Of a stretch of DNA of 64,000 nucleotides, positions 1 to 64,000 are shown in pieces (position 1 is the stretch's first letter; each line of letters opens with the position of its first letter). This DNA is from Kiritimatiellia bacterium. GTDB taxonomy: Bacteria; Verrucomicrobiota; Kiritimatiellia; RFP12; DVOR01. The stretch lies in contig JAFYWN010000015.1 in the NCBI GenBank assembly GCA_017558005.1, positions 1-64,000 of the forward strand, read 5' to 3'. Both the position numbers and the translations under genes were made by a program. The notes under the pieces were generated by a model, which made no database searches, was not told the origin of the DNA, and saw nothing but the letters and a program-made list of their open reading frames with translations.

Positions 1-650
1 GACTCTCGAGTGTCTCCCATGCGCACAGCAAGTGGTTACCATGCACCTGCTGTTCCGTATCATACTCTCATACGTGGCAGTCTTTCAACTCCGAATACTG
101 CTCTTGTTAGAAAGAACGCGGAATATATTACCAACACAGTCGTACTCGCTACTCCGCACGGGCACGTATCCGTGCTCCGTCAGCGAGCGTCTGCGAATAG
201 CAAGTACTGCCAGCGTGAAGCACTGCCAGGAGGGTTTACCACGAAGACGCAAAAGGAAGCGTGTGTACTGCCAGTGTGATGCACTGCCAGTGTGGATTTT
301 CCGCGAGCCACGCGATGCGGGCAGCAGCTAATCGTGGCGCGATGGCGCTTTCAGCGCCCCACGATTACTGCTCGCCCTCTAAGGACTGCATGTAGATTTA
401 ACGCGAGGACGCTATCTCTTGACGTTCGCTACCGCTCTCTGCCACTCCTTACGGAGATGGCCGACGGATTCGGCGCTCCTCGCTACGGACTGCGTCCTAC
501 TGCGGGCCCTCACCGTTTTCACGCTGCTCGAAATGGGCACATTGTCCCCCTGCCCCACGCGCGATTTGATGCTGCTCACTCGGCAATAGTCAGCAATGCC
601 AAGCACCCATTAGAGCAATTGGCATCGGAGGTAAACAGCAGCGATGAATT
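1..650. other. Intergenic region with hairpin and short repeats, no recognisable gene
   Basis: None of the reading frames here resembles a known protein, and none has a convincing ribosome binding site. The stretch does hold structure: four copies of ACTGCCAG at 206, 222, 267 and 283 (two pairs, each 16 bp apart, the pairs 61 bp apart), a hairpin near 155-173 (CACGG/CCGTG arms), and a long bulged hairpin at about 318-377. It lies downstream of radC, whose stop is at 651-653 on the minus strand. It could be a decayed gene, a structured RNA or REP-like DNA; I cannot choose between these. Confidence 0.5.
318..377. repeat. Long imperfect hairpin
   Basis: The outer arms GGGC...GCCC and AGCAG/CTGCT enclose a 9-bp perfect stem, TAATCGTGG (329-337) with CCACGATTA (359-367). 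Inside is a further stem GGCGC (344-348) with GCGCC (354-358) closed by a TTTCA loop. The left arm carries one extra C and the right arm one extra G, giving two small bulges. There is no T-run next to it, so it is not a standard terminator. A REP-type element or a structured RNA domain are the alternatives. Confidence 0.6.
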
Positions 651-1418
651 TTAGAAGGTGCAGTCGTTATGGCTACGGAGGGAGCGGTAGTGCGGGTGGC
701 AACTGCCGGGTGGCCCCACAATAATGTGGTCAATAAGGGGAATATTGACGGTCTTTCCCGCGGCGATAAGGGTGCGCGTGGTCTCTAAATCGGCATCACT
801 GGGGTCAAGATTGCCGCTGGGATGATTGTGCAAGATAATCACGGCGCAGGCATCAAAGAGGACGGCGCGCCGAAAAAGAGTCTTGGCATCAATGACAGTT
901 TGGGCGCCAATGCCCAAGGTGAGGGGTTGGGGCTGTTCAATGGGGCGGCGGCGTTTATCGAGATAAATTGCCCAAAAGCCCTCGCGATTAAAGTGTTTGA
1001 CGTCATCAATAATGAGCCCAACGGCTTGTGCGGGGGTGAGGACTGCGCCACGGGTGAGCTTTTCTTTAGGCGAATAGATGCGAAAGCCCACTTCAAATGC
1101 GGCGAGTAAGGTGGCGATTTTATCTTTACCGATGCCGCGCAGTTCTGGTGTACGCTCAATAAAGGTTTTTAGGGTGCGGCTATCCCAGGTGCGGACTTTA
1201 TCCAATCCCGTGAGCCCATCCAGAAAGCGTTGGGCCAACTCACACACATTGCAGCCCTTCACGCCCGTGCGCAACAGAATAGCAACCAATTCAGCATCGG
1301 TGAGCGATTCGGCACCTTGCGAGAGTAATTTTTCACGCGGGCGCTCCTGTTCGGGGAGGTCTGTCATCCGATTAGCCACGGCTTCGGGCGCATTCAAGTC
1401 CATTGGGGCGTCACTCAT
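651..1418 (-). CDS. radC: RadC family JAB/JAMM-domain protein
   Basis: RadC-like protein of 255 residues. The JAB domain carries the metal-binding motif HNHPSGNLDPSDAD at about residues 197-210, preceded by the N-terminal RadC helix-hairpin-helix part (TDAELVAILLRTG, then RGIGKDKIATLLAAFE). The exact cellular role of RadC proteins is unsettled; a JAMM metallo-hydrolase fold is certain from the motif, but a DNA-repair role is only historical. I start it at the ATG at 1418, which overlaps the TGA of miaA by 4 bp (ATGA), rather than 23 codons upstream. It is the last gene of a minus-strand run mraY-like, lspA, miaA, radC. Confidence 0.9.
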   Translation of the reverse strand: MSDAPMDLNAPEAVANRMTDLPEQERPREKLLSQGAESLTDAELVAILLRTGVKGCNVCELAQRFLDGLTGLDKVRTWDSRTLKTFIERTPELRGIGKDKIATLLAAFEVGFRIYSPKEKLTRGAVLTPAQAVGLIIDDVKHFNREGFWAIYLDKRRRPIEQPQPLTLGIGAQTVIDAKTLFRRAVLFDACAVIILHNHPSGNLDPSDADLETTRTLIAAGKTVNIPLIDHIIVGPPGSCHPHYRSLRSHNDCTF

Positions 1419-2290
1419 AACTGCCACTCCTGCGCCACCTTTTCGGCGAGGCTTTCCATCGTATCTCCACTTTCGCCACGAATCCACGTCACCTCAAACT
1501 GTCCACGCAGATAGACCTCCTGGCGACGAGCGAGCTGTCGGGTGCGAATCACGGTGCGTTCCTTCGCCTCGGCGAGCGACATTGTGCCATCGAGCACCGC
1601 AAAGGCTTCGGCATAACCAATCGCCTGTGCGGCGGTGCGCGACCATTGAGGATAAAGGGTACGCGCGCGTTCAGCCTCCACCAAGAGACCTGCGGCATAC
1701 ATCTCCTCTACGCGCCGTGCGATGCGTTGGTGCAATACGGCGCGATCCCACGTGAGGGCGGTGAGGGCGGGCTTCACCTTCTCCTGCCAACCGCCTGGCA
1801 ATTCGCCCCCACTCTCCAAAATCTCCAATGCACGCACCAAGCGACGCGGATTAGAGGGATCGGCAATTGTTCGGCCGGTGGCGGCCAAACGCGCTTGTAA
1901 GGCCTCTAATGGAAGCGCCTCCAACGTTGCACGCAGCGCAGGATTTGAGGGCGGCGAGGGATCAAGCCCTCTCAAGAGCGCGCTAAAGTAGAGCCCCGTG
2001 CCACCTGCCACAATGCACGGTGCGGAGGAGGCAGAGGCGCGTTCGACCTCATTTAACCACATAGCGGCAGAGAAATCCTCTGCGGGGGTCACGCAATCAA
2101 TGCCGAAATACGGCACGTTGCCACGCTCCGTAGCGCTCGGTTTGGCCGTACCGATATCCAATGAACGGTAAACCAACATCGCATCTGCCGACAAAATCAC
2201 GCCGCCGATGCGCTCTGCAAGCAGTTGGGCCACGGCACTTTTCCCCGTGGCAGTCGCTCCAGCAAGGCAATAACGGCGAGTAGCACTCAT
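1415..2290 (-). CDS. miaA: tRNA dimethylallyltransferase
   Basis: MiaA adds the isopentenyl group of dimethylallyl diphosphate to A37 of tRNAs that read codons starting with U. The protein has the P-loop GATATGKS at about residues 11-18, the downstream ILSADAMLVYRSLDIGTAKP region, the VAGGTGLYFSALLRGL motif and the AIGYAEAF motif, all typical of the family. The length of 291 residues is normal. The start at 2290 overlaps the lspA stop as ATGA; the longer frame upstream would lie inside lspA. Translational coupling with lspA and radC is likely. Confidence 0.95.
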   Translation of the reverse strand: MSATRRYCLAGATATGKSAVAQLLAERIGGVILSADAMLVYRSLDIGTAKPSATERGNVPYFGIDCVTPAEDFSAAMWLNEVERASASSAPCIVAGGTGLYFSALLRGLDPSPPSNPALRATLEALPLEALQARLAATGRTIADPSNPRRLVRALEILESGGELPGGWQEKVKPALTALTWDRAVLHQRIARRVEEMYAAGLLVEAERARTLYPQWSRTAAQAIGYAEAFAVLDGTMSLAEAKERTVIRTRQLARRQEVYLRGQFEVTWIRGESGDTMESLAEKVAQEWQL

Positions 2291-2748
2291 GCGTTTTTCG
2301 TCCGCCACTGAAGGAGAATGAGGAGGAACACCGAGATGCAAATCGCGCAGTCGGCAATATTAAAGCACGGGAAATGGTGGACGCCCCAGTGGAAATCCAA
2401 GAAGTCCACCACATACCCAAGGCGCACGCGATCAATCAAATTACCAATAATCCCTGCAAAGAGCAGCCCCCCAACGGGAATCGCGCGGCGTTCCTCCCCA
2501 AAGAGATGACGCCAAAAGAGGACACACACGGTTATTGCGACCACCGCAAAGCCTGCCAACACGTAGTGGGCTCCCTGGAACATCCCCCATGCCGCGCCCT
2601 GATTCCGCACATAGGTCAGTGAGAAAACCGGCCACACAGGAAGCGATTCGCCAAGGTAAAAGAGCCGTTCAACGATAACCTTTGTCACCTGGTCCGCCGC
2701 CAAAACGACGAGCCCAATCGCAATTGAGAGAAAAAGCATCTTTCGCAT
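2287..2748 (-). CDS. lspA: Lipoprotein signal peptidase (signal peptidase II)
   Basis: Inner-membrane aspartyl protease that removes the signal peptide of diacylglyceryl-modified prolipoproteins; 153 residues with four predicted membrane segments. The two catalytic aspartates are visible in GNLIDR (D106) and FNIADC (D133), and YVRNQGAAWGMFQG matches the conserved N-terminal box. The start at 2748 shares one base with the TAA of the upstream mraY-like gene (TAATG). Pal and at least one other lipoprotein in this window are probable substrates. Confidence 0.95.
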   Translation of the reverse strand: MRKMLFLSIAIGLVVLAADQVTKVIVERLFYLGESLPVWPVFSLTYVRNQGAAWGMFQGAHYVLAGFAVVAITVCVLFWRHLFGEERRAIPVGGLLFAGIIGNLIDRVRLGYVVDFLDFHWGVHHFPCFNIADCAICISVFLLILLQWRTKNA

Positions 2749-3890
2749 TAGCGTACCTTGATAAAGAGTAAGAAGAGAATGGGGAGCAATAAGGCCTGTA
2801 AGAGCAAGAACCGAATCACAACCTGTTGGCCAGACCACCCCATCTTTTTACGGCAATGATCATGCAACGGAAAGGTAAAGGTGAAGAAAATGCGCTGCAG
2901 AAGGGTTGGGGTTTCGCCCGGCTCCGGACGATTCACGGGGCGACCCGCGAGGCGCAAGAGACGCAAACAGGCCAATTTAACCAAGCCCAGACCGCCATTG
3001 ATGAGCAACATCGGTGCCACAACGAGCAAGACGCAGAGATTGCCCGAAGCCAAGGCGGCGACACCAATCACCATGCCAAACATGCGACTGCCCGCATCCC
3101 CCATCAGGAGCGACGAAGGATAGCAGTTGTACCACAAGTAGGCGCCCATGGAGCCTGCGAAGATACTCACGAGCACCGCCCATTTCGCCGCGGAGTTACT
3201 GTGCGGAATTAAGAGATAGTCTGCGACCACACTGTGACCAATGACCACGTAGAGCAACACCGTGAGAGCAATCAAAGAGAGCAAGGTCAACAAGCCAGCC
3301 AGGCCGTCAATGCCGTCAGAGCAATTGGTCGTATTAATCGCACCGAAGAGCAAGGCACCTGCAACGGGGATGTAAATCCACGCCGGCAACAACGTCTCTA
3401 CGCGCGTAAAGGGCCACCACACCGCCATCGATTGACAGTGACAGAGGCAAACCGCCGCCAAAAGCGAGACCGCCACATCAAAGGCCCCCTTTCGGAAACC
3501 GCTCCAAGGCACGTTCGCGCAGTCATCCAAATAACCCGACAACATGCATGCATAGATGCAGAGAATCACCCCGATATCCCACAACGACTCCCACGCATAG
3601 ATTGGGAAGAAGCAGAGCAACACCGGCGCGAGCAACACCGCCAACGCCGCGCCCGTCCCGGTCGGCTTTGCCTTTGCGTCCGTACTGCCTGCGATAGCCA
3701 CACTCTTGCCATCAACCGTCTTTACGACTTTACCACGGTCAACGGGACACTTTTTTGCCAATTTCGGCAAAAAGATCCACACCAAGAGCGCAGCAGCGAG
3801 CGCACCGCCCCCCATCATCACCACGTGAGACTGCAAGAGACGAAACGGTCCCCAGACGGCTCGTAACCATTCACTGATTAAATAAAACAT
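2748..3890 (-). CDS. mraY: MraY-like phospho-N-acetylmuramoyl-pentapeptide transferase, divergent
   Basis: Polytopic membrane protein of 380 residues from the MraY/WecA family, which transfers a phospho-sugar from a UDP-sugar to undecaprenyl phosphate. Visible family marks: GYLDD (about 119-123), NTTNCSDGIDGLAG (about 187-199), GDAGS (264-268) and a C-terminal PLHDHCRKKMGW where MraY usually reads PxHHHxE. The PTMGG box is replaced by PTGTG. It stands outside any cell-division/wall cluster and heads a run with lspA, miaA and radC. It may be the organism's real MraY or a relative using another sugar; MraY is the better fit because of the long loop and the HDH motif. A weak GGAAAG precedes the ATG. 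Confidence 0.75.
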   Translation of the reverse strand: MFYLISEWLRAVWGPFRLLQSHVVMMGGGALAAALLVWIFLPKLAKKCPVDRGKVVKTVDGKSVAIAGSTDAKAKPTGTGAALAVLLAPVLLCFFPIYAWESLWDIGVILCIYACMLSGYLDDCANVPWSGFRKGAFDVAVSLLAAVCLCHCQSMAVWWPFTRVETLLPAWIYIPVAGALLFGAINTTNCSDGIDGLAGLLTLLSLIALTVLLYVVIGHSVVADYLLIPHSNSAAKWAVLVSIFAGSMGAYLWYNCYPSSLLMGDAGSRMFGMVIGVAALASGNLCVLLVVAPMLLINGGLGLVKLACLRLLRLAGRPVNRPEPGETPTLLQRIFFTFTFPLHDHCRKKMGWSGQQVVIRFLLLQALLLPILFLLFIKVR

Positions 3891-3966
3891 TGTGTGTCGC
3901 TTTCCTATTGATTAAGAGGGGTTAAAACAAGAGAACTAAAAAGGGTGTTTTATGCGTGATGCGCCG

Positions 3967-4656
3967 TCAAATTTCGGTTGGCGCTGGCGCGGCGTCCGTA
4001 AAGAGTTCAGCCCAAGAGCCCACGCGAATCGCACCAGGAGGATAATCTTGGCCGGGCGCGCCAGGCGGCGGGCAGACAAAGGTTCGCGTGATTCCCGCGG
4101 CCAAGGCGGCAGTAGAACCCACGCGTGAATCCTCAAAGGCTACAGCATCTGCGGCCGAGACACCGCAGCGTTCCAGTGCAAGCAAGTAACCATCAGGGGC
4201 GGGTTTACCCCGCGGCATATCATCAGAAGGCACCGAACAGCGCGCATCCAAAAGCTCCGCCAATCCGCATCGTGCCAGATTCGCAGTAATGGTTGAGCGC
4301 GGACTTCCCGAGACATAGGCGCAACGCACCCCTGCCCCGTTCAGACGACGCAAGAGCGCAATGCTACTTTCAATCACAGGGGGCGCCACTTGGAAGAGAC
4401 GGTCAAAGGTTACGCAGAGACGATGACCGAGGCGATTGGCAGAAAACTCCGCCAACTCCTCAGGGAAAGCACGGCGCAGTGCCGCATAGGCATCCGGCCA
4501 AGCCAAGCCATAGGTGAGGTGCATGAGGCGCTCAACGGATTGGCGATGGCCGAGTTCTTCAAAGACCAGCGAGAGCGCTTCCGACCAGAGGCGTTCGGTA
4601 TCAAAGAGCGTCCCATCCACATCAAAGAGCGCCACGCGCGGTAAAGTCGTCTTCAT
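3967..4656 (-). CDS. HAD-superfamily phosphatase (beta-phosphoglucomutase/phosphatase type)
   Basis: A 229-residue HAD hydrolase of subfamily I. Motif I is DVDGTLFDTE near the N-terminus (nucleophile and acid aspartates), motif II is YVSGSPRST, the conserved lysine sits in MPRGKPAPDGY and the acidic motif is FEDSRVG. The substrate cannot be read from sequence; related proteins act on sugar phosphates or phosphoglycolate. The start overlaps the nth stop by 4 bp (ATGA), so the two are co-translated. Confidence 0.85.
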   Translation of the reverse strand: MKTTLPRVALFDVDGTLFDTERLWSEALSLVFEELGHRQSVERLMHLTYGLAWPDAYAALRRAFPEELAEFSANRLGHRLCVTFDRLFQVAPPVIESSIALLRRLNGAGVRCAYVSGSPRSTITANLARCGLAELLDARCSVPSDDMPRGKPAPDGYLLALERCGVSAADAVAFEDSRVGSTAALAAGITRTFVCPPPGAPGQDYPPGAIRVGSWAELFTDAAPAPTEI

Positions 4657-5327
4657 TGGCGCGCCTCATTACAGTAGTGTGCGATGGGGCACCCCGTACA
4701 ACGAGGACCAATGGGCTTACAACGCGTTTGCCCAAAGGAGACAAAGACCATGTTCCACGCACTCCAAAGGTGTTGGGGTAAGCATTTGCGCAACGCCATT
4801 TCGGTTTCCAACGGCGTCTTTGTCTTGACAATCCCGAGGCGATTATTAATCCGATGCACATGCGTATCTACGCAAATCGCGGGCAAATTAAAGGCGAGCG
4901 AGACCACCAAATTGGCGGTTTTGCGGCCCACGCCAGGCAATTCGATTAGCTCCTCCACCGTTTGTGGAATCACCCCACCAAACTTCTCCTCCAGCGCCTT
5001 CGGCAATTCGGCGAGATGCGCCGCCTTCGTGTGATAAAAGCCTACGGGGAAAATGAGCGCTTCAATTTCAGCCACCGATAACCGACCTAACGCCGCCATA
5101 TCGGGCGCCACAGGGAAGAGACGCGCTAACGCCGCCGCAGTCGTCTGATCTTTCGTGCGGGCAGAGAGGATTGTCCCCACCAAAATCCGATACGGGTCAT
5201 GCGTCTGCTCGGCGATTAAGTCCATAATCGGCGCCTGCACCTCTGTGTACGCCTGCGCCAATGCCGTATGAATCACCTCATAATCGGCGAGGGTGTAGTG
5301 CTTTGCTTTGGCTTTTCGAGGCGACAT
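4653..5327 (-). CDS. nth: Endonuclease III, DNA glycosylase/AP lyase
   Basis: Base-excision repair enzyme for oxidised pyrimidines. The helix-hairpin-helix ELPGVGRKTANLVV with the catalytic lysine and the VDTHVHR box with the catalytic aspartate are present. The C-terminus has the C-X6-C-X2-C-X5-C iron-sulfur cluster (CKPIGPRCTGCPIAHYC). I use the ATG at 5327 (224 residues) rather than the in-frame TTG at 5336; neither has an obvious ribosome binding site. It is followed by the HAD gene with a 4-bp overlap. Confidence 0.95.
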   Translation of the reverse strand: MSPRKAKAKHYTLADYEVIHTALAQAYTEVQAPIMDLIAEQTHDPYRILVGTILSARTKDQTTAAALARLFPVAPDMAALGRLSVAEIEALIFPVGFYHTKAAHLAELPKALEEKFGGVIPQTVEELIELPGVGRKTANLVVSLAFNLPAICVDTHVHRINNRLGIVKTKTPLETEMALRKCLPQHLWSAWNMVFVSFGQTRCKPIGPRCTGCPIAHYCNEARQ

Positions 5328-5426
5328 GGGCAGCAACTCAATCTGGCTTTAACGATGGATGACGTTTTTTGAAGTGGGTGAATGAAACTTTAAGAGGAGG
5401 CGCAATCAAATCTACAAGGCGTGGGG

Positions 5427-6134
5427 TTAGGCGAGAAATGCAGCGGCATCCTCCAATGCTCTGGCACGGAAAGCGGTGCCCTCGGCTCTGGAGAGGAAGA
5501 TGTGACCTGCGCCCTCGTAGATAAGTTGTTGCGCATTGAAGCGGCGGGCGAACTCAGTCTGTTGGTCAGCCAAAATATCATCAGCGGCAGTGATGAGCAA
5601 GGTGGGCGGGATCAAAGAGAGTTGCTCCAAAGGCGACGCACCGTAACGCGCCTCCTTATCTGGGCAATACGCATCATAAAAGTAATCCATCAGGCGCGGC
5701 GAGAGAGGCCACCCCTTCTTGAAGGCTGCCCATGAGCCACTATCACGGATGGGCAAAAGCGTTGTGACTGCGTAGATAAAGAGGGCCTTTTCGGGCATTC
5801 CTGCGGGGAGCGAACAGAGCGCCAAGTGCGCGCCTGCGGAGTCGCCACCCAAGTAAACGGGGCCTGATTCTGCCTGAAGACAATGGCGCCAAAACTCCAC
5901 GCACCACGCATTGGACTTCGGATAGGCGAACTCACGCGCCAGGGGATAATCTGGCATCAAGACCGTCAAGCCTGTTCGTGCGGCGAGGTCACGTCCCCAC
6001 TGCACGGCATCCTCGCCGAGTTCAATCATCCACCCGCCGCCATGGAACCACACCATCGTCCCTTTGGGATTTAATGGCGCCAAGCGCACCACGCGACAAC
6101 CATTGAACAGCGTCTCGGTTTCTGTCACACTCAT
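5427..6134 (-). CDS. Alpha/beta hydrolase of the hormone-sensitive-lipase-like esterase family
   Basis: A 235-residue cytoplasmic serine hydrolase; no signal peptide is seen. The oxyanion-hole motif HGGGWMI lies at about residues 31-37, the nucleophile elbow is GGDSAGAHLAL, and the remaining triad is likely the Asp in AADDILADQQ and the His in GAGHIFL. HGGG plus GDSAG is diagnostic of the HSL-like group of carboxylesterases. The substrate is unknown. It overlaps the end of queE by 4 bp, yet nothing in its sequence suggests a role in queuosine synthesis. Confidence 0.85.
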   Translation of the reverse strand: MSVTETETLFNGCRVVRLAPLNPKGTMVWFHGGGWMIELGEDAVQWGRDLAARTGLTVLMPDYPLAREFAYPKSNAWCVEFWRHCLQAESGPVYLGGDSAGAHLALCSLPAGMPEKALFIYAVTTLLPIRDSGSWAAFKKGWPLSPRLMDYFYDAYCPDKEARYGASPLEQLSLIPPTLLITAADDILADQQTEFARRFNAQQLIYEGAGHIFLSRAEGTAFRARALEDAAAFLA

Positions 6135-6736
6135 GGGATACCTGCCAGCTTATGGGTTTGCAAAGAGAGTCGCCACGGCGGCGAAGGTGCGTCCGCATTG
6201 AGTTCACCCAAGAGTTGGATGGCGGGGCCAACCTGTAAGCCGCCATTGCAATCGCACGGCGAAAGGTAATAATCCTCGGCCTCCACCGCCTCACGCACCG
6301 CACGGCACCATGCCGCAGTCACATCGGACGCGGTGACCAAGCGCACCTCATGGGCACGACGAATCGCAAGGGGTGCGGTTGTTTTTGGGGAGGTCGCGAT
6401 GTAGTCCAAGCATTCGCGCAGACTGGGATCAGGCTCAAGCGTCCCATTCGTTTCAATCCCAAGCCAATAGCCGCGCTCCTTCAAGGCGCGCGCCAAGGGC
6501 TCAAGCTCGGGCTGAATCAGGGGCTCGCCACCCGTAAAAATGACACTTTTGGGTTCAAATTGCGCGATTGCCTCAAGGAGTTCGTCGAGCTCCAACGCCA
6601 TCTTCGCAGAGAAGTCGGTGTCACACCAAGGGCATGCGAGGTTACACCCCGCAAAGCGCACGAAGACGCACGGGCGGCCGGTATTGCGGCCCTCGCCCTG
6701 AAGCGTTGCAAAAATCTCGTGCAATGCGTAGCGCAT
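6131..6736 (-). CDS. queE: 7-carboxy-7-deazaguanine synthase (radical SAM)
   Basis: QueE converts 6-carboxytetrahydropterin to 7-carboxy-7-deazaguanine in the preQ0/queuosine pathway. The cluster motif is the canonical C-X3-C-X2-C (CNLACPWC) after GRPCVFVRFAG, followed by the SAM-contact motif FTGGEPLIQ and GIETNGT. The chosen start at 6736 gives MRYALHEIFATLQGEG, the normal QueE N-terminus, and shares one base with the TAA of the upstream gene. Length is 201 residues. No other queuosine genes lie in this window. Confidence 0.93.
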   Translation of the reverse strand: MRYALHEIFATLQGEGRNTGRPCVFVRFAGCNLACPWCDTDFSAKMALELDELLEAIAQFEPKSVIFTGGEPLIQPELEPLARALKERGYWLGIETNGTLEPDPSLRECLDYIATSPKTTAPLAIRRAHEVRLVTASDVTAAWCRAVREAVEAEDYYLSPCDCNGGLQVGPAIQLLGELNADAPSPPWRLSLQTHKLAGIP

Positions 6737-7926
6737 TACGCCTCTGTCTGTCCAGAACGGGCTGCAATCCACGGGCGAATCTTCGCCAATTCACCACGCC
6801 ATGCCACACTATCTTCACGCAACTTAAGGAATTCGCCGTAGAGATAGAGGAAGGCATCCACATAGAATGCGGCGCGGTCCAAACGTTCATCGGCGCTCAG
6901 CTTACGCTTGCTGTCCTCACCTTCGGGGGCAGGCATCGCACCAGGGGCATTCATTGAGGGCATTTCAGAGACGGCGTCGCTCTCCTTCGCCTTCTTCGGC
7001 GGGTCACACTTGAGCGAACGGAAGGCAAAGTCATTCCCATCGACCGTCGCAGAGATAATCCAATCATTCCGCGTGATGGTGAGCTTTGCGCGACGGAGTT
7101 TTTTGCCATTCCAGAGCGCGATGCCGAATTCTGGCGTATCCAAGGGGGTGCCATTGCGCAAAACGGTCTCGTGGCAACCCGGAGCCTTGTCACCCGTAAA
7201 CATCAGCGGGCCTTCAAACATGAGTTGGCAGCGGTCGTCATTCAACGTAAAGGTGGCATCCTCCTTCTCCCAACGGTAGAATAGCCAGGTCAAGAATTCC
7301 GTGCCGAGGGTCACCTCTGGCGGAATACCGATCGCTTCATTTGGCGTAAGATTCATCAGCTCTACGCTATTGGCATCAAGCCCACGCAGACGGTATGCCG
7401 CGCTTTCGGGGCAACACAACACCGGCATGCAACCCGTGGTTTCGCGGAAGAAGGGGCAAAGTGTCTGCATTGACGCATCATTCATTGCGCTTGCCAAAAG
7501 GCGGTCATTGCGCAAATCAATCGCACATTCCATTGAACCAAAAGAGGGCTGTGCATCACGAATGAGTTCTTCGGTTACGCGTTCCTTCACGTCAATCTTC
7601 GCAGCACGCGGCAAGATTTCCACACCACGGGCCTTACGCTCCACCTCAAGTTCCGCCAAGAGCATCGCACGCATCAAGCTCGGCGGCACCTTCTTCTGTG
7701 CCGTCACGTGCGCGAACCACAGCCAATCAGCACGCCAACAGTGTTCCTCCGTGAGGTCGCCATCCATCGCATGCAAGGGACCCGCCCACCCATGCAAGGG
7801 CTGGTCGCCCGTCAAGGTGTTGATTAGCGGCAAGGGATGCGCCGCAAAACGTTCCATATCCGAAGGGGTAAACGCGCGAGAGAGGTAAAACGCGTGAAAA
7901 GTCATCGATCCAGATTCAAAACCCAT
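6736..7926 (-). CDS. RdgC-like protein (putative recombination-associated protein)
   Basis: A 396-residue soluble protein. Segments such as LELEVERKARGVEILPRAAKIDVKERVTEELI, a middle domain with FLTWLFYRWE, and the overall three-part layout recall RdgC, a ring-shaped DNA-binding protein that limits RecA activity. This is recognition by pattern only. A low-complexity acidic/proline linker lies near residues 310-345. The ATG at 7926 has GGAG eight bases upstream and starts 6 bp after the tatC stop, so the gene belongs to the tatB-tatC-queE run. Confidence 0.5.
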   Translation of the reverse strand: MGFESGSMTFHAFYLSRAFTPSDMERFAAHPLPLINTLTGDQPLHGWAGPLHAMDGDLTEEHCWRADWLWFAHVTAQKKVPPSLMRAMLLAELEVERKARGVEILPRAAKIDVKERVTEELIRDAQPSFGSMECAIDLRNDRLLASAMNDASMQTLCPFFRETTGCMPVLCCPESAAYRLRGLDANSVELMNLTPNEAIGIPPEVTLGTEFLTWLFYRWEKEDATFTLNDDRCQLMFEGPLMFTGDKAPGCHETVLRNGTPLDTPEFGIALWNGKKLRRAKLTITRNDWIISATVDGNDFAFRSLKCDPPKKAKESDAVSEMPSMNAPGAMPAPEGEDSKRKLSADERLDRAAFYVDAFLYLYGEFLKLREDSVAWRGELAKIRPWIAARSGQTEA

Positions 7927-7932
7927 AAGACT

Positions 7933-8772
7933 TTACTCCATTGCTTCTGCGTTAACCTTTTCACGCAGACGCACTAAAATGATTGTCAATTCATAGAGCA
8001 GACACATCGGCACCGCCATGATAATCTGCGACAACGGATCGGGCGGTGTCAAAACCATCGCCACCGTAAAAATCAATACAATCGCAATCCCACGATGCGA
8101 TTTCAACGTTTGAGCGCTAATCAGGCCCAACCACCCGAGCACCAATAAAATTAAGGGAAATTGAAAGGCTAAGCCAAAGGCCAGCAAGATCTTTAACACA
8201 AAGCCGATGTAGGACTCCACCTGCAGAATCGTCACTGGCACATTCATCCATGTATTAATCGCCATTAACGCTTCCACCGCCAAGCGTAGCGTAAAGCTAA
8301 AGCACAACCATACGCCTGAGAGAAAGAGCACCACACCCGCAATGAGGGTGGATAACACGATATTCCGTTCGTGCCGACGCAATCCAGGGAAGACAAACTG
8401 GAAGATAAAGTAAAGTAATGCTGGGAGCGAAAGGATCGTCCCACCCCACAACATCGTGGTCATGAAGAGCGAAAAGCCAACGCCAATCTCCAAGCCCTCC
8501 ACCGTAACGCCTTGGTCATGAAGACCCGAGGAGAGGATGGGCTGTTGCAATGCCTCAATAATCCACGGCGAAAACGGTGCCACCACCACCATCGCCACCA
8601 CCCACGCGAGGACGCAACGAATGATACAATCGCGCAGGTCAATAAAATGTTCAATAAATGGACGCGGCGGATCATTTGCCTCATCCTGCAAGCGCTCCTC
8701 CTCCGTTGAGGAGAAAAAGCGCTTAAATCCCGAAGCCAAGCGACTCTGAAAACGAACTTTGGACGCGCTCAT
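7933..8772 (-). CDS. tatC: Sec-independent protein translocase TatC
   Basis: Core receptor of the twin-arginine translocase, which exports folded proteins. 279 residues with six predicted membrane spans. An extended polar N-terminus leads into FIEHFIDLRDCIIR, the TatC signature (usually HLxELRxR), then FVFPGLRRHERN and later AFGLAFQFPLILLVLGWLGL and FTVAMVLTPPDPLSQIIMAVPM. The start codon overlaps the tatB stop by 4 bp, so the translocase subunits are made together. Confidence 0.96.
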   Translation of the reverse strand: MSASKVRFQSRLASGFKRFFSSTEEERLQDEANDPPRPFIEHFIDLRDCIIRCVLAWVVAMVVVAPFSPWIIEALQQPILSSGLHDQGVTVEGLEIGVGFSLFMTTMLWGGTILSLPALLYFIFQFVFPGLRRHERNIVLSTLIAGVVLFLSGVWLCFSFTLRLAVEALMAINTWMNVPVTILQVESYIGFVLKILLAFGLAFQFPLILLVLGWLGLISAQTLKSHRGIAIVLIFTVAMVLTPPDPLSQIIMAVPMCLLYELTIILVRLREKVNAEAME

Positions 8773-9251
8773 GCCTGCACCTCAGCGGTTGGTTCGGAGG
8801 TAGAAACAGAGGCTTCCACGGGCGAAACAGGAGCAGACGTAGTCGCCGCGACGACCGACTCGGGAAGCGAAGCCGCATCCGAAGCGGGCGCAGGAGAGGG
8901 AGACGGCTCTGGGGACAAGCCCCCCGGGATAGGATTTTGTGCCAAGACCTCCTCTGGGGTCATCGGCGGAGGCCCAAAGGCCTCATTAAATGTGCCGACC
9001 AATTCAGCTTCAACCTGTTCATAGGAAGCTAACGCATCTGGTTTTAATTGGTCGATATCCGAGACGGCACGATTCAACGAATCGTCAACCATGCGATCCA
9101 TTGACATCAATTCCCGTTTAAACGACTCACTTGCCTGCTTCAAAATGCCGACCCATCGGCCAATTTTACGCGCAGTCTCCGGCAACCGTTTTGGACCCAA
9201 AACGATTACCGCGACAAGCAAAATAACGAGAATTTCAGGAAAGGAAAGCAT
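8769..9251 (-). CDS. tatB: Twin-arginine translocase subunit TatA/TatB
   Basis: A single N-terminal membrane helix beginning MLSFPEILVILLVAVIVLGPKRLPE, followed by an amphipathic helix and a long Ala/Pro/Ser-rich tail. The LGPKRLPE hinge and long C-terminal region favour TatB over TatA, though one-protein systems exist and no second tatA is seen in the window. The ATG at 9251 was chosen because it places the family's Ser-Phe-Pro-Glu start at the N-terminus (160 residues). Confidence 0.85.
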   Translation of the reverse strand: MLSFPEILVILLVAVIVLGPKRLPETARKIGRWVGILKQASESFKRELMSMDRMVDDSLNRAVSDIDQLKPDALASYEQVEAELVGTFNEAFGPPPMTPEEVLAQNPIPGGLSPEPSPSPAPASDAASLPESVVAATTSAPVSPVEASVSTSEPTAEVQA

Positions 9252-9356
9252 TGACGCACAGTCCCGTGAAGTAGAAACACCACGCGGCGTCAAAGACCTC
9301 TTTCAGTCTGCGACAGCCACGCGGTGATAACAAGCGGAATCTCTCCGCTGGTGGTC

Positions 9357-9920
9357 TTACTTGTAAGGAACGAATTCCGCGCGACGATTCAACGTGTACG
9401 ACGATTCATCCATGCCAGGAACGGCAGGCTTATCTTCGCCGAAGGCGCGGGTCTGAATGCGATTGCCATCGATGCCGAGGGAGACCATGTAGTCACGCAC
9501 ACCAATCGCACGCTGTTCAGAGAGGGAGAGGTTGTATTCGTTGGAACCGCGTTCGTCGCAGTGACCTTCAATGATCATCACGTACGTGGGATTTTCCAAG
9601 AGGTACTGAGCGGCATCTTCAGCCTTCGTGAGTTCTTCAGGCGGGAGCATGTAAGAGTCGAAGGAGAAGTAGAGCGCTTCGAGGCCAGCATCCGTCACAC
9701 GCGTACGGGTGTCTTCGAACTTACCATTATCAAATGCGCCCGCATTGGGGTCATTCGGGTCAAAGCCCGCGGCATTAGGGTCAATCGAAGCACCGTCGCC
9801 AGCAAATGCGGCAGCATTGTCATCGCCATAACCATCACCGGCGCCATTGGATTTCGTAGCGCAACCGGTAAAGATCAGTGCCGTGGCGGCAATCAGAGAC
9901 AGGAAGAATGAAGTACGCAT
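9357..9920 (-). CDS. pal: Peptidoglycan-associated lipoprotein Pal
   Basis: Outer-membrane lipoprotein of the Tol-Pal system that tethers the outer membrane to peptidoglycan. It has a signal peptide with lipobox IFTGC, a Gly/Asp/Asn-rich linker, and a C-terminal OmpA-like domain with GHCDERGSNEYNLSLSEQRA, which includes the diaminopimelate-contact Asp/Arg pair. The ATG at 9920 gives 187 residues. It follows tolB by 29 bp, the usual tolB-pal order; tolQ, tolR and tolA are not in the window. Confidence 0.95.
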   Translation of the reverse strand: MRTSFFLSLIAATALIFTGCATKSNGAGDGYGDDNAAAFAGDGASIDPNAAGFDPNDPNAGAFDNGKFEDTRTRVTDAGLEALYFSFDSYMLPPEELTKAEDAAQYLLENPTYVMIIEGHCDERGSNEYNLSLSEQRAIGVRDYMVSLGIDGNRIQTRAFGEDKPAVPGMDESSYTLNRRAEFVPYK

Positions 9921-9949
9921 GGTCTTTGTTCCTATGGTGTGATTGTGAT

Positions 9950-11182
9950 TTATCGACTCCAAGCAGGGCTCAACCACTGGCCCTTGCCGGAGGAGAAAGG
10001 TTTATAGGGAGCGGCGCCCTTTTCAGCGGCATCCAACACCCAGACGGAATATTCCCTGCCCTGCTTACGAGCGGTCACGACATGACGACCATCCGGAGCC
10101 CAGGAAGGAGATTCGTATTGTTCATTCACGGGTGTCAGATAACGCAAAGAGCGTTCGCCAACATCCGGATTAATTACCGCGATGCGATACGGCGCACCGC
10201 GACGCGTGGCGAAGACAATGCCGTTCTTACTCCAATCGGGCTGGACATTTTCGCCACCCTTCAGTGTAAGACGACGGCTCTGCGCCGTAGCGACATCAAC
10301 AATGTAAAGTTGGGGCGTTTTGGAGACATCCGAAACGTAGCAAATACGCTTACCATCCGGCGACCAACACGGACTCGCCTCTGCGGCAAGCGGCGTGCGC
10401 GTCAGACGCGTGAGTTTCTTCGTGATCACATCCATCACATAGAGTTCAGGATTGCCCTGGTGAGAGAGGATAATCGCAAGCTTGTTCGGATCCGTCGGAG
10501 AAGGCACCGCACCTGTGCTCAAACCGCTAAAATTCGCCAAACGATCCACTGCGCCCGTTCGCGTATCTGCACGGAAGACCGTGGCATAACCCAAGCGATA
10601 GCTCGTAAAGTACACCGTGCGACCATCCGCACCCCAGCGCGGGCCCACGATTGGCGAACCATCGGTGGTGATGCGCTTCAAATTCTGTCCATCATAATCG
10701 CACACGTAGAGATCCTGCACGGCCTGACCGCTCTTTCGCGTGCCAGACTGAAAGACCATCGCAAACTTGCTCTGCGCGATTCCCGTCTCACCCGTGGTAG
10801 CATTCACAATCGCATCGGCTAATTCATGGGCGTGACGGCGGACTTGTTCCGTGTCAACCGCAGCGCGATCCCACGCAAAACGTTTTCCTGGCCATGCCAC
10901 CGCAAGCGATTCGGTCACCCCTTGCGAACCTGAAACCGTGCCGGTCACCTTGACCTGGCCATTTGCCGCCAAACGGTACCAACCGCAACGTTGCAAGTCA
11001 TTTTGTAACGTCTTGAAAAAGGTTTGTCCACCTGCACCGCCAGCATTCACGCCAGCTAAAGTCAAAGACTGACGTGCCACCCCCTGAACATTAACATCAA
11101 TCACCGGCGGATTTGCCGCCTGCGCGACCGCAAACGACATCACAACTGCAAAAATCGACAAAAGAAATTGATATGACTTCAT
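9950..11182 (-). CDS. tolB: Tol-Pal system protein TolB
   Basis: Periplasmic beta-propeller partner of Pal. An N-terminal signal peptide ends near AVAQAAN, then comes the TolB amino-terminal domain, then WD40-like PD40 repeats (GPRWGADGRTVYFTSYR, SPCWSPDGKRICYVSD, QPDWSKNGIVFATRR, SPSWAPDGRHVVTARK). The length of 410 residues is standard. A TATAAT hexamer (minus strand, 11199-11194) lies 11 bases from the ATG with GAGAGG between them, so the leader is short. The gene is divergent from the porin/pst operon. Confidence 0.95.
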   Translation of the reverse strand: MKSYQFLLSIFAVVMSFAVAQAANPPVIDVNVQGVARQSLTLAGVNAGGAGGQTFFKTLQNDLQRCGWYRLAANGQVKVTGTVSGSQGVTESLAVAWPGKRFAWDRAAVDTEQVRRHAHELADAIVNATTGETGIAQSKFAMVFQSGTRKSGQAVQDLYVCDYDGQNLKRITTDGSPIVGPRWGADGRTVYFTSYRLGYATVFRADTRTGAVDRLANFSGLSTGAVPSPTDPNKLAIILSHQGNPELYVMDVITKKLTRLTRTPLAAEASPCWSPDGKRICYVSDVSKTPQLYIVDVATAQSRRLTLKGGENVQPDWSKNGIVFATRRGAPYRIAVINPDVGERSLRYLTPVNEQYESPSWAPDGRHVVTARKQGREYSVWVLDAAEKGAAPYKPFSSGKGQWLSPAWSR

Positions 11183-11466
11183 AATTGCCTCTCATTATAA
11201 CATAAACATCGCAGGATTGCGTATCCCCTTCTTTCGCTTTTTTATGCAATTGACACACATCACGCAGCCCTTAACACCTGTGACGCACCCTCCTCCACCA
11301 AATGCTTGCGCCAGATCACGAAACTCTCTTACGCAACGCAAAATGTGCACTCGATGAAAACTCGCGCATTGGATGACGATTTAACACTTTCCCAACAAAG
11401 CCCTCATGCTCTCCTTACATTCATTTTGCATACTATGCGCCGTTTCAAAAGAACAAAAGGAGAAAC
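11183..11466. promoter_or_regulatory. Divergent promoter region between tolB and the porin/pst operon
   Basis: This 284-bp spacer holds the tolB -10 candidate (11194-11199, minus strand). Close to the porin, the two 7-mers CTTACAT (11414-11420) and TTTGCAT (11425-11431) are 11 bp apart start to start, the geometry of a PHO box. They match the consensus CTGTCAT at only 5 and 4 positions, so a PhoB site is possible but not shown. The porin ATG has the strong ribosome binding site AAAAGGAGA. Confidence 0.35.
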
Positions 11467-12822
11467 ATGAAACGTTGTATGACCCTCGCACTTGCGTATC
11501 TTACGGGCAATCTCTTGTTCGCCAGTGACGCAATGGCACTCAATCAAGACAAAAGCGCCCTTGATTTGCGCTTTGGTGGAGATATTCGCTTGCGTTATGA
11601 TGCCACGAATAATCTGCCAAATGAAAAGCATGGGGAAAAGGCTCACAGTGATTACCTGCGGTTGCGGACGCGCTTGTGGGGTAAGGCAAAGATGAATCAG
11701 GTGGAACTCTTTCTGCGCGTGGCAGACGAATTTCGTTACTACCGCTCTGCAGAAGGAGACAAAGGAAAGCAACGCTTCCCCGACGTGCTCTTCATTGACA
11801 ACCTCTACTTGAGCTATAGCGACCTCTTTGACTTTGTAGACGTGAAGATTGGTCGTCAAGAGATGACCTTTGGCGCAAAACGCATCATTAGCGATAGCAC
11901 TGGCGGCGATGGCTCGCGCTCCAACTTCTTTGATGCGGCGCGCCTCACCTTTAAGTTTGACAACCATCGCACCTTAGACGCCTTTGGCATCTATGTGGCA
12001 CGCCATGATTGGTTGCCCACCTTGGGTGAAACGCATGATGCGAAGTCTAAAGGCACCAAGGGTTATGACTACGAAAACACCGGTTATAATCAAACCGAAT
12101 ACGGCGCTGGCCTCTACTACACCGATAAGAGTAATCAGCAGATGCCTTGGGAGGCCTACTACGTATGGAAAGTTGAATCAGGTGAGCACAGTAAGGTCAT
12201 CCCGAAAGGACACACCGACTTTCAGACCCATACCTTTGGCCTGCGCGTCCTGCCAAAATTGACCGAGACCCTCTCGGCGGAGGCTGAGGTCGCAGTGCAG
12301 TTAGGCGATGAGTCCTCCTTTGCCACAATGGCCTACGGCGGTCTGAACTACGCGCCCAAGATGGCACTTAAGCCCAAACTCACCCTCGGCATTCAATACG
12401 TGAGTGGCGATGAAGCAGGCGCACGAGGTGAACACGCATGGAAACCTGTCTTCAACCGCGAAACAGGCGTAGGTGAAGCCGTTGCACCCATGTTTAACAA
12501 GTACGCGTACACCAACTTCCTCTATCCGCACCTCAAACTCACCTTGGCGCTTACAGATGCACAGACCTTAGCCCTCCAAGGCGGCCCGATGTTTGCGCCT
12601 GTACGTGAAGAAGATGGGAGCGGTGGCTCCTATGGCACCTTCCGTGGCGCCTATGCACAGGCAAAGTATACCGTTGCCCTCGGCCAATACATCCATCACG
12701 CATGGGCAAAAGGACTCAACTTTGCCGTCACAGGCGAAGTGCTCACAAAGGGCAACTACTTCAAAGATGACCAAGATGACACCGCCCTCTTCGGCCGCAT
12801 TGAAATGACCTACAAATTCTAA
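11467..12822 (+). CDS. Outer-membrane beta-barrel porin, alginate-export/phosphate-porin-like
   Basis: 451 residues: signal peptide ending near AMALNQD, then alternating amphipathic strands typical of a barrel (RFGGDIRLRYDATNN, YLRLRTRLWGKAKMNQVELFLRV, VDVKIGRQEMTFGAKRII) and a terminal YKF, the usual BAM recognition end. The N-terminal pattern resembles the alginate-export porin domain. It sits 23 bp upstream of pstS with no terminator between, so a role in phosphate or phosphoester uptake across the outer membrane is inferred from context. Substrate specificity cannot be read directly. Confidence 0.75.
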   Translation: MKRCMTLALAYLTGNLLFASDAMALNQDKSALDLRFGGDIRLRYDATNNLPNEKHGEKAHSDYLRLRTRLWGKAKMNQVELFLRVADEFRYYRSAEGDKGKQRFPDVLFIDNLYLSYSDLFDFVDVKIGRQEMTFGAKRIISDSTGGDGSRSNFFDAARLTFKFDNHRTLDAFGIYVARHDWLPTLGETHDAKSKGTKGYDYENTGYNQTEYGAGLYYTDKSNQQMPWEAYYVWKVESGEHSKVIPKGHTDFQTHTFGLRVLPKLTETLSAEAEVAVQLGDESSFATMAYGGLNYAPKMALKPKLTLGIQYVSGDEAGARGEHAWKPVFNRETGVGEAVAPMFNKYAYTNFLYPHLKLTLALTDAQTLALQGGPMFAPVREEDGSGGSYGTFRGAYAQAKYTVALGQYIHHAWAKGLNFAVTGEVLTKGNYFKDDQDDTALFGRIEMTYKF

Positions 12823-12845
12823 TCATTATAAGAAAGGAAGAACTC

Positions 12846-13763
12846 ATGAAAGCAACACTCATTCTTTTAAGCGCCACATTGATGGGCGCAACGTTACAGG
12901 CCGAACGCCTTACCCTGACGGGAGCTGGTGCCTCATTCCCTGCACCTGTCTACCAACAGTGGACGTACGCCTACACCTCCGACAACCTGGGCGCTGCGAT
13001 CAATTACCAGTCGGTGGGGTCGGGTGCAGGCATTAATCAGATTAAGGCTGGCACCATTGACTTCGCAGGCTCTGACGCTCCATTAACCCCTGCCCAATGT
13101 GAAGAAAATGGACTCGTACAGTTCCCGATGCTAACGGGCGCAGTGGTCCCTGTCGTGAACTTGCCGCGCGTGAAAGATGCACAGTTAAAACTCTCAAACG
13201 AGACCTTGATTGATATCTTTTTGGGTGAGATTACAAACTGGAATGATCCGCGCATCGCAGCAGAGAATCCTGGCGTGAAACTGCCGAAGTCATTGCCGAT
13301 TACCGTGGTGCATCGTTCGGATAGCTCGGGCACAACAAACATCTTTACCTCCTACCTTGCGAGTCTTTCCACAAAATGGCAAGAAAAGGTCGGTGCAGGC
13401 AGCAATGTGAAGTGGCCCGTTGGAATTGGTGGCCAGAAGAATCCAGGTGTCTGTAACACCGTAGCTCGCATTCGTGGGGCAATCGGTTACACCGAATACA
13501 CCTACGCTTTGGAAGCGAAATTGGCCACCGTTCAGCTCTGTGATGCGCAGAAACAGTATCATACGGCCGATAAGGCTGCATGGCCAATCCTTGGCACGAC
13601 GTACATCTTATTCCGCAAAGATTTGGCGGCAGAACGTCTTGACGCCCTGAAAGCCTACCTGCGGTGGTGCTTTGAAAAGGGCGATGTTCAGGCGCTCAAG
13701 TTGCACTACACGCCTCTTCCTGCATCGACAAAGGCAGAAGTCTTAATAGATACCCTGAAGTAA
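12846..13763 (+). CDS. pstS: Phosphate ABC transporter, periplasmic phosphate-binding protein
   Basis: PstS binds inorganic phosphate for the PstCAB importer. Signal peptide (ends near LQAERL), then LTLTGAGASFPAPVYQQW, the family N-terminus, then YQSVGSGAGINQIKAGTIDFAGSDAPL and HRSDSSGTTNIFTSYL, which supply the phosphate-coordinating Ser/Thr/Asp residues. 305 residues. AGAAAGGAAG precedes the ATG. Order porin-pstS-pstC-pstA-pstB-phoU on one strand with short gaps means one transcription unit. Confidence 0.97.
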   Translation: MKATLILLSATLMGATLQAERLTLTGAGASFPAPVYQQWTYAYTSDNLGAAINYQSVGSGAGINQIKAGTIDFAGSDAPLTPAQCEENGLVQFPMLTGAVVPVVNLPRVKDAQLKLSNETLIDIFLGEITNWNDPRIAAENPGVKLPKSLPITVVHRSDSSGTTNIFTSYLASLSTKWQEKVGAGSNVKWPVGIGGQKNPGVCNTVARIRGAIGYTEYTYALEAKLATVQLCDAQKQYHTADKAAWPILGTTYILFRKDLAAERLDALKAYLRWCFEKGDVQALKLHYTPLPASTKAEVLIDTLK

Positions 13764-13788
13764 TCTCCACACATCAGTAGCGTTTGAG

Positions 13789-14667
13789 ATGAAACGAATC
13801 GCATTTTTAGACACTACATTCCGCAACGTCTGCCTCATTTGTGCAGGCGTTTGCGGAGTATTGACGTTGACCCTTTTCCTTCAGCTCGCCAGTGCTTCAG
13901 GAGAGGCATGGCAAACCTTTGGGTGGGGCTTTTTAATCTCTACTGAATGGGATCCCGTGACCAATGTCTACGGTGCATTACCTGCGATTGTGGGGACCTT
14001 ACTCACCACGGGACTCGCCCTGTTCATTGCATTATCCCTTGCCTTTGTGTGTGCACTTCAGATTGTTGATGCGCCACCCGTATTATCCAAAATCCTAAGT
14101 TACGGAATTGACCTATTAGCTGCAATTCCCTCTGTAATTTATGGTATGTGGGGGCTATTCATCCTTTGTCCACTCTTACAAGAGGCCTTCTGGCTATTGG
14201 AAATTGACACCAATGGGTTTGGTTTATTAGCCGCATCCCTCATTTTGGCATTGATGATTCTGCCCTACATCTGTGCGGTCATGCGTGATGTTTTGAAAAT
14301 GACTCCAGTCCTATTGAAAGAAGCCGCCATGGGCGCGGGGTGTACCACCTGGGAATGCGCACGCGACATCCTTTTGCGACATGGTGCTAAAGAATTGCTT
14401 GGGGGTGTTTTTATTGGCCTTGGCCGAGCGCTTGGAGAAACGATGGCAGTGCTTTTTGTGGTTGGGAATGTTATTGAGATCCCAGGGTCTCTATTAGAGG
14501 GATGCACCACAATTGCCGCCACCCTGGCGAATAATTTTGCCGAAGCAGACGGTCTTCAACAGAGTGTTTTATTTGCTCTGGGATTGATTTTGTTACTGAT
14601 GGCCTTTGGGATTCAAATCCTTGCGCACTGTTATCTTCGAAAGACTGCACAGAAAAAAGGAGCATAA
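13789..14667 (+). CDS. pstC: Phosphate ABC transporter permease PstC
   Basis: Membrane subunit with six predicted spans, 292 residues. FLISTEWDPVTNVYGALPAIVGTLLTTGLAL is the PstC N-terminal signature; AAIPSVIYGMWGLFIL and the EAAMGAGCTTWECARDILLR coupling helix followed by GRALGETMAVLFVVGN are the conserved permease regions. It starts 25 bp after pstS and ends 2 bp before pstA. Confidence 0.96.
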   Translation: MKRIAFLDTTFRNVCLICAGVCGVLTLTLFLQLASASGEAWQTFGWGFLISTEWDPVTNVYGALPAIVGTLLTTGLALFIALSLAFVCALQIVDAPPVLSKILSYGIDLLAAIPSVIYGMWGLFILCPLLQEAFWLLEIDTNGFGLLAASLILALMILPYICAVMRDVLKMTPVLLKEAAMGAGCTTWECARDILLRHGAKELLGGVFIGLGRALGETMAVLFVVGNVIEIPGSLLEGCTTIAATLANNFAEADGLQQSVLFALGLILLLMAFGIQILAHCYLRKTAQKKGA

Positions 14668-14669
14668 CG

Positions 14670-15563
14670 ATGGCTCTTCATTTGCCCTCTCCCAGAAATA
14701 CATCCCCCTCAATGACATTACGCCCCTTCTTTTGGCGAAAGCTTCAAAATGGTTTGGTTCAAACCTTTTCAATTATCGCATTAGCGCTTGCGATTGGCGC
14801 AATGCTCTGGATCTTAGGAACCATTTTTAGCCGTGGTGGCGAGGTGCTTTCATGGGATTTTTTAACAAACTCCTCTAAGCCCTATGGAGTCCCCGGCAAT
14901 GGCATTGCGAATGCGCTATTAGGCACCCTCATGATTACTGTTACCGCCGCTGTAATCGCAATTCCAATTGCCCTCGCTGCAGGCATTGGTCTATCTGAGT
15001 TTGCAAAACAGTCTCGTTTTGCCAATCTCATGCGATTCTGTATCAATGTCATGATGGGCATTCCTTCCATTCTCATTGGGCTCTTTGTCTATATGCTTTG
15101 GGTCGTACCACAAAAAAGCTTTTCTGGTTTTGCAGGTGCGCTCGCCCTTGCAATATTGATGATTCCAGTGATTACGCGCACAACGGAAGATATGCTTCGC
15201 ATGGTCTCTGACCATTTGCGTGAAGCCGCATTGGCATTGGGCTGTTCTCGTTGGGAAATGATTGTCCAGGTTGTTTGCAAATCTGCGCGCAATGGATTAG
15301 TTAGCGGCATCTTACTCGCCGTCGCTCGTGTAGCAGGAGAAACGGCCCCCCTCCTCTTTACGGCACTCTTTGCCGACACTTGGCCTCGCGATTTCTTCAC
15401 CCACCCCACGGCCAACATCCCCGTACTCATCACAGAAACCACTACGAATTCTCCCTTTGAAGCAATGCATCAAGTTGGATGGGGCGCTGCGCTTGTAATT
15501 ACCCTCATCGTCCTCATTATCAACATCGTTGCAAAGACATGTTTTCGTGAACAGAAGAGGTGA
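14670..15563 (+). CDS. pstA: Phosphate ABC transporter permease PstA
   Basis: Second permease subunit, 297 residues with six predicted spans. FLTNSSKPYGVPGNGIANALLGTLMIT, MGIPSILIGLFVYMLWV and the coupling segment EAALALGCSRWEMIVQVV followed by ARVAGETAPLLFTALF are standard PstA features. The first 30 or so residues are polar and slightly longer than usual. The ATG comes two bases after the pstC stop, with the AAGGAG site lying inside pstC, so translation is coupled. Confidence 0.96.
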   Translation: MALHLPSPRNTSPSMTLRPFFWRKLQNGLVQTFSIIALALAIGAMLWILGTIFSRGGEVLSWDFLTNSSKPYGVPGNGIANALLGTLMITVTAAVIAIPIALAAGIGLSEFAKQSRFANLMRFCINVMMGIPSILIGLFVYMLWVVPQKSFSGFAGALALAILMIPVITRTTEDMLRMVSDHLREAALALGCSRWEMIVQVVCKSARNGLVSGILLAVARVAGETAPLLFTALFADTWPRDFFTHPTANIPVLITETTTNSPFEAMHQVGWGAALVITLIVLIINIVAKTCFREQKR

Positions 15564-15572
15564 TTTGAAATT

Positions 15573-16352
15573 ATGAATACAGTAAACAATATGACAAATC
15601 CTAAAATTAAGGTACGCAACCTCTCGTTTTACTATGAGAATGGTCATCAAGCGCTTTTCAACAACGACCTCGACATCCGCGAGCATGCAATCACCGCAGT
15701 GATAGGCCCCTCTGGATGTGGAAAATCCACGCATCTGCGCACCTACAACCGGATCTATTCCCTTCATCGCGGCCAACGTGCCGAGGGTGAAATCTGGTTA
15801 GACGGCATTAACATTCTGGCACCAGAGACAGACCTCTTATTGTTGCGCCGGCGGGTAGGCATGATCTTCCAACGCCCGACCCCCTTCCCTATGAGTGTCT
15901 TTGAAAATGTAGCCTATCCCCTTCGGTTACATTTTAAAATGAACAAACGAGAAGTCGCAGATCGCGTTGAGCAAGCTTTACGGGATGCCTCCCTTTGGGA
16001 AGAAGTTAAAGACACCCTTCACAAGTCAGGTCAGGCACTTTCTGGTGGTCAACAGCAACGCCTCTGTATCGCTCGCGCCATTGTGACAGAGCCCGAGGTC
16101 CTCCTTTTAGACGAGCCCACTTCGGCGATTGACCCCGTAGCAACCCTTAAAATTGAAGACTTGCTACTACGCCTAAAAGAACGTTTTACCATCGTCATCG
16201 TAACCCACAATATGCAACAAGCTGCACGCATCAGTGATGTAACCGCATTTTTCTACAAAGGCCACATCGTTGAGACGGGTGAAACAAAACAAGTCTTCAC
16301 TACTCCCAAACAGAAACAAACCGAAGAATACATCACTGGACGTTTTGGTTAA
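15573..16352 (+). CDS. pstB: Phosphate ABC transporter ATP-binding protein PstB
   Basis: ATPase of the phosphate importer, 259 residues. Walker [10 protein letters not shown], signature [14 protein letters not shown], Walker [12 protein letters not shown] and the H-loop [11 protein letters not shown] are intact. The residue after Walker A is His (STHLRTYNR) where PstB normally has Leu or Phe; this should not block ATP binding. An ATG at 15591 ([10 protein letters not shown]) is an alternative start. It follows pstA by 9 bp and precedes phoU by about 40 bp. Confidence 0.96.
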
Positions 16353-16391
16353 TCCCCCCCTCTCATTCACCCCGACACAAAAAGGATTCTT

Positions 16392-17090
16392 ATGCGCGAT
16401 CGTTTTAACACTGAAATTAATCTCTTAAAGCACCATCTTCTCAATCTTGCCAATGAGGTCTGTGCAATGATTGAAAAAACCGCTTTAGCATTGCAAACAT
16501 TAGACATCAAATGCGCCACCGAGGTGATTCAAAATGATGCCGCGATTGACCTCGAAGAGGTAGAAATCGAAGAAGCGTGCCTCAAATTGATTGCACTCTA
16601 CCAACCCGTTGCCGCAGATTTACGCCTCATCATCACCCTCCTAAAGGTCAATGGAGAATTGGAGCGAATCGCCGACTTGGCCACCGATATCGCCGAACGG
16701 ATTTTTCTTATCGCTGGGAACCAACCGCCTGAAGCACATAAGATTGATTTCTCTCCCATGCTGAACGAAGCTCAAAAAATGTTGCGCGATGCCGTTAAAT
16801 CCCTCGTCAATCGCAACCCCACCCTCGCCCGCATCGTCATTCTTGAAGATGATACGGTCGATCGCTTAGACCGAGAGATTAATGCACTTGTGGAACGCAT
16901 CTTTGAGAAAGACTACCGTTTTGCCACCTACGCGCATCACGTTGCCACCATTTCACATGCCATTGAACGCATCGCAGACTGTACCACAAACATCTGCGAA
17001 GATGTCATTTACTTAGACAATGGCGCGATTGTCCGTCATACCCTGCGAAACCAATTAGCAATAGCACCCACTCCCCCCGTCGAAGATTAA
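16392..17090 (+). CDS. phoU: Phosphate-specific transport regulator PhoU
   Basis: All-helical protein of 232 residues with two PhoU three-helix repeats, each with the metal-binding E/D-x3-D style motif (RIADLATDIAERIF in the first, RIADCTTNICEDVIY in the second). PhoU couples PstSCAB activity to the PhoR kinase and keeps Pho genes off when phosphate is plentiful. It is the last gene of the pst operon, and a hairpin terminator follows at 17172-17202. No phoB or phoR is in the window. Confidence 0.95.
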   Translation: MRDRFNTEINLLKHHLLNLANEVCAMIEKTALALQTLDIKCATEVIQNDAAIDLEEVEIEEACLKLIALYQPVAADLRLIITLLKVNGELERIADLATDIAERIFLIAGNQPPEAHKIDFSPMLNEAQKMLRDAVKSLVNRNPTLARIVILEDDTVDRLDREINALVERIFEKDYRFATYAHHVATISHAIERIADCTTNICEDVIYLDNGAIVRHTLRNQLAIAPTPPVED

Positions 17091-17171
17091 CCGAAAATAA
17101 AGTCATTCGACACCACGCTACACAACGCCGACAAGGCCCGCCACCTCTTCTGCGTGCGTCACCAACCACAA

Positions 17172-17202
17172 AAAAGCACCCCCTTCACAAAGAGGTGCTT
17201 TT
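17172..17202. terminator. Bidirectional hairpin terminator after phoU
   Basis: AAAAGCACC (17172-17180) pairs with GGTGCTTTT (17194-17202) around a 13-base loop. A/T runs flank both sides, so it can stop phoU transcripts from the left and transcripts of the convergent lipoprotein gene from the right. Confidence 0.8.
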
Positions 17203-17241
17203 AAAACATCTGCGACAAGCAGAATAAGGTGAAAGACCGCC

Positions 17242-17769
17242 TTATTCCTTATCAGAGGTGTAGTCCTGCAAAACTTCCCAGGGCTTCATGCGAACAATCT
17301 TTTTACCTTCATCAATCAAAATCGACTGATGTTCCTGCAAGGTCAAGCCCGTAATGTTTGCGGGATAGCCCACCACTTCACAATCGATAGTCGAGAAGAA
17401 GAAGTAGTCGGTCACTTTGTATTTGTATGCCACGCCCAACAAGGCATCTGCCTTCGTTTGTTCGCAAGCATTGTAAGTTGCTGCAGCCTTAGCCTTATTC
17501 ACTGCGCGATCCGTGGGGAAGAAACCCAGGTTCCAACCAGGAACATTCGCATACTTCGATTCACCCGACACAAAAAGACCAAACCACACCTTAGCTGAAC
17601 CCTTCGCGGTGGTGCGTGTCTGATCAATCTTCCATTCGGTATTGTACTTCGGACCTTCTTCTGCGCTCGGATTAATCACAGACTGCGTATCACGTTCAGT
17701 GTGATAGGATACGCATCCCGTCAACATTGCAATTAAGGCAACACTAGTAAGAAGTGTAAACTTTTTCAT
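17242..17769 (-). CDS. Putative outer-membrane lipoprotein of unknown function
   Basis: 175-residue protein beginning MKKFTLLTSVALIAMLTGC, a clean type II signal peptide whose lipobox is MLTGC. The mature part has a VWFGLFVSGESKYANVPGW segment, a helix AVNKAKAAATYNACEQTKADALLGVAY and YKVTDYFFFSTIDCEVVGYPA, a layout seen in small outer-membrane lipoproteins, but I cannot assign a family. The start at 17769 has a strong AGGAGG site five bases upstream. The 1.3-kb repeat-rich region lies in front of it. Confidence 0.7.
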   Translation of the reverse strand: MKKFTLLTSVALIAMLTGCVSYHTERDTQSVINPSAEEGPKYNTEWKIDQTRTTAKGSAKVWFGLFVSGESKYANVPGWNLGFFPTDRAVNKAKAAATYNACEQTKADALLGVAYKYKVTDYFFFSTIDCEVVGYPANITGLTLQEHQSILIDEGKKIVRMKPWEVLQDYTSDKE

Positions 17770-18146
17770 GAGGACCTCCTTTGGTGAGTTTGTTATATGG
17801 CATTTGACAGAGATATCGTACCCTGCCCCGTAACCATACTTACAATTTAACACACACAGGTGTCACAGTCAAGGTTCTATACTCATTTTATTCATTTCTC
17901 AAAATACACCTGCCCCGCATCTCTGAAGAGCTTGTGCCAAAGACTGGAAAGTCGCTCATTCCCTCAACTTCCTCCCTTTTTACCCACACGGCCATCCCGA
18001 CACGAAGAAGCCACACAGCCAAACTAATCGGTTTTTTCTCGGTTTATTTTTAATAATAAGGAGGTGCGAGAGCATAGAAAGTGCTTGAGGGTGCTATGTC
18101 GGGGATGTTCTGCTGGCGGGGCTTTTATGCGGTCCAACAATGGACC

Positions 18147-18244
18147 GCCACAGAACGATTGATTACGACAAATGGCTTGTTTTTCAGTAGCACAGCCTAG
18201 TGTGACTTCGCCCGCCGGCCACAGAACGATTGATTACGACAAAT
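18147..18244. repeat. 27-bp direct repeat pair
   Basis: The word starting GCCACAGAACGATTG occurs identically at 18147-18173 and 18218-18244, 71 bp apart. The first copy directly follows the inverted repeat GGTCCAACAATGGACC. Confidence 0.85.
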
Positions 18245-18295
18245 AGTGGGTCTTCGTGCCCTTGTAAGCCTCAAGTCCTGGCACCCTTACTCATC

Positions 18296-18420
18296 AAACC
18301 CATTGGGTTTCAAAATCAAATCCATTGGGTTTTAAAATCAAATCCATTGGATTTCAAAGTCAAATCCATTGGATTCCAAAGTCAAATCCATTGGATTCCA
18401 AAGTCAAACCCATTGGGTTT
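18296..18420. repeat. Tandem array of six 15-bp palindromes at 22-bp spacing
   Basis: Six units start at 18296, 18318, 18340, 18362, 18384 and 18406, exactly 22 bp apart. Each is a 7+1+7 palindrome: AAACCCATTGGGTTT (first and last), AAATCCATTGGATTT (third), AAATCCATTGGGTTT (second, one T/G mismatch) and AAATCCATTGGATTC (fourth and fifth, one terminal mismatch). Spacers are 7 bp, CAAAATC, TAAAATC or CAAAGTC. Paired C/T and G/A changes keep the symmetry. The geometry matches the array at 60445-60525. Confidence 0.95.
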
Positions 18421-18559
18421 TGCGAAGTGAATGGCCTCAACTATCACAGGATGCTGATGTGCCTTGAGAGAAATAAGGCGATACTGTCAAATCGGTCTTT
18501 TCGACGTTGCCCAAGACTAACAACGGTCTCATTTTAACGTTTGAAAACCGTGAGTAACA

Positions 18560-19012
18560 ATCAAGTAAGTCAATCCAAGCGCAACTGTGAAACGACCAAC
18601 TAAACCTAAGCAAGTAAATTTACGCAGGACTCTGAAACAACCAACTACATCCAAGCAGTCAATTTATACACGATGACAAAGTAAACAGTCAATCCAAGCA
18701 GGTAAATCTACGCAGGACTATAAAACAAACACGTCAATCCAAGCCGGTAATTTATACACAATGACAAAACAAGCCGTCAATCCAAGACTAAATCACACAG
18801 GGCAGCAAAACATGCCGTCAATCCATTGGCCGTCATTTCAAATGAGTAAAAACAAGCCGCCTGTAAAACAAATAGGTCAATCTTACGGACTGTAAAAGTA
18901 CGCAGTCAATCTAAATCAGTAAATCCACGCAGACCATAAAAGTAAGCAGTCAGTTTAAATCGGTACATCCACGCAGACCATAAAGGTAAACAGGCTGTTT
19001 AAATCGGTAAAA
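18560..19012. repeat. Degenerate tandem repeats of about 44 bp
   Basis: Diverged units begin with GTCAATC or GTCAGTT and contain GTAAATC-ACGCAGAC-ATAAA words. The last two full units (starting near 18948) are 44-45 bp long and nearly identical; earlier ones range from 29 to about 59 bp. 44 is twice the 22-bp period of the neighbouring array, which may be chance. Confidence 0.6.
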
Positions 19013-19014
19013 AT

Positions 19015-19041
19015 AAGCCAGCATCGTGGTGATGCTGGCTT
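19015..19041 (-). terminator. Terminator of the TPR membrane-protein gene
   Basis: AAGCCAGCATC (19015-19025) pairs perfectly over 11 bp with GATGCTGGCTT (19031-19041), loop GTGGT. On the minus strand it is followed by ATTTTT. It lies 80 bp past the stop of the large minus-strand gene. Confidence 0.85.
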
Positions 19042-19121
19042 GTTTTGTAGAGAGTGGTTTTAGACGAGGAGGTGTTACCCTTGTTTTTCTGTCACCCTCA
19101 TCGGTGAAATAAAAAGTACAC

Positions 19122-22100
19122 TTACTGGAGTGTCGCTTCAATTTCCTTGATGTCGCGTTGGTCCAAGGGAGTCAATTCAGAACCGAGCGCGGCCTTCAAC
19201 TTATCCAAGGCTTGCTGTGCGGCGACGTTATTCCCCTGCTTAATTGCAATCCAGCAATCAACATAGCCCAAACGTGCGGCAACGATTGCAGGGAGCGTCC
19301 CAGCGGCGACTTCCTTCTCAAAGAGTTCACGCGACTTGGCGAGTGCAGTCTTTGCCTTTTCTGCTTCTCCACCACGCACAAGCGTTAAGGCGTAGGTACC
19401 CCAAGAGGCCCACGATTCAGGCGCGAGCTGCACGGTCTTCAAGCCCATCTGCTTGGCGAGGTCGGCTTGTTCCGTACGGGCGAGCGCATCTGCATAGTTG
19501 TTCACCAAGTCGAGGGTCGGTTTCTCCATGCCCTCCACGGCGAGACGGAAGTACTTGATTGACGCATCAACATGGCCATCTTCCAAACGTTGCGAACCCA
19601 CAATGAAGTTAGCGAAAGGATGACGCGTATCTTCACGCAAGATTGCCAATGCGTCGGCTTCTGCAGAGGTCTTATCCTCTAAGCGGCGGTCAAATTCCAA
19701 GATTTGTTCCAACAAGCCACGCACATTCGGACGAATCGCATAGGCGCGACGGTACTGCTTACGCGCTTCATCCCACTTCTGGTTGGCACGCTTTGCGGCA
19801 TCGGCACGAGCAATCTGCGAAGGAATTGCCTCAGCATCCTGCGAGAGTTTAAAGGACTTATCGCCTTCGTACTGCGCGAGACGCCCCTCCAGAATGTGCT
19901 GGAAGTAGATATCACGCTTCTCTGCGGTGCGCTTGATGTTCTGTAAGATGAAGCCCGAAGCGCGATCAATATTGCCCTTTTCAATTTCAAGCATACCGAG
20001 CATCGCCCAACCCACCGCAGAGTCCTTGTTGTTCGTCGTGTAACGACCAATTGCCTTCGTTGCCCCTTCCAGGTCACCGATTGCCATCAAGTAGGCGGTA
20101 CGATCGATATCCAAGGCATCCTGATCTGCGCCGGCGGCCTCAGCCTTTGCGAGCCACTGACCAGCTTCACTCGTCTTACCTTGTTGGATAGAGAGACGTG
20201 CCAAACCGCGCAAGGCGTCGATGTTTTTGGGGTTGGCAGCAATCGCGGCGCGATAGTTTTCAATTGAACGCAAGGTCTGCCCCTGCAATTCATAAACCGC
20301 TGCCACCACGGCCTTCACCGTACCGCTGCGCGGGTCGGTGGGATCAAGCGAATCTTGCGCATTACGCAACCCTGCGAGCACCGATTCAGGTGCCGCGGAG
20401 ACGGCCCACTCCCAGCCGAGCTGAACGAAGAGATCGTAGTTGCGGATGTAACCAAAGACGCGGCCCACGGCGCTAAGGTCATAACGACGCGAGCTCTTCT
20501 GCTGCGCCTTTAAGAAGTCTTCAAATGCCTTATTGACGGCGATGCGCTTTTCCTCAAGCTGACCGCGACGCACGCAGATATCATAGAGGTTGAGCAAGGC
20601 CGAAATATTATCCTTATGCGTTTCAGAGGCATAGAGATATTCGGAAGCGGCATCAGCATAACGACCTTCGTCATCGAGGAAGGTACCCATGTTATTCGCC
20701 ATAAAGGCGAGGTGGTGGCGGATGCGCTGTTGGGTAGTCGCGCTCAGATTCCACCAAGGCAATTCTGCTTCGGCGAGGACATCTGCCCAACGCGCCTGCA
20801 ATTCACGCTGCGCAGGGAGCGGATCCACGTCAGCCTTACGGTCATCGGGGATGCCCACGTAAAGCAAGCCGTTCGGCATCGGACGCAACTTCGCGGCATA
20901 CCACACATCTGCGAGGGAGATGGAGGCGGCGATTTCCGCGGCATTGGGTTGGGAAACGAAGAAGTCCTGAATGAAGACAAGGAAGTTGTAGTCCAACAAG
21001 TGCACCAAACGCAGACGGTCGGCATCCCCAAGCAGAGTGTCTTCCATCAAGTGTTTGCGCAAGGAGGCAATGTACGCACGATCATTGACGCGGTCTGCCG
21101 AGAAGAAGACCAGGTCCAAATCACGCTTCTGCGCGGCGAGCATCAGGTGACGATCCAACCACAACGAACCAAGGATATAGGTCTTGCCTGCAGAAGGAGC
21201 ACCCGAGTCAGGCATGAGTTGCGCCACGGCTTCATCAGCAAAGCGGCTTGCCATTTCGCGATCCACCGCCGCAAAACGACGCGCATGCACCACCAAAATC
21301 ACAGCCGACAAGATGATGCTCAACGGGAAGAGGAAGAGCGCCCCCACGCGCATCGCAGTGACATGCGCAGGAATGTGACGACGATCACGTTCTTCATACT
21401 GATTCGGATTGCGCGCGAAGAGTTGCACACCCCAGCCCACCAAAAGCATGCCAGAGCCAACGGCTACCAACCATGCGGTGGCCACAGGGAGCGCACCCAC
21501 CGACAACCAGAAGCGCACCGGCATCTGGCGCACGCCATACAAGCACGCGAAACCCACCAAGGTCAATGCCAACGCGGTGAAGAGCAAGCCCCATGCGCGG
21601 TCATTATTGAGCAAGCGACGCGCCGTCAACCACGCCAAGAAGGGCCATGCCAAACCTGCCGCAGCATTCAAAATGAAGGGGCCCGTGATAAAGGTACGCC
21701 ACACAGAGAGGAATTCGCGCACCACAGCCGTCTGCACGTGGGTCATTGATTCAATCGTAATCGCATCGGCCATGCGGAAGGTGTTAAAGAGCACCATCGC
21801 CACCACGCCGACCGTAAAGGAGATGAACCACAAGGGCAAATTGCGCACGCTGTGATCCCACAAACGCCATTCAATCGCCACCGCACGCAAGAAGAAGAGC
21901 GGCACAAAGAGCAAGACCCAGGGCGATTCCACCGCAGCAATACCCAACACCACCGCAAAGAGTGCCATCGAACGGCGATGTCCACCACCCAAAACGTAGC
22001 AATTCTGCAAGACAAGGCAGAGCAACAACCACATGAAGCACCAGGCCGACGAGGTGAATGCGCTACCGATGTAAAGACCCGGAAGGGCAAAGATGAGCAA

Positions 22101-22520
22101 CGCCGTGACCACATTTGAGGTCAAGACGGAAACCACAGGCGCCTTCGCAAGGATGGAGTCATCCACCATCCCATCCAGTGTCCAAAAGCGCACCACCCAG
22201 AAGGTCAGTGCGGCAATCACGCCCATAATCACCGCGCCGAGTATGTTGAGGGACAACATGGATGGTGCCGCACCCAGACATTTAACCACTTGCCACAAGA
22301 GCGGATAAGCCTCACCCGAGACAGGTGCCGCACCAGAGAAGTAGGCCAAGGATTGAACGTTCTCACCCGGGAGGGCAAAGTCCCCTGCCCAATAGATTCC
22401 AACGATAATTGCAATCACCGCCCACAAGAGCGCATTGCCAATGGCAATCAAACGCTGTACGGGGCGTTGCTTTTCAGGGAATGGACGAGAAAAGAAGAAG
22501 TCCAACAGATTTGTCAGCAT
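19122..22520 (-). CDS. Large polytopic membrane protein with C-terminal TPR repeats
   Basis: 1132 residues. The N-terminal part of about 420 residues holds roughly 10-12 hydrophobic spans separated by short loops, similar in layout to GT-C type glycosyltransferases or DUF2723-like proteins, though I see no clear catalytic DxD motif. The C-terminal 550 residues form tetratricopeptide repeats (for example GQTLRSIENYRAAIAANPKNIDALRGLARLSIQQG and VDASIKYFRLAVEGMEKP). Function unknown; a role in envelope glycan or protein assembly is a guess from the domain layout. AAGG lies about 10 bases before the ATG. Confidence 0.7.
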   Translation of the reverse strand: MLTNLLDFFFSRPFPEKQRPVQRLIAIGNALLWAVIAIIVGIYWAGDFALPGENVQSLAYFSGAAPVSGEAYPLLWQVVKCLGAAPSMLSLNILGAVIMGVIAALTFWVVRFWTLDGMVDDSILAKAPVVSVLTSNVVTALLIFALPGLYIGSAFTSSAWCFMWLLLCLVLQNCYVLGGGHRRSMALFAVVLGIAAVESPWVLLFVPLFFLRAVAIEWRLWDHSVRNLPLWFISFTVGVVAMVLFNTFRMADAITIESMTHVQTAVVREFLSVWRTFITGPFILNAAAGLAWPFLAWLTARRLLNNDRAWGLLFTALALTLVGFACLYGVRQMPVRFWLSVGALPVATAWLVAVGSGMLLVGWGVQLFARNPNQYEERDRRHIPAHVTAMRVGALFLFPLSIILSAVILVVHARRFAAVDREMASRFADEAVAQLMPDSGAPSAGKTYILGSLWLDRHLMLAAQKRDLDLVFFSADRVNDRAYIASLRKHLMEDTLLGDADRLRLVHLLDYNFLVFIQDFFVSQPNAAEIAASISLADVWYAAKLRPMPNGLLYVGIPDDRKADVDPLPAQRELQARWADVLAEAELPWWNLSATTQQRIRHHLAFMANNMGTFLDDEGRYADAASEYLYASETHKDNISALLNLYDICVRRGQLEEKRIAVNKAFEDFLKAQQKSSRRYDLSAVGRVFGYIRNYDLFVQLGWEWAVSAAPESVLAGLRNAQDSLDPTDPRSGTVKAVVAAVYELQGQTLRSIENYRAAIAANPKNIDALRGLARLSIQQGKTSEAGQWLAKAEAAGADQDALDIDRTAYLMAIGDLEGATKAIGRYTTNNKDSAVGWAMLGMLEIEKGNIDRASGFILQNIKRTAEKRDIYFQHILEGRLAQYEGDKSFKLSQDAEAIPSQIARADAAKRANQKWDEARKQYRRAYAIRPNVRGLLEQILEFDRRLEDKTSAEADALAILREDTRHPFANFIVGSQRLEDGHVDASIKYFRLAVEGMEKPTLDLVNNYADALARTEQADLAKQMGLKTVQLAPESWASWGTYALTLVRGGEAEKAKTALAKSRELFEKEVAAGTLPAIVAARLGYVDCWIAIKQGNNVAAQQALDKLKAALGSELTPLDQRDIKEIEATLQ

Positions 22521-22739
22521 AATTTTAGTACCTTAATGTGGTCAATTTACGTACGAATCAATACTCGCGCGTAATTATTGTATAGTGTACCAACTCCCCC
22601 AATAAGTTACAAGTGCTTCCTTTGCAATTCCTTATCACAAAATCAGCCCCCATTCCCTTCCCTGTCGCCCCAAAGCTCTCCCCTCCTCCATAAACCCTTT
22701 TCACGTCAACGTGAAGAAATTCCCTCGCCACTCCAAAAT

Positions 22740-22776
22740 AAAAACGCCCCGTCTGTAAACCAGACAGAGCGTTTTT
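22740..22776 (-). terminator. Terminator of the AsmA-like gene
   Basis: AAAAACGC (22740-22747) pairs with GCGTTTTT (22769-22776), with a further GTCTG/CAGAC stem inside. The minus-strand read ends in a T-run, 23 bp past the stop at 22799. Confidence 0.85.
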
Positions 22777-22798
22777 ACATTCAAAAAGCAAGATTTAC

Positions 22799-23671
22799 TT
22801 AGTCAAAGAGACCCTTAATGCTCTTAAAGGTTTCTTCGGCACCCTTGCCGATTGCCTTGACGCCATCACCCAAGGTTTCGGTCGTGGCATTGAAGCCGTC
22901 ACCGATGAGTTCGCCAGACTTATTCAAGCCCGTGCCGATGCCATCTACTGCAGCACCCACGCCATCACCAATGGTTCTAAAGGTCTTGATAATCGGCTTC
23001 GTAATCTTTTCAATCTGTTCTGCGAATTCGCGGCTGCTCACATCCGTCAAGGTCATAGGCGGAAGCGCAAGCGGTACACTCACGAACTTACGGAGCGTTA
23101 CGCTATTGTCTTCCAAGTGGACGTACATCAAGCGGAAGTTGAGATCCTGCGGCGCAGCAGGCGCTTCTTCGGTCTTCGCCTCTTCAACAGCTTCTCCGGT
23201 TTCTTCCACGACCTCTTCCTGTACTTCGGCGGCTTCTGCGGGCGTCAAGCCCATTTCGGCCATCAAAGCATCCACGTTGGTCGTGTCATAGTCAAAAGCG
23301 TAGAGGGCGCGCAAACCTGTAAGTTCCACCTTGTCAACGACATATTCCTTCGTGAAGAGGGAAAGCATCGCGACGTCGACTTCCAAATTGCCAATCTGTG
23401 CCAAGGCATTCTTTTCATACACATTGGCATTCTTCGTGCGGAACGACTCAGGATTTTCCACGCGCAAGCCCGCGATCTTAACATAACCGCCGAGCGGCAA
23501 AATCACGCACTGGTCAAGCGTCAACTCAGCGCCCATGCTCTTCGCCACTGCAGGCGCCGTCCACTTCACGAGCGGACCAAGACCACCACAGAGAATGAAG
23601 GCCACCAAAACTGCCAACACAATCAGCGTCCATTTGGTAATCTTCCACAAGATACGTAATGCTTTCTTCAT
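22799..23671 (-). CDS. AsmA-like membrane-anchored protein
   Basis: 290 residues. One N-terminal membrane helix (residues about 12-35) is followed by a beta-rich AsmA/DUF748-like segment (GGYVKIAGLRVENPESFRTKNANVYEKNALAQIGNLEVDVAMLSLFTKEYVVDKVELTGL). Then come a low-complexity Glu/Ala stretch (about residues 150-175), a second short beta segment and a Gly-rich amphipathic tail with repeated GDG/GIGTG turns. AsmA relatives act in the periplasm on outer-membrane lipid or protein transport. It is much shorter than full AsmA proteins. GGAG sits 6 bases before the ATG. Confidence 0.6.
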   Translation of the reverse strand: MKKALRILWKITKWTLIVLAVLVAFILCGGLGPLVKWTAPAVAKSMGAELTLDQCVILPLGGYVKIAGLRVENPESFRTKNANVYEKNALAQIGNLEVDVAMLSLFTKEYVVDKVELTGLRALYAFDYDTTNVDALMAEMGLTPAEAAEVQEEVVEETGEAVEEAKTEEAPAAPQDLNFRLMYVHLEDNSVTLRKFVSVPLALPPMTLTDVSSREFAEQIEKITKPIIKTFRTIGDGVGAAVDGIGTGLNKSGELIGDGFNATTETLGDGVKAIGKGAEETFKSIKGLFD

Positions 23672-23757
23672 CTTTTACTCCTTTACCTCAATCTAAACGA
23701 GTCAAATTGTCTATCACTTGCCACCGCAAACGAACGGGCTTTATTGTAACAAAGCCG

Positions 23758-24687
23758 TCATAACGTTGTCATCAACAGATGCGTCTTTTCTGCCAACGGG
23801 GACAACGTGACTTGTTGCTTCGGCGGCACTAAGACCAAATCTCCGGGGAGCAAGGTTAAGGGTTGAGGGCCATCATGCCCCAAGGTCGCCTTACCTCGTT
23901 CACAGAAGAGGACCATAAAGCTCTGCGAAGTCGTCCGCAAGGTGCGCATCCGGCGCAAGTCCAATGTGGCGAACGAGAAATCAGGCGTGGTCACACGCGG
24001 TCGCAAATCGCGTCGGTTGCAGGGCGGTTCGGGGTAAATGCCAGGGCGCGCCTGCCAATCAATCGAGGCCATCGCAGCGGCGGGGTGCACCTCTCGGCCA
24101 TTGCCCCAGTCGTCAATCCGAAAGGCCGCCGAACTGCTTTGTTGCACCTCAAAGACCAAATTGCCACCACCCAAAGCATGCACCAAGCCCGGCGAGATAT
24201 CAAAGACATCCCCCGCACGGGTCTCATGACGGAAGAGGCGGCCCGTAATCCCATCTAATTGTTCTGGACCATCTGCGACACCCGCCCACAATTCTGCCCC
24301 AGGCTCAGCCTTTAAGATGTACCACAGCTCATGCTTAGGGAGCACACCTAAACGTTGGGCAGTTTCAAGGTCGGGATGAACTTGCACGGAACAACGCCCC
24401 CGTACATCCACCAACTTGAATAACAAGGGGAAAACATCTGCCTCAGGCGCCTTCTCACCCACGAGGTCTCGGCCAAAAATGCGCGTGAGCTCGCTCAATG
24501 ACATCCCTTCGAAGACACCATTTGCCACTAAGGAGTCATCCCCCTCAAGGGCACAAAGCTCCCACGATTCGGCACAGGGACGCGGCGTATGCGGCCGATT
24601 AAAGGTCTCCGCGATGGCATTTCCACCCCAGAAGACGTCCTTATAAATCGGACGAAACATCAATGGATAGAGCGAATGAAGCTTCAT
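23758..24687 (-). CDS. manA: Mannose-6-phosphate isomerase, class I type
   Basis: Zinc-dependent cupin that interconverts mannose-6-phosphate and fructose-6-phosphate. Visible marks: RPIYKDVFWGG, ESWELCALEG, the metal-binding SVQVHPDLETA and KHELWYILKAEPGAE, and the later GDVFDISPGLVHALGGG that supplies another histidine. 309 residues, the short bacterial (Bacillus-type) form. It may feed GDP-mannose synthesis or mannose catabolism. The start at 24687 lies 58 bp past the end of dxr. A GGCTTT/AAAGCC hairpin lies just past the stop (23738-23756) but lacks a T-run. Confidence 0.92.
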   Translation of the reverse strand: MKLHSLYPLMFRPIYKDVFWGGNAIAETFNRPHTPRPCAESWELCALEGDDSLVANGVFEGMSLSELTRIFGRDLVGEKAPEADVFPLLFKLVDVRGRCSVQVHPDLETAQRLGVLPKHELWYILKAEPGAELWAGVADGPEQLDGITGRLFRHETRAGDVFDISPGLVHALGGGNLVFEVQQSSSAAFRIDDWGNGREVHPAAAMASIDWQARPGIYPEPPCNRRDLRPRVTTPDFSFATLDLRRMRTLRTTSQSFMVLFCERGKATLGHDGPQPLTLLPGDLVLVPPKQQVTLSPLAEKTHLLMTTL

Positions 24688-24745
24688 AGCAGGCTATCTT
24701 TGAGGAACGTTAGAAAACAACTGCGCCAAGCCGCGGCACAAACGT

Positions 24746-25906
24746 CTACGCAAATCGCGCGACATCCTCCTCTGCATGACGCACTATGGCGGCGAAATCG
24801 GTCTCTGCACGCGCCAACCCCTGTTCAATGACCGCGGCAATGCGATCGGCAGTAATGCGTCCAGCAAGGAAGGCCTTCACTGCCACCTCGTTGGCAAGTG
24901 TCAAAATTGGATGCGTCCATGCGCCCAAAGGCAACGCATCAAAGACCAACTTCAAACAGGGGAAACGCGACAAATCGGGTTCGGAAAATTCAAGATTCTG
25001 CATTTGGGCCAAGGTCATGGACGGCACGGGGGCGTGTAAGGCGCGGTCTGGCCAGGTCAATGCATACTGGATGGGCAACGCCATATCGGGTTGGGCCAAT
25101 TGCGCCAAGAGGGCGCCATCCTTAAAGTGAACGAACGAGTGCACGATGCTCTGGGGGTGAACCCAAACGCGCAGTTGGGCTGGATCCAATGCAAAGAGGT
25201 GCAATGCCTCAATCATTTCCAGCCCCTTATTCATCATGGTGGCCGAATCAATCGTCACCTTCGGCCCCATCTCCCAGCGCGGATGATTTAAGGCTTCTGC
25301 CACTGTAATGCGCGACCAATCAATCGTTTCGCGCTTAAAGAAGGGCCCCCCACTCGCCGTGAGAATCACTTCGGCGATGCGCTCCTCTGCCTTCGGTTCA
25401 TCCCCGACACGAACACAGGCGGGGACAGAAGCGGTGCTTTGGAGGCATTGGAAGAGTGCCGAGTGTTCAGAGTCCAAAGGTAAAATGCGCACACCCGCTG
25501 CAGCACGACGGCGCATCACCTCGGTGCCCGCCATAACGAGCACCTCTTTGGTAGCGAGTGCTACGTCATGCCCCGCTTCAATCGCCGCCAACGTCGGTGC
25601 ATAGCCCGCCATGCCAGCGATTGCCATGACCACTAGGTCTGCCTCTGGCATCGCCGCCAAGTCACACAAAGCCTGTTCACCAAAGGGAATGCCCGCGTCA
25701 TTCGGCGCGGCAAGGGCTAATTTCGAGACATTGAATTTGCGCGCCAAGGCTTGTAAGCCCTCGGCATCACGTCCGGCGGCAAGCCCCACCACCTCAAAGC
25801 GGTCTGGGTGCGCCGTGACGACGCGAAGCGTACTCTCGCCAATGGAGCCTGTGGCGCCTAAGATAACTAACCGTTTTTTCATGCGACGGAAGCCGAATGC
25901 ACTCAT
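24746..25906 (-). CDS. dxr: 1-deoxy-D-xylulose 5-phosphate reductoisomerase
   Basis: Second enzyme of the non-mevalonate isoprenoid pathway. The NADPH site is LVILGATGSIGESTLRVV; the metal/substrate region includes PLDSEHSALFQCL, ILTASGGPFF, HPRWEMGPKVTIDSATMMNKGLEMIEA and HPQSIVHSFVHFKDG, all diagnostic. 386 residues. The start at 25906 overlaps the cdsA stop by 4 bp; a second in-frame ATG at 25882 lacks a ribosome binding site. The product supplies the polyprenyl synthase encoded at 35448. Confidence 0.97.
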   Translation of the reverse strand: MSAFGFRRMKKRLVILGATGSIGESTLRVVTAHPDRFEVVGLAAGRDAEGLQALARKFNVSKLALAAPNDAGIPFGEQALCDLAAMPEADLVVMAIAGMAGYAPTLAAIEAGHDVALATKEVLVMAGTEVMRRRAAAGVRILPLDSEHSALFQCLQSTASVPACVRVGDEPKAEERIAEVILTASGGPFFKRETIDWSRITVAEALNHPRWEMGPKVTIDSATMMNKGLEMIEALHLFALDPAQLRVWVHPQSIVHSFVHFKDGALLAQLAQPDMALPIQYALTWPDRALHAPVPSMTLAQMQNLEFSEPDLSRFPCLKLVFDALPLGAWTHPILTLANEVAVKAFLAGRITADRIAAVIEQGLARAETDFAAIVRHAEEDVARFA

Positions 25907-26841
25907 CCAATCACGAGCAACACAAAGGTAATCAACTTGATGTAGGCAATCGTAATCGCGGGAATGAAGATGACACTGTCAAAGGTGTCAAAGAAGCCCC
26001 CCATTGCAGGAAAAAGCGCAGAAGAGTCTTTCACGCCACAACGACGCTTGAAGAGCGACTCCAAAAGGTCGCCCCAAATGGCCACCGTGACCACAATCAA
26101 GACCAGGACAAAGTAGGCCACAATCAACAACGGATGCTCCAAAACCAATCCGAAGGGTGCCAAGAACTTAGCACTCGGGAAGAGCGCCGCGCACAAAAGG
26201 ACGAGCCCTGCGGCAATCAGAGAAAAGGCATAGCCACCAATTGTTCCTTCCCAACTCTTTCCAGGGGAGAGGCGCGGGCACATCTTGTGTTTGCCAAACG
26301 CACTTCCGATGAAATAGCCACCCGTATCGCTCATTTTGGTAATCAAGGCCAAGAAGAACGAGGCGAAAATGCCCGCACTATAATCCGTGATTGCGCCTGG
26401 CGCCACGGATCCCGCGGTCACGCGAGCAGCCATCAACGTCACATCCATAAAGTAGGACAGCAAGAAGGGAATGTAGAAGAAGCCCGCCACCGCCAATGCC
26501 GCAGTGCCCATCGGGCGCTTCAATCGTGCATCCAACAGCACCTTAAAGAAGAGCACCGCAATGATACAAGGCAACACCCCCTCCGAAAGCGCCCCAAGTG
26601 CAAGGTAGCCCTCAAAGAGAAGTAAATATTTGAGAACAAAGTAAAGAATCGCCAAGCCCGCCATTGTCTTGAAGGGGAGCTCGTACTCCTTCTGCTTCAA
26701 CATCGTGCAGTATTCGTAAAGACAAATGATTGAGGAGATGGCGACCAACCCAATTAGTCCCCAGATTGGCAGAAGAAAAATTGCCGTTAGCCAAACTGCT
26801 GCAACACTCAATCCGCAAATAACGCGTTGTTTCGATGCCAT
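25903..26841 (-). CDS. cdsA: Phosphatidate cytidylyltransferase
   Basis: Integral membrane enzyme that makes CDP-diacylglycerol from phosphatidate and CTP. The C-terminal signature is present as KRRCGVKDSSALFPAMGGFFDTFDS, preceded by KMSDTGGYFIGSAFGKHKMCPRLSPGKSWEGTIGG. About eight membrane spans, 312 residues. It is the first gene of the cdsA-dxr unit, with a good promoter 30-60 bp upstream and a GAGGAG site. Its product feeds the CDP-alcohol phosphatidyltransferase at 38977. Confidence 0.95.
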   Translation of the reverse strand: MASKQRVICGLSVAAVWLTAIFLLPIWGLIGLVAISSIICLYEYCTMLKQKEYELPFKTMAGLAILYFVLKYLLLFEGYLALGALSEGVLPCIIAVLFFKVLLDARLKRPMGTAALAVAGFFYIPFLLSYFMDVTLMAARVTAGSVAPGAITDYSAGIFASFFLALITKMSDTGGYFIGSAFGKHKMCPRLSPGKSWEGTIGGYAFSLIAAGLVLLCAALFPSAKFLAPFGLVLEHPLLIVAYFVLVLIVVTVAIWGDLLESLFKRRCGVKDSSALFPAMGGFFDTFDSVIFIPAITIAYIKLITFVLLVIG

Positions 26842-26870
26842 AAATGAAATCTCCTCAAAGGGTTTATTAC

Positions 26871-26900
26871 ATTATAGGAGAAAATGACCTAACGTGTAAA
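26871..26900 (-). promoter_or_regulatory. cdsA promoter
   Basis: On the minus strand: -35 TTTACA (26900-26895), 18-bp spacer, -10 TATAAT (26876-26871). The ATG follows 29 bases after the -10, with a GAGGAG ribosome binding site between. Confidence 0.75.
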
Positions 26901-27103
26901 GTAGAAGTTTTTGTTTTTGATTAGGACATAACTTCCCCACCCCCTTGCGACATCCGCTACAGAGATCACCCTCAACACCCGTGAATCTATCACCTGCGTC
27001 CATGGCACACCCTCACCGCGGCATCACTCTGCATCCATGGGTCACAATCACCGCGACAACCATGCACAACCACCGCGCCATCTCTCTGCGTTCGTGGCAA
27101 TAA
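26901..27103. other. Intergenic stretch without visible gene
   Basis: C-rich sequence between the cdsA promoter and the rpsO terminator. Two loosely similar segments around CTGCGTCCATGG and CTGCATCCATGG are present. I see no gene, RNA or clear regulatory site. Confidence 0.5.
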
Positions 27104-27135
27104 AAGAAAAGACCGTCCCAGAAATGGAACGGTCT
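27104..27135 (-). terminator. rpsO terminator
   Basis: AGACCGTCCCA (27110-27120) pairs with TGGAACGGTCT (27125-27135) through one G/T pair around a 4-base loop. On the minus strand it is followed by TTTCTTTT. It lies 24 bp past the rpsO stop. Confidence 0.9.
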
Positions 27136-27158
27136 GTTTCTGTTTCTGAATGAAACAC

Positions 27159-27416
27159 TCAGCGACGGAGGCCGAGGTCGGCGAGAATCTTGCGATATGC
27201 CGGTTCGTCGGTGCGCTTGAGGTAATCCAGAAGCTTGCGGCGGTTGTTCACCATGCGGATGAGGCCGTAACGAGAATGATTGTCATTCTTGTTTGCCTTC
27301 AAGTGCGCGGTGAGTGCTTCGATCTTCTTGGTGAGGGTTGCGATCTGCACTTCGCTGGAGCCGGTGTCACGTTCGTGACGCTGGAACTGCTGACGGATTG
27401 CATTTTTGTCTACCAT
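27159..27416 (-). CDS. rpsO: 30S ribosomal protein S15
   Basis: S15 binds the central domain of 16S rRNA and helps form the 30S platform. The 85-residue protein includes the conserved [23 protein letters not shown] and [23 protein letters not shown] segments. Slightly shorter than the usual 88-89 residues because of a compact N-terminus. It is a single-gene unit with its own terminator; pnp, the common neighbour, is absent. Confidence 0.97.
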
Positions 27417-27599
27417 GGTGTTCTCTCTTCTTATTGGAGGGGTTTAACACCTTTCACGCCGCCCCGGACTTCGGGGCTTGCCCGCAACGGGGAACGTATC
27501 CTAAGACACGTCGCAGGAAAGTGGCGCGTAATGTATCACATCTCGCGCACAAAATGCAAGGAAAATCAACACCTTAAATTGATTTCCCCTCGCACATCA

Positions 27600-28364
27600 T
27601 CAATGCCGCATCTTTTGATAGGGCAAGGTCACAAAGAAAATTGCACCCAAAATGTTGCCGATGGTGACAAAGAAGAGGTTCGTGCCATACCCTGCGAGCG
27701 TCACCTCTGGGCCTGCGCCATTCGCCAAAGCAATGCCAATAATACTCATATTTGCAATGCTATGTTCAAATCCGCAGACCATGAAGATGAGGATACACCA
27801 AATCGTCATAATCAATTTGCCCGTCTCACTCTTCATCCGCACACCGCACCAAATCGCCAAGCAGACGCAGATGTTACACAAAATACCACGCACCACCATC
27901 TCAATCGGGCCCAAGGCCACCTTGGACGAAGCAACCTGATGGAAATAATTCACCACGTCTGGCACTTCATTCGCACCCGACACGAAGTACAACCCAATCA
28001 AAATCCAGGTGCCCAAGAGGTTGCCCAACCAGTTGACCAACCACAGTAAGCACGCCATCCGCCAAGAGATTTTCTTCTCCCATGCCGCCGCAGAGAGCAC
28101 TAAGTTATTGCCCGTGAAGAGTTCGCAACCTGCCATCACAGCGAGACTCAGTGCCGACGAGAAGGCAATCGCCGCCATAATCTTGGAAGCGGGGCCCATG
28201 AGCGGGGTCAACAACCCACCGATGCTCAGCGCCACCATACTTCCAAACGTGATAAACATACCCGCCACCATCGACGAGATGATATATCCACGCGGATTAC
28301 GAAAATACAACGAGATCTTGGCCAAGGCAGAGCCGCACAGGCGGCGATAAGCGTCACAATACAT
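27600..28364 (-). CDS. Formate/nitrite transporter family channel
   Basis: A 254-residue membrane protein with six predicted helices, the FNT fold that forms pentameric anion channels for formate, nitrite or hydrosulfide. GCELFTGNNLVLSAAAWEKKISWRM is the first signature and GFEHSIANMSIIGIALANG the second, carrying the central His (GFEHSIAN). TIGNILGAIFFVTLPY closes the family pattern. The ion is not decided by sequence alone. The ATG at 28364 (MYCDAYRRL) has GGAG at 7 bases; the upstream extension is unsupported. Confidence 0.9.
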   Translation of the reverse strand: MYCDAYRRLCGSALAKISLYFRNPRGYIISSMVAGMFITFGSMVALSIGGLLTPLMGPASKIMAAIAFSSALSLAVMAGCELFTGNNLVLSAAAWEKKISWRMACLLWLVNWLGNLLGTWILIGLYFVSGANEVPDVVNYFHQVASSKVALGPIEMVVRGILCNICVCLAIWCGVRMKSETGKLIMTIWCILIFMVCGFEHSIANMSIIGIALANGAGPEVTLAGYGTNLFFVTIGNILGAIFFVTLPYQKMRH

Positions 28365-28574
28365 GCACTTCTCCGTAGGTAAAAGACGAAAAACGGATGT
28401 TTCAATTAAAATAACACGTTTCCCCCACAATCGCAAGCACCTTTTCTAACGCACCTCACCCATCAAAGCCCCTCCAAGCAGCCACGCACGCATTATCTCC
28501 TCCACCGATATCACCTCGAGTAGCGCCACAAATGAAGCCACCAAGCCCCCGTCCCTCGTTCTCTTCCTTGAAAT

Positions 28575-28604
28575 AAAAAAGCCTGACTCCTTTCGGAATC
28601 AGGC
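28575..28604 (-). terminator. 5S rRNA terminator
   Basis: GCCTGACTCC (28581-28590) pairs with GGAATCAGGC (28595-28604) via one G/T pair and a TTTC loop. On the minus strand a T-run follows (28575-28580). It sits 11 bases past the 5S 3' end. Confidence 0.92.
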
Positions 28605-28614
28605 AATTTAAAAA

Positions 28615-28728
28615 CCCGGCAGCGTGCTACTCTCCCACCAGCGAACCTGGCAGTACCCTCGCCGATGAGGCTCTTCACTTCCGTGTTCGGAATGGGAACG
28701 GGTGTTACATCCTCTCTATGGCCACCGG
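28615..28728 (-). rRNA. rrf: 5S ribosomal RNA
   Basis: Read on the minus strand, the gene begins CCGGTGGCCATAGAGAGG and contains the loop C/helix III core CCCGTTCCCATTCCGAACA, followed by GGAAGTGAAG and the loop E/helix IV-V region, ending in GCTGCCGGG. The 5' CCGGTGGC pairs with the 3' GCTGCCGG as helix I. About 114 nt, followed at once by a terminator. No 23S, 16S or tRNA gene is adjacent on either side, so this copy is unlinked. Confidence 0.95.
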
Positions 28729-28941
28729 ATAAGTGACTCAATCCTCACGCCGTGAGCAATTGAATGGCGCGTAGTTTACCATAAATCAATGACCGCACCG
28801 CATCTTTTTTACACTTTTTTAAGATTTTAATCCTCTTACAGAAAGCAACCCGATGTCTGACCTCTACGCGCGCCTCTTTTTAGTTTTTCGCCGCCCCCGC
28901 ATGACCACTTTAGGCAGGCTGGGAGCAACCCCGCTTCAAGA

Positions 28942-29373
28942 TTAATCCAATAGCATCCCCAAGCACTGGCTCCAGAATTTCCACGCGCCAAGAATCGCCG
29001 CGGCAATCATGATCGCGATAAAAAAGATTTTCACGGGGGTTGATTCAAAGAAAGAGGGCGATGCTTTCACCTCTTCCCAAGGGAACGCCGTCTTCCAGTT
29101 GGGCTTTTGATCGAGGTAATCATGAAAGAGCTTACGTACTTCCTCTAACGAGACCTCACGCGCACACCGATAAAGCTTCTTTTCTGTTGCCTCTTGATAC
29201 TCTAATTCCAACGGACACCCTGACTCAAAGTCTACTTGCAAAAAGTCATATTCCGACGTTTCTTGAACTAAAACAATGAAGCCCTCTTCCCGATCAACGT
29301 GTTGAAAGCTATAGTCAATGAGTGCATGCGTAGCCGTCTGCACGGGTGTATGTTCGGTTTCAATCTTCATCAT
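28942..29373 (-). CDS. Small tail-anchored membrane protein of unknown function
   Basis: 143 residues from the ATG at 29373 (GAGGA six bases before it). The first 115 or so residues are acidic and soluble (GFIVLVQETSEYDFLQVDFESGCPLELEYQEATEKKLYRC), and a single hydrophobic helix lies near the C-terminus (VKIFFIAIMIAAAILGAWKFW), giving a tail-anchored layout. I recognise no family. Neighbours (5S rRNA downstream, NAD(P)HX repair enzyme upstream) give no functional hint. Confidence 0.6.
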   Translation of the reverse strand: MMKIETEHTPVQTATHALIDYSFQHVDREEGFIVLVQETSEYDFLQVDFESGCPLELEYQEATEKKLYRCAREVSLEEVRKLFHDYLDQKPNWKTAFPWEEVKASPSFFESTPVKIFFIAIMIAAAILGAWKFWSQCLGMLLD

Positions 29374-29510
29374 CTGCTTCCTCAATTCTGCTATCGTGTG
29401 TTCACCTGATGAATGGCATTAGCGAGTGTTCGCCTGCATAACAATCTTACAAAGGGGAACCTTATGCGCTTGTCTCAATGATGCACTCACAGCGAATGCC
29501 AATGGGCATG

Positions 29511-31052
29511 TTAGAGACGAAGGGTTTGGAAGAGGTCGGTGGCAATGAGGGACTCTTGTCCGTGCATAAAGACGGCGCGGTCGCCGGCAATAGCGTGTTG
29601 GTAAACCCCCAAACAGGCGGCATCTTCGGTGCCGAGGCCACGCGCCAAAAGACCCACTATCACGCCCGTTAATACATCCCCTGTGCCCGCAGTTGCCATA
29701 CCAGGATTACCACTCATGCAGAGATGCACCTGCCCTCCGGGTTCGGCAACCAAGGTGTGGTGCCCCTTCAAGACGGTAATTGCGTGATAGGTAGCGGCAA
29801 TCGCACGTGCCGCGGCAGGACGATCGCGTTGGATTTCCTGTGGGGTTACGCCGAGCAATCGTGCTGCTTCGCCAGGATGCGGCGTCAAAATAAGGCGTAA
29901 GGTTGATTTATCTGCACTCCAGCCCTCTTTTCGCAATTCGGCAAGAGCGGTCAACGCATCTGCATCTACCACGGTACGCGGCAATGAGGCTTCGCTCACC
30001 AACGTCCGCAAAAGGTCCATCTTAATCGCATCAAAAACGCCCATGCCTGGCCCAATCGCCAAGGCATCACACCCCGCAGCGACATCGACCAACTCAGCTT
30101 CGGGATCCGAAAAGACCGCTTCTGGCACCCAGTGTGCTGCAGCGGCACGAGAACAGTCGGGCACATCTAATGTCACCAAACCGCACCCTGCGCGATACGC
30201 GGCCAATGCCGAAAGCACAGGCGCATGCGGATAGATGCGCGAACCACCAATAATCACCGCATGACCATAACTCCGCTTATGCGAGTCCAAGCGACGATCA
30301 GGGCGAAGATAGTAGCGCAATTCGGGTTCAGCGATTAACTCAATCGCCTCTGGCGGCAGGCACTCATGCGCCTCTAAGACATCGCCAGGAATGCCGATAT
30401 CCACCACACGCAGTTCACCCAAATAGGTGCATGCCGCAGGAGAGGTGAAGCCAATCTTCGGACGCGAAAAGGTAACCGTGATATCTGCGCGGACCGCTTC
30501 GCCTGGCGCCATGCCAGAATCGGCATCCAATCCACTGGGTACATCCACAGAGAGCACCGGACAATCCGACGAAGTCCCATTAATCCAATGGATTGCCGTC
30601 GCCACTGCACCTGTTGGGACGCCCTTTGAGCCGATACCCAAAAGCGCATCAATAATCAATGCGCGACGCGGAGAAACGGCGGGATCTGCCCATGGATTAT
30701 CCACCCACGCTTCAGACGAGGGCAATACCTGCGGTTGGATTCCTGTGGCACACATATCCTTCCAAGCGCGAGAGGCATCCCCCTTCAAGCGCGTCGCCAC
30801 GCAGGTCATCAAGACACTTACATCATAGCCGTCCACCTTCAAGCAACGCGCCGCGACGAATCCATCGCCCCCATTATTGCCTGGGCCACAAAGAATTACA
30901 CAACGATTCAGCCCGGCGCGCTTCATGATGCGTTCGGCACGACGTGCCACTGCGGCACCTGCACGACACATTGCCGTATAAGAGGGCAAGTTACGTTGCG
31001 CAAAAGTCACCGTTTCTGCTTCGCGAATACCATCAACACTGATCCACTTCAT
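29511..31052 (-). CDS. nnr: Bifunctional NAD(P)HX epimerase/dehydratase
   Basis: Repairs hydrated NADH and NADPH. The N-terminal YjeF epimerase half has CGPGNNGGDGFVAARCL (about residues 55-71) and DALLGIGSKG. The C-terminal ADP-dependent dehydratase half has AIGPGMG, TVVDADALTAL, LILTPHPGEAARLLG, VLKGHHTLVAEP and GNPGMATAGTGDVLTG with the catalytic Asp. 513 residues is the expected size of the fused form. A TATAAT (minus strand, 31085-31080) and an AAGGAG site precede the ATG. Confidence 0.96.
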   Translation of the reverse strand: MKWISVDGIREAETVTFAQRNLPSYTAMCRAGAAVARRAERIMKRAGLNRCVILCGPGNNGGDGFVAARCLKVDGYDVSVLMTCVATRLKGDASRAWKDMCATGIQPQVLPSSEAWVDNPWADPAVSPRRALIIDALLGIGSKGVPTGAVATAIHWINGTSSDCPVLSVDVPSGLDADSGMAPGEAVRADITVTFSRPKIGFTSPAACTYLGELRVVDIGIPGDVLEAHECLPPEAIELIAEPELRYYLRPDRRLDSHKRSYGHAVIIGGSRIYPHAPVLSALAAYRAGCGLVTLDVPDCSRAAAAHWVPEAVFSDPEAELVDVAAGCDALAIGPGMGVFDAIKMDLLRTLVSEASLPRTVVDADALTALAELRKEGWSADKSTLRLILTPHPGEAARLLGVTPQEIQRDRPAAARAIAATYHAITVLKGHHTLVAEPGGQVHLCMSGNPGMATAGTGDVLTGVIVGLLARGLGTEDAACLGVYQHAIAGDRAVFMHGQESLIATDLFQTLRL

Positions 31053-31235
31053 CGTGTGCTCCTTCTCAAATCGCTACTCATTATACCACCCTTTCACCCC
31101 TCTACGCAAAGGTCCCCCGATGTGTTCTCCTCCGTATCCAAGGATACAGTTTAATTTTCCAATCGAAAATCTCTCCTATAAAGAGATGGAATTATGCTAA
31201 ACTATCCCTGTTCATCAAGAAAGGACTTCACGAAC

Positions 31236-32672
31236 ATGAAGAAAATGACTGCTTTTGCCGCGTTAATTCTCGCGGTCTCTGCGCAAGCCGCAATCTCCAA
31301 TGTTGCCTTTAAGCCCTCTGGCGTCCCCGCTTTTGTTGGCGAAGGTGAGTTCTCTATCGGCGCCTTGACGTTAAAATCTGACAAAACGGCTTCAATTGAC
31401 AAGGTGCAAATCAGCATCAAAGGCACCCATGCAAAGGATTTGACCACCTTGCGCCTGGGTAAAACCAAAGGCACCATTACTGGTGACACCGTCACCTTTG
31501 ATGTTCCGGTCAATGAAGGCGATTGCTACTACACGGTCTTCGCTGAAGTGCCTAAAACTGCCGACCTCACCCGTAAGTTGATGATTGAAGGCGTGCCCGT
31601 TCGCCTCGGTAGCATTGTCACCCGCCCCAACCAGAAGATTGTGGATGCCAATCGCACCTCGAAGAACTTCCGCATCCCTGGCATTGTTGAAACCAATACT
31701 GGCGCCCTCGTGGCAGTTTTTGACAACCGCTTCAACCATGCAGGTGACTTGCCCGCAGACATCACCGTCGGCGTGAGCATCTCTAAGGACAAGGGTGTCA
31801 CCTGGTCTCCTATCCGCACCGCAATGGATTACAAAAATCTCCCTGGCGGCCACGGCATCGGCGACCCCACCATTCTCTTTGACCCCGTGACGAAGCGCCT
31901 TTGGATTGCAGCGCTCCGCGCCCCCAAGAGCGGTCACCCCATTTGGACCTCTGTGAAGGGTTCAATCAGCCCTGATGACTGCGGTCAGTTCATCCTCTCC
32001 TACTCTGACGATGACGGCGCAACATGGTCTGCTCCCATCAACATCACGAAGGACGTGAAGCGTCTCGGCGATCCTGACACCGCTGAATGGGGTCTCCTCT
32101 TCCAGGGTCCTGGCGCTGGTATCGCCATGAAGGATGGCACCCTCGTCTTCCCCGCACAGATTTGGGGTAATCGCGGCGGCGCTCCGCACCATGGCGTGCT
32201 CGTCTACTCGAAGAATCATGGCAAGACCTGGACTAGCTCTAAGGCAATGCCTTGGGGTGGCTCTGAATCCACCGTGGCACAATTGCCCGATGGCTCGCTC
32301 CTCCTCAACACCCGTGAAGGCGGCGGTCCTGCCACCCGTATCACCGCTCGCACCACAGACCTCGGTCAGACTTGGGAAAAGGTTGAAACCGAAGCACTCC
32401 GTCAACCCGGCAACCTCTGCCAGGCAGCCTACTTGATGCTCAATAACAAGCTTTACTTCTCCAACCCCAATTCGGGCGGTCGCAACACGATGACCCTCCG
32501 CGTTTCGGAAGATGGTGGTAAGACTTGGCCCCGTAGCCTTGTCTACGATCCGCGCAATTGCGCTGGTTACTCCTCGACCTGCCCTGTGGATGGCAACTCC
32601 ATCGGCATCATCTACGAAGGCACCTCCGATTACCACTACTTCGTGCGCATCCCCGAATCCGACCTCAACTGA
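31236..32672 (+). CDS. nanH: Secreted exo-alpha-sialidase (GH33)
   Basis: Releases terminal sialic acids from glycoconjugates. 478 residues: cleavable signal peptide (MKKMTAFAALILAVSAQA), an N-terminal beta domain of about 110 residues, then the six-blade propeller starting with the catalytic-arginine motif FRIPG near residue 145. Five Asp boxes (SxDxGxTW type) lie near residues 183, 256, 325, 373 and 423. The ATG at 31236 has AAAGGA upstream. No transport or catabolic nan genes are adjacent, so only the release step is shown here. A role on host mucin is inferred from family knowledge. Confidence 0.93.
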   Translation: MKKMTAFAALILAVSAQAAISNVAFKPSGVPAFVGEGEFSIGALTLKSDKTASIDKVQISIKGTHAKDLTTLRLGKTKGTITGDTVTFDVPVNEGDCYYTVFAEVPKTADLTRKLMIEGVPVRLGSIVTRPNQKIVDANRTSKNFRIPGIVETNTGALVAVFDNRFNHAGDLPADITVGVSISKDKGVTWSPIRTAMDYKNLPGGHGIGDPTILFDPVTKRLWIAALRAPKSGHPIWTSVKGSISPDDCGQFILSYSDDDGATWSAPINITKDVKRLGDPDTAEWGLLFQGPGAGIAMKDGTLVFPAQIWGNRGGAPHHGVLVYSKNHGKTWTSSKAMPWGGSESTVAQLPDGSLLLNTREGGGPATRITARTTDLGQTWEKVETEALRQPGNLCQAAYLMLNNKLYFSNPNSGGRNTMTLRVSEDGGKTWPRSLVYDPRNCAGYSSTCPVDGNSIGIIYEGTSDYHYFVRIPESDLN

Positions 32673-32690
32673 GGCGGATCGGGCTTGAAA

Positions 32691-32769
32691 GCCGCCGCAC
32701 TTCCCGTTGCTTCCGCCCCGCGTTTACGCGCATTCACGGCGAACCAAACGGTTGATGCGGCGGTTTTTT
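32691..32769 (+). terminator. Long-loop terminator after the sialidase gene
   Basis: CCGCCGCA (32692-32699) pairs with TGCGGCGG (32756-32763), followed by TTTTTT (32764-32769). The 56-base loop contains smaller hairpins such as CGCG/CGCG. Confidence 0.65.
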
Positions 32770-32782
32770 ACATCCCTTTCAC

Positions 32783-33385
32783 ATGAATTTCTCCCCAGAA
32801 ACCCCGCTATCAAAACTTACCTTCACCGTGCTGGACTTTGAAACAACCGGTTCGGTAAAGGGATTCGACTGTCTCCCTTGGCAACTTGGTGCCGTGACGG
32901 CGAGTAAGGCGGGGATTTTATTGGAGCAATCGCGCTTTGACACGCTCTTACGCGTGCCCGAGTCACACCGATTCTCTGGTAGAGCGCCGGGCCAACACGC
33001 CCTCCTTCGCGCGGAAATTGCCGCCGCACCTGAACCAATGTCCCTCTGGCATGAACTCCATGCCGCGCTCTCTCGCACCATTCCAGTGGCCCATAATGCC
33101 GCCACCGAACGCAATGTCTTGGCGCGCCTTGCGCCAATGACGCATTACCCTTATTGGTTGGATACACTCCGTCTCGTGCGAAAGGTCTATCCCTCCCTGC
33201 CAAGTTATGCGTTAGATGAGGTGATCCCGATCTTAGGCCTAACGCCTGAATTGCACCGTCTTGTCCCAGGCCGCGAAGCACATGATGCTTACTACGATGC
33301 CGTTGCTTGCGCACTCCTCCTCGTCCATCTTCTTTCTTTGCCAGGTTGGGCTGACCTAACCTTAGCGGAAGCCGTCGCACTATGA
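32783..33385 (+). CDS. DnaQ-like 3'-5' exonuclease (DEDDh family)
   Basis: 200-residue exonuclease-domain protein. Exo I is VLDFETTG, Exo II lies in AHNAATERNVL, and Exo III is EAHDAYYDAVA with the DEDDh histidine (AHDAYYDA). It has no polymerase or PHP domain, so it is a stand-alone proofreading or nucleic-acid trimming enzyme rather than a DNA polymerase III epsilon subunit with certainty. The stop overlaps the next start by 4 bp. Confidence 0.88.
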   Translation: MNFSPETPLSKLTFTVLDFETTGSVKGFDCLPWQLGAVTASKAGILLEQSRFDTLLRVPESHRFSGRAPGQHALLRAEIAAAPEPMSLWHELHAALSRTIPVAHNAATERNVLARLAPMTHYPYWLDTLRLVRKVYPSLPSYALDEVIPILGLTPELHRLVPGREAHDAYYDAVACALLLVHLLSLPGWADLTLAEAVAL

Positions 33386-34038
33386 ACCCCACTCGCCTCC
33401 TTTCCTCCCTCCTGCCTCACCTCGCCGCGGCACTCATCGCAATCTTCTTCTGCATCGTCAACACCTGCCCGCTCCTCTTCGCAGACAAACTTCCCGAAGT
33501 AGACTCTCTCTTTTCGGCACTGCTTCAGGGGCAAGCGGTCTCATTGCCCTTGATGCTCTTCCCCGTCATTCTCACCTTTGTTCTTCCCGATGGCCCCACC
33601 ACCGTCAAATCGTGGTTCGCGCGCCCCAACTGCACCCTGCGTGGGCTCATCTGGCTCTTTGTCATGATGTTCCTCAGCTCCACCATTATCCTTACGGTGC
33701 TTTCGCCGGCCGAGGACCAACCCATCGTAGCGATTTTCAAACTCCTTCAAGGTTGGCAAATTGGCGTCATCGCGACCTTTATCTGTCTCATCGTCCCCTT
33801 TGTGGAAGAACTGCTCTATCGCGGCGTAATGACCCGTGGTCTCCCCACCCATGTGGCACTTATCTATAGTTCGATTCTCTTCGCTCTTTCGCATGGCGTA
33901 AATGTCTACCTGCTGCCGCTCTTCCTCACGGGATGGATGCTCGGCATCATCCGTCTGCGCACGGGAAGCCTCTACACCTCCGTCGCCTGCCACGCGGCAT
34001 TTAACACACTCTCGCTCCTCCTCGCGACCTTCGCCTAA
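33382..34038 (+). CDS. CPBP-family intramembrane glutamic protease
   Basis: 218-residue membrane protein with about six spans. The catalytic motifs of the CAAX/CPBP (Abi) family are visible: FVEELLYRGVM (EExxxR), ALSHGVN (the second-motif histidine) and CHAAFN. Family members include CAAX prenyl proteases and bacteriocin-immunity proteins; the substrate here is unknown. It begins inside the stop of the exonuclease gene (ATGA), so both are translated from one message. Confidence 0.88.
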   Translation: MNPTRLLSSLLPHLAAALIAIFFCIVNTCPLLFADKLPEVDSLFSALLQGQAVSLPLMLFPVILTFVLPDGPTTVKSWFARPNCTLRGLIWLFVMMFLSSTIILTVLSPAEDQPIVAIFKLLQGWQIGVIATFICLIVPFVEELLYRGVMTRGLPTHVALIYSSILFALSHGVNVYLLPLFLTGWMLGIIRLRTGSLYTSVACHAAFNTLSLLLATFA

Positions 34039-34072
34039 TCTCTTTTCCCTCTGTTCCCACCTTCAAAACAAC

Positions 34073-34098
34073 TGCGCCTCGCCGAAAGACGAGGCGCA
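34073..34098. terminator. Bidirectional terminator between CPBP and LysE genes
   Basis: TGCGCCTCG (34073-34081) pairs perfectly with CGAGGCGCA (34090-34098), loop CCGAAAGA. T-rich tails occur on both strands. It lies between two convergent genes. Confidence 0.8.
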
Positions 34099-34122
34099 TG
34101 GTTTATTGTTTTCTCAAAAAAA

Positions 34123-34755
34123 TCATCCCTTTCGAAAACACCACATACGCACCAAGGGGACCAAAATCCACACCGCAATAGCCCCCACCGCACCCGCAGC
34201 GCACCGTGAAAGCCACTGCGCAGCCGAGGGCATCGCTTGTAGACCCGCCGAGAGTAACCCGCCCAAAAGCGCAATCATCCCCATCACCACAAAGGCGCTC
34301 ACCATAAAGAGCCCGCCCAAAAGACACAACCACGCCGTGCGACGCGTGCATCCCTCTGGTAAAAAGCGCGGCAAAAAGGCGAGGAAGAAGAGGATGACCT
34401 TGGGATTAGAGAGGTTCAAGATAATACCTTTGAGATAGAACCCGAAGAGACTCCGTGCTTCGGCGGCCTGCGGTTCAAGCCCACCGCCCCACATGCCAAT
34501 CGCCACCCAAATCAAATAGAGTGCGCCAACTGCCGCAATACCATCGGCAAATCGTGGAAAACGATGAAGCAGTGCCGCAGCACCTAAGGTCGCGGCGGCG
34601 ATATGAACGCACAATCCGCTCATCAAGCCCGCGGTCACGGCGAATCCCGCAGGCGCGCCAAAGGCGGCAGCCTGTGCTAAAACAAAGCAATTATCTGGTC
34701 CAGGTGCTAAGGCCACCAAAAGACAGGTGCCGATATAAACCCACAACTTTATCAT
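34123..34755 (-). CDS. LysE/RhtB family amino-acid exporter
   Basis: 210-residue inner-membrane protein with six predicted helices. The N-terminal LLVALAPGPDNCFVLAQAAAFG matches the family signature (PGPNxxxV), and the later GFYLKGIILNLSNPKVILFFLAFLPRFL is the second conserved block. Family members export lysine, homoserine, threonine or related amino acids; the specific substrate is not evident. Confidence 0.88.
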   Translation of the reverse strand: MIKLWVYIGTCLLVALAPGPDNCFVLAQAAAFGAPAGFAVTAGLMSGLCVHIAAATLGAAALLHRFPRFADGIAAVGALYLIWVAIGMWGGGLEPQAAEARSLFGFYLKGIILNLSNPKVILFFLAFLPRFLPEGCTRRTAWLCLLGGLFMVSAFVVMGMIALLGGLLSAGLQAMPSAAQWLSRCAAGAVGAIAVWILVPLVRMWCFRKG

Positions 34756-34828
34756 TGTTTTACACCTGCCAAGTTGTACCCAAGGGCATCCGAAAATGCG
34801 TTTCTTCCACGCATTCCCATGCCCCTCC

Positions 34829-35401
34829 TCATACTTTATTGGAGAGATTCGCCTTTACCCATGCCGAGACCACCGACTGGGGGAGCCCCATCACATTGGT
34901 ATACGAGCCGATTCGCTCTGCGATGAGCAAATCACCACACTCATTAATATCGTAAGCACCCGCACGATCAAGGGGTTTGACGCGGTCAAGATACTCTTGC
35001 ACCGTGCCTAATCCATATTGCTTAAAGACCAAACTCGTGGCTTCAATAAAGAGATCGGGGTCGCGATGGCCTGGTTTTAAGAAGGCCACTGCAGTGTAAA
35101 CCTGTTGACTCCGACCTGAATAGTCCAAGAGCCACTGTTGCGCCTCTTCGTAATCCTTCGGCTTACCCAAGACCTTCCCATTAAAAGCCACCACCGTATC
35201 AGCCGCCAAGATGACCTCATGTGGATAACGTTTTGCCACCGAGAGCGCCTTCAGCGCAGCATTTTGGCCCACGGTCGCAACGGGATCCCCCACGCGCACG
35301 CTCTCTTTGCACGTTGCCAAATGCACTTCAAAGGGAATCTTCAAATGCCGCAAGATTGCTTGGCGACGCGGGGAAGCGGAGGCGAGAATGAGTTTGGCCA
35401 T
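34829..35401 (-). CDS. maf: Maf-family nucleoside triphosphate pyrophosphatase
   Basis: Hydrolyses non-canonical or surplus nucleotides such as dTTP/UTP to monophosphates. MAKLILASASPRRQAILRHL is the classic Maf N-terminus; ILAADTVVAFNGKVLGKPKDYEEAQQWLLDYSGRSQQVYTAV holds the catalytic Asp and conserved lysine, and AGAYDINECG (usually AGAYxIQGxG) follows. 190 residues. It starts 46 bp past the end of the polyprenyl synthase gene and is probably co-transcribed. Confidence 0.93.
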   Translation of the reverse strand: MAKLILASASPRRQAILRHLKIPFEVHLATCKESVRVGDPVATVGQNAALKALSVAKRYPHEVILAADTVVAFNGKVLGKPKDYEEAQQWLLDYSGRSQQVYTAVAFLKPGHRDPDLFIEATSLVFKQYGLGTVQEYLDRVKPLDRAGAYDINECGDLLIAERIGSYTNVMGLPQSVVSAWVKANLSNKV

Positions 35402-35447
35402 GAGATTTTACCGACTCAAATCGTGAGCAACAAACCTTGCGATGTAC

Positions 35448-36299
35448 TTACTGCACGCGCGTTAAGAGAGATTCTGCAAAGGCTCTTAGCACGCTCGTGT
35501 CGCCGGGAAAGGCGTCCAACGTATTGAGTGCCGATTCAGTTTGGGCACGCGCCATCGCCTTGAGCACTTCAGGGTCATTCTGACAGACGGCAAGGGCGTT
35601 GAATTCATTACCCTCTTTCGCCTGGTTGGCATCTAACAAATCATCGACTAATTGGAAGGCCATGCCGATGTGTGCGCCATAAATGTCTGCCGCACGGTAC
35701 TGCACGTCACTCCCATTCGCCGCAATCACCCCCATGCGACAGGCCGCCGCAATCAAGGCGCAGGTTTTTCCAGAGTAAATCCGATGCATTAAATCGGTAT
35801 TCCACTCTGCAGGCGGGATGCGCGTTGCATCAATATCTGCGACCTGGCCGTGGATGACCTCCGTCGCCGCACGCGTCAACTCAGGCAACAATTCCCCCGC
35901 AGACGCACATTCTGCGATGCACGCAAAGGCACGCGCCTGCAAGTAATCCCCTGCCAAAACCGCCGTCGTTTCGCCATACTTCGCCCACACGGTGGGTTGA
36001 CCACGCCGCAGGGAGTCATTATCCATACACGGCAAGTCATCGTGAACAAGGGTGTAACTATGCAGCAATTCAATCGCCAGTGCCGCATTCAGCGCATCCT
36101 TTGGACACGCATTCCCACAGGCTTCTGCAAAGAGTAAGGTTAGCACAGGGCGCACGCGCTTCCCACCCGCAGTCACTGCGTGGCTTGAAGCCGCAAAGAA
36201 TTCCTCTAAGTATGCCTCATCCGTCTTGAAGAAGGTTCGCAACTGCTCATCAATTTGACGCGCCTTTTCTGCGAGCACAGCCTGAATTTCCGCTGTCAT
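35448..36299 (-). CDS. ispA: Short-chain polyprenyl diphosphate synthase (farnesyl/geranylgeranyl type)
   Basis: Condenses IPP with allylic diphosphates. GGKRVRPVL, the first aspartate-rich motif HDDLPCMDNDSLRRGQPT, GDYLQARAF and the second aspartate-rich motif QLVDDLLDANQ are present; the residues before the first motif (YTLVHDDLPCMDND) match IspA-type enzymes. The second motif lacks the usual DVTG tail. 283 residues from the ATG at 36299, which has AAAGGG seven bases upstream; the longer frame has none. It would use the products of the pathway that dxr belongs to. Confidence 0.92.
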   Translation of the reverse strand: MTAEIQAVLAEKARQIDEQLRTFFKTDEAYLEEFFAASSHAVTAGGKRVRPVLTLLFAEACGNACPKDALNAALAIELLHSYTLVHDDLPCMDNDSLRRGQPTVWAKYGETTAVLAGDYLQARAFACIAECASAGELLPELTRAATEVIHGQVADIDATRIPPAEWNTDLMHRIYSGKTCALIAAACRMGVIAANGSDVQYRAADIYGAHIGMAFQLVDDLLDANQAKEGNEFNALAVCQNDPEVLKAMARAQTESALNTLDAFPGDTSVLRAFAESLLTRVQ

Positions 36300-36392
36300 C
36301 TCAACACCCTTTCTAACCATAAAACCCACTGCCTCGCCCCACTCGCCAGATCAACACACGCAATCTGGCGAGAGGCGAATGCTAATGCGGAC

Positions 36393-37472
36393 TTATTCCG
36401 CCACAGCGGCGGCGATCATGTCACCGACCTGTTCGGTGGTGAAGCCCATCTCGTTGGCGAGCTGGCTCTTCATCTTCGGCGTAACAGAGGCGATTGCACG
36501 CGTGATGGCATTCGCCGCTTCGGCTTCGCCGAGGTGCTCCAACATCATCGCGCCTGCGCCAATGGCCGCAATGGGGTTGATGGCGTGCTTGCCCGTCCAC
36601 ATGGGCGCCGTGCCACCAATAGGCTCGAACATCGAGACACCGTTCGGATTGATATTACCACCCGAGCTCACGCCGAGACCACCCTGGGTAATTGCGGCCA
36701 AGTCGGTAATGATGTCACCAAACATATTTTCGGTAACAATGACGTCAAACATTTCCGGGCAGGACACCATGTAGAGCGTGGTGGCGTCCACATGGAAGTA
36801 CTGACGTTCCACATCGGGGAATTCTTCGCCCACTTCTGCAAAGACGCGGTTCCAGAGTTGGTACATGTACGTGAGCACATTGGACTTGCCCACAAGCGCG
36901 AGGGTGTTCTTGTCACCCACGCCACGCGCCTTCTTGCCGTACTTACGAGCGTATTCAAAGGCAAAGCGAATGCAACGTTCCACCTGTTCGTAGGTGTAGG
37001 TCATGACCTGAGTCGCCACAGCATCCTTCGAGTCTGCGCGGGAGATACCGCCCATGCCCGTGTAGAGACCGCCAGAGTTCTCACGCACAACGCAGTAATC
37101 AATATCTGCAGGGCCCTTATTCTTGAGCGGGGTTTCCACACCAGGATAGAGGCGAATGGGGCGCAGATTGATGTACTGGTCGAGTTCAAAGCGCATCTTC
37201 AAGAGAATTCCCTTTTCCAAGATGCCAGGCGTCACACGCGGATCGCCGATTGCGCCGAGGAACATCGCATCAAAAGCGCGGAATTCATTTAAGACCGAAT
37301 CAGGCAGAATTTCGCCTGTTGCCAAATAACGTCCAGCACCCACGTCATAGGTGGTGGTGTCCAATTTAAACCCAAAACGACGTTCTGCCGCATTGAGCAC
37401 CTTCAAGCCTTCGGCAACCACCTCAGGACCCGTCCCGTCACCGGGAACAACTGCAATTTTGTAAGACTTCAT
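36393..37472 (-). CDS. leuB: 3-isopropylmalate dehydrogenase
   Basis: Third step of leucine biosynthesis, NAD-dependent oxidative decarboxylation. 359 residues with GDGTGPEV near the N-terminus, LDQYINLRPIRLYPGV, the substrate-specificity loop RENSGGLYTGMGG, the conserved Tyr/Lys region, and the metal/NAD part NMFGDIITDLAA and EPIGGTAP. The relatives isocitrate, homoisocitrate and tartrate dehydrogenase cannot be fully excluded, but the loop fits LeuB. leuA and leuCD are not nearby. The start overlaps the stop of the next gene's neighbour by 4 bp: the sugar dehydratase gene ends at 37469 just upstream. Confidence 0.85.
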   Translation of the reverse strand: MKSYKIAVVPGDGTGPEVVAEGLKVLNAAERRFGFKLDTTTYDVGAGRYLATGEILPDSVLNEFRAFDAMFLGAIGDPRVTPGILEKGILLKMRFELDQYINLRPIRLYPGVETPLKNKGPADIDYCVVRENSGGLYTGMGGISRADSKDAVATQVMTYTYEQVERCIRFAFEYARKYGKKARGVGDKNTLALVGKSNVLTYMYQLWNRVFAEVGEEFPDVERQYFHVDATTLYMVSCPEMFDVIVTENMFGDIITDLAAITQGGLGVSSGGNINPNGVSMFEPIGGTAPMWTGKHAINPIAAIGAGAMMLEHLGEAEAANAITRAIASVTPKMKSQLANEMGFTTEQVGDMIAAAVAE

Positions 37473-38914
37473 GAATCTTTTCCTTCTTCGTTTAATAGGG
37501 TTTTCACCACTTGTGGTGTAAGCGTGTCATTTGCCTCAGCCAACGCTCGACACTGCGTCAATAACGCCATCGTAGCCTCTCTTGACCATTGAGGAATGTC
37601 ACTAACAAAAATTCGCGGATGCTCAGTTTTACGCGTTGAGGGATCCTCTAAACCGAGCGTTTCCTCCAGTTTTTCGCCAGGGCGAATGCCCGTGCAAACA
37701 ATCTGAATATCCTTTTCTGGGGTCAAACCCGAGAGGCGAATCATCGTCTCTGCGACCTGTTTTACCAGGACTTGTTCGCCCATATCCAAGACAAAAATCT
37801 CACCCCCACGCGCCAACATCGCCGCCTGCAGGACTAAGCCCGAGGCCTCCGAGAGGGTCATAAAGTAACGTTTCATGCGCGGATCGGTCAAGGTCACCGG
37901 TCCCCCGCGCGCAATTTGCTCGCGAAACTTTGGCACGACCGACCCCGAAGAGTTCAATACATTGCCAAATCGCACCGCACAAAAGCACGTCTTCCCGTTC
38001 GCCGCGAGATCACGCACAAAGATTTCTGCGAGCCGTTTTGAGACCCCCATCACCGAAATGGGATGAATCGCCTTATCGGTTGAGACCAAAACAAAGGTCT
38101 TTACGCCAACCGCTTGTGCCGCCTCTGCCACCGTACGCGTGGCAAGCGCATTGTTTTTAATCGCGGCCAAGGGATTGCACTCCATCATCGGCACGTGTTT
38201 GTACGCCGCGGCATGAAGCACAATCTCTGGTTTTTCGCGGTCAAAGAGCGCGCGCACCGCGCCTGCATCGCCGCAGTCCATCGTCACGGCCACGGCAACG
38301 CCCGCCGTTACCTGCGCCTCAATTGTCTCGCACAGGATGTAGAGTGCCGCCTCGCTTAGATCAACCAAAATCACCTTCGCAGGGTGTGCCGCCAACACTT
38401 GGCGCGTCAATTCACTCCCAATCGAGCCACCCGCACCCGTAATCAGCACCACCTTATTGCGCAAACCTTCACGCACAAGCGCAGTGCCCACCTCGGTTTC
38501 CACGCGACCAATCAAATCGGCCACCTCAATCGGACGCAACTGTAATCGCCGCACATAACGCAAGGCAAGCCAACCCGCCAAGGAGAGCACCGCCGCCATG
38601 AGGGTAACGCTCACGGGAGGACGGAAGTAGATGTCTGTCGTGTCATCTAAAATCAATCGCAAGAAGAGTTGGACCGCCGCCATCAACCCCGCCGCCCCAA
38701 TAAAGCGCGGGAGCGAACGCAGACTGACTGTCCCCGAACGTAAGCGTTGGCAACGGCAAATCAAGAGCGCCCCCCAGCCGATGATGAGCACCGAGGGCAA
38801 CCCCATGAGCACGGGGCCCCATCCCCACGTCGGTGTCCCGAAGTCAAAGCGCAATAACATCGCCACCCAATAGGCAGCGATAAGCACTAAACTGTCGGCA
38901 AGCAACCGTTTCAT
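37469..38914 (-). CDS. Membrane-anchored nucleotide-sugar 4,6-dehydratase (CapD/WbpM/PglF family)
   Basis: 481 residues. Four N-terminal hydrophobic segments (to about residue 115) precede an SDR domain with VLITGAGGSIGSELTRQVL, the HAAAYKHVPMMECNP motif and VSTDKAIHPISVMGVSKR, where Met replaces the usual catalytic Tyr of SDRs, as known for PglF/FlaA1-type enzymes. These make UDP-4-keto sugars for surface glycans or protein glycosylation. The length is at the short end for the family (about 580-650), mainly through a short linker. It is followed by leuB with a 4-bp overlap. Confidence 0.88.
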   Translation of the reverse strand: MKRLLADSLVLIAAYWVAMLLRFDFGTPTWGWGPVLMGLPSVLIIGWGALLICRCQRLRSGTVSLRSLPRFIGAAGLMAAVQLFLRLILDDTTDIYFRPPVSVTLMAAVLSLAGWLALRYVRRLQLRPIEVADLIGRVETEVGTALVREGLRNKVVLITGAGGSIGSELTRQVLAAHPAKVILVDLSEAALYILCETIEAQVTAGVAVAVTMDCGDAGAVRALFDREKPEIVLHAAAYKHVPMMECNPLAAIKNNALATRTVAEAAQAVGVKTFVLVSTDKAIHPISVMGVSKRLAEIFVRDLAANGKTCFCAVRFGNVLNSSGSVVPKFREQIARGGPVTLTDPRMKRYFMTLSEASGLVLQAAMLARGGEIFVLDMGEQVLVKQVAETMIRLSGLTPEKDIQIVCTGIRPGEKLEETLGLEDPSTRKTEHPRIFVSDIPQWSREATMALLTQCRALAEANDTLTPQVVKTLLNEEGKDS

Positions 38915-38976
38915 TCTTGCGTAGAAATCAGACGAACACGGGCGGCACTGACACCGCCCGTGGCAAAAAAGCGCAC

Positions 38977-39648
38977 TTACTTGTCAGAAATACTGCGCTT
39001 GATGTAGGGCATGTAGTCGCGGGTGTAAACGTAGAGCGACCAGAAATTCAGGAAGATAGCCACCGCTTCACCCGTGTACACAACCCAACGGAACCACGTC
39101 ATTGTGTCGGGTTCGTAGTTGTAAAGCATGATGTAGAGATAAATCACGCCACAGAGCGGGAAGGTCATCGCCGTGCGGAATTTACCGAGGAAGGAGGCCG
39201 CACAGTTGGCACCGTAAAGCGAACCCACCGAACGCAAGAAGGTCACCCACTGGTCACGCAGGAGATACAAAATCGTCAACACCACCATGAAGAGCGCATG
39301 CCAACGTTCCTCCGGCTTGCCAATCGGGAGCAACCACAATAGCGTGGGGAAGACGATGAGGTAAAAGACCTTATCCATCAGCGGATCGCACATCGCGCCG
39401 AACTTCGTCACCACCTTCCACTTACGTGCCAAGGCGCCGTCAAAGAGGTCGGTCAATGCCGAAAGGGTCAAAAAGACGAGCGCCAACCATGCCCAGACGT
39501 CAGATGGCAATTCGCCCATCTTGCGCACATGAACACACTGCACGCCCCAGCCATGCGTCAATGCCAAGACCAAGAACGCCAAAATGAACGGCACGCGAAT
39601 AAAGGTAATCGCGTTCACCACCAGCAAATGCAACTGTCGCAAGCTCAT
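38977..39648 (-). CDS. CDP-alcohol phosphatidyltransferase (PgsA/PssA type)
   Basis: 223-residue membrane enzyme with a perfect CDP-alcohol motif D-x2-D-G-x2-A-R-x8-G-x3-D-x3-D, running from DLFDG to DPLMD. The family links CDP-diacylglycerol to glycerol-3-phosphate, serine or inositol phosphate. The alcohol acceptor is not set by the motif; a phosphatidylglycerophosphate synthase role is the commonest. Four to six spans follow. It starts 12 bp after the rlmB-like gene. Confidence 0.85.
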   Translation of the reverse strand: MSLRQLHLLVVNAITFIRVPFILAFLVLALTHGWGVQCVHVRKMGELPSDVWAWLALVFLTLSALTDLFDGALARKWKVVTKFGAMCDPLMDKVFYLIVFPTLLWLLPIGKPEERWHALFMVVLTILYLLRDQWVTFLRSVGSLYGANCAASFLGKFRTAMTFPLCGVIYLYIMLYNYEPDTMTWFRWVVYTGEAVAIFLNFWSLYVYTRDYMPYIKRSISDK

Positions 39649-39660
39649 CGTTCCGCCCTC

Positions 39661-40431
39661 TTATCTACCCATTTTGGCACGCTTCTGGCGCACCGCTTCG
39701 TACATCACCAAGGCACCCGCCACGCCCGCATTCAGCGATTCGACCTGGCCTGCCATCGGGATGTAACCGATAAAGTCACACGTTTTGCCCACGAGATTGC
39801 CCAAACCGGCACCCTCGCTACCAACCACAATGCCGCACCGACCACGGAAGTCGATCTCGGTGTATTCCTTCGCCGACTCATTTAGGTCCAAGCCCGTCAA
39901 CCAAACGTTGCGTTCTTTGAGTTCCTTCATCGCCTGCGTCAGGTTCACCACATGTGCGATCTGCAAATGCTCAGAAGCACCCACCGAAGCGCGCACCACC
40001 GTTGGCGTCACCAAAACACTGCGGTCTTCAGGGATAATCACCCCGCACACGCCGCATGCCTCAGCCGTACGCAGGAGCGAACCCAAATTCTGCGGATCTT
40101 CAATGTGGTCCAACAACAAAACAATCGCTTCAGGATCATCCTCCGCCGCCGCATAGATATCCTCGGCGCTCACGTAAGGATAACCGCCCGCCTTCACGGC
40201 ACAGCACTGGTGATTCACCTGACCCAAAATGCGGTCACATTCACCACGCTGCGCAGCACGGAGCGGAATCCGTCGCGCATGAGCAATGGAAATCATCTCC
40301 TCCACCTCATCCGTTGCCGGACCCGAAGGAACGATTAATTCCCAAATCTCACGTCTACCGGCACGTAACGCCTCCAACACGGGGCGACGACCGTAAATCC
40401 AACCATCTTTTCGCTTTTGCTTCTTGTCCAT
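39661..40431 (-). CDS. rlmB: SpoU/TrmH-family rRNA 2'-O-methyltransferase
   Basis: 256 residues. An N-terminal RNA-binding substrate domain (GWIYGRRPVLEALRAGRREIWELIV, matching RlmB) leads into the knotted SPOUT domain with LLDHIEDPQNLGSLLRTAEACGVCGVIIPEDRS, VVGSEGAGLGNLV and GYIPMAGQVESLNAGVAGALVMYE. RlmB methylates G2251 of 23S rRNA; a tRNA-directed relative is possible. The ATG at 40431 has no ribosome binding site. Hexamers TATACT (40446-40441) and TATAAT (40456-40451) lie 9 and 19 bases upstream, so the message has a very short leader or none. Confidence 0.88.
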   Translation of the reverse strand: MDKKQKRKDGWIYGRRPVLEALRAGRREIWELIVPSGPATDEVEEMISIAHARRIPLRAAQRGECDRILGQVNHQCCAVKAGGYPYVSAEDIYAAAEDDPEAIVLLLDHIEDPQNLGSLLRTAEACGVCGVIIPEDRSVLVTPTVVRASVGASEHLQIAHVVNLTQAMKELKERNVWLTGLDLNESAKEYTEIDFRGRCGIVVGSEGAGLGNLVGKTCDFIGYIPMAGQVESLNAGVAGALVMYEAVRQKRAKMGR

Positions 40432-40661
40432 ATCACACACAGTATAACACATTATACGCGCCTATATGCGCGTGAAAACCAAAAAGAAACACGAAACCAC
40501 CTCAAAAATGCCCCCATTTCTTTACACGCACCACTCCCTCTCCTCCCCTGCCTCCTAATCATCCGCACTCCAGTGTGGCACCAAACGACGGGGGTACCCC
40601 CCGAACCCCCGAATGCGCCCTCGCCGAAGACACGGTGAACACTACCCTCCCCTTATCCATC

Positions 40662-40846
40662 CCGTGAGCACCAGTAAAAGCATCCGTCAGGATGCGCAGC
40701 GTGCAGGACTCAGTCCCACGGCCGCAGTGGGCCGTGGCCACGATAAATCCCGTCTTCTAACCTCCCTTCGCCCACCTCATCCCTTTCCTCTCCGTGAGCA
40801 CCAGTAAAAGCATCCGTCAGGATGCGTAGCGTGCAGGACTCAGTCC
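40662..40846. repeat. 55-bp direct repeat pair with internal hairpin
   Basis: Copies at 40662-40716 and 40792-40846, 130 bp apart, differ at one base. Each starts CCGTGAGCACCAG, contains the hairpin GCATCC-GTCA-GGATGC and ends GGACTCAGTCC. A GC-rich inverted repeat follows each copy (CCACGGCC/GGCCGTGG after the first). It resembles REP or BIME units. Confidence 0.9.
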
Positions 40847-41266
40847 TGCCGCAGGGGTGTGGGGGCGGCGTCGCCCCCACGTCATCCCATCATCCCATCT
40901 ATCCCTTTTCTCCTTTTTATCCCTTCAAAATCTCTTCAAAATCTCTTACGCAGGTTTGTCACTTTTGGGGAATTTTTAGCGTTTTTTCGCCTGTTGAAAA
41001 CTTTTTTGAGCTATCAACAAGTTATCAACAATGCGCGTTTTTCAACGCAGTTTTTGGAAAATTTTTCGTTTGATTGGCACGTTTGAGGGCAGAAAGCGCG
41101 AGGCGGTTAAAAATGCATAACATCTTTAGGGAGAAAGAGATAATATAAAAATGGGGTGAAATCAACTCCGCTACAGCGGCTTCGTTGCGAAAAAATGGGC
41201 CCGAGGGAGAGGAAAAGTTATCAACAATTTTTCCATTTTTGAGGGAGGTTTGCAGAAATTTTGGGT

Positions 41267-41358
41267 CAATATCAGCGAAATTGGGTTGCAATACTAGCGA
41301 AATTGATCTGCAATATTAGCGAAATTGCGACTCAATTTTGCCCATTTTCAGAGCCAAT
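41267..41358. repeat. 22-bp-period array of CAAT...ATTG dyads
   Basis: CAAT occurs at 41267, 41289, 41311, 41333 and 41355, each 22 bp apart. The first three units form 17-bp dyads CAAT-N9-ATTG with the shared core AGCGAAATTG (41274, 41296, 41318); the last two keep only the left half. The symmetry is weaker than in the arrays at 18296 and 60445, but the period is the same. Confidence 0.8.
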
Positions 41359-41596
41359 TTTAGCCCCTTTTTTGTCATATTTCGTCTTTTTCTAAAATGA
41401 CGATTTGACTAACCCTCTCCTTTTTGCTACACTGTAGGTGTGCGTAGAGTTTGTTGTTTTATTCTTTAATTTTACCACATTTTCGTGAAGAAATCCATGC
41501 GTATATGTTCACCTACGGGGCACAGCCCCGAAGGCGCGGGGTAATCTGGCGCATTATCTGCTTGCGAAATTTGGACTGCTATGATAGTCTTTGAGT

Positions 41597-43453
41597 ATGA
41601 ATAGGTACAAATTTTTGGTCAGTTTTGCATTAGCCATTTGCATGGCGGCGCCAATCTTTGCCTTGTCTTCGAAAGAGGCAAAGGACGCGCTTGATGCAAC
41701 GTTGAAAAAGGCAGACAATGCCTTTACCCCTGCGGTTCGTCAGGCTTATTTGGACTATACGGAGGCGGTGGTCCGCGAGAAGTATGGTGCGAATAAGATC
41801 AATGAAACGACGTGGAAATGGATTAAGGCGCGCCCGCAGATTTTGAGTGCGACGGCAGCGGCAGAATATCCCGTCAATCCCAATATCATCTTGAATTTTC
41901 AACGACTTGGGCTGGCCTTAGGCCCCGTGCAGTTGGACAAGTGGCGGCAGTTGGCGCTCGCCTACGCAATCCGTTGGCGGCACACCCTCTTCCCCGTGGA
42001 CCGCGTCAATGATGCGTGGGATCCGCAACGTCTCGAGCGCTTAGTCTCCGAAAAGAAGAAGAGTAAAGGCGGCGATTTTGCGTTGCTCTCCGACGAAGAC
42101 TTTCCGGAAGTCACCGACGAAGAAAAGCGTTTAGGCGAATGGATTGCGGGGCCACAATCTTTGGTCTCGACACGTCCACCTTTGACGATTCCAGAGTTGA
42201 TGGAAATGCCCGTGCATGAAATCAACATGATGACGCGCAAAAAGCCTGATGAACCGCCGATGATTACCAAGTTTCCCAATTGGGACAATGTGGCATTGGG
42301 CGGCAAAATTCATCCTCCCTATGTGGACTGCACCCCCTCTCCGCAACGCGCCATGCTCATGAAGATCTTTCGCAACTCGCGCATCCCCAACAAGAGCGAC
42401 CGCCCTCCCTTCCGCATGGAACAGTCCGAGTGGCCGATTCTGCTCTACTTAGCCGACCTTGCCGAAATTGACGAAACGAGTTTCATCTTCAACTATTTTG
42501 TCTCCGAAAAGCGAATCCCGCCCTTGGGCCTCGGCCAGAAGCAGAGCTCCACGGGACAAAATGACATGAGCCCGAGCGACCCCAATTTCAAGTATGCGCG
42601 CAGCAACTGGCACCCGAGTAAGATGATTCGCCTTTACAATGGCTCTAAGAAGGACCAAGGTGGCAGATCTTGGGCATGGGGCTTAAATGCTGTCAATGTG
42701 GCCGCCACCGCAGTGGCGGCACCGCCAGACGGGAAGTTCTACTACATGGGTGGCAAGGGCAATTACTCCTACTTCATGTCCTGCGCCGACAATAGTTTTA
42801 CAGGCGAAGGCTCCTCAGCAGCATGGTATTTGTATCCGCCACGTGACAAGACCGATAATAGCGCCACGGGCGCTCATCGCGCCTATGATGGCGGTGTCGG
42901 CGTGCTTCATCGTCACTTCATGGGCCTCTCCACCACACTCAACCAAGGCCTCACCGAATACGAAGATGCGGCCATGGCGATGTGGACAATTGACCTCCTC
43001 AGCCTCTCGGCCAATCGCCGCACGGCCATCTTGGAGAGCGTCTTCCGTCAAAATCCGTTAAATGAAGAGCTCCTCTATCGCCTCGCGGCAGAGTATCGTC
43101 GTACCTCGGATGCAGAGAGCACCATTAAGATGCTCAATGCCGCCCGTGCCTATGCGGCGACAGGCTTAAAACTCCCCGTTAGCCCTGGCGCGGCAAAGTC
43201 TGCGCGAGGGAATATCGCCAAGGTCTTAAAGGGAGGCGCCACCTATCAGGGCGTGCCCGTCATTGAGGTCGGCAAGTCTCCGTGGTTCTTCCTCACCTGT
43301 GCGGATATTTCCATCCAATACCTGCGCGATCACAATGGCGCAGGGAAGGAAAAGTTCCGCGAAGAGGTGGATTACCTTCGTAAGGCGGCACAGGGATGCG
43401 GCGAAAAGCCAATCCTTCGCGCCATTGACACCCTCGCTGAATTGGTCAATTAA
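41597..43453 (+). CDS. Secreted protein of unknown function
   Basis: 618 residues from the ATG at 41597; signal peptide MNRYKFLVSFALAICMAAPIFA. The first 90 mature residues look helical (SSKEAKDALDATLKKADNAF, AYLDYTEAVVREKYGAN). The middle carries WDNVALGGKIHPPYVDCTPSPQRAMLMKIF and GGKGNYSYFMSCADNSFTGEG, and the C-terminal third looks like helical repeats. I recognise no catalytic motif. TATGAT (41580-41585) lies 11 bases before the ATG with no ribosome binding site; a TTG at 41591 is in frame. The amidohydrolase gene follows 14 bp later. Confidence 0.75.
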   Translation: MNRYKFLVSFALAICMAAPIFALSSKEAKDALDATLKKADNAFTPAVRQAYLDYTEAVVREKYGANKINETTWKWIKARPQILSATAAAEYPVNPNIILNFQRLGLALGPVQLDKWRQLALAYAIRWRHTLFPVDRVNDAWDPQRLERLVSEKKKSKGGDFALLSDEDFPEVTDEEKRLGEWIAGPQSLVSTRPPLTIPELMEMPVHEINMMTRKKPDEPPMITKFPNWDNVALGGKIHPPYVDCTPSPQRAMLMKIFRNSRIPNKSDRPPFRMEQSEWPILLYLADLAEIDETSFIFNYFVSEKRIPPLGLGQKQSSTGQNDMSPSDPNFKYARSNWHPSKMIRLYNGSKKDQGGRSWAWGLNAVNVAATAVAAPPDGKFYYMGGKGNYSYFMSCADNSFTGEGSSAAWYLYPPRDKTDNSATGAHRAYDGGVGVLHRHFMGLSTTLNQGLTEYEDAAMAMWTIDLLSLSANRRTAILESVFRQNPLNEELLYRLAAEYRRTSDAESTIKMLNAARAYAATGLKLPVSPGAAKSARGNIAKVLKGGATYQGVPVIEVGKSPWFFLTCADISIQYLRDHNGAGKEKFREEVDYLRKAAQGCGEKPILRAIDTLAELVN

Positions 43454-43467
43454 GCAGAGAACGCCAC

Positions 43468-44727
43468 TTGTTTGATCTCTTAATCCAAACTGCACTCTGT
43501 GATGGCGCGCGCAAAGATGTGGCGATCGCAGGTGGGCGATTTGTAGCGATTGAACCTGCAGGCACCCTTGATGCCACCTCGGCGAAAGAGATTATTGATG
43601 GCACCAACTTTCTGCTCCGTCCCCCTTTCTACAACACCCATACGCATCATGCGATGACCCTCTTACGCGGGGCGGGCGAAGATTTGCCACTCATGGCGTG
43701 GTTGAAGGAGCGCATCTGGCCACAAGAAGCACGCCTCACGCGCGAACTCGTTGCCGCGGGAACACGCTTAGCGATTCTTGAAAGTTTGCATTCTGGGTGC
43801 GTGGCCTTCAATGATATGTACTTCCACCAACCCGCCATTTTGCAAGCTGCTCTTGAGATGGGCGTCCGCGCGCAAGTGGGTCTAATGGTGATGGATCAAG
43901 TCTCAGACCACATTGAGAATGAAGCGGCATTGGAGATGCGTGCGGATTTGCCTCCGACGCTTCACCTCTGTTACGCGCCCCATGCCCTTTACACCTCCAC
44001 CGAGGCCCAACTCCGCGCCGTGGCCGAACACGCCACCGCGCTCAATCTCCCCATTCACATCCATGCTGCCGAGACACAAGACGAATGTGCCATCGCCCGC
44101 GAACGCTTTCATGCCGCCACGCCAGTCGCCTACTTGGATCGGTGTGGATTGCTCAGGCCGGGCACCATCCTGGCGCACTGTTGCCACGTGACCGATGACG
44201 ATTTGGCGCTCATGGCCGAACGCGAAGTCATTGTGGCGCACTGTCCGCACTCCAATCAAAAGCTCGGCAGTGGCGTTTTCCCGTGGGAAAAGGCAATTAA
44301 GGCGGGGGTGAAAGTCACCGTGGGCACCGATGGCGCGGCCTCCAACAATAGCCTTTCAATGATTGCCGAGACCAAAGCGGCGGCACTTTCAGCAAAATTA
44401 AATGCCTCTTCGCCAGAAGCGGTCCCCCTCGCGCAAGTTGACCGAGCCGTAACACAGGTCGCCGCAGCCGCATTAGGATTCCCTGATGCAGGAGAAATTC
44501 GCGTAGGTAAGGAGGCAGACTGCATTCTCGTGGACCTCTCCTGCCCCCTCTTTGCCGCCGACAACGACCCCAATGCCGACTTCCTCTACGCAGGCGATAG
44601 CGCTTGTGTGGATACGGTTATCTGCGCGGGACGCATTTTGATGCGTCACAAAGAAGTACCCGGCGAGGCAGAAATCATTGCCGCCGCACGTGCGGCAGCG
44701 CGCCAACTCAAAGGATGCAACCGATGA
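43468..44727 (+). CDS. Amidohydrolase, methylthioadenosine/S-adenosylhomocysteine deaminase-like
   Basis: 419-residue cytosolic metal-dependent deaminase of the TRZ/ATZ group. Metal ligands are visible in NTHTHHAMTLLRG, HIHAAETQDE, AHCCHVTDDD and GTDGAASNNSLSM; GEIRVGKEADCILVDL is the usual C-terminal amidohydrolase end. Substrates in the group include MTA, SAH, guanine and chlorinated triazines; MTA/SAH is the default. The start is a TTG at 43468; the next in-frame ATG would remove essential residues. The stop overlaps the next gene by 4 bp. Confidence 0.85.
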   Translation: MFDLLIQTALCDGARKDVAIAGGRFVAIEPAGTLDATSAKEIIDGTNFLLRPPFYNTHTHHAMTLLRGAGEDLPLMAWLKERIWPQEARLTRELVAAGTRLAILESLHSGCVAFNDMYFHQPAILQAALEMGVRAQVGLMVMDQVSDHIENEAALEMRADLPPTLHLCYAPHALYTSTEAQLRAVAEHATALNLPIHIHAAETQDECAIARERFHAATPVAYLDRCGLLRPGTILAHCCHVTDDDLALMAEREVIVAHCPHSNQKLGSGVFPWEKAIKAGVKVTVGTDGAASNNSLSMIAETKAAALSAKLNASSPEAVPLAQVDRAVTQVAAAALGFPDAGEIRVGKEADCILVDLSCPLFAADNDPNADFLYAGDSACVDTVICAGRILMRHKEVPGEAEIIAAARAAARQLKGCNR

Positions 44728-45554
44728 AGCGTTTGAGCCTACTCATCCTGTGCTGCGCAGCACTCCTCTTCGGAATGCCTTTACGAGCAGAGGCGCCCTT
44801 CAAACACGTCTCGCATGAGCGTTATGACATCACCCTTTATGGGATTGAAATGCCCCAAAAGGGTGCAAACCTCCTCCTCATTATCGATGCCTCCAAATCA
44901 ATGGGACGTAAAGATGCGGCGCGAAAAACGCCGGGGAGACGTTGGGACACGCTTATTGATGAAGTCACCGCCATGCGTGATGCGATGCAAGAAACAACAC
45001 GGCAAACTGGCGCGCCCTTTTCGGTTAGCATCATCTTTGAAGGTGGTGACACCGCACATGCGGGCGTAGGCCCCTTCAACATGGCCAAGGCCGAAGAAGG
45101 CGAAGCACTCATCCAGGCCCTCAAAGAGAAGGAATTCCTCTCTGGTGGCAACTTTGAAACGACCTTTAAAGAGACCCTCTGGCCCTTCGTGTCAAAGCAT
45201 GCCATCACATACATTGTCTACCTCGGCGATGATGACATCGGCACCTATGCCGAACCCGTGCGTGAAGCACTCAACTATTGGTATGCGCCTGACGCGGCGA
45301 AGCCCGATGCCACCACCCGTAAATGTCAGAAGCAGAAGGCCAATTGGCGACTGCATTGGAAGACTTGGCGCCCGCCCAAACGTGGCACCCCCCTCTTCAA
45401 AAATGCCAAAGTGCTCCCGCCCCCGTCCAAAGAGGTTACCTTCTCTTGCGTGGCGATTGGGCAAAGCTCACCCCTTTTAGAATCAATAGCCTCCCTCGGC
45501 AAAGGGCAATACATCGAACGCAAGAGCAAATCTAAGCGTAAACGTAAACAGTAA
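44724..45554 (+). CDS. Secreted von Willebrand factor A domain protein
   Basis: 276 residues from the ATG at 44724, which overlaps the amidohydrolase stop. The signal peptide (MKRLSLLILCCAALLFGMPLRAEA) is followed by a VWA domain with the MIDAS motif DASKS (LLLIIDASKSMGRKD) and a Rossmann-like pattern (SVSIIFEGGD, ITYIVYLGDDDIGTYAEP). A Lys/Arg-rich tail (RKSKSKRKRKQ) ends the protein. VWA proteins bind partners through a metal ion; the partner is unknown. Confidence 0.8.
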   Translation: MKRLSLLILCCAALLFGMPLRAEAPFKHVSHERYDITLYGIEMPQKGANLLLIIDASKSMGRKDAARKTPGRRWDTLIDEVTAMRDAMQETTRQTGAPFSVSIIFEGGDTAHAGVGPFNMAKAEEGEALIQALKEKEFLSGGNFETTFKETLWPFVSKHAITYIVYLGDDDIGTYAEPVREALNYWYAPDAAKPDATTRKCQKQKANWRLHWKTWRPPKRGTPLFKNAKVLPPPSKEVTFSCVAIGQSSPLLESIASLGKGQYIERKSKSKRKRKQ

Positions 45555-45663
45555 GCCAAACCCTATTACCTTTAGAACGCACGTCACCTTTTCCGATGCC
45601 AACGGATAGGAGTCCTCCGCTTTTTCTGATAGGATAATCCCATAAAAAGAAAGGAGTTACACC

Positions 45664-46080
45664 ATGAAAATCAAACTGTTAGTCTGTCTCTGTCTCCTCG
45701 CTGGTCTTCTTCTCTCCGCAGGGAAAGAAGAATTTCGCGATGCACAAGGACGTTTACAAGGCACCGCACGTGAAAAGAACGGTAAGATTGAATACCGCGA
45801 TGCGCAAGGTCGCCTCCAAGGGACTGCCCGTGAGAAAAATGGCAAGATCGAATACCGAGATGCCATGGGCCGCCTGCAGGGGACCGCGCGTGAAAAGAAC
45901 GGTAAGATTGAATACCGAGATGCCATGGGACGTCTCCAAGGCACCTCTCGCGAGAAAAACGGCAAGACTGAATATCGCGACGCCATGGGACGCCTGCAGG
46001 GCACCGAACGCGAAAAGAACGGGAAGGTCGAATACCGTGACGCGCAAGGTCGCCTCCAAGGGACTAAACGCGACCGCTAA
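45664..46080 (+). CDS. Exported 20-residue tandem-repeat protein
   Basis: 138 residues: signal peptide (MKIKLLVCLCLLAGLLLSAG), then six copies of a 20-residue unit of the form EYRDAMGRLQGTAREKNGKI, the last one truncated to a Lys/Arg-rich end. The 60-bp DNA unit is well conserved but not identical, with synonymous changes between copies. The pattern, with paired GRLQGT and NGKIEYRD, recalls MORN/YwqK-like or YD-type beta-hairpin repeats. Function unknown. A good AAAGGAG site precedes the ATG, and a strong terminator follows at 46117-46148. Confidence 0.85.
   Translation: MKIKLLVCLCLLAGLLLSAGKEEFRDAQGRLQGTAREKNGKIEYRDAQGRLQGTAREKNGKIEYRDAMGRLQGTAREKNGKIEYRDAMGRLQGTSREKNGKTEYRDAMGRLQGTEREKNGKVEYRDAQGRLQGTKRDR
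45724..46074 (+). repeat. 60-bp in-frame tandem repeats
   Basis: Six roughly 60-bp units encoding RDAxGRLQGTxREKNGKxEY. Variable positions are Q/M in RDAxG and A/S/E/K after GT. Such arrays change copy number easily. Confidence 0.9.
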
Positions 46081-46116
46081 GGAACGAACGGAAAATCTCC
46101 GTTTTCCCACTCAAAA

Positions 46117-46148
46117 TGCGTGACTTTGGAAGCAAAGTCGCGCATTTT
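46117..46148 (+). terminator. Terminator of the repeat-protein gene
   Basis: TGCGTGACTTTG (46117-46128) pairs with CAAAGTCGCGCA (46133-46144) over 12 bp with one T/G pair, loop GAAG, then TTTTT. The mutS -10 element begins five bases later. Confidence 0.9.
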
Positions 46149-46152
46149 TCGC

Positions 46153-46158
46153 TATAAT
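46153..46158 (+). promoter_or_regulatory. -10 element of mutS, near-leaderless start
   Basis: TATAAT, ten bases before the chosen mutS ATG at 46169. There is no ribosome binding site between them, and the normal start distance would leave only three or four untranslated bases. No good -35 is visible at 17 bp. Confidence 0.55.
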
Positions 46159-46168
46159 GGTTCGCACT

Positions 46169-48670
46169 ATGGCAAAAGATCCCGATGGCTTGACCCCGAT
46201 GATGCGGCAGTATCGCCGCACGAAAGAGGAACTCGACGCAGATACAATCCTCTTTTTCCGCATGGGGGACTTTTATGAAATGTTCTTTGAAGACGCGCAT
46301 CAAGCCGCGCCAATCTTAGGTGTTGCCATCACCAAACGCGCTGGCGTGCCGATGTGTGGTGTGCCGTATCATGCGTTGGACAGCTACCTCGCGAAGGTGA
46401 TTCGAGCGGGGTTAAAGGCGGCGGTCTGCGAACAAGCCGAAGACCCCAAACTCGCAAAGGGCCTCGTTCGCCGCGAAATCACCCGCATTGTCTCACCAGG
46501 CACCGTCACAGAAGATGCCATCTTAGATGCTGGCTCGGCCAACTATCTCGCCGCAGTCTATGCCAATAAGAAGGCAGACCACTTTGGTATCGCCGCGCTT
46601 GAACTCTCTACGGGCGCCCTCCTCACCGAAGATGCACAAGGCCTCCCTGCACTCATTGAAGCCTTGCGGCGCATTGCCCCGAGCGAAACGCTCCTCTCCG
46701 ATGAACAAGCCGAAGCGCTAAAACCCCTCCTTGCCCATGAAGTTACTGGCGCCGTCACCGAAACCGATGCGTGGCGCTTCATGATGGACCAGGCCGCCGA
46801 GACCTTGATTCGTCAATTCAAGGTACATTCATTGGAAGGATACTGCGGCAGTGGCGTTCATCCCCTCTGGATTCAGGCGGCGGGTGCGCTTCTGCATCAC
46901 GTCAAACAAGAACTGCGCCGCGACCTCTCCCATGTACGTTCGCTTGACGTGCGCTCCTCCAGTGCCTTCCTAACCCTTGACGAGTGCACCTGTCGCAACC
47001 TCGACCTGCTTCCCACCCCAGGTGGTCGCCCTGAGAATGAGACCCTCTTAGGCGTGCTGGATGGCACGTGCACCCCAATGGGTAAGCGCCTGCTCAAGGC
47101 GTGGATTCGTTCGCCCTTGCGCGATGTGGCAGCGATTACCGAACGCCAAGATGCCGTAGCAGAATTTATCGCCCATCGCCGTTTCCTTGCCGATGTCCGT
47201 GCCGCTCTCTGCGAAACCCGTGACTTTGAACGCGTGATGACCCGCCTCTCTGGCGGTTCTGGCAATGGACGTGACCTGCGCATGCTTGCAGACTCCCTCT
47301 TGCAAGTGCCGATGTTGCGCGAACTGCTGACCGATGCTCAGGCTCCTTTGCTCACTGCCGTGCGCGAATTACTCGTTGATTTACCTGAACTTACGCAAGA
47401 ACTCACCCGTGCGCTCGTAGAGGATCCGCCCATTACCATCCGTGAAGGCAAGCTCATCCGTAGCGGGTATAATCCCGACCTGGACAAACTCCGCCTCGCT
47501 GCAACCGAAGGTCACTCGTGGATTGCCAAATATCAGGCAGAGCAACAAGAAGCCACCGGCATCCGCAATCTACGTATCCGCCACAACAATGTCTTCGGCT
47601 TCTACATCGAAGTGAGCAAGGGCCAACTCAATAACGTCCCCGCGAGCTACGAACGTCGCCAAACTGTGGTTAATGCTGAGCGCTTCATCACGCCCGAACT
47701 GAAAGAGTACGAGGCGCTCATCTTTGGTGCGCAGGACAAGGCCAACGCATTGGAATACGAACTCTTCCAACAGTTGCGTGACAAAGCCTGCGCGGCGCTT
47801 AGCCAAATCCAACAAATTGCAAGCGCCGTAGCACGTTTGGACGTCTTGCAAGGCTTCGCCGATCGCGCCCTTGCCGCGGACTACCACCGTCCGACAGTGA
47901 ATGACTCCATGGAGCTCACCATCCGCGAAGGTCGCCACCCAGTGGTTGAACAACTCGCCGATGCCGAGCGCTTCGTGCCCAATGACACCGATATCAACGG
48001 CACAAACCGTCAATTTATCCTCATCACGGGTCCCAACATGGCGGGTAAATCCACCTACATTCGCCAAGTCGCCGTGCTTGCAATCATGGCGCATTTAGGC
48101 AGTTATGTGCCCGCAGATGAGATGACCGTGGGCGTGATTGACCGCGTCTTCACCCGCGTGGGCGCAGGGGATGACCTTGCCCGTGGACGCTCCACCTTCA
48201 TGGTGGAAATGCAAGAAGCCGCCAACATTCTCAACAATGCCACCGCACGCTCCCTCATCGTCCTTGACGAAATCGGCCGTGGCACCTCGACCTTTGACGG
48301 CATCTCCATCGCATGGAGCGTGGTTGAACACTTGCACAACACCCCCTCTTGCAAGGCGCGCACCCTTTTCGCCACCCACTATCACGAACTCACCGAACTT
48401 GCCTCAACCCTAAATGGCGTCAAAAACTACACCGTCCAGGTTCGTGAGCAAGGGGATAGCGTTGTCTTCCTACGTCGCATCGTGCCTGGTGCGGCAGACA
48501 AGAGCTATGGTATCCACGTCGCACGACTCGCGGGAATGCCCGCGTCGGTGATTGATCGCGCCCAAGTGATTCTCGCAGGGCTTGAAGGACAAAAAGCCGT
48601 CCAACCTGAACTGCCCCGCCGACGTCGCATTGCGCCTGGCGATGACGAGATGCAGCTCTCGCTCTTCTAA
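46169..48670 (+). CDS. mutS: DNA mismatch repair protein MutS
   Basis: 833 residues. The mismatch-binding domain shows the Phe-X-Glu motif in FFRMGDFYEMFFEDA; the connector, core and clamp follow, then the ATPase with Walker A GPNMAGKST (about 621), the Walker B region SLIVLDEIGRGTSTFDG and the HYHELTEL switch. C-terminal SRLxxLP-like tail is present in reduced form. I use the ATG at 46169 (MAKDPDG); an ATG four codons upstream overlaps the -10 element. mutL is not in the window. Confidence 0.97.
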   Translation: MAKDPDGLTPMMRQYRRTKEELDADTILFFRMGDFYEMFFEDAHQAAPILGVAITKRAGVPMCGVPYHALDSYLAKVIRAGLKAAVCEQAEDPKLAKGLVRREITRIVSPGTVTEDAILDAGSANYLAAVYANKKADHFGIAALELSTGALLTEDAQGLPALIEALRRIAPSETLLSDEQAEALKPLLAHEVTGAVTETDAWRFMMDQAAETLIRQFKVHSLEGYCGSGVHPLWIQAAGALLHHVKQELRRDLSHVRSLDVRSSSAFLTLDECTCRNLDLLPTPGGRPENETLLGVLDGTCTPMGKRLLKAWIRSPLRDVAAITERQDAVAEFIAHRRFLADVRAALCETRDFERVMTRLSGGSGNGRDLRMLADSLLQVPMLRELLTDAQAPLLTAVRELLVDLPELTQELTRALVEDPPITIREGKLIRSGYNPDLDKLRLAATEGHSWIAKYQAEQQEATGIRNLRIRHNNVFGFYIEVSKGQLNNVPASYERRQTVVNAERFITPELKEYEALIFGAQDKANALEYELFQQLRDKACAALSQIQQIASAVARLDVLQGFADRALAADYHRPTVNDSMELTIREGRHPVVEQLADAERFVPNDTDINGTNRQFILITGPNMAGKSTYIRQVAVLAIMAHLGSYVPADEMTVGVIDRVFTRVGAGDDLARGRSTFMVEMQEAANILNNATARSLIVLDEIGRGTSTFDGISIAWSVVEHLHNTPSCKARTLFATHYHELTELASTLNGVKNYTVQVREQGDSVVFLRRIVPGAADKSYGIHVARLAGMPASVIDRAQVILAGLEGQKAVQPELPRRRRIAPGDDEMQLSLF

Positions 48671-48708
48671 TCCTCCCACAAAAAGCCGCCCTCAAAAAGC
48701 GCCTCCTC

Positions 48709-48775
48709 ACCGCATTCCCTTTGGGTCAATGCGGTGTGCGTAATGCGCTATCATTACGCGTACGCGCGTTTTTTT
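48709..48775 (+). terminator. mutS terminator region
   Basis: Two hairpins, ACCGCAT/ATGCGGT (48709-48735) and GCGTAAT/ATTACGC (48738-48759), followed by a GC-rich CGCGTACGCGCG and a run of seven T (48769-48775). Confidence 0.7.
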
Positions 48776-48837
48776 GTGTGTCTCAGGGTTGATTTTATGT
48801 TATGCTACTGTGTCTTCAAGAAAGGAATACGGCTTTC

Positions 48838-50661
48838 GTGAGTATTGGTATTGTTGAACCGAGAGATTTGCAACTGGTGGCGCCGGAGGGCGGCTGGAAG
48901 TTTGAAAAGGGCGGCACGCTGCCCGAAGTCTCGGTGCGTTATGAGATGGTTGGCACGCCTCAAGATGGCGGCCGAAATGTTATTTTTGTCTGTCACGCCC
49001 TCACGGGAGATGCACACGTCATCGGTTATCGACCGGGCGAAAAACCTGGAAAAGATCGTCCGAGCGGGTGGTGGGAAGGTATGATTGGCCCAGGCATGGG
49101 CATTGACACCGACCGCTTCTGCGTGGTCTGCGCGAACATCTTGGGTGGCTGCGCTGGCTCTACGGGCCCCTCCTCCATCAATCCTGAGACGGGCAAACCC
49201 TACGGTTCGAGCTTCCCTGAAATCACAATGGGCGACATTGTGACGATTCATCGCACGCTTTTGCGTCAATTGGGCTTCCGCAAAATTGCCGCAGTCATTG
49301 GTGGTAGTTTCGGCGGCATGCAGGCATTAGAATGGGCAATCCGCTATCCCCAAGACATGGATAAGTGCATTTTGGTGGCCTCTGCGGCGACCCTGAATAC
49401 GCAAGCGCTCGCCTTTGACATCGTAGCACGTCACGCCATTATCCAAGACCCCAATTGGCGTCACGGCGACTACTATGACGGTCCCGCTCCAGCGGCAGGC
49501 CTTGCCAATGCACGTCGTTTGGCACATATCACCTACCTCTCGCAGACCTCGATGGATGACAAGTTCGGACGCGAAAAGCGTTCGGAGTGGTTGAACCAAG
49601 ACAAGGATTTCCACAAGCAGATTCGCCGCGACTTTAAGACCTACTTCCAGATTGAATCCTACTTGGAGTACCAAGGTCAAAAGTTTGTTAAGCGCTTTGA
49701 TGCGAATAGCTATCTGCACATTACCCGCGCATTGGATAGTTATGACCCTGTAGAAACCTACGGCACGTTAGAGGCTGCTGTTCGTCAAATTCAGGCGAAG
49801 CTCTTGATGATTAGCCTCAGTGGTGACTGGCTCTTTACCCAACAGCAGGCCGAACGGTTTGTGAAGGCATGCGTTACCGAGCACAAGCAAATCTCCTACT
49901 GTCACCTCAATGCGCCGGCAGGACACGATGCCTTCTTGACGCACATTGACGAAATGAAGTTGGTGCTGCGTGCCTTCTTGACGGCCACCGATGCAGGCGA
50001 CCCTTCCACACTTGACCGCGATCGCCTCAAGGCCTTAAAGGCATTCGTTAAGCACATCCCTGAAGGGGCGCGCGTGTTGGATATCGGATGTGGCAATGGT
50101 GCACTTCTCAAGCAGATTGCCCAGAACCGCAACACCTACGGCATCGGCTTGGAATGTGACTTGGAAAAGATCATTGAAGCGCTTCACGCCGGCATTAATG
50201 TGTTGATGGTCAGCCGTAATCTCAGCAATGACCTCGCCGACATGCCCGCAAAGACCTTTGATACGGCAGTGATTTCGCACACGATTCAGGAATTGGCGCA
50301 CCCCGACCGCGCAATGCAGCATTTACTACGCATTGCTGACTGGGGCCTCATCTCCTTCCCGAACTTCGGGTACATCGGCATGCGTCTTTCATTGCTCTTC
50401 ACCGGTGGCATGCCACGCACACGCGAATTCCCTTACGAGTGGTATGACACGCCCAATATCCACAACTGTACGTTGGCCGATTTCTACCTCTTGTGCAAGC
50501 GCTTCTCACTGAAGGCGAAGCTCCTTTCTTGCCACTCGGCGAGTTGGTTAGGCAAGATCTTACTGCTTCTCGGCTTCAAGAATTTGGGCGCAGACCGTGT
50601 CATCTTGCGCTTGACCCGCGACAACACCTCCGGGGAGAACCACCATGAATCAACCCCTTGA
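48838..50661 (+). CDS. metX: Fused homoserine O-acetyltransferase (MetX) and MetW
   Basis: 607 residues from the GTG at 48838, which has AAGAAAGGAA ten bases upstream. Residues 1 to about 375 are MetX: VFVCHALTGDAH, the nucleophile elbow GGSFGGMQALEW, the triad Asp in LSGDWLF and His in AGHDAFLTH. From about residue 400 a methyltransferase-like MetW domain follows (GARVLDIGCGNGALLKQI, FDTAVISHTIQELAHPDRAM, FPNFGYIGMRL). MetX acetylates (or succinylates) homoserine for methionine synthesis, and MetW is a companion usually encoded by the next gene. Here both are one chain. The stop lies 17 bp inside the serine acetyltransferase gene. Confidence 0.93.
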   Translation: MSIGIVEPRDLQLVAPEGGWKFEKGGTLPEVSVRYEMVGTPQDGGRNVIFVCHALTGDAHVIGYRPGEKPGKDRPSGWWEGMIGPGMGIDTDRFCVVCANILGGCAGSTGPSSINPETGKPYGSSFPEITMGDIVTIHRTLLRQLGFRKIAAVIGGSFGGMQALEWAIRYPQDMDKCILVASAATLNTQALAFDIVARHAIIQDPNWRHGDYYDGPAPAAGLANARRLAHITYLSQTSMDDKFGREKRSEWLNQDKDFHKQIRRDFKTYFQIESYLEYQGQKFVKRFDANSYLHITRALDSYDPVETYGTLEAAVRQIQAKLLMISLSGDWLFTQQQAERFVKACVTEHKQISYCHLNAPAGHDAFLTHIDEMKLVLRAFLTATDAGDPSTLDRDRLKALKAFVKHIPEGARVLDIGCGNGALLKQIAQNRNTYGIGLECDLEKIIEALHAGINVLMVSRNLSNDLADMPAKTFDTAVISHTIQELAHPDRAMQHLLRIADWGLISFPNFGYIGMRLSLLFTGGMPRTREFPYEWYDTPNIHNCTLADFYLLCKRFSLKAKLLSCHSASWLGKILLLLGFKNLGADRVILRLTRDNTSGENHHESTP

Positions 50662-51526
50662 TTCGCTCATTGATTCCCTCGCACCCACGCTCATCTGCCG
50701 TCGTTGCCCTGCGATGAATACACGTCGTGACGTGAATCTGCCAGGCAAACGCGCCATGGTCGCAGTGCTAAAGGAGTTCTTATCCATCCTCTTTCCGGGA
50801 TGCTTAACCTACGAACCCGTGGATCATGAGGATCTTGAGGATTTGAAGCTTCGCCTCAAGGGAATCGCAGCGGCACTAACCGATCAAATTACCCGCATTG
50901 AAGGGTATCGTGTATTGGAGCGCACGCGTCCAGAAGACTTTGACTGTGCAGCTCAGGCGGAACGCGTTGTTGCCGAATTATTGTCCCAACTCCCCACCAT
51001 TCGCACGCTCTTGCAGGCTGATATCTTAGCCGCTTATGAGGGTGACCCCGCCGCGCATTCCAACATGGAAATCGTGATGTCCTATCCTGGTTTGCTCGCG
51101 ATTGCCACGCATCGTGTGGCGAATGTGCTCTATCGTCAGGATGTCCATCTCTTGCCGCGCGTCATGAGTGAATACGCCCACTCGCGCACAGGCATTGATA
51201 TCCACCCAGGGGCAACCATCGGGAAGGGCTTTTTCATTGACCACGGAACAGGCGTTGTCATCGGCGAAACGTGCGTCATTGGCTCCAATGTCCGCATCTA
51301 CCAAGGTGTCACGTTGGGCGCGCTCTCCTTCCGCAAGGATGCCGAAGGGCACTTGGTTAAGGGCATTAAGCGCCATCCAAACGTTGAAGATGATGTCATC
51401 ATCTACGCAAATGCGACCATCCTTGGTGGCGACACCGTGATTGGCAAGGGCTCCATCATCGGTGGTAACGTGTGGTTGACGCACTCTGTACCACCTGGCT
51501 CCCGAATTTTCTATGAGGAGAAATAA
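50645..51526 (+). CDS. cysE: Serine O-acetyltransferase
   Basis: Makes O-acetylserine for cysteine synthesis. 293 residues: helical N-terminal domain, then the left-handed beta-helix with repeated hexapeptides and the catalytic His region HSRTGIDIHPGATIGKGFFIDHGTGVVIGETCVIG, RIYQGVTLGALS and KRHPNVEDDVIIYANATILGGDTVIG. The longer N-terminus and the EpsC-like order resemble the EpsC/SrpH subgroup. It overlaps metX-metW by 17 bp, so methionine and cysteine acyl-donor enzymes are co-expressed. Confidence 0.93.
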   Translation: MNQPLDSLIDSLAPTLICRRCPAMNTRRDVNLPGKRAMVAVLKEFLSILFPGCLTYEPVDHEDLEDLKLRLKGIAAALTDQITRIEGYRVLERTRPEDFDCAAQAERVVAELLSQLPTIRTLLQADILAAYEGDPAAHSNMEIVMSYPGLLAIATHRVANVLYRQDVHLLPRVMSEYAHSRTGIDIHPGATIGKGFFIDHGTGVVIGETCVIGSNVRIYQGVTLGALSFRKDAEGHLVKGIKRHPNVEDDVIIYANATILGGDTVIGKGSIIGGNVWLTHSVPPGSRIFYEEK

Positions 51527-51528
51527 TT

Positions 51529-52116
51529 ATGATTCGCGCGTTTCTCATCCTCTGCCTTGCCACGCTTGCAATGTACTGCCGCGCCGCATTGCCTGATGCA
51601 GTGGTGCAAGCTTGCCTCACCCCCACCATTACCGACGCCATTTCCTCTCAGACGTGGACCGTCATGACGGTGGATGCATGGGACACTGGCGCCATTCACG
51701 TCACCGAAACGGCCGATGCCGCCATCTCCTCCAAGCCAGGTGCGCCGCATCCGTTGGATTGGGCCACGACAGAGGTGAGCCTCTCCACACCCTTGGACTG
51801 CATGGACGGGGCTGCCGTTCGCCAGACCCTGACCCTTAAACTCACCGCCAAGAGCGTCGTGCCGAAATTGGACTGCACAATCACCTTACTCAATCAGGCA
51901 CACCTCCCGCCCTGCGAAATTACGAGTTGGCAAGGAAAATTGGCCATCGTCTCCAAGGCAAAGGATTGGTACATCGTGGCCAATGACCCCGAAATGACCG
52001 TGACGCAAACGGATGAGGCCACGCCTCGCACAACCCTCCGTCGGACAAAGCTCGTCGTGGAAAAGTTTAAGTCCGTCGAGGCCTCCATCCTTGTGGGCGA
52101 AGGTCCGCTCCCCTAA
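51529..52116 (+). CDS. Exported protein of unknown function
   Basis: 195 residues. Signal peptide MIRAFLILCLATLAMYCRA; the mature part is beta-rich with an even strand pattern (TWTVMTVDAWDTGAIHVTETAD, AVRQTLTLKLTAKSVVPKLDCTITLLNQ, KDWYIVANDPEMTVTQTDEA). I see no catalytic motif and no family. It begins two bases after the cysE stop, with GAGGAG in the cysE end, and runs 24 bp ahead of the AsmA-like gene, so it is in the same operon. Confidence 0.7.
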   Translation: MIRAFLILCLATLAMYCRAALPDAVVQACLTPTITDAISSQTWTVMTVDAWDTGAIHVTETADAAISSKPGAPHPLDWATTEVSLSTPLDCMDGAAVRQTLTLKLTAKSVVPKLDCTITLLNQAHLPPCEITSWQGKLAIVSKAKDWYIVANDPEMTVTQTDEATPRTTLRRTKLVVEKFKSVEASILVGEGPLP

Positions 52117-52140
52117 TCAACACTCTTCACGCTTCAGACC

Positions 52141-54078
52141 ATGTCCCAACGCGCGACCCATTTTCTGCTCAAGCTCCTCCATGTGGCGTGTTGGAGCTTC
52201 GCCGTGCTTGCCCTTTTGGTCGCCTTGATTTTGATTCGTTTGGCGTATGGTTTTGATGGGCGCAGGATTCAAGCACAACTGGATGCCGTGGTCCCCAATA
52301 CGGTCGGACGACTTACGGTGCAACGCATCGCTTACCGCCTTGACTGTGGCTTGATGCTCCATGGGATTTGCTTGGAAGATCGCACGGCGAAGACATTGGT
52401 CTCGTGCTCAAAGGCGGTCGCAGATTTTGAACTCGTCACTACGCGTCCTTGGCAAGATCGTCTTACTGCGTTGACCCTTGACGATCTCTTCGTGGCTCAG
52501 ATTGAACACGATCCAAACAAGCCCGAGGATACTTGGGATATGCCCCATGAGCCCTTTCCCGATTTAAGCGGTGTACGCTTGCCGCAATTTGATAATGTCA
52601 CGCTCTCCCTCAACCGCCCAAATGTCTTTGAGGTCAAACTCAAGTCCCTTCAGGGACGTCTCTCCACGCGTGGGGGCTCTTTCTTTTTCCGTGATTTAAA
52701 GGCTGATATTGACGGCGATAAGCAACACGTGGATGCCACGCTTGAAGTTGATCTTTATGGAGGCGTTGTCAAAGCACAGATTCGCGGTCACCTCTTTCAA
52801 ACGCACCTCAATGGCATCTATCGCGCCTTAGACTTCCCCATTATTGAAAAATACAGCAATCAATTCACCTTGCAAGAGCCCGCATGGGCCGACGCCACCT
52901 TTACCGTGGGCTTTGACAAATTCCGCAACATCTTCCATCTGCGAGTTGACATCTCCACCAAAAAGGGCTCGTACTGTGGGGTCGTCTTTGATGAAGCGCA
53001 GGGGACAATCCGTTGCGATGGGATTTGGGATTCTGTCACGGTCATTGATCCACTCATTGCACGGCGCGATGGGAAGGTAATCGCCTCTGGAAAGCTTCGC
53101 TTTGACAATCCGGCTGATCAGTTTGAATTTGATGCGGAGGGCAAAGGATTAATGCCCGCAGAAGCGCTCCAACTCATCAATATGCCCTTCACGCAGTCCA
53201 TCCCCTCAATAACCGCTGAAGTGCCACCTGCACTCGCTTTCCGTGGAAAGATCCCGCTGCACACCAAGCAAACCCCTGAAAAGGTGGTGCTCGATGGCTT
53301 TGTCAAAACCTCCGCACCCATCTCTTTTGACAAGATTGCCCTCAAATCTGCCAATGCGGTTCTCTCCATGAAGAATGGCGTCTTCACGGTTGATTCACTC
53401 AAAGGCACCTTCCCCACGCGAGGATCTATTGAAGGGCGTCTTGAGGTGGACATTCCTGAATCAGCCGACTACACCGATCTCTCCGTTCATTTCACCCTCA
53501 AGGATGCCGCACTGACAGACCTCTTACGCCCCTTTGAGATTGAGTTGCTCCCCGACTGCGTGGCGACTGGTGGAATTGACCTTACCTGTCGCACCGATGA
53601 AACCTTTGCTTCCTCCGTTGATGCTAATTTTGATTTTACGATCCATGGCGGAGTCATCGGCCGCGTTCCACTCTTTGCGGGGTTCACGAACCTCATGGCT
53701 GACTATATCCCGGGTGTCTCGACCATCACCGACACTTCCACCATTCACCTCGCCGGCACCGCCAAACAGGGCAACTTTTCCATCCCGCATTTCAACTTAT
53801 CAGGAGCCGTCTTTGTCATCGAGGGCCCTGTCAGTTACAATCTTCCTAAGGACGAACTCTATGCCAAGGTCATCGCAGGTGTCTTTAAGAGGAAAACTTT
53901 GTTAGGCACGCTTACCCGTTGGGTCACCATCCCTGTCACCAAACTTCTCTGGGAAATTGAAGTCTTTGGCCCCATCAACTCCCCAAAGTGGAATAATCGC
54001 ACCATTGTTGAAAAAATTTGGGATTACGTCCCCTTCACAGGTGAGAGTTCAAATAAACCCGCGTCAATTGACAACTAA
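52141..54078 (+). CDS. AsmA-like (YhdP/TamB superfamily) protein
   Basis: 645 residues. A single membrane helix near residues 15-38 is followed by a long periplasmic beta-rich region with the two typical ends: an N-terminal part (RLTVQRIAYRLDCGLMLHGICLEDR) and an AsmA-like C-terminal region (GGVIGRVPLFAGFTNLMADYIPGVSTITDTSTIHLAGTAKQGNFSIPHFNLSGAVFVIEGPVSYNLPKDELYAKV). Such proteins are thought to bridge the periplasm and carry lipids to the outer membrane. The end KLLWEIEVFGPINSPKWNNR is characteristic of related PVC and proteobacterial proteins. Confidence 0.75.
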   Translation: MSQRATHFLLKLLHVACWSFAVLALLVALILIRLAYGFDGRRIQAQLDAVVPNTVGRLTVQRIAYRLDCGLMLHGICLEDRTAKTLVSCSKAVADFELVTTRPWQDRLTALTLDDLFVAQIEHDPNKPEDTWDMPHEPFPDLSGVRLPQFDNVTLSLNRPNVFEVKLKSLQGRLSTRGGSFFFRDLKADIDGDKQHVDATLEVDLYGGVVKAQIRGHLFQTHLNGIYRALDFPIIEKYSNQFTLQEPAWADATFTVGFDKFRNIFHLRVDISTKKGSYCGVVFDEAQGTIRCDGIWDSVTVIDPLIARRDGKVIASGKLRFDNPADQFEFDAEGKGLMPAEALQLINMPFTQSIPSITAEVPPALAFRGKIPLHTKQTPEKVVLDGFVKTSAPISFDKIALKSANAVLSMKNGVFTVDSLKGTFPTRGSIEGRLEVDIPESADYTDLSVHFTLKDAALTDLLRPFEIELLPDCVATGGIDLTCRTDETFASSVDANFDFTIHGGVIGRVPLFAGFTNLMADYIPGVSTITDTSTIHLAGTAKQGNFSIPHFNLSGAVFVIEGPVSYNLPKDELYAKVIAGVFKRKTLLGTLTRWVTIPVTKLLWEIEVFGPINSPKWNNRTIVEKIWDYVPFTGESSNKPASIDN

Positions 54079-54089
54079 GGAATTCGCTC

Positions 54090-54539
54090 GTGGATATCAT
54101 ATTGCTCCATCCAGAAATCCCACATAACACTGGTGCCATCGGCCGCCTTTGCGTTGGCTTGGGGTGGCCCTTGCACATCATCCGTCCGATGGGGTTTGCA
54201 ATTGATGAAAAGCGAATTCGCCGCGCGGGTTTGGACTATTGGCAACATCTCCAATTGACTCTACACGACTCTTTTGAGGATTATCTCGCTGCGCGTAAGC
54301 CCGCCTCTCTCACCTTTCTGAGCACCAAAGCCCCACGCACGCTCTACGAAACTGAGTTTGAACCCAATGGAGCACTCATCTTTGGATGCGAATCTTCTGG
54401 TCTCCCTAAAGGATATTACGAACGTTACGAGGCGCAATTGGCGGTCATTCCTATGCCTGGCGCTCATGCGCGTTCGATTAATCTCTCCAATGCCGTCTCT
54501 ATCGCGGCCTACGAAGCATTTCGTCGTTTCGGCGCGTAA
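54090..54539 (+). CDS. trmL: tRNA (cytidine/uridine-34-2'-O)-methyltransferase
   Basis: 149-residue SPOUT methyltransferase (YibK type) that methylates the wobble nucleotide of leucine tRNAs. NTGAIGRLCVGLGWPLHIIRPMGF, GALIFGCESSGLP and PMPGAHARSINLSNAVSIAAYEAFR are the three conserved SPOUT/knot motifs. The start is a GTG at 54090 with AAGGA nine bases upstream. Confidence 0.95.
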   Translation: MDIILLHPEIPHNTGAIGRLCVGLGWPLHIIRPMGFAIDEKRIRRAGLDYWQHLQLTLHDSFEDYLAARKPASLTFLSTKAPRTLYETEFEPNGALIFGCESSGLPKGYYERYEAQLAVIPMPGAHARSINLSNAVSIAAYEAFRRFGA

Positions 54540-54545
54540 GCGGGA

Positions 54546-55025
54546 TTACTCGCGCCTTTTACGACAAAATCCCCACGTCCAGAGTATCATCGCACACCCC
54601 GTAAGTGCCGTTGCCAAAAGCGCACCTACGGCATTGGCCAACATATCTTGCCAATCAAATCCACGCTGCGCCCATCCAAGCATCGTCACAAGTGCTTGCA
54701 TCAATTCCATTAAGACGCCCCACATCGTAGCGAAAACAAAGGCCCACACGGGCGAAGGGCACCGCCAAAGACGTCCAGGAAGCGCAATCCACAGTGCGCC
54801 ACAAACACAGAAATACATCGCCATATGTACAATTTTGTCGGGTTGCAACCCCGTCAAGCGATGAATCTTAACTAATAGATGCATGAGTTCGTGTTGGCGC
54901 ATGCCATCACTATCCGTTAAGGACAACCAGGTCACCATTGATAAAACGCCCACGGCAATCGCTTGTCGCCCCCAAAACCAAAGGCGATGCCAAATTGATG
55001 CGTTCGCTTGAATCAGAGTCCTCAT
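54546..55025 (-). CDS. VanZ-family membrane protein
   Basis: 159 residues with four predicted spans. PDKIVHMAMYFCVCGALWIAL, GVLMELMQ and RGFDWQDMLANAVGALLATAL form the VanZ-like pattern (DKxxHxxxY and FDxxDxxANxxG). VanZ-like proteins are common and mostly unassigned; teicoplanin resistance is not implied. The ATG at 55025 has GGAGG six bases upstream. It is convergent with trmL, the two stops being about 6 bp apart. Confidence 0.85.
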   Translation of the reverse strand: MRTLIQANASIWHRLWFWGRQAIAVGVLSMVTWLSLTDSDGMRQHELMHLLVKIHRLTGLQPDKIVHMAMYFCVCGALWIALPGRLWRCPSPVWAFVFATMWGVLMELMQALVTMLGWAQRGFDWQDMLANAVGALLATALTGCAMILWTWGFCRKRRE

Positions 55026-55294
55026 CACACCCTCCAATGTTGCTGTTTATTCCATAAGGTCGAGCTCGTACCACATCTACCGCGTCACTGCTCCTTACGG
55101 ACTTGCCACAGCCCATCATTGCCACATAGCATACCACACTCCTTATTAAAAACTAACACCCTCAATGCCATGCCTCCCACACCGCACCACAAGAACGCAC
55201 CCCGACTATGTCCTGCATCCCTTTATTAAAGGAGATATTAAAGGCCCCAAATATGAAGTAATTACAAAAAAATAAAAAATATTAAAATTTGCTA

Positions 55295-55332
55295 TTGCAA
55301 TCTTTAAACTGCATATGTTATAATCATTACAG
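55295..55332 (+). promoter_or_regulatory. Rubrerythrin promoter with PerR-like box over the -10
   Basis: -35 TTGCAA (55295-55300), 18-bp spacer, -10 TATAAT (55319-55324). The sequence TTATAATCATTACAG at 55318-55332 matches the PerR box TTATAATNATTATAA except at two positions near the right end. A repressor bound there would cover the -10. A Fur-family gene lies directly downstream of rubrerythrin. Confidence 0.7.
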
Positions 55333-55385
55333 TTTTTAACAACATCATTTATCAACCAACAAACAACAAGAGAGAGAGAATCATT

Positions 55386-55934
55386 ATGAAGAAGTATGTA
55401 TGCCCAATCTGCGGTTATGTCCACGCTGGCGATGCTGCTCCCGAAAAGTGCCCTCAGTGCGGTTGCGCTGGCGCCAAGTTCATCGAAAAGGCTGAAACTG
55501 GCAAGATGGAATGGGCTGACGAACACCGCGTGGGTGTTGCTCAGGGCGTTGATCCTGAAATCATCGAAGGCCTCCGCATGAACTTCACCGGCGAATGCAC
55601 CGAAGTCGGCATGTATCTCGCCATGGCTCGCGTCGCCACCCGTGAAGGTTATCCTGAAGTTGCTGCCTTCTATGAAAAGGCTGCTTACGAAGAAGCTGAA
55701 CACGCCGCCAAGTTCGCAGAACTCCTCGGCGAAGTCATCACCGACTCCACCAAGAAGAACCTCGAACTCCGCGCCGCCGCTGAACAGGGCGCTTGCGAAG
55801 GTAAGCTCGCCATCGCCAAGAAGGCAAAGCAGCTCGGTTATGATGCCATCCATGACACCGTCCATGAAATGTGCAAGGATGAAGCTCGCCACGGTGCAGG
55901 TTTTGAAGGCCTCTTGAAGCGCTACTTCAACTAA
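55386..55934 (+). CDS. Reverse rubrerythrin (NADH peroxidase type)
   Basis: 182 residues. The N-terminal rubredoxin-like iron site is [23 protein letters not shown] (residues about 4-26, Cys-X2-Cys pairs), and the C-terminal ferritin-like di-iron domain has [28 protein letters not shown] and [11 protein letters not shown] with the E/H ligands. The rubredoxin part comes first, the reverse of classical rubrerythrin and as in the clostridial hydrogen-peroxide reductases. It protects anaerobes from peroxide and oxygen. The codon usage is strongly biased to a few codons, so the gene is probably highly expressed. A PerR box lies in the promoter. Confidence 0.95.
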
Positions 55935-55968
55935 TCCCCTTCACCCGCAAACGGAAGGAGCCTCCCCC

Positions 55969-56406
55969 ATGGCACGTCTACCTTCATCCTCTGTAACACA
56001 TCAGAAGCTCCGTGAACACGGGCTCCAACCCTCAAAAGCGCGCGTCGCAATTTATGAGTGGTTGACCACCCACCCGGTTCACCCGACGGTAGACGTCGTC
56101 TACAATGCCCTCCGCTCGCACCTGAGCACCCTCTCGCGAACCACCGTTTACAATGTGCTCCATGCATTTGTTGAATGTGGCCTCGCCGACAAGGTCCACT
56201 CAGAAGATCTCGAGCTTCGGTATGATGGCAACACCTCGTGTCATGCACACTTTAAGTGCACTCAATGCGGCTCGCTGACGGACTTGGATACCATCCCTGA
56301 AACCGTCCCACAAGAAGTCGGGCTCCCTAAAGGCTATCTGACACGAACCACCGCCGTCACGCTCTGGGGCCTCTGCCCAAAGTGCTCTATCAAGCACCTC
56401 CGCTAA
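55969..56406 (+). CDS. perR: Fur-family peroxide regulator (PerR-like)
   Basis: 145 residues. Winged-helix domain (LQPSKARVAIYEWLTTHPVHPTVDVVYNALRSHLSTLSRTTVYNVLHAF) followed by the dimerisation/metal domain with RYDGNTSCHAHFKCTQCG and CPKC; the two Cys pairs form the structural zinc site and the His/Asp cluster binds the regulatory metal. Position next to rubrerythrin and a PerR-like box in that promoter make PerR more likely than Fur or Zur. It lies 34 bp after rubrerythrin, so the operon may be self-regulated. Confidence 0.88.
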   Translation: MARLPSSSVTHQKLREHGLQPSKARVAIYEWLTTHPVHPTVDVVYNALRSHLSTLSRTTVYNVLHAFVECGLADKVHSEDLELRYDGNTSCHAHFKCTQCGSLTDLDTIPETVPQEVGLPKGYLTRTTAVTLWGLCPKCSIKHLR

Positions 56407-56434
56407 TCGCCCAAGAGCAAAGGACTCTTTCCTC

Positions 56435-56462
56435 AAAAACTGCCGCCCCGCGGCAGTTTTTT
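56435..56462 (+). terminator. Terminator of the rubrerythrin-perR unit
   Basis: AAAAACTGCCG (56435-56445) pairs with CGGCAGTTTTTT (56450-56462) around CCCC. Perfect stem with a T-run. Confidence 0.92.
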
Positions 56463-56465
56463 CTT

Positions 56466-57846
56466 TTGGAGCTTTAGCCTTTGCCTATCTCCCTCTTGTC
56501 TATCTCCTCCCGCCCATGGCCAGAGCTCCCTCCCCCAGGACTCTCTCCCTCTCCAGACCTTCGCCTAGCCCTTGAGATTCTCCACCTCTCCTTTTCTATT
56601 TACTTCCCGAGAAGAGGTATGCTATGATGCCAATATGGAGCATTCGTCACATCTTCCCTTACAGCGCGTTCGAAGTGTTCGCTTAGTAACCGCCCACACA
56701 CATGACTTATGGGGGACTGGGCGTTATTTTGCGACGATGGTCACTACTAATCGAACTCCCCTCCTTTCAACCGTCGTCTCTGGCGGTTACACCCAATGGA
56801 CCGCTATCGGAAAGCAGATTCATGCATCACTTGAACAATTGTGCAGTACCTATCCTTTGGCGATTGATCGTATCGCATTGATGCCAGACCACCTTCACCT
56901 TTGCTTTCGCGTAACATCCCCCTTATCCAAGAGCATCTTGCGCATTTTGGTCGATTGGCGTGAGGAGATAGCGCAAGCCACCGGCTTCTCAAAAGACAAA
57001 CCCTTGTGGGAGACCCCCTATCACCTCTTTACGCCATTTAATCGCGAAGTCTACACGCGCTGCATTCACTACACTGCTGCAAACCCCAGGCGTTGGTGGC
57101 ATTTACGGAATCACCCCAACCTCCTCCAAGCCCAAATCGCGACCCATCCTCTTCTCTCCCCAGAACATACTTGGCAAGCGGTGGGACATCTCGCACTCTT
57201 GGATGCGCCACTGATGATGGCGATTCGAATCCATCGTGTCGATACAGCGGAGAAAATTGCCTCCCTAACCGAACGTGCCATCCAAATCTCCCAAGCCGGC
57301 GGTGTCATCATCGGTGGCTTCATTTCCCCCGCAGAAAAAGCGCTCCTCAAAACACTCTACGCCGCAGTACCCGACCTACGACTAATTTCACTCTTACCCC
57401 ACACCCTCGCAGACTACAAGCCGCCCGCGCGTGTGCTTGATGCCTTCTACCAAGGTCGCCGACTACTTCTCACCACTGCACCAGACCATCCCTCAACTGC
57501 GCCATGTACACGCACCATCTGCCTCCGTCACAATGACCTCGCAGAGCAAATCGCGCACCATGCACAAGGGAAAGACATAAAGTGATAAGACGTGGACAGG
57601 GAAAAGTAGAGAAAAGATAGGCTCGGAAATTTGGGAAAAGATAGGCAAAGGTTCGGGGAGAGATAGGCAAAGGCTAAAGCCCCAAATAGACAAAATAAAG
57701 ATAGGCAAGTCCCCACTCCACGACTCCCCACCATCTTCCATCCACTTCCTCCCAGACCCTCTCCCACCTCCTCCCTCCACGCCCGCCTTTAAAGCTCCCT
57801 TTCTCGCCCATCGCCAGCGCTCCCACCCCCAGACCTTCGCCCAGCC
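56466..57846. repeat. Inverted and direct repeats flanking the HUH/Y1 gene
   Basis: GCTTTAGCCTTTGCCTATCTC (bases 56471-56491) recurs as its exact reverse complement at 57660-57680; TTGG beside it is matched by CCAA, with one mismatch. Direct repeats also flank the gene: a 28-bp block (56511-56538 vs 57805-57832, 25 identities) and CCAGACCTTCGCCxAGCC (56553-56570 vs 57829-57846). GATAGGC occurs at 57616, 57640, 57662 and 57700. Confidence 0.85.
56635..57585 (+). CDS. Y1/HUH transposase-like protein with an extra C-terminal domain
   Basis: 316 residues. The N-terminal 165 form a Y1 transposase (IS200/REP-associated) domain with the HUH motif in LMPDHLHLCF (His86, His88) and a Tyr/Asn-Pro block REVYTRCIHYTAANPRR whose Tyr140 or Tyr146 is the probable nucleophile. 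The C-terminal 130 or so residues (SLTERAIQISQAGGVIIGGFISPAEKALLKTL, LRLISLLPHTL, QGRRLLLTTAP) look like a Rossmann-type fold similar to DprA/SLOG domains; this is my reading of pattern only. I start at 56635, with TATGAT (56623-56628) six bases upstream and no ribosome binding site, so the mRNA is probably leaderless. No terminal repeats or accessory TnpB are adjacent. Confidence 0.75.
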   Translation: MEHSSHLPLQRVRSVRLVTAHTHDLWGTGRYFATMVTTNRTPLLSTVVSGGYTQWTAIGKQIHASLEQLCSTYPLAIDRIALMPDHLHLCFRVTSPLSKSILRILVDWREEIAQATGFSKDKPLWETPYHLFTPFNREVYTRCIHYTAANPRRWWHLRNHPNLLQAQIATHPLLSPEHTWQAVGHLALLDAPLMMAIRIHRVDTAEKIASLTERAIQISQAGGVIIGGFISPAEKALLKTLYAAVPDLRLISLLPHTLADYKPPARVLDAFYQGRRLLLTTAPDHPSTAPCTRTICLRHNDLAEQIAHHAQGKDIK

Positions 57847-57904
57847 ACAGACCGCCGCGTCACTCCCTTCTGTCCCTCTTGAAGTCCACAAAAAAATGCG
57901 ATAG
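57586..57904. other. Repeat-bearing spacer between the HUH gene and the hexosaminidase gene
   Basis: Four GATAGGC words at 22-38 bp spacing, the right inverted-repeat arm (57660-57685), a C-rich tract (57710-57850) and the right copies of the direct repeats. The small minus-strand frames here are translated repeats; I see no gene. Confidence 0.6.
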
Positions 57905-57910
57905 TATAAT
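57905..57910 (+). promoter_or_regulatory. -10 element of the GH20 gene, leaderless start
   Basis: TATAAT ends five bases before the ATG at 57916. With a normal start distance the first transcribed base would be at or next to the A of the ATG. A TTGAAG at 57879-57884 is a possible -35, but 20 bp is a long spacer. Confidence 0.6.
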
Positions 57911-57915
57911 ACATT

Positions 57916-60210
57916 ATGAAAACACGCACACTTCTCCCTTTGTTCGCTGCATTAGCGGTGGCTCCGTTGATGGCAGATTCGTCAAAGCCTGCGCCACAAC
58001 CTTTACAACAGGTCGCTGATTCACTTCCCGTCGTCGCTCGTGTAGAAGGCGACTTTCTGCAGTTGCCGATGGTGCCTGATGCACAGGTCACCCTCTTAGG
58101 TGCAGACTATGAGCAGTTGGTCCTGCCGGATGGACGCATCCGCAAGCCACTGACTGATACGCGCGTCAAGGTGAGCTTCTCGGTGAGCCGTGATCGTGAA
58201 TCTGTAATTTCTCGCGATTACGAGGTGGTCATCCCTGGCACAGAGACGCCCCCAGCAAATGCCAATCCGCGTCCCTTTGTCTTCCCTGAACTCTTGAACT
58301 GGGTGGGTGCAGCAGGAAATTACAAGATGGGAGTCGTCGTGCGCCTCTCGGGTGCGGATTCCACGATGGCAAAGCAACTCTCTGCTGAATTGACGGACAT
58401 TTTAGGGTGTCAGGTCGTCATCGCGCAACCTGGCGAAGTGGCAGATGTCACCTTCTCGCTCTGCAACGACGCACGTTTGGGCGACGAAGGCTACACAATG
58501 GCAATCTCGGCAAACGAAGGTGTCAAAATCGCCGCGACTACACAGACGGGGCTCTTCTGGGGTACGCGTTCGCTACTGCAGATGCTTGCCACTGGGAAGG
58601 GCGTGCTTCCCTGCGGTAAGGCCTTAGATATCCCACGTTACCAAGTGCGTGGCTACCTCTTAGATGTGGGCCGCTTACCGATTCCGATGTCTTACCTTTA
58701 CGACACGGTTAAGTACATGGCGTGGTTTAAGATGAATGACTTGCACATTCACTTGAATGACAACTTCATCTTCCTTGAAGACTATGTCAAAGCAGGCCGC
58801 GACCCCCTGAAGGAAGCTTACTCTGCATTCCGTCTGGAATCTAATGTCGTGGGTGAAAACGGCCAACGCCTCACCGCGGATGACCTCTCTTACACCAAGG
58901 CCGAATTCCGTGACTTCATTGCCTTCGCCAAGGCATATGGTGTGAAGATTATCCCTGAATTTGACACCCCCGCGCATGCTTTGGCCTTTACAAAGGTGCG
59001 CCCAGACTTGATTTACAAGAGCCACAACCTGCGCGCCGCAGAGATGTTGGATGCGACAAACCCTGCCACGCGCGACTTTGTGGAAGGCGTCTTCAATGAA
59101 TACCTCCTGCCACAAAACGGCGCACCCGCAGTCTTCGAAGGATGCGATGTGATGCACGTGGGCGCGGACGAATTCCATGGCAATGCCGAACACTACCGCT
59201 CCTATGCAGCATGGATTCTGGACATGGTCAAACAGAAGGGTTACACCCCGCGCATTTGGGGTAGCCTCAATGAAAAGAAGGGCAAGACCCCAATCTCTGG
59301 CAAGGGTGCACAGATGAACCTCTGGAATGGTTCTTGGGCAAAGGCATGGGATTCTATCAATCAAGGCTTTGACGTGATTAATACCACCGATGGCGCCCTC
59401 TACATCGTGCCCTTCGCCAATTACTATCGTATGGACTGGAACCAACCCAACATCTACACCTACTGGCGCGTGAATGAAATCGCAGGTCAGATTGTTCCCT
59501 CGGGTCACCCGCAGATGCTTGGCGGTGCCTTTGGTATTTGGAATGACATGATTGACCAACGCTACGTCGGCTACTGCGCCTATGACATTTGGAATATGTT
59601 CACCACCTCCGTGGACATTCTCGCAGGCAAGTTCTGGGGCGCCGATGTACCGGACGTCAATTACGATGCACACCGCGCACGTCTCTCCTCCATCGCCGCC
59701 ATTCCTGGACTCAATCCTGGCTTCCTCTGGGAAAACAACGCCACCTACGTCTGCACACCGGGCGCATTGCCCTGCAAGATTGGCCAACCCTCCATGGGCC
59801 CCAACTACACCCTGACGATGGAAGTCAAACTTGAGGCCGAACCCACCCCCGGTCAGGAGCAAGTCTTACTCAAGTCCGCCGAGGGCGTCTTCTGCGCCGC
59901 ACTCAAGGATGGCACCATCGGCTTCCGCCGCAGTGACAGCATGGAATTCTCCTTCAACTGCAAGTTGCCCGTGGGTAAAGTGGTGACGTTGCAACTGATC
60001 GGCGAACCTGGTAGCACCCGCCTCCTCGTGGATGGGCAACCCGCAGGTCAGTGCACCCTCACCCGCTTCCATCGTAATGCGGAAGGTATCATCAATACCT
60101 TCGTCTTACCATTGGATGAAGTCGGCACCTCCTTCAAGGGCAAGGTTTACCGTTTGGAAGCAAAGCACACCACACCAGCAGGTCCCACCCGAGACCCGAA
60201 CCGAAAGTAA
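57916..60210 (+). CDS. Secreted beta-N-acetylhexosaminidase (GH20)
   Basis: 764 residues. Signal peptide MKTRTLLPLFAALAVAPLMA, a leading beta domain, a GH20b domain (YKMGVVVRLSGADSTMAKQLSAEL..., GLFWGTRSLLQML) and the TIM-barrel catalytic domain with RGYLLDVGRLPIP and the catalytic Asp418-Glu419 pair in HVGADEFHG (usually HxGGDE). A C-terminal lectin/laminin-like jellyroll follows (YTLTMEVKLEAEPTPG to RLLVDGQPAG). It removes terminal GlcNAc or GalNAc by a substrate-assisted mechanism. With the sialidase it fits stepwise trimming of mucin or N-glycans. Confidence 0.93.
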   Translation: MKTRTLLPLFAALAVAPLMADSSKPAPQPLQQVADSLPVVARVEGDFLQLPMVPDAQVTLLGADYEQLVLPDGRIRKPLTDTRVKVSFSVSRDRESVISRDYEVVIPGTETPPANANPRPFVFPELLNWVGAAGNYKMGVVVRLSGADSTMAKQLSAELTDILGCQVVIAQPGEVADVTFSLCNDARLGDEGYTMAISANEGVKIAATTQTGLFWGTRSLLQMLATGKGVLPCGKALDIPRYQVRGYLLDVGRLPIPMSYLYDTVKYMAWFKMNDLHIHLNDNFIFLEDYVKAGRDPLKEAYSAFRLESNVVGENGQRLTADDLSYTKAEFRDFIAFAKAYGVKIIPEFDTPAHALAFTKVRPDLIYKSHNLRAAEMLDATNPATRDFVEGVFNEYLLPQNGAPAVFEGCDVMHVGADEFHGNAEHYRSYAAWILDMVKQKGYTPRIWGSLNEKKGKTPISGKGAQMNLWNGSWAKAWDSINQGFDVINTTDGALYIVPFANYYRMDWNQPNIYTYWRVNEIAGQIVPSGHPQMLGGAFGIWNDMIDQRYVGYCAYDIWNMFTTSVDILAGKFWGADVPDVNYDAHRARLSSIAAIPGLNPGFLWENNATYVCTPGALPCKIGQPSMGPNYTLTMEVKLEAEPTPGQEQVLLKSAEGVFCAALKDGTIGFRRSDSMEFSFNCKLPVGKVVTLQLIGEPGSTRLLVDGQPAGQCTLTRFHRNAEGIINTFVLPLDEVGTSFKGKVYRLEAKHTTPAGPTRDPNRK

Positions 60211-60230
60211 GCCAAAAGCTCACACCGTTC

Positions 60231-60262
60231 AACAGCCACGCCCTCCGCGTGGCTGTTTTTTT
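60231..60262 (+). terminator. GH20 gene terminator
   Basis: AACAGCCACG (60231-60240) pairs perfectly with CGTGGCTGTT (60248-60257), loop CCCTCCG, followed by a T-run. Confidence 0.92.
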
Positions 60263-60444
60263 ATCCTATTAATAAAATAAACCCTTCTACATCCTCCCAT
60301 GCGAACATTCCACACCTATTGGCTATTCAAAATTCATCCCTCGCCCCAAATCGTCACCTTCTCACTCGCAAAACGCTTACTTTCCCCTCACTTTGAGGAG
60401 ATTGTGGCAGAAGTTTGATAAGAAAAAGGGCGAAATCGGATTTG

Positions 60445-60525
60445 AGTTTGTTACAAACTAAAGTCGAGTTTGTTACAAACTGAAACTGAGTTTGTTACAA
60501 ACTGAACTCAAGTTTCTAAGAAACT
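60445..60525. repeat. Tandem array of four 15-bp palindromes at 22-bp spacing
   Basis: AGTTTGTTACAAACT at 60445, 60467 and 60489 and AGTTTCTAAGAAACT at 60511, each exactly 22 bp apart. All four are perfect 7+1+7 palindromes; the fourth differs by a compensated G/C swap and an inverted centre base. Spacers are AAAGTCG, GAAACTG and GAACTCA. The array ends 92 bp before the -35 of the next gene. Same geometry as 18296-18420, unrelated arm sequence. Confidence 0.97.
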
Positions 60526-60617
60526 AATCGCTTATTTCGCGCATCCTCTCCCTCAATCCCGTTTCCCCCGCCCACTTACTTTTTCAATCAACAACATTTT
60601 AATACCCCTCTTTTTTA

Positions 60618-60646
60618 TTGACGTGTTCAAAAATAGGCGCTATACT
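60618..60646 (+). promoter_or_regulatory. Promoter of the TPR protein gene
   Basis: -35 TTGACG (60618-60623), 17-bp spacer, -10 TATACT (60641-60646): one of the best sigma70-type promoters in the window. The leader is about 60 bases long, with AAAGGA before the ATG at 60715. Confidence 0.85.
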
Positions 60647-60714
60647 TATCTGTGTAATGGAAGAAAGGCCACAGGTGAGGTGTGCCCTACTCTCTTAACG
60701 TGAAAGGAACGGAT

Positions 60715-63700
60715 ATGAATTTTGTCCGGAAAAGCCGGTTGAAAGCAGTTGCGCTGCCGTTGAGTGCGGCAGCAGTACTGTTGATGCCCGCAATGACATT
60801 GGCCGATGCTGCGGCAGCAGCTGTTGATCCCGCGCTTGAGATGGAAATCAAGTACATTGATAAGCTTTCGACGCAGGGTTATGTTGACTTCGCTGATGAA
60901 GTGATTGAAGCGGCGAAAAAGAAGTGGCCCGCAGCAAAGGGCGTCTTGGATACTGCTACGGTGCGTGCAGAATTGGCCGCAGGTAAGCAGGATGCCGTGC
61001 TCGCAAAGATTAAAGCACGCCCTGACCAAGATAGCTTAGACACTTGGTTGCAGAAATTGGAATTGGCCGCAAGCTACTACGCATACTCCAAGTACAACGA
61101 AGCGGACAAGCTCTATTCGGAATTCTTTAAGAAGTTCACGAAGGTGCCGGATGCTACGAAGAATGCGTACGTCAATGCGGCCTTCTACTACATTACGATG
61201 CTGAATAAGATTGACCGCGCCAAAGACACGCTGCCAATCTATAAGCTCGCAATGGAGCAGGCCCCAACGGATGCGCAACAGAAAGACCTTCGTGCCCAGT
61301 ATTTGCGTACGCTCTTGACGGTGGCTGAAACAGCACCCGCCGGCAAAGAACGCGATGACATGATTAAGCAGGCAGAAGACATCGCCAATAAGATGGTCTG
61401 GGTGCAGGATAGCTTCTTCGGCGACGCCATCAACGGTTTGGCCTATGCCAAGATGTTGCGAGGCGACGTGAAGGGCGCTCAGGAGCTTATTGACGAATAT
61501 CTTGAACTCTTGATGTCAATTCATCAATCCTATTTGGAAGAAGACCCCGACGGCTCTAAGGGTTATCTGCGTGCAAGCCCGCTTCCCCAGTGCCGTTACC
61601 TCATCGGCAAAATGCTCTATGATCAGGCCAAGGCCGAAATCGCTAAGGGCGGTAGTGCCAACGATGACACCATCAAGAACCTCCTTCTCGGCGAACGCGA
61701 CAAGACAACTAAGAAGCGTAATGGTCAAGGCGCCTTCCAGCATTTGGTCAACGTCTACACCAACTACCCTGAAAGCCAGTCCGCGTCGCTCGCAGGTGAC
61801 TTCGCTGAAGAAATCCAGAAGTTGATTAAGACGCGCTACAATGCCGACCTGAAGGTCAACGTCTCTCCCGAGCAGAAGGCTAAGGTGCGCCAGCAGCAGT
61901 ATGTGCAGGCAAACGTGGCCTTTGACGGTGGCGACTGGGACAACGCAGTTGCGGCTTTCACCAAGACCATCTCGCAATATGGCTTGAACCAGGAAGCACT
62001 TCCCGCCATCCGTAAGATGATTGAAGCCAGCATTCGCGTTGGTAACAAGGGCGGCCAGCTCGATCCTTACTACAAACTGCAGGCAGAAACCCTTACTGCG
62101 GCCCTCGCAGAAGGTTTCTCTGGCATGAAGGAAATGGAGCGCGCCGCAGGCGATCAGCTCCGTCAAATCGCAGATCTCTATGGTGAAATGGGCTTGAACA
62201 CGTTGAAGGATGCGACCTACGCACACTTCTTCAAGTACTATCCCAAGCACCCCGCCGCCGTTTCGATGCAAAAAACCATCGCAGAAGAAAAGGCTAAGGC
62301 GGGCGACGCTGAAGGCGCTGAAAAGCTCTACATCGCCATCCGCGATGCCGCAACCACTGATGACCAACGTGATGCGCGCACGGCTGCGCTCGACGCACTC
62401 GTCAACCTCTACAGCCCGAATGGTGCGGCTGCAAACGTTACGAAGGAATTGGCCGCAGCACAGGCTTTCGCCGAACATTTTGATGGCATCGCACGCCCTG
62501 GCGTAAACGCCGCTGCTGCGCAGTTCAAACTCGCCGATGCCTATCGTCATGTCGGTGAAGACCTTCGCAAGGCGGTGAAGGACACCTCAAATGACAAGAA
62601 GATTGCGGCGAACTACGCAAAGGCAGCTCAGATTTATGATGCCTTAGCGAAGGAACTTGAAAAGACTGACTCTAAGTACGTCACGGCTTCGACCGAACGT
62701 AAGACCGCAGACAAATTGCTTGAAGGCGCTCTCTATCAACGCGGTATCTGCGTCCAGCGCTTACCTTTTGGTGGCGATGTGAAGAAGGAAACCGCTGCCA
62801 AGAAGAAGGCAAAGACCTACTTTGAGGATTACTTGAAGAAATTCCCCAAGGGTCTCTATGCCTCGAAAACAATGTTGCAGATTGGTACCATCCAGGCCGC
62901 TACTGGCGATATTGAAGGTTCGCGTGCGACCTTGGCCAAACTCGCCAAGGACTTCCCGCAATCTGAAGAAGCAAAGAACTCCATCCCGATGCTCGCAGAC
63001 TCCCTCTTCAAGATGGGTATGAAGGGCGAAGCAACCAACACCTACAAGCAGATGTTTGCAGCTGGCGGCTCCTACACCGCAGCGCAGTATCAGGCTGCAG
63101 CGGAAAAGCTCTTGGATGCTGGCGATGCAAAGCTCGCAATTGAAGCGTGCGATTGCATCCTCAAGGGAAATAACAAGGCATACAAGCCGAAGGCAATGTT
63201 GCTCCGCACCAAGGGCTTGCTCGCAGACAACCAGTCTGAAGCGGCTTACAAGCAAATCTCTGAGCTCTTGGATGCCTATGGCAATACCACCGTGGCCGTG
63301 GATGCCAACCATGCATTACTCGAAGTCATCGGCGCACAGGTCTTAAATGCCAATACTTTCGAAGAACGCAATGAGCTCATTGGTAAGGCCAAGAAGGCTG
63401 TGACCTTCCTCGCCTCTCAAGCTACGCGTAATGCAGGTGACAACCCCGCCGCCGCAGATGCTGAAACGGTTCGCCTCAATCTCGCCGTCGCCGATGTGGC
63501 TCGTAAGGCCTATGAAGCAGAAAAGAAGGCGAATAGCGACCGCGTCATCACGGCAATCGGTTCTGCGCTCAATGCCTACCGTACGGCAATGTTCGCAGGT
63601 GCGACCCCCGTCACCGAACCGCTCGTGTCGCCCAATGTCCAGAAGGCATACAAGGGCTATATTGAGTTGACCCGTGAACGTGCCGATATGACCACAGATG

Positions 63701-63834
63701 CCGAAGAACGGAAGGACTTCTTGCGTGACGTGGTTGATCTCGGCGGCGAATACCTCGAGAAATTCCCGAATGGCAGCTACAAGACCGACGTGGTCAATGC
63801 CGTTTCTCAGGCAAAGATTGAACTTGGCGAATAA
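60715..63834 (+). CDS. Large exported TPR/alpha-solenoid protein
   Basis: 1039 residues from the ATG at 60715. Signal peptide MNFVRKSRLKAVALPLSAAAVLLMPAMTLADA, then an almost entirely helical, Ala/Lys/Glu-rich periplasmic chain with TPR-like pairs throughout (YYAYSKYNEADKLYSEFFKKF, AQEYVNAA-type helices, KAKTYFEDYLKKFPKGLYASKTMLQIGTIQAATGD, FLRDVVDLGGEYLEKFPNGSY). No catalytic motif. TPR solenoids of this size act as scaffolds. A small secreted protein gene follows 30 bp on. A role beside an ExbB/ExbD-type motor is speculation based on similar-looking gene neighbourhoods. Confidence 0.8.
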   Translation: MNFVRKSRLKAVALPLSAAAVLLMPAMTLADAAAAAVDPALEMEIKYIDKLSTQGYVDFADEVIEAAKKKWPAAKGVLDTATVRAELAAGKQDAVLAKIKARPDQDSLDTWLQKLELAASYYAYSKYNEADKLYSEFFKKFTKVPDATKNAYVNAAFYYITMLNKIDRAKDTLPIYKLAMEQAPTDAQQKDLRAQYLRTLLTVAETAPAGKERDDMIKQAEDIANKMVWVQDSFFGDAINGLAYAKMLRGDVKGAQELIDEYLELLMSIHQSYLEEDPDGSKGYLRASPLPQCRYLIGKMLYDQAKAEIAKGGSANDDTIKNLLLGERDKTTKKRNGQGAFQHLVNVYTNYPESQSASLAGDFAEEIQKLIKTRYNADLKVNVSPEQKAKVRQQQYVQANVAFDGGDWDNAVAAFTKTISQYGLNQEALPAIRKMIEASIRVGNKGGQLDPYYKLQAETLTAALAEGFSGMKEMERAAGDQLRQIADLYGEMGLNTLKDATYAHFFKYYPKHPAAVSMQKTIAEEKAKAGDAEGAEKLYIAIRDAATTDDQRDARTAALDALVNLYSPNGAAANVTKELAAAQAFAEHFDGIARPGVNAAAAQFKLADAYRHVGEDLRKAVKDTSNDKKIAANYAKAAQIYDALAKELEKTDSKYVTASTERKTADKLLEGALYQRGICVQRLPFGGDVKKETAAKKKAKTYFEDYLKKFPKGLYASKTMLQIGTIQAATGDIEGSRATLAKLAKDFPQSEEAKNSIPMLADSLFKMGMKGEATNTYKQMFAAGGSYTAAQYQAAAEKLLDAGDAKLAIEACDCILKGNNKAYKPKAMLLRTKGLLADNQSEAAYKQISELLDAYGNTTVAVDANHALLEVIGAQVLNANTFEERNELIGKAKKAVTFLASQATRNAGDNPAAADAETVRLNLAVADVARKAYEAEKKANSDRVITAIGSALNAYRTAMFAGATPVTEPLVSPNVQKAYKGYIELTRERADMTTDAEERKDFLRDVVDLGGEYLEKFPNGSYKTDVVNAVSQAKIELGE

Positions 63835-63864
63835 CCCCACACTTTACTTAAGGAGAAGCAAACG

Positions 63865-64000
63865 ATGAAAACTTTTGGTATCACCCTCTGCACCTTGCTG
63901 GCAATGGCCATCGCCCTGCCGGTTATGGCAGTCCCCACCGGCACCGTCTACGGTAATGGCGGTCAGACCACTGGTAAACTCCGCTGGATGAACAGCGCCA
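63865..64000 (+). CDS. Secreted protein, 3' end cut by the window edge
   Basis: Only the first 45 residues are present: signal peptide MKTFGITLCTLLAMAIALPVMA, then VPTGTVYGNGGQTTGKLRWMNSA. An AGGAG site lies nine bases before the ATG. It starts 30 bp after the TPR gene with no terminator between, so it belongs to the same operon. Function cannot be judged from this fragment. Confidence 0.75.
   Translation, partial: MKTFGITLCTLLAMAIALPVMAVPTGTVYGNGGQTTGKLRWMNSA

Follow-up and report, generated by a model that had tools for sequence, protein, structure and literature searches.

A palindrome array in a Spyradenecus genome belongs to a class of sequence-unrelated dyad repeats with a common period of 22–23 bp

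Results

The array at 60445–60525 and its surroundings

The window (the whole stretch of 64,000 nucleotides that was analyzed) belongs to a Kiritimatiellae genome of the genus Spyradenecus, with an assembly of 2.05 Mb in 37 contigs, labelled C1–C37, the window contig being C15. The region of interest extends from a GH20 hexosaminidase gene, followed on its 3′ side by a terminator-like intrinsic stem (60231–60257, + strand), to a TPR gene, the protein of which has matches that include Candidatus Spyradenecus faecavium and Kiritimatiellae MAGs. The TPR gene is preceded by a promoter-like sequence, TTGACG-17-TATACT (60618–60646, + strand), that is kept in congeners devoid of the array. Between both sites lie four perfect 15-bp palindromes of the 7+1+7 form, with no strand assigned: three copies of AGTTTGTTACAAACT (60445–60459, 60467–60481 and 60489–60503) and the compensated variant AGTTTCTAAGAAACT (60511–60525). 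Their sequence and coordinates are exactly those of the original prediction, with a 7/7 dyad in each of the four units and every step equal to 22 bp. Dinucleotide shuffles predict 0.01 occurrences of the degenerate form RGTTTNTNANAAACY in the window; there are four.

The array is longer than first described, as two caps placed in the 22-bp register bracket the four units. The left cap, AAAAAGGGCGAAATC (60423–60437, + strand), is one register step ahead of the first unit, and the right one (60533–60547, − strand) is a degenerate form, TATTTCGCG / TATTTCGCGCATCCT, of what is elsewhere RATTTCGCCCTTTTT, i.e. the left cap inverted. The promoter-like site at 60618 is 92 bp downstream of the array, as had been claimed; it is not the strongest of the window, being one of nine sites that match at least 10 of 12 hexamer positions, with one site scoring 11. 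The idea that all the dyads face the same side of the helix holds approximately, as 22 bp amounts to 11.0 bp per turn and some congener arrays run at 23 bp. Single-strand folding was far better than that of shuffled sequences (z = −5.5 and −4.75, with DNA parameters); this is expected of any palindrome array and does not decide between the readings considered below.

Family A across the genome

Arrays were counted from pattern searches together with 464 kb of sequence of this genome, made up of the window and 20 stretches selected by location. The block at 60445 belongs to a short, modular, non-coding repeat, here family A, which is present in eight copies made of 1–7 units and usually capped. 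The copies are located at C1:31095, C5:377, C9:35094, C13:186, C15:60445, C20:65689, C35:19970 and C37:59996; a ninth, short fragment is found at C37:60441. The 22-bp unit consists of the 15-bp palindrome and a semi-conserved 7-bp spacer; the units, symmetric in themselves, are arranged head to tail, all their steps are exactly 22 bp, and copy number varies by whole units. Inner units are homogeneous and end units divergent. Inverted caps (AAAAAGGGCGAAAT / ATTTCGCCCTTTTT) bracket most of the arrays: the left cap is in register at C1, C9, C15 and C37 (both arrays), degenerate at C5 and C35, and absent from C13 and C20, while the right cap, RATTTCGCCC, is in register 3′ of most arrays. The caps stay in register whatever the number of units, from 1 to 7. 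Such terminal inverted repeats, together with copies dispersed over eight loci, are marks by which MITEs and foldback elements are recognized.

Nearly all the array copies examined, including those of the families N and C described below, were intergenic (8 A, 6 N and about 38 C loci). With gene calls made by a simple open-frame heuristic, the A arrays displayed no common orientation or distance to genes. No regulator gene was recognized by eye beside them, they contain no DnaA boxes, and no mobilizing enzyme was found for the family. The exact A tandem was absent from 94 relatives and, searched as an exact pattern, from genome_contigs (from which the present genome was possibly excluded) and viral_contigs.

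Compensated changes and conservation of symmetry

The compensated G/C swap of the fourth unit is real. Among 30 A units, the pair formed by positions 6 and 10 is G-C in 24 and C-G in four, and the C-G form is always found in the last complete unit of its array (C1, C13, C15 and C37). Since all four cases occupy this same place, they may share a single origin. In family N, the pair 4/12 is complementary in 22 of 29 units (C-G in eight, T-A in 14) and mismatched in seven, against some 15 pairing units expected by a hand estimate from column frequencies, with units that are not independent. Over distinct unit types, the excess of pairing was weak in A, where it was reached by 238 of 5000 shuffles, and absent in N. 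So, of the test for compensated changes it can be said that the swaps stand, whereas the events are few, the units are not independent and the signal over distinct unit types is weak or absent; therefore, the case made here is not rested on it. What did hold is that symmetry is kept while the sequence changes, that the phasing is strict, and that the layout recurs, in A, N and C and in other palindromes of congeners.

Other families with the same period

The window holds one array of each of three dyad-unit families, A, N and C, which are unrelated in sequence and have a common period of 22 bp. Its family N array (18296–18420, no strand assigned), which came to light when dyads spaced by 22 bp were searched for, is formed by six AAAYCCATTGGRTTY units of the 7+1+7 form in 22-bp steps. 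A pattern search for this family (AAAYCCAWTGGRTTT) yielded six loci, on C1, C10, C14, C15 (twice) and C36, all with a 22-bp period, and no control matches. The N array at C1:49023 adjoins genes that look phage-like by eye, and that of C10, within L222 (C10:19000–26000), is located about 130 bp past the dnaA stop.

The distances between dyads in the sampled DNA of this genome peaked at 22 and 44 bp, with shuffles giving about zero. Lag 22 also stood out among direct repeats, with counts of 43 in G000 (most other lags below 15) and 21 in the congener G004; these counts come from loci picked for holding repeats, and represent enriched samples rather than genome averages. In congeners, other palindromes are arrayed in a similar way: AACGAGGGCCTCGTT at 22 bp in G004, within a leader that resembles the family C leader, AATATGGTACCATTTT at about 23 bp in G010, and TTCATACYRGTATGAA at 23 bp in G014. 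The 22–23-bp period was found in at least five families of unrelated sequence, and the recurrence of arrays in this genome and its relatives came out in favor of the original prediction. Family A belongs to a class of arrays, limited to the genus, whose members have dyad and period in common, but not sequence.

Family C elements and DnaA boxes

Family C (CAATATCAGCGAAATTG, an imperfect dyad) was found at roughly 38 loci by our own count of pattern matches, and at several in G004, with zero control matches. The element of the window (41010–41450; further examples are L040, L099, L100 and L104) contains a 22-bp array of CAATATCAGCGAAATTG-type units (41267–41328, + strand), GTTATCAACA-type boxes (41011–41030 and 41217) and a near-consensus promoter, TTGACTAACCCTCTCCTTTTTGCTACACT, from about 41405. 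When 20 copies were lined up, 19 had a promoter match with TTGAC-type and TACACT-type hexamers, and L109 had TTGCCT. The distance from array to promoter is nearly constant, and in L100, with one unit more, the promoter offset goes from 142 to 165, i.e. 23 bp further. A fixed promoter position was found for family C only, and not for A. The genes located 3′ of these elements, as read by eye, include those for LepA, DnaB, EF-P and release factor 1.

Boxes of the GTTATCAACA sequence are part of the family C elements, and two of these boxes lie 11 bp apart. Tandem boxes of this kind (TTATCAACA) are also found in the dnaA-mnmG intergenic region (L222), which is probably oriC, and the GTTATCAACA boxes were read as DnaA boxes on this ground. 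In 400 kb of other DNA of the same genome, 18 of 19 boxes belonged to sets in the context of a C element, and 43 tandem box pairs were counted genome-wide. Family C elements are possible DnaA-linked promoter modules. The A caps resemble C units: when the left flanks of A arrays were compared to the C leader, only 0–2 of 1000 shuffles reached the score, the match being mainly the cap itself.

Element B

A 282-bp repeat, element B, gave 13 matches that correspond to 10–11 copies, two of them identical including their flanks. A B copy with the same flanks is found at C33:21238 and C2:137332 (L225 and L226), perhaps an assembly duplicate. At most copies B abuts an array, and it joins it at nearly one position within the unit, whatever the array sequence: in a hand count, precise to within a few bases because of T or A runs, junctions fell at positions 10–13 from the unit start, and at 11 in five of the ten; the units joined were of the A, N, N-like and cap kinds. 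Contig C35 contains an uninterrupted, empty-site relative of C5, where a B-NUDIX-B segment is inserted in the right cap; the NUDIX-like gene, read by eye, lies between two B copies in a cassette-like arrangement (L025, 500–1750). No open frame of its own was recognized in B, and an open frame resembling a transposase fragment, beside B on C33, had no Pfam hit.

Discussion

Comparison with known systems

The operators of phage lambda (OR/OL) and the ArgR boxes are palindromic sites of 15–18 bp with centers about 21–24 bp apart, which serve few defined operons and are bound by a known protein. The arrays described here share with them 15-bp dyads in 22-bp steps, about two helical turns, but they occur at many loci, with no recognized regulator gene and, in family A, with no fixed link to a promoter. 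The BOX element of Streptococcus pneumoniae is a dispersed repeat built of modules of about 45–60 bp, with end modules that enclose a central module of variable copy number. By size and description, A arrays resemble BOX elements (PMC3049150) in having end modules (the caps) around a variable number of middle units (1–7); the difference is that what varies in number is here a palindrome unit of 22 bp, and that each end is an inverted copy of the other. Plasmid iterons (R6K, RK2, P1) have a spacing of about 22 bp, a likeness extended in family C by DnaA boxes and a promoter. An iteron origin combines its iterons with DnaA boxes, an AT-rich region and a rep gene, and the iterons themselves are direct repeats, for the most part without palindromic symmetry (PMC4980987). 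However, no rep gene was seen here, A is devoid of DnaA boxes, and family C precedes ordinary genes.

REP, BIME and REPIN sequences are short palindromic intergenic units, dispersed and often grouped in regularly spaced composite arrays; REP units are usually of 21–65 nt, often in more than 100 copies, and are tied to RAYT (PMC2817692, PMC3116915). The present repeats are also short dispersed extragenic palindromes, but they are 15-bp 7+1+7 units in strict 22-bp direct tandem, with several unrelated units per genome and no linked RAYT; the alternating orientation of asymmetric REPs was not seen, A and N units being symmetric and head to tail. Insertion sequences are known to target REPs at one position (PMC1525189), and B similarly joins arrays at nearly one position within the palindrome; it differs in its 282-bp size, in having no recognized open frame of its own and in joining units unrelated in sequence. 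Dispersed palindromes, modular repeats and phased operators are each known already; the literature searched gave no description of the three combined.

Interpretation of the arrays

If the block at 60445 were an operator that acts in cis on the TPR gene only, dimers of a repressor or activator bound to its four sites would control the promoter at 60618. The position of the array, past the upstream terminator and ahead of the promoter, is suitable for this, and the TPR upstream regions of G004 (L055) and G002 (L066) also hold 22-bp arrays of other sequence; these are, however, C-type arrays in the opposite orientation, pointing away from the gene. In the comparison, which also included L054, L057, L062, L064 and L065, the TTGAC-type promoter persisted without an array in G005 (L062), G006 (L065), G008 (L057) and G009 (L064). 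In addition, the same array is present at seven other unrelated loci, and those read had no promoter at a matching distance. A special link to the TPR promoter is thus not supported, and a private operator, rejected as the main reading, is improbable. Slightly more doubtful still are transcribed RNA hairpins, with stems of about 6 bp and 7-nt linkers, in an untranslated region or a small RNA. A stem and a short loop can be drawn for each unit, and the whole block folds much better than shuffles, as judged with DNA parameters; but the 60445 copy, lying between the terminator-like and the promoter-like sites, probably sits in DNA that is not transcribed, so that pairing between transcribed units, as once proposed, is unlikely there. 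Moreover, no Rfam match was found within 59000–62000, which discards known RNA families in that interval, the wobble-type changes of A favor no consistent strand, and an RNA hairpin has no need of a strict 22-bp register. It is very improbable that the arrays are the REP sequences of a RAYT (Y1 transposase), one gene of which is 2.9 kb upstream (56572–57585). Y1_Tnp-like genes exist at three places of the genome (the one just mentioned, C14:84313 and C27:10090), and REPs are palindromic and dispersed (PMC2817692). Nevertheless, the RAYT-like genes of the window and of C14 are flanked by motifs of their own (GATAGATAAG plus a hairpin; AGATAGGCAAAGG) and not by the A palindrome, on which account this identity was rejected; no A units were seen beside the gene of C27, and G014 has a palindrome array with no Y1_Tnp hit. 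A CRISPR array was discarded by its geometry, with repeats of about 23–50 bp and unique spacers of similar length, versus 15-bp repeats and semi-conserved 7-bp spacers here. A phage origin was discarded after scans of viral contigs for the exact A, N and C patterns gave nothing.

The best reading, which we hold tentatively and at somewhat under an even chance, is that the arrays are phased dyad sites for a putative dimeric DNA-binding protein, spread as modular non-coding repeats. Each dyad would be the site of one dimer, with neighboring dimers placed side by side at a distance of about two helical turns; units may be gained or lost by slippage or unequal exchange, the arrays may travel within mobile elements that are non-coding, and a switch of the unit sequence could go along with a switch of its binder while symmetry and phasing are kept. 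The strongest point in favor is the convergence of unrelated dyad sequences on 22–23 bp. This is accompanied by the exact 22-bp steps of the eight A loci, with caps in register, the period of the six N loci, the roughly 38 C loci with no control matches, the peaks of dyad pairs and direct-repeat lags, the further palindromes of G004, G010 and G014, the promoter distance of family C with its shift in L100, the pairing at N positions 4/12, and the probably untranscribed location of the 60445 copy. Dyads, phasing and recurrence fit the dimer first proposed; no binder was found. A close rival, possible although clearly short of even, is a selfish foldback or REP/BOX-like element, i.e. mobile or recombinogenic DNA that forms hairpins and has no binder of its own, and whose period and symmetry would go back to a single ancestral array and be maintained through slippage and gene conversion. 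It would explain the dispersal of copies with no gene-related pattern, the inverted caps, the single-strand folding, the homogeneous inner and divergent end units, and the way in which B joins A, N and cap units, with C35 as the empty-site relative of C5. It is at odds with the convergence of at least five families on 22–23 bp, with the promoter distance kept by family C, and with the failure to find a mobilizing enzyme for A. Binding by a dimer has in turn its own difficulties: no regulator was recognized by eye beside the A arrays, which have neither fixed orientation nor fixed gene distance; the compensated changes are few, in units that are not independent; three families in this one genome would require three specificities; and a period of 22–23 bp departs from whole multiples of 10.5 bp. 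The strongest objection to it is that no binder is known and the families may descend from one ancestral array, a common descent of the period being possible because the A caps resemble C units.

A wider proposal, which we consider rather unlikely, is a genus-specific control of chromosome or transcription, in which the arrays of dyads phased at 22 bp would be read by fast-switching paralogous dimers, or by one factor sensitive to the geometry of the dyad and not to its sequence, with family C coupled to DnaA, by way of tandem DnaA boxes and a promoter, at roughly 40 sites. What deserves attention is that, within one genus, sequences with no relation to each other arrive time and again at one layout, with dyads every 22–23 bp in which the letters change but symmetry and register are kept. 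If a binder exists, the arrays offer a natural series for following joint changes of specificity in a protein and its multi-site target; if none exists, they show that foldback repeats are able to converge on one geometry. Because family C elements bring DnaA boxes together with a strong promoter, at about 40 sites and before genes such as those read by eye as lepA, efp, dnaB and RF1-type genes, a connection of DnaA with growth genes can be tested.

Additional repeats

Other repeats were observed in the course of the analysis. Hairpin-rich repeats (GCAGGACTCAGTCCTGC, GCATCCGTCAGGATGC), inverted with respect to each other, flank the L040 family C element on both sides (1–60 and 730–790 of the part of L040 that was read), and are also present in G010 (L098). 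A different kind of array, with a period of 20–26 bp, combines a constant linker (TGTGGATTACG or TGGTTRA) with a self-complementary stem that differs from unit to unit; it was seen in G010 (L098, 2514–2700; L095, 170–240) and in the present genome (L149, 7997–8055). Finally, a short CRISPR-like array of GTTCCAAGTGAACTTAAAGCCGAAAGGC... repeats is placed between the 23-bp palindrome array and dnaA in G010 (L097, 12226–12400).
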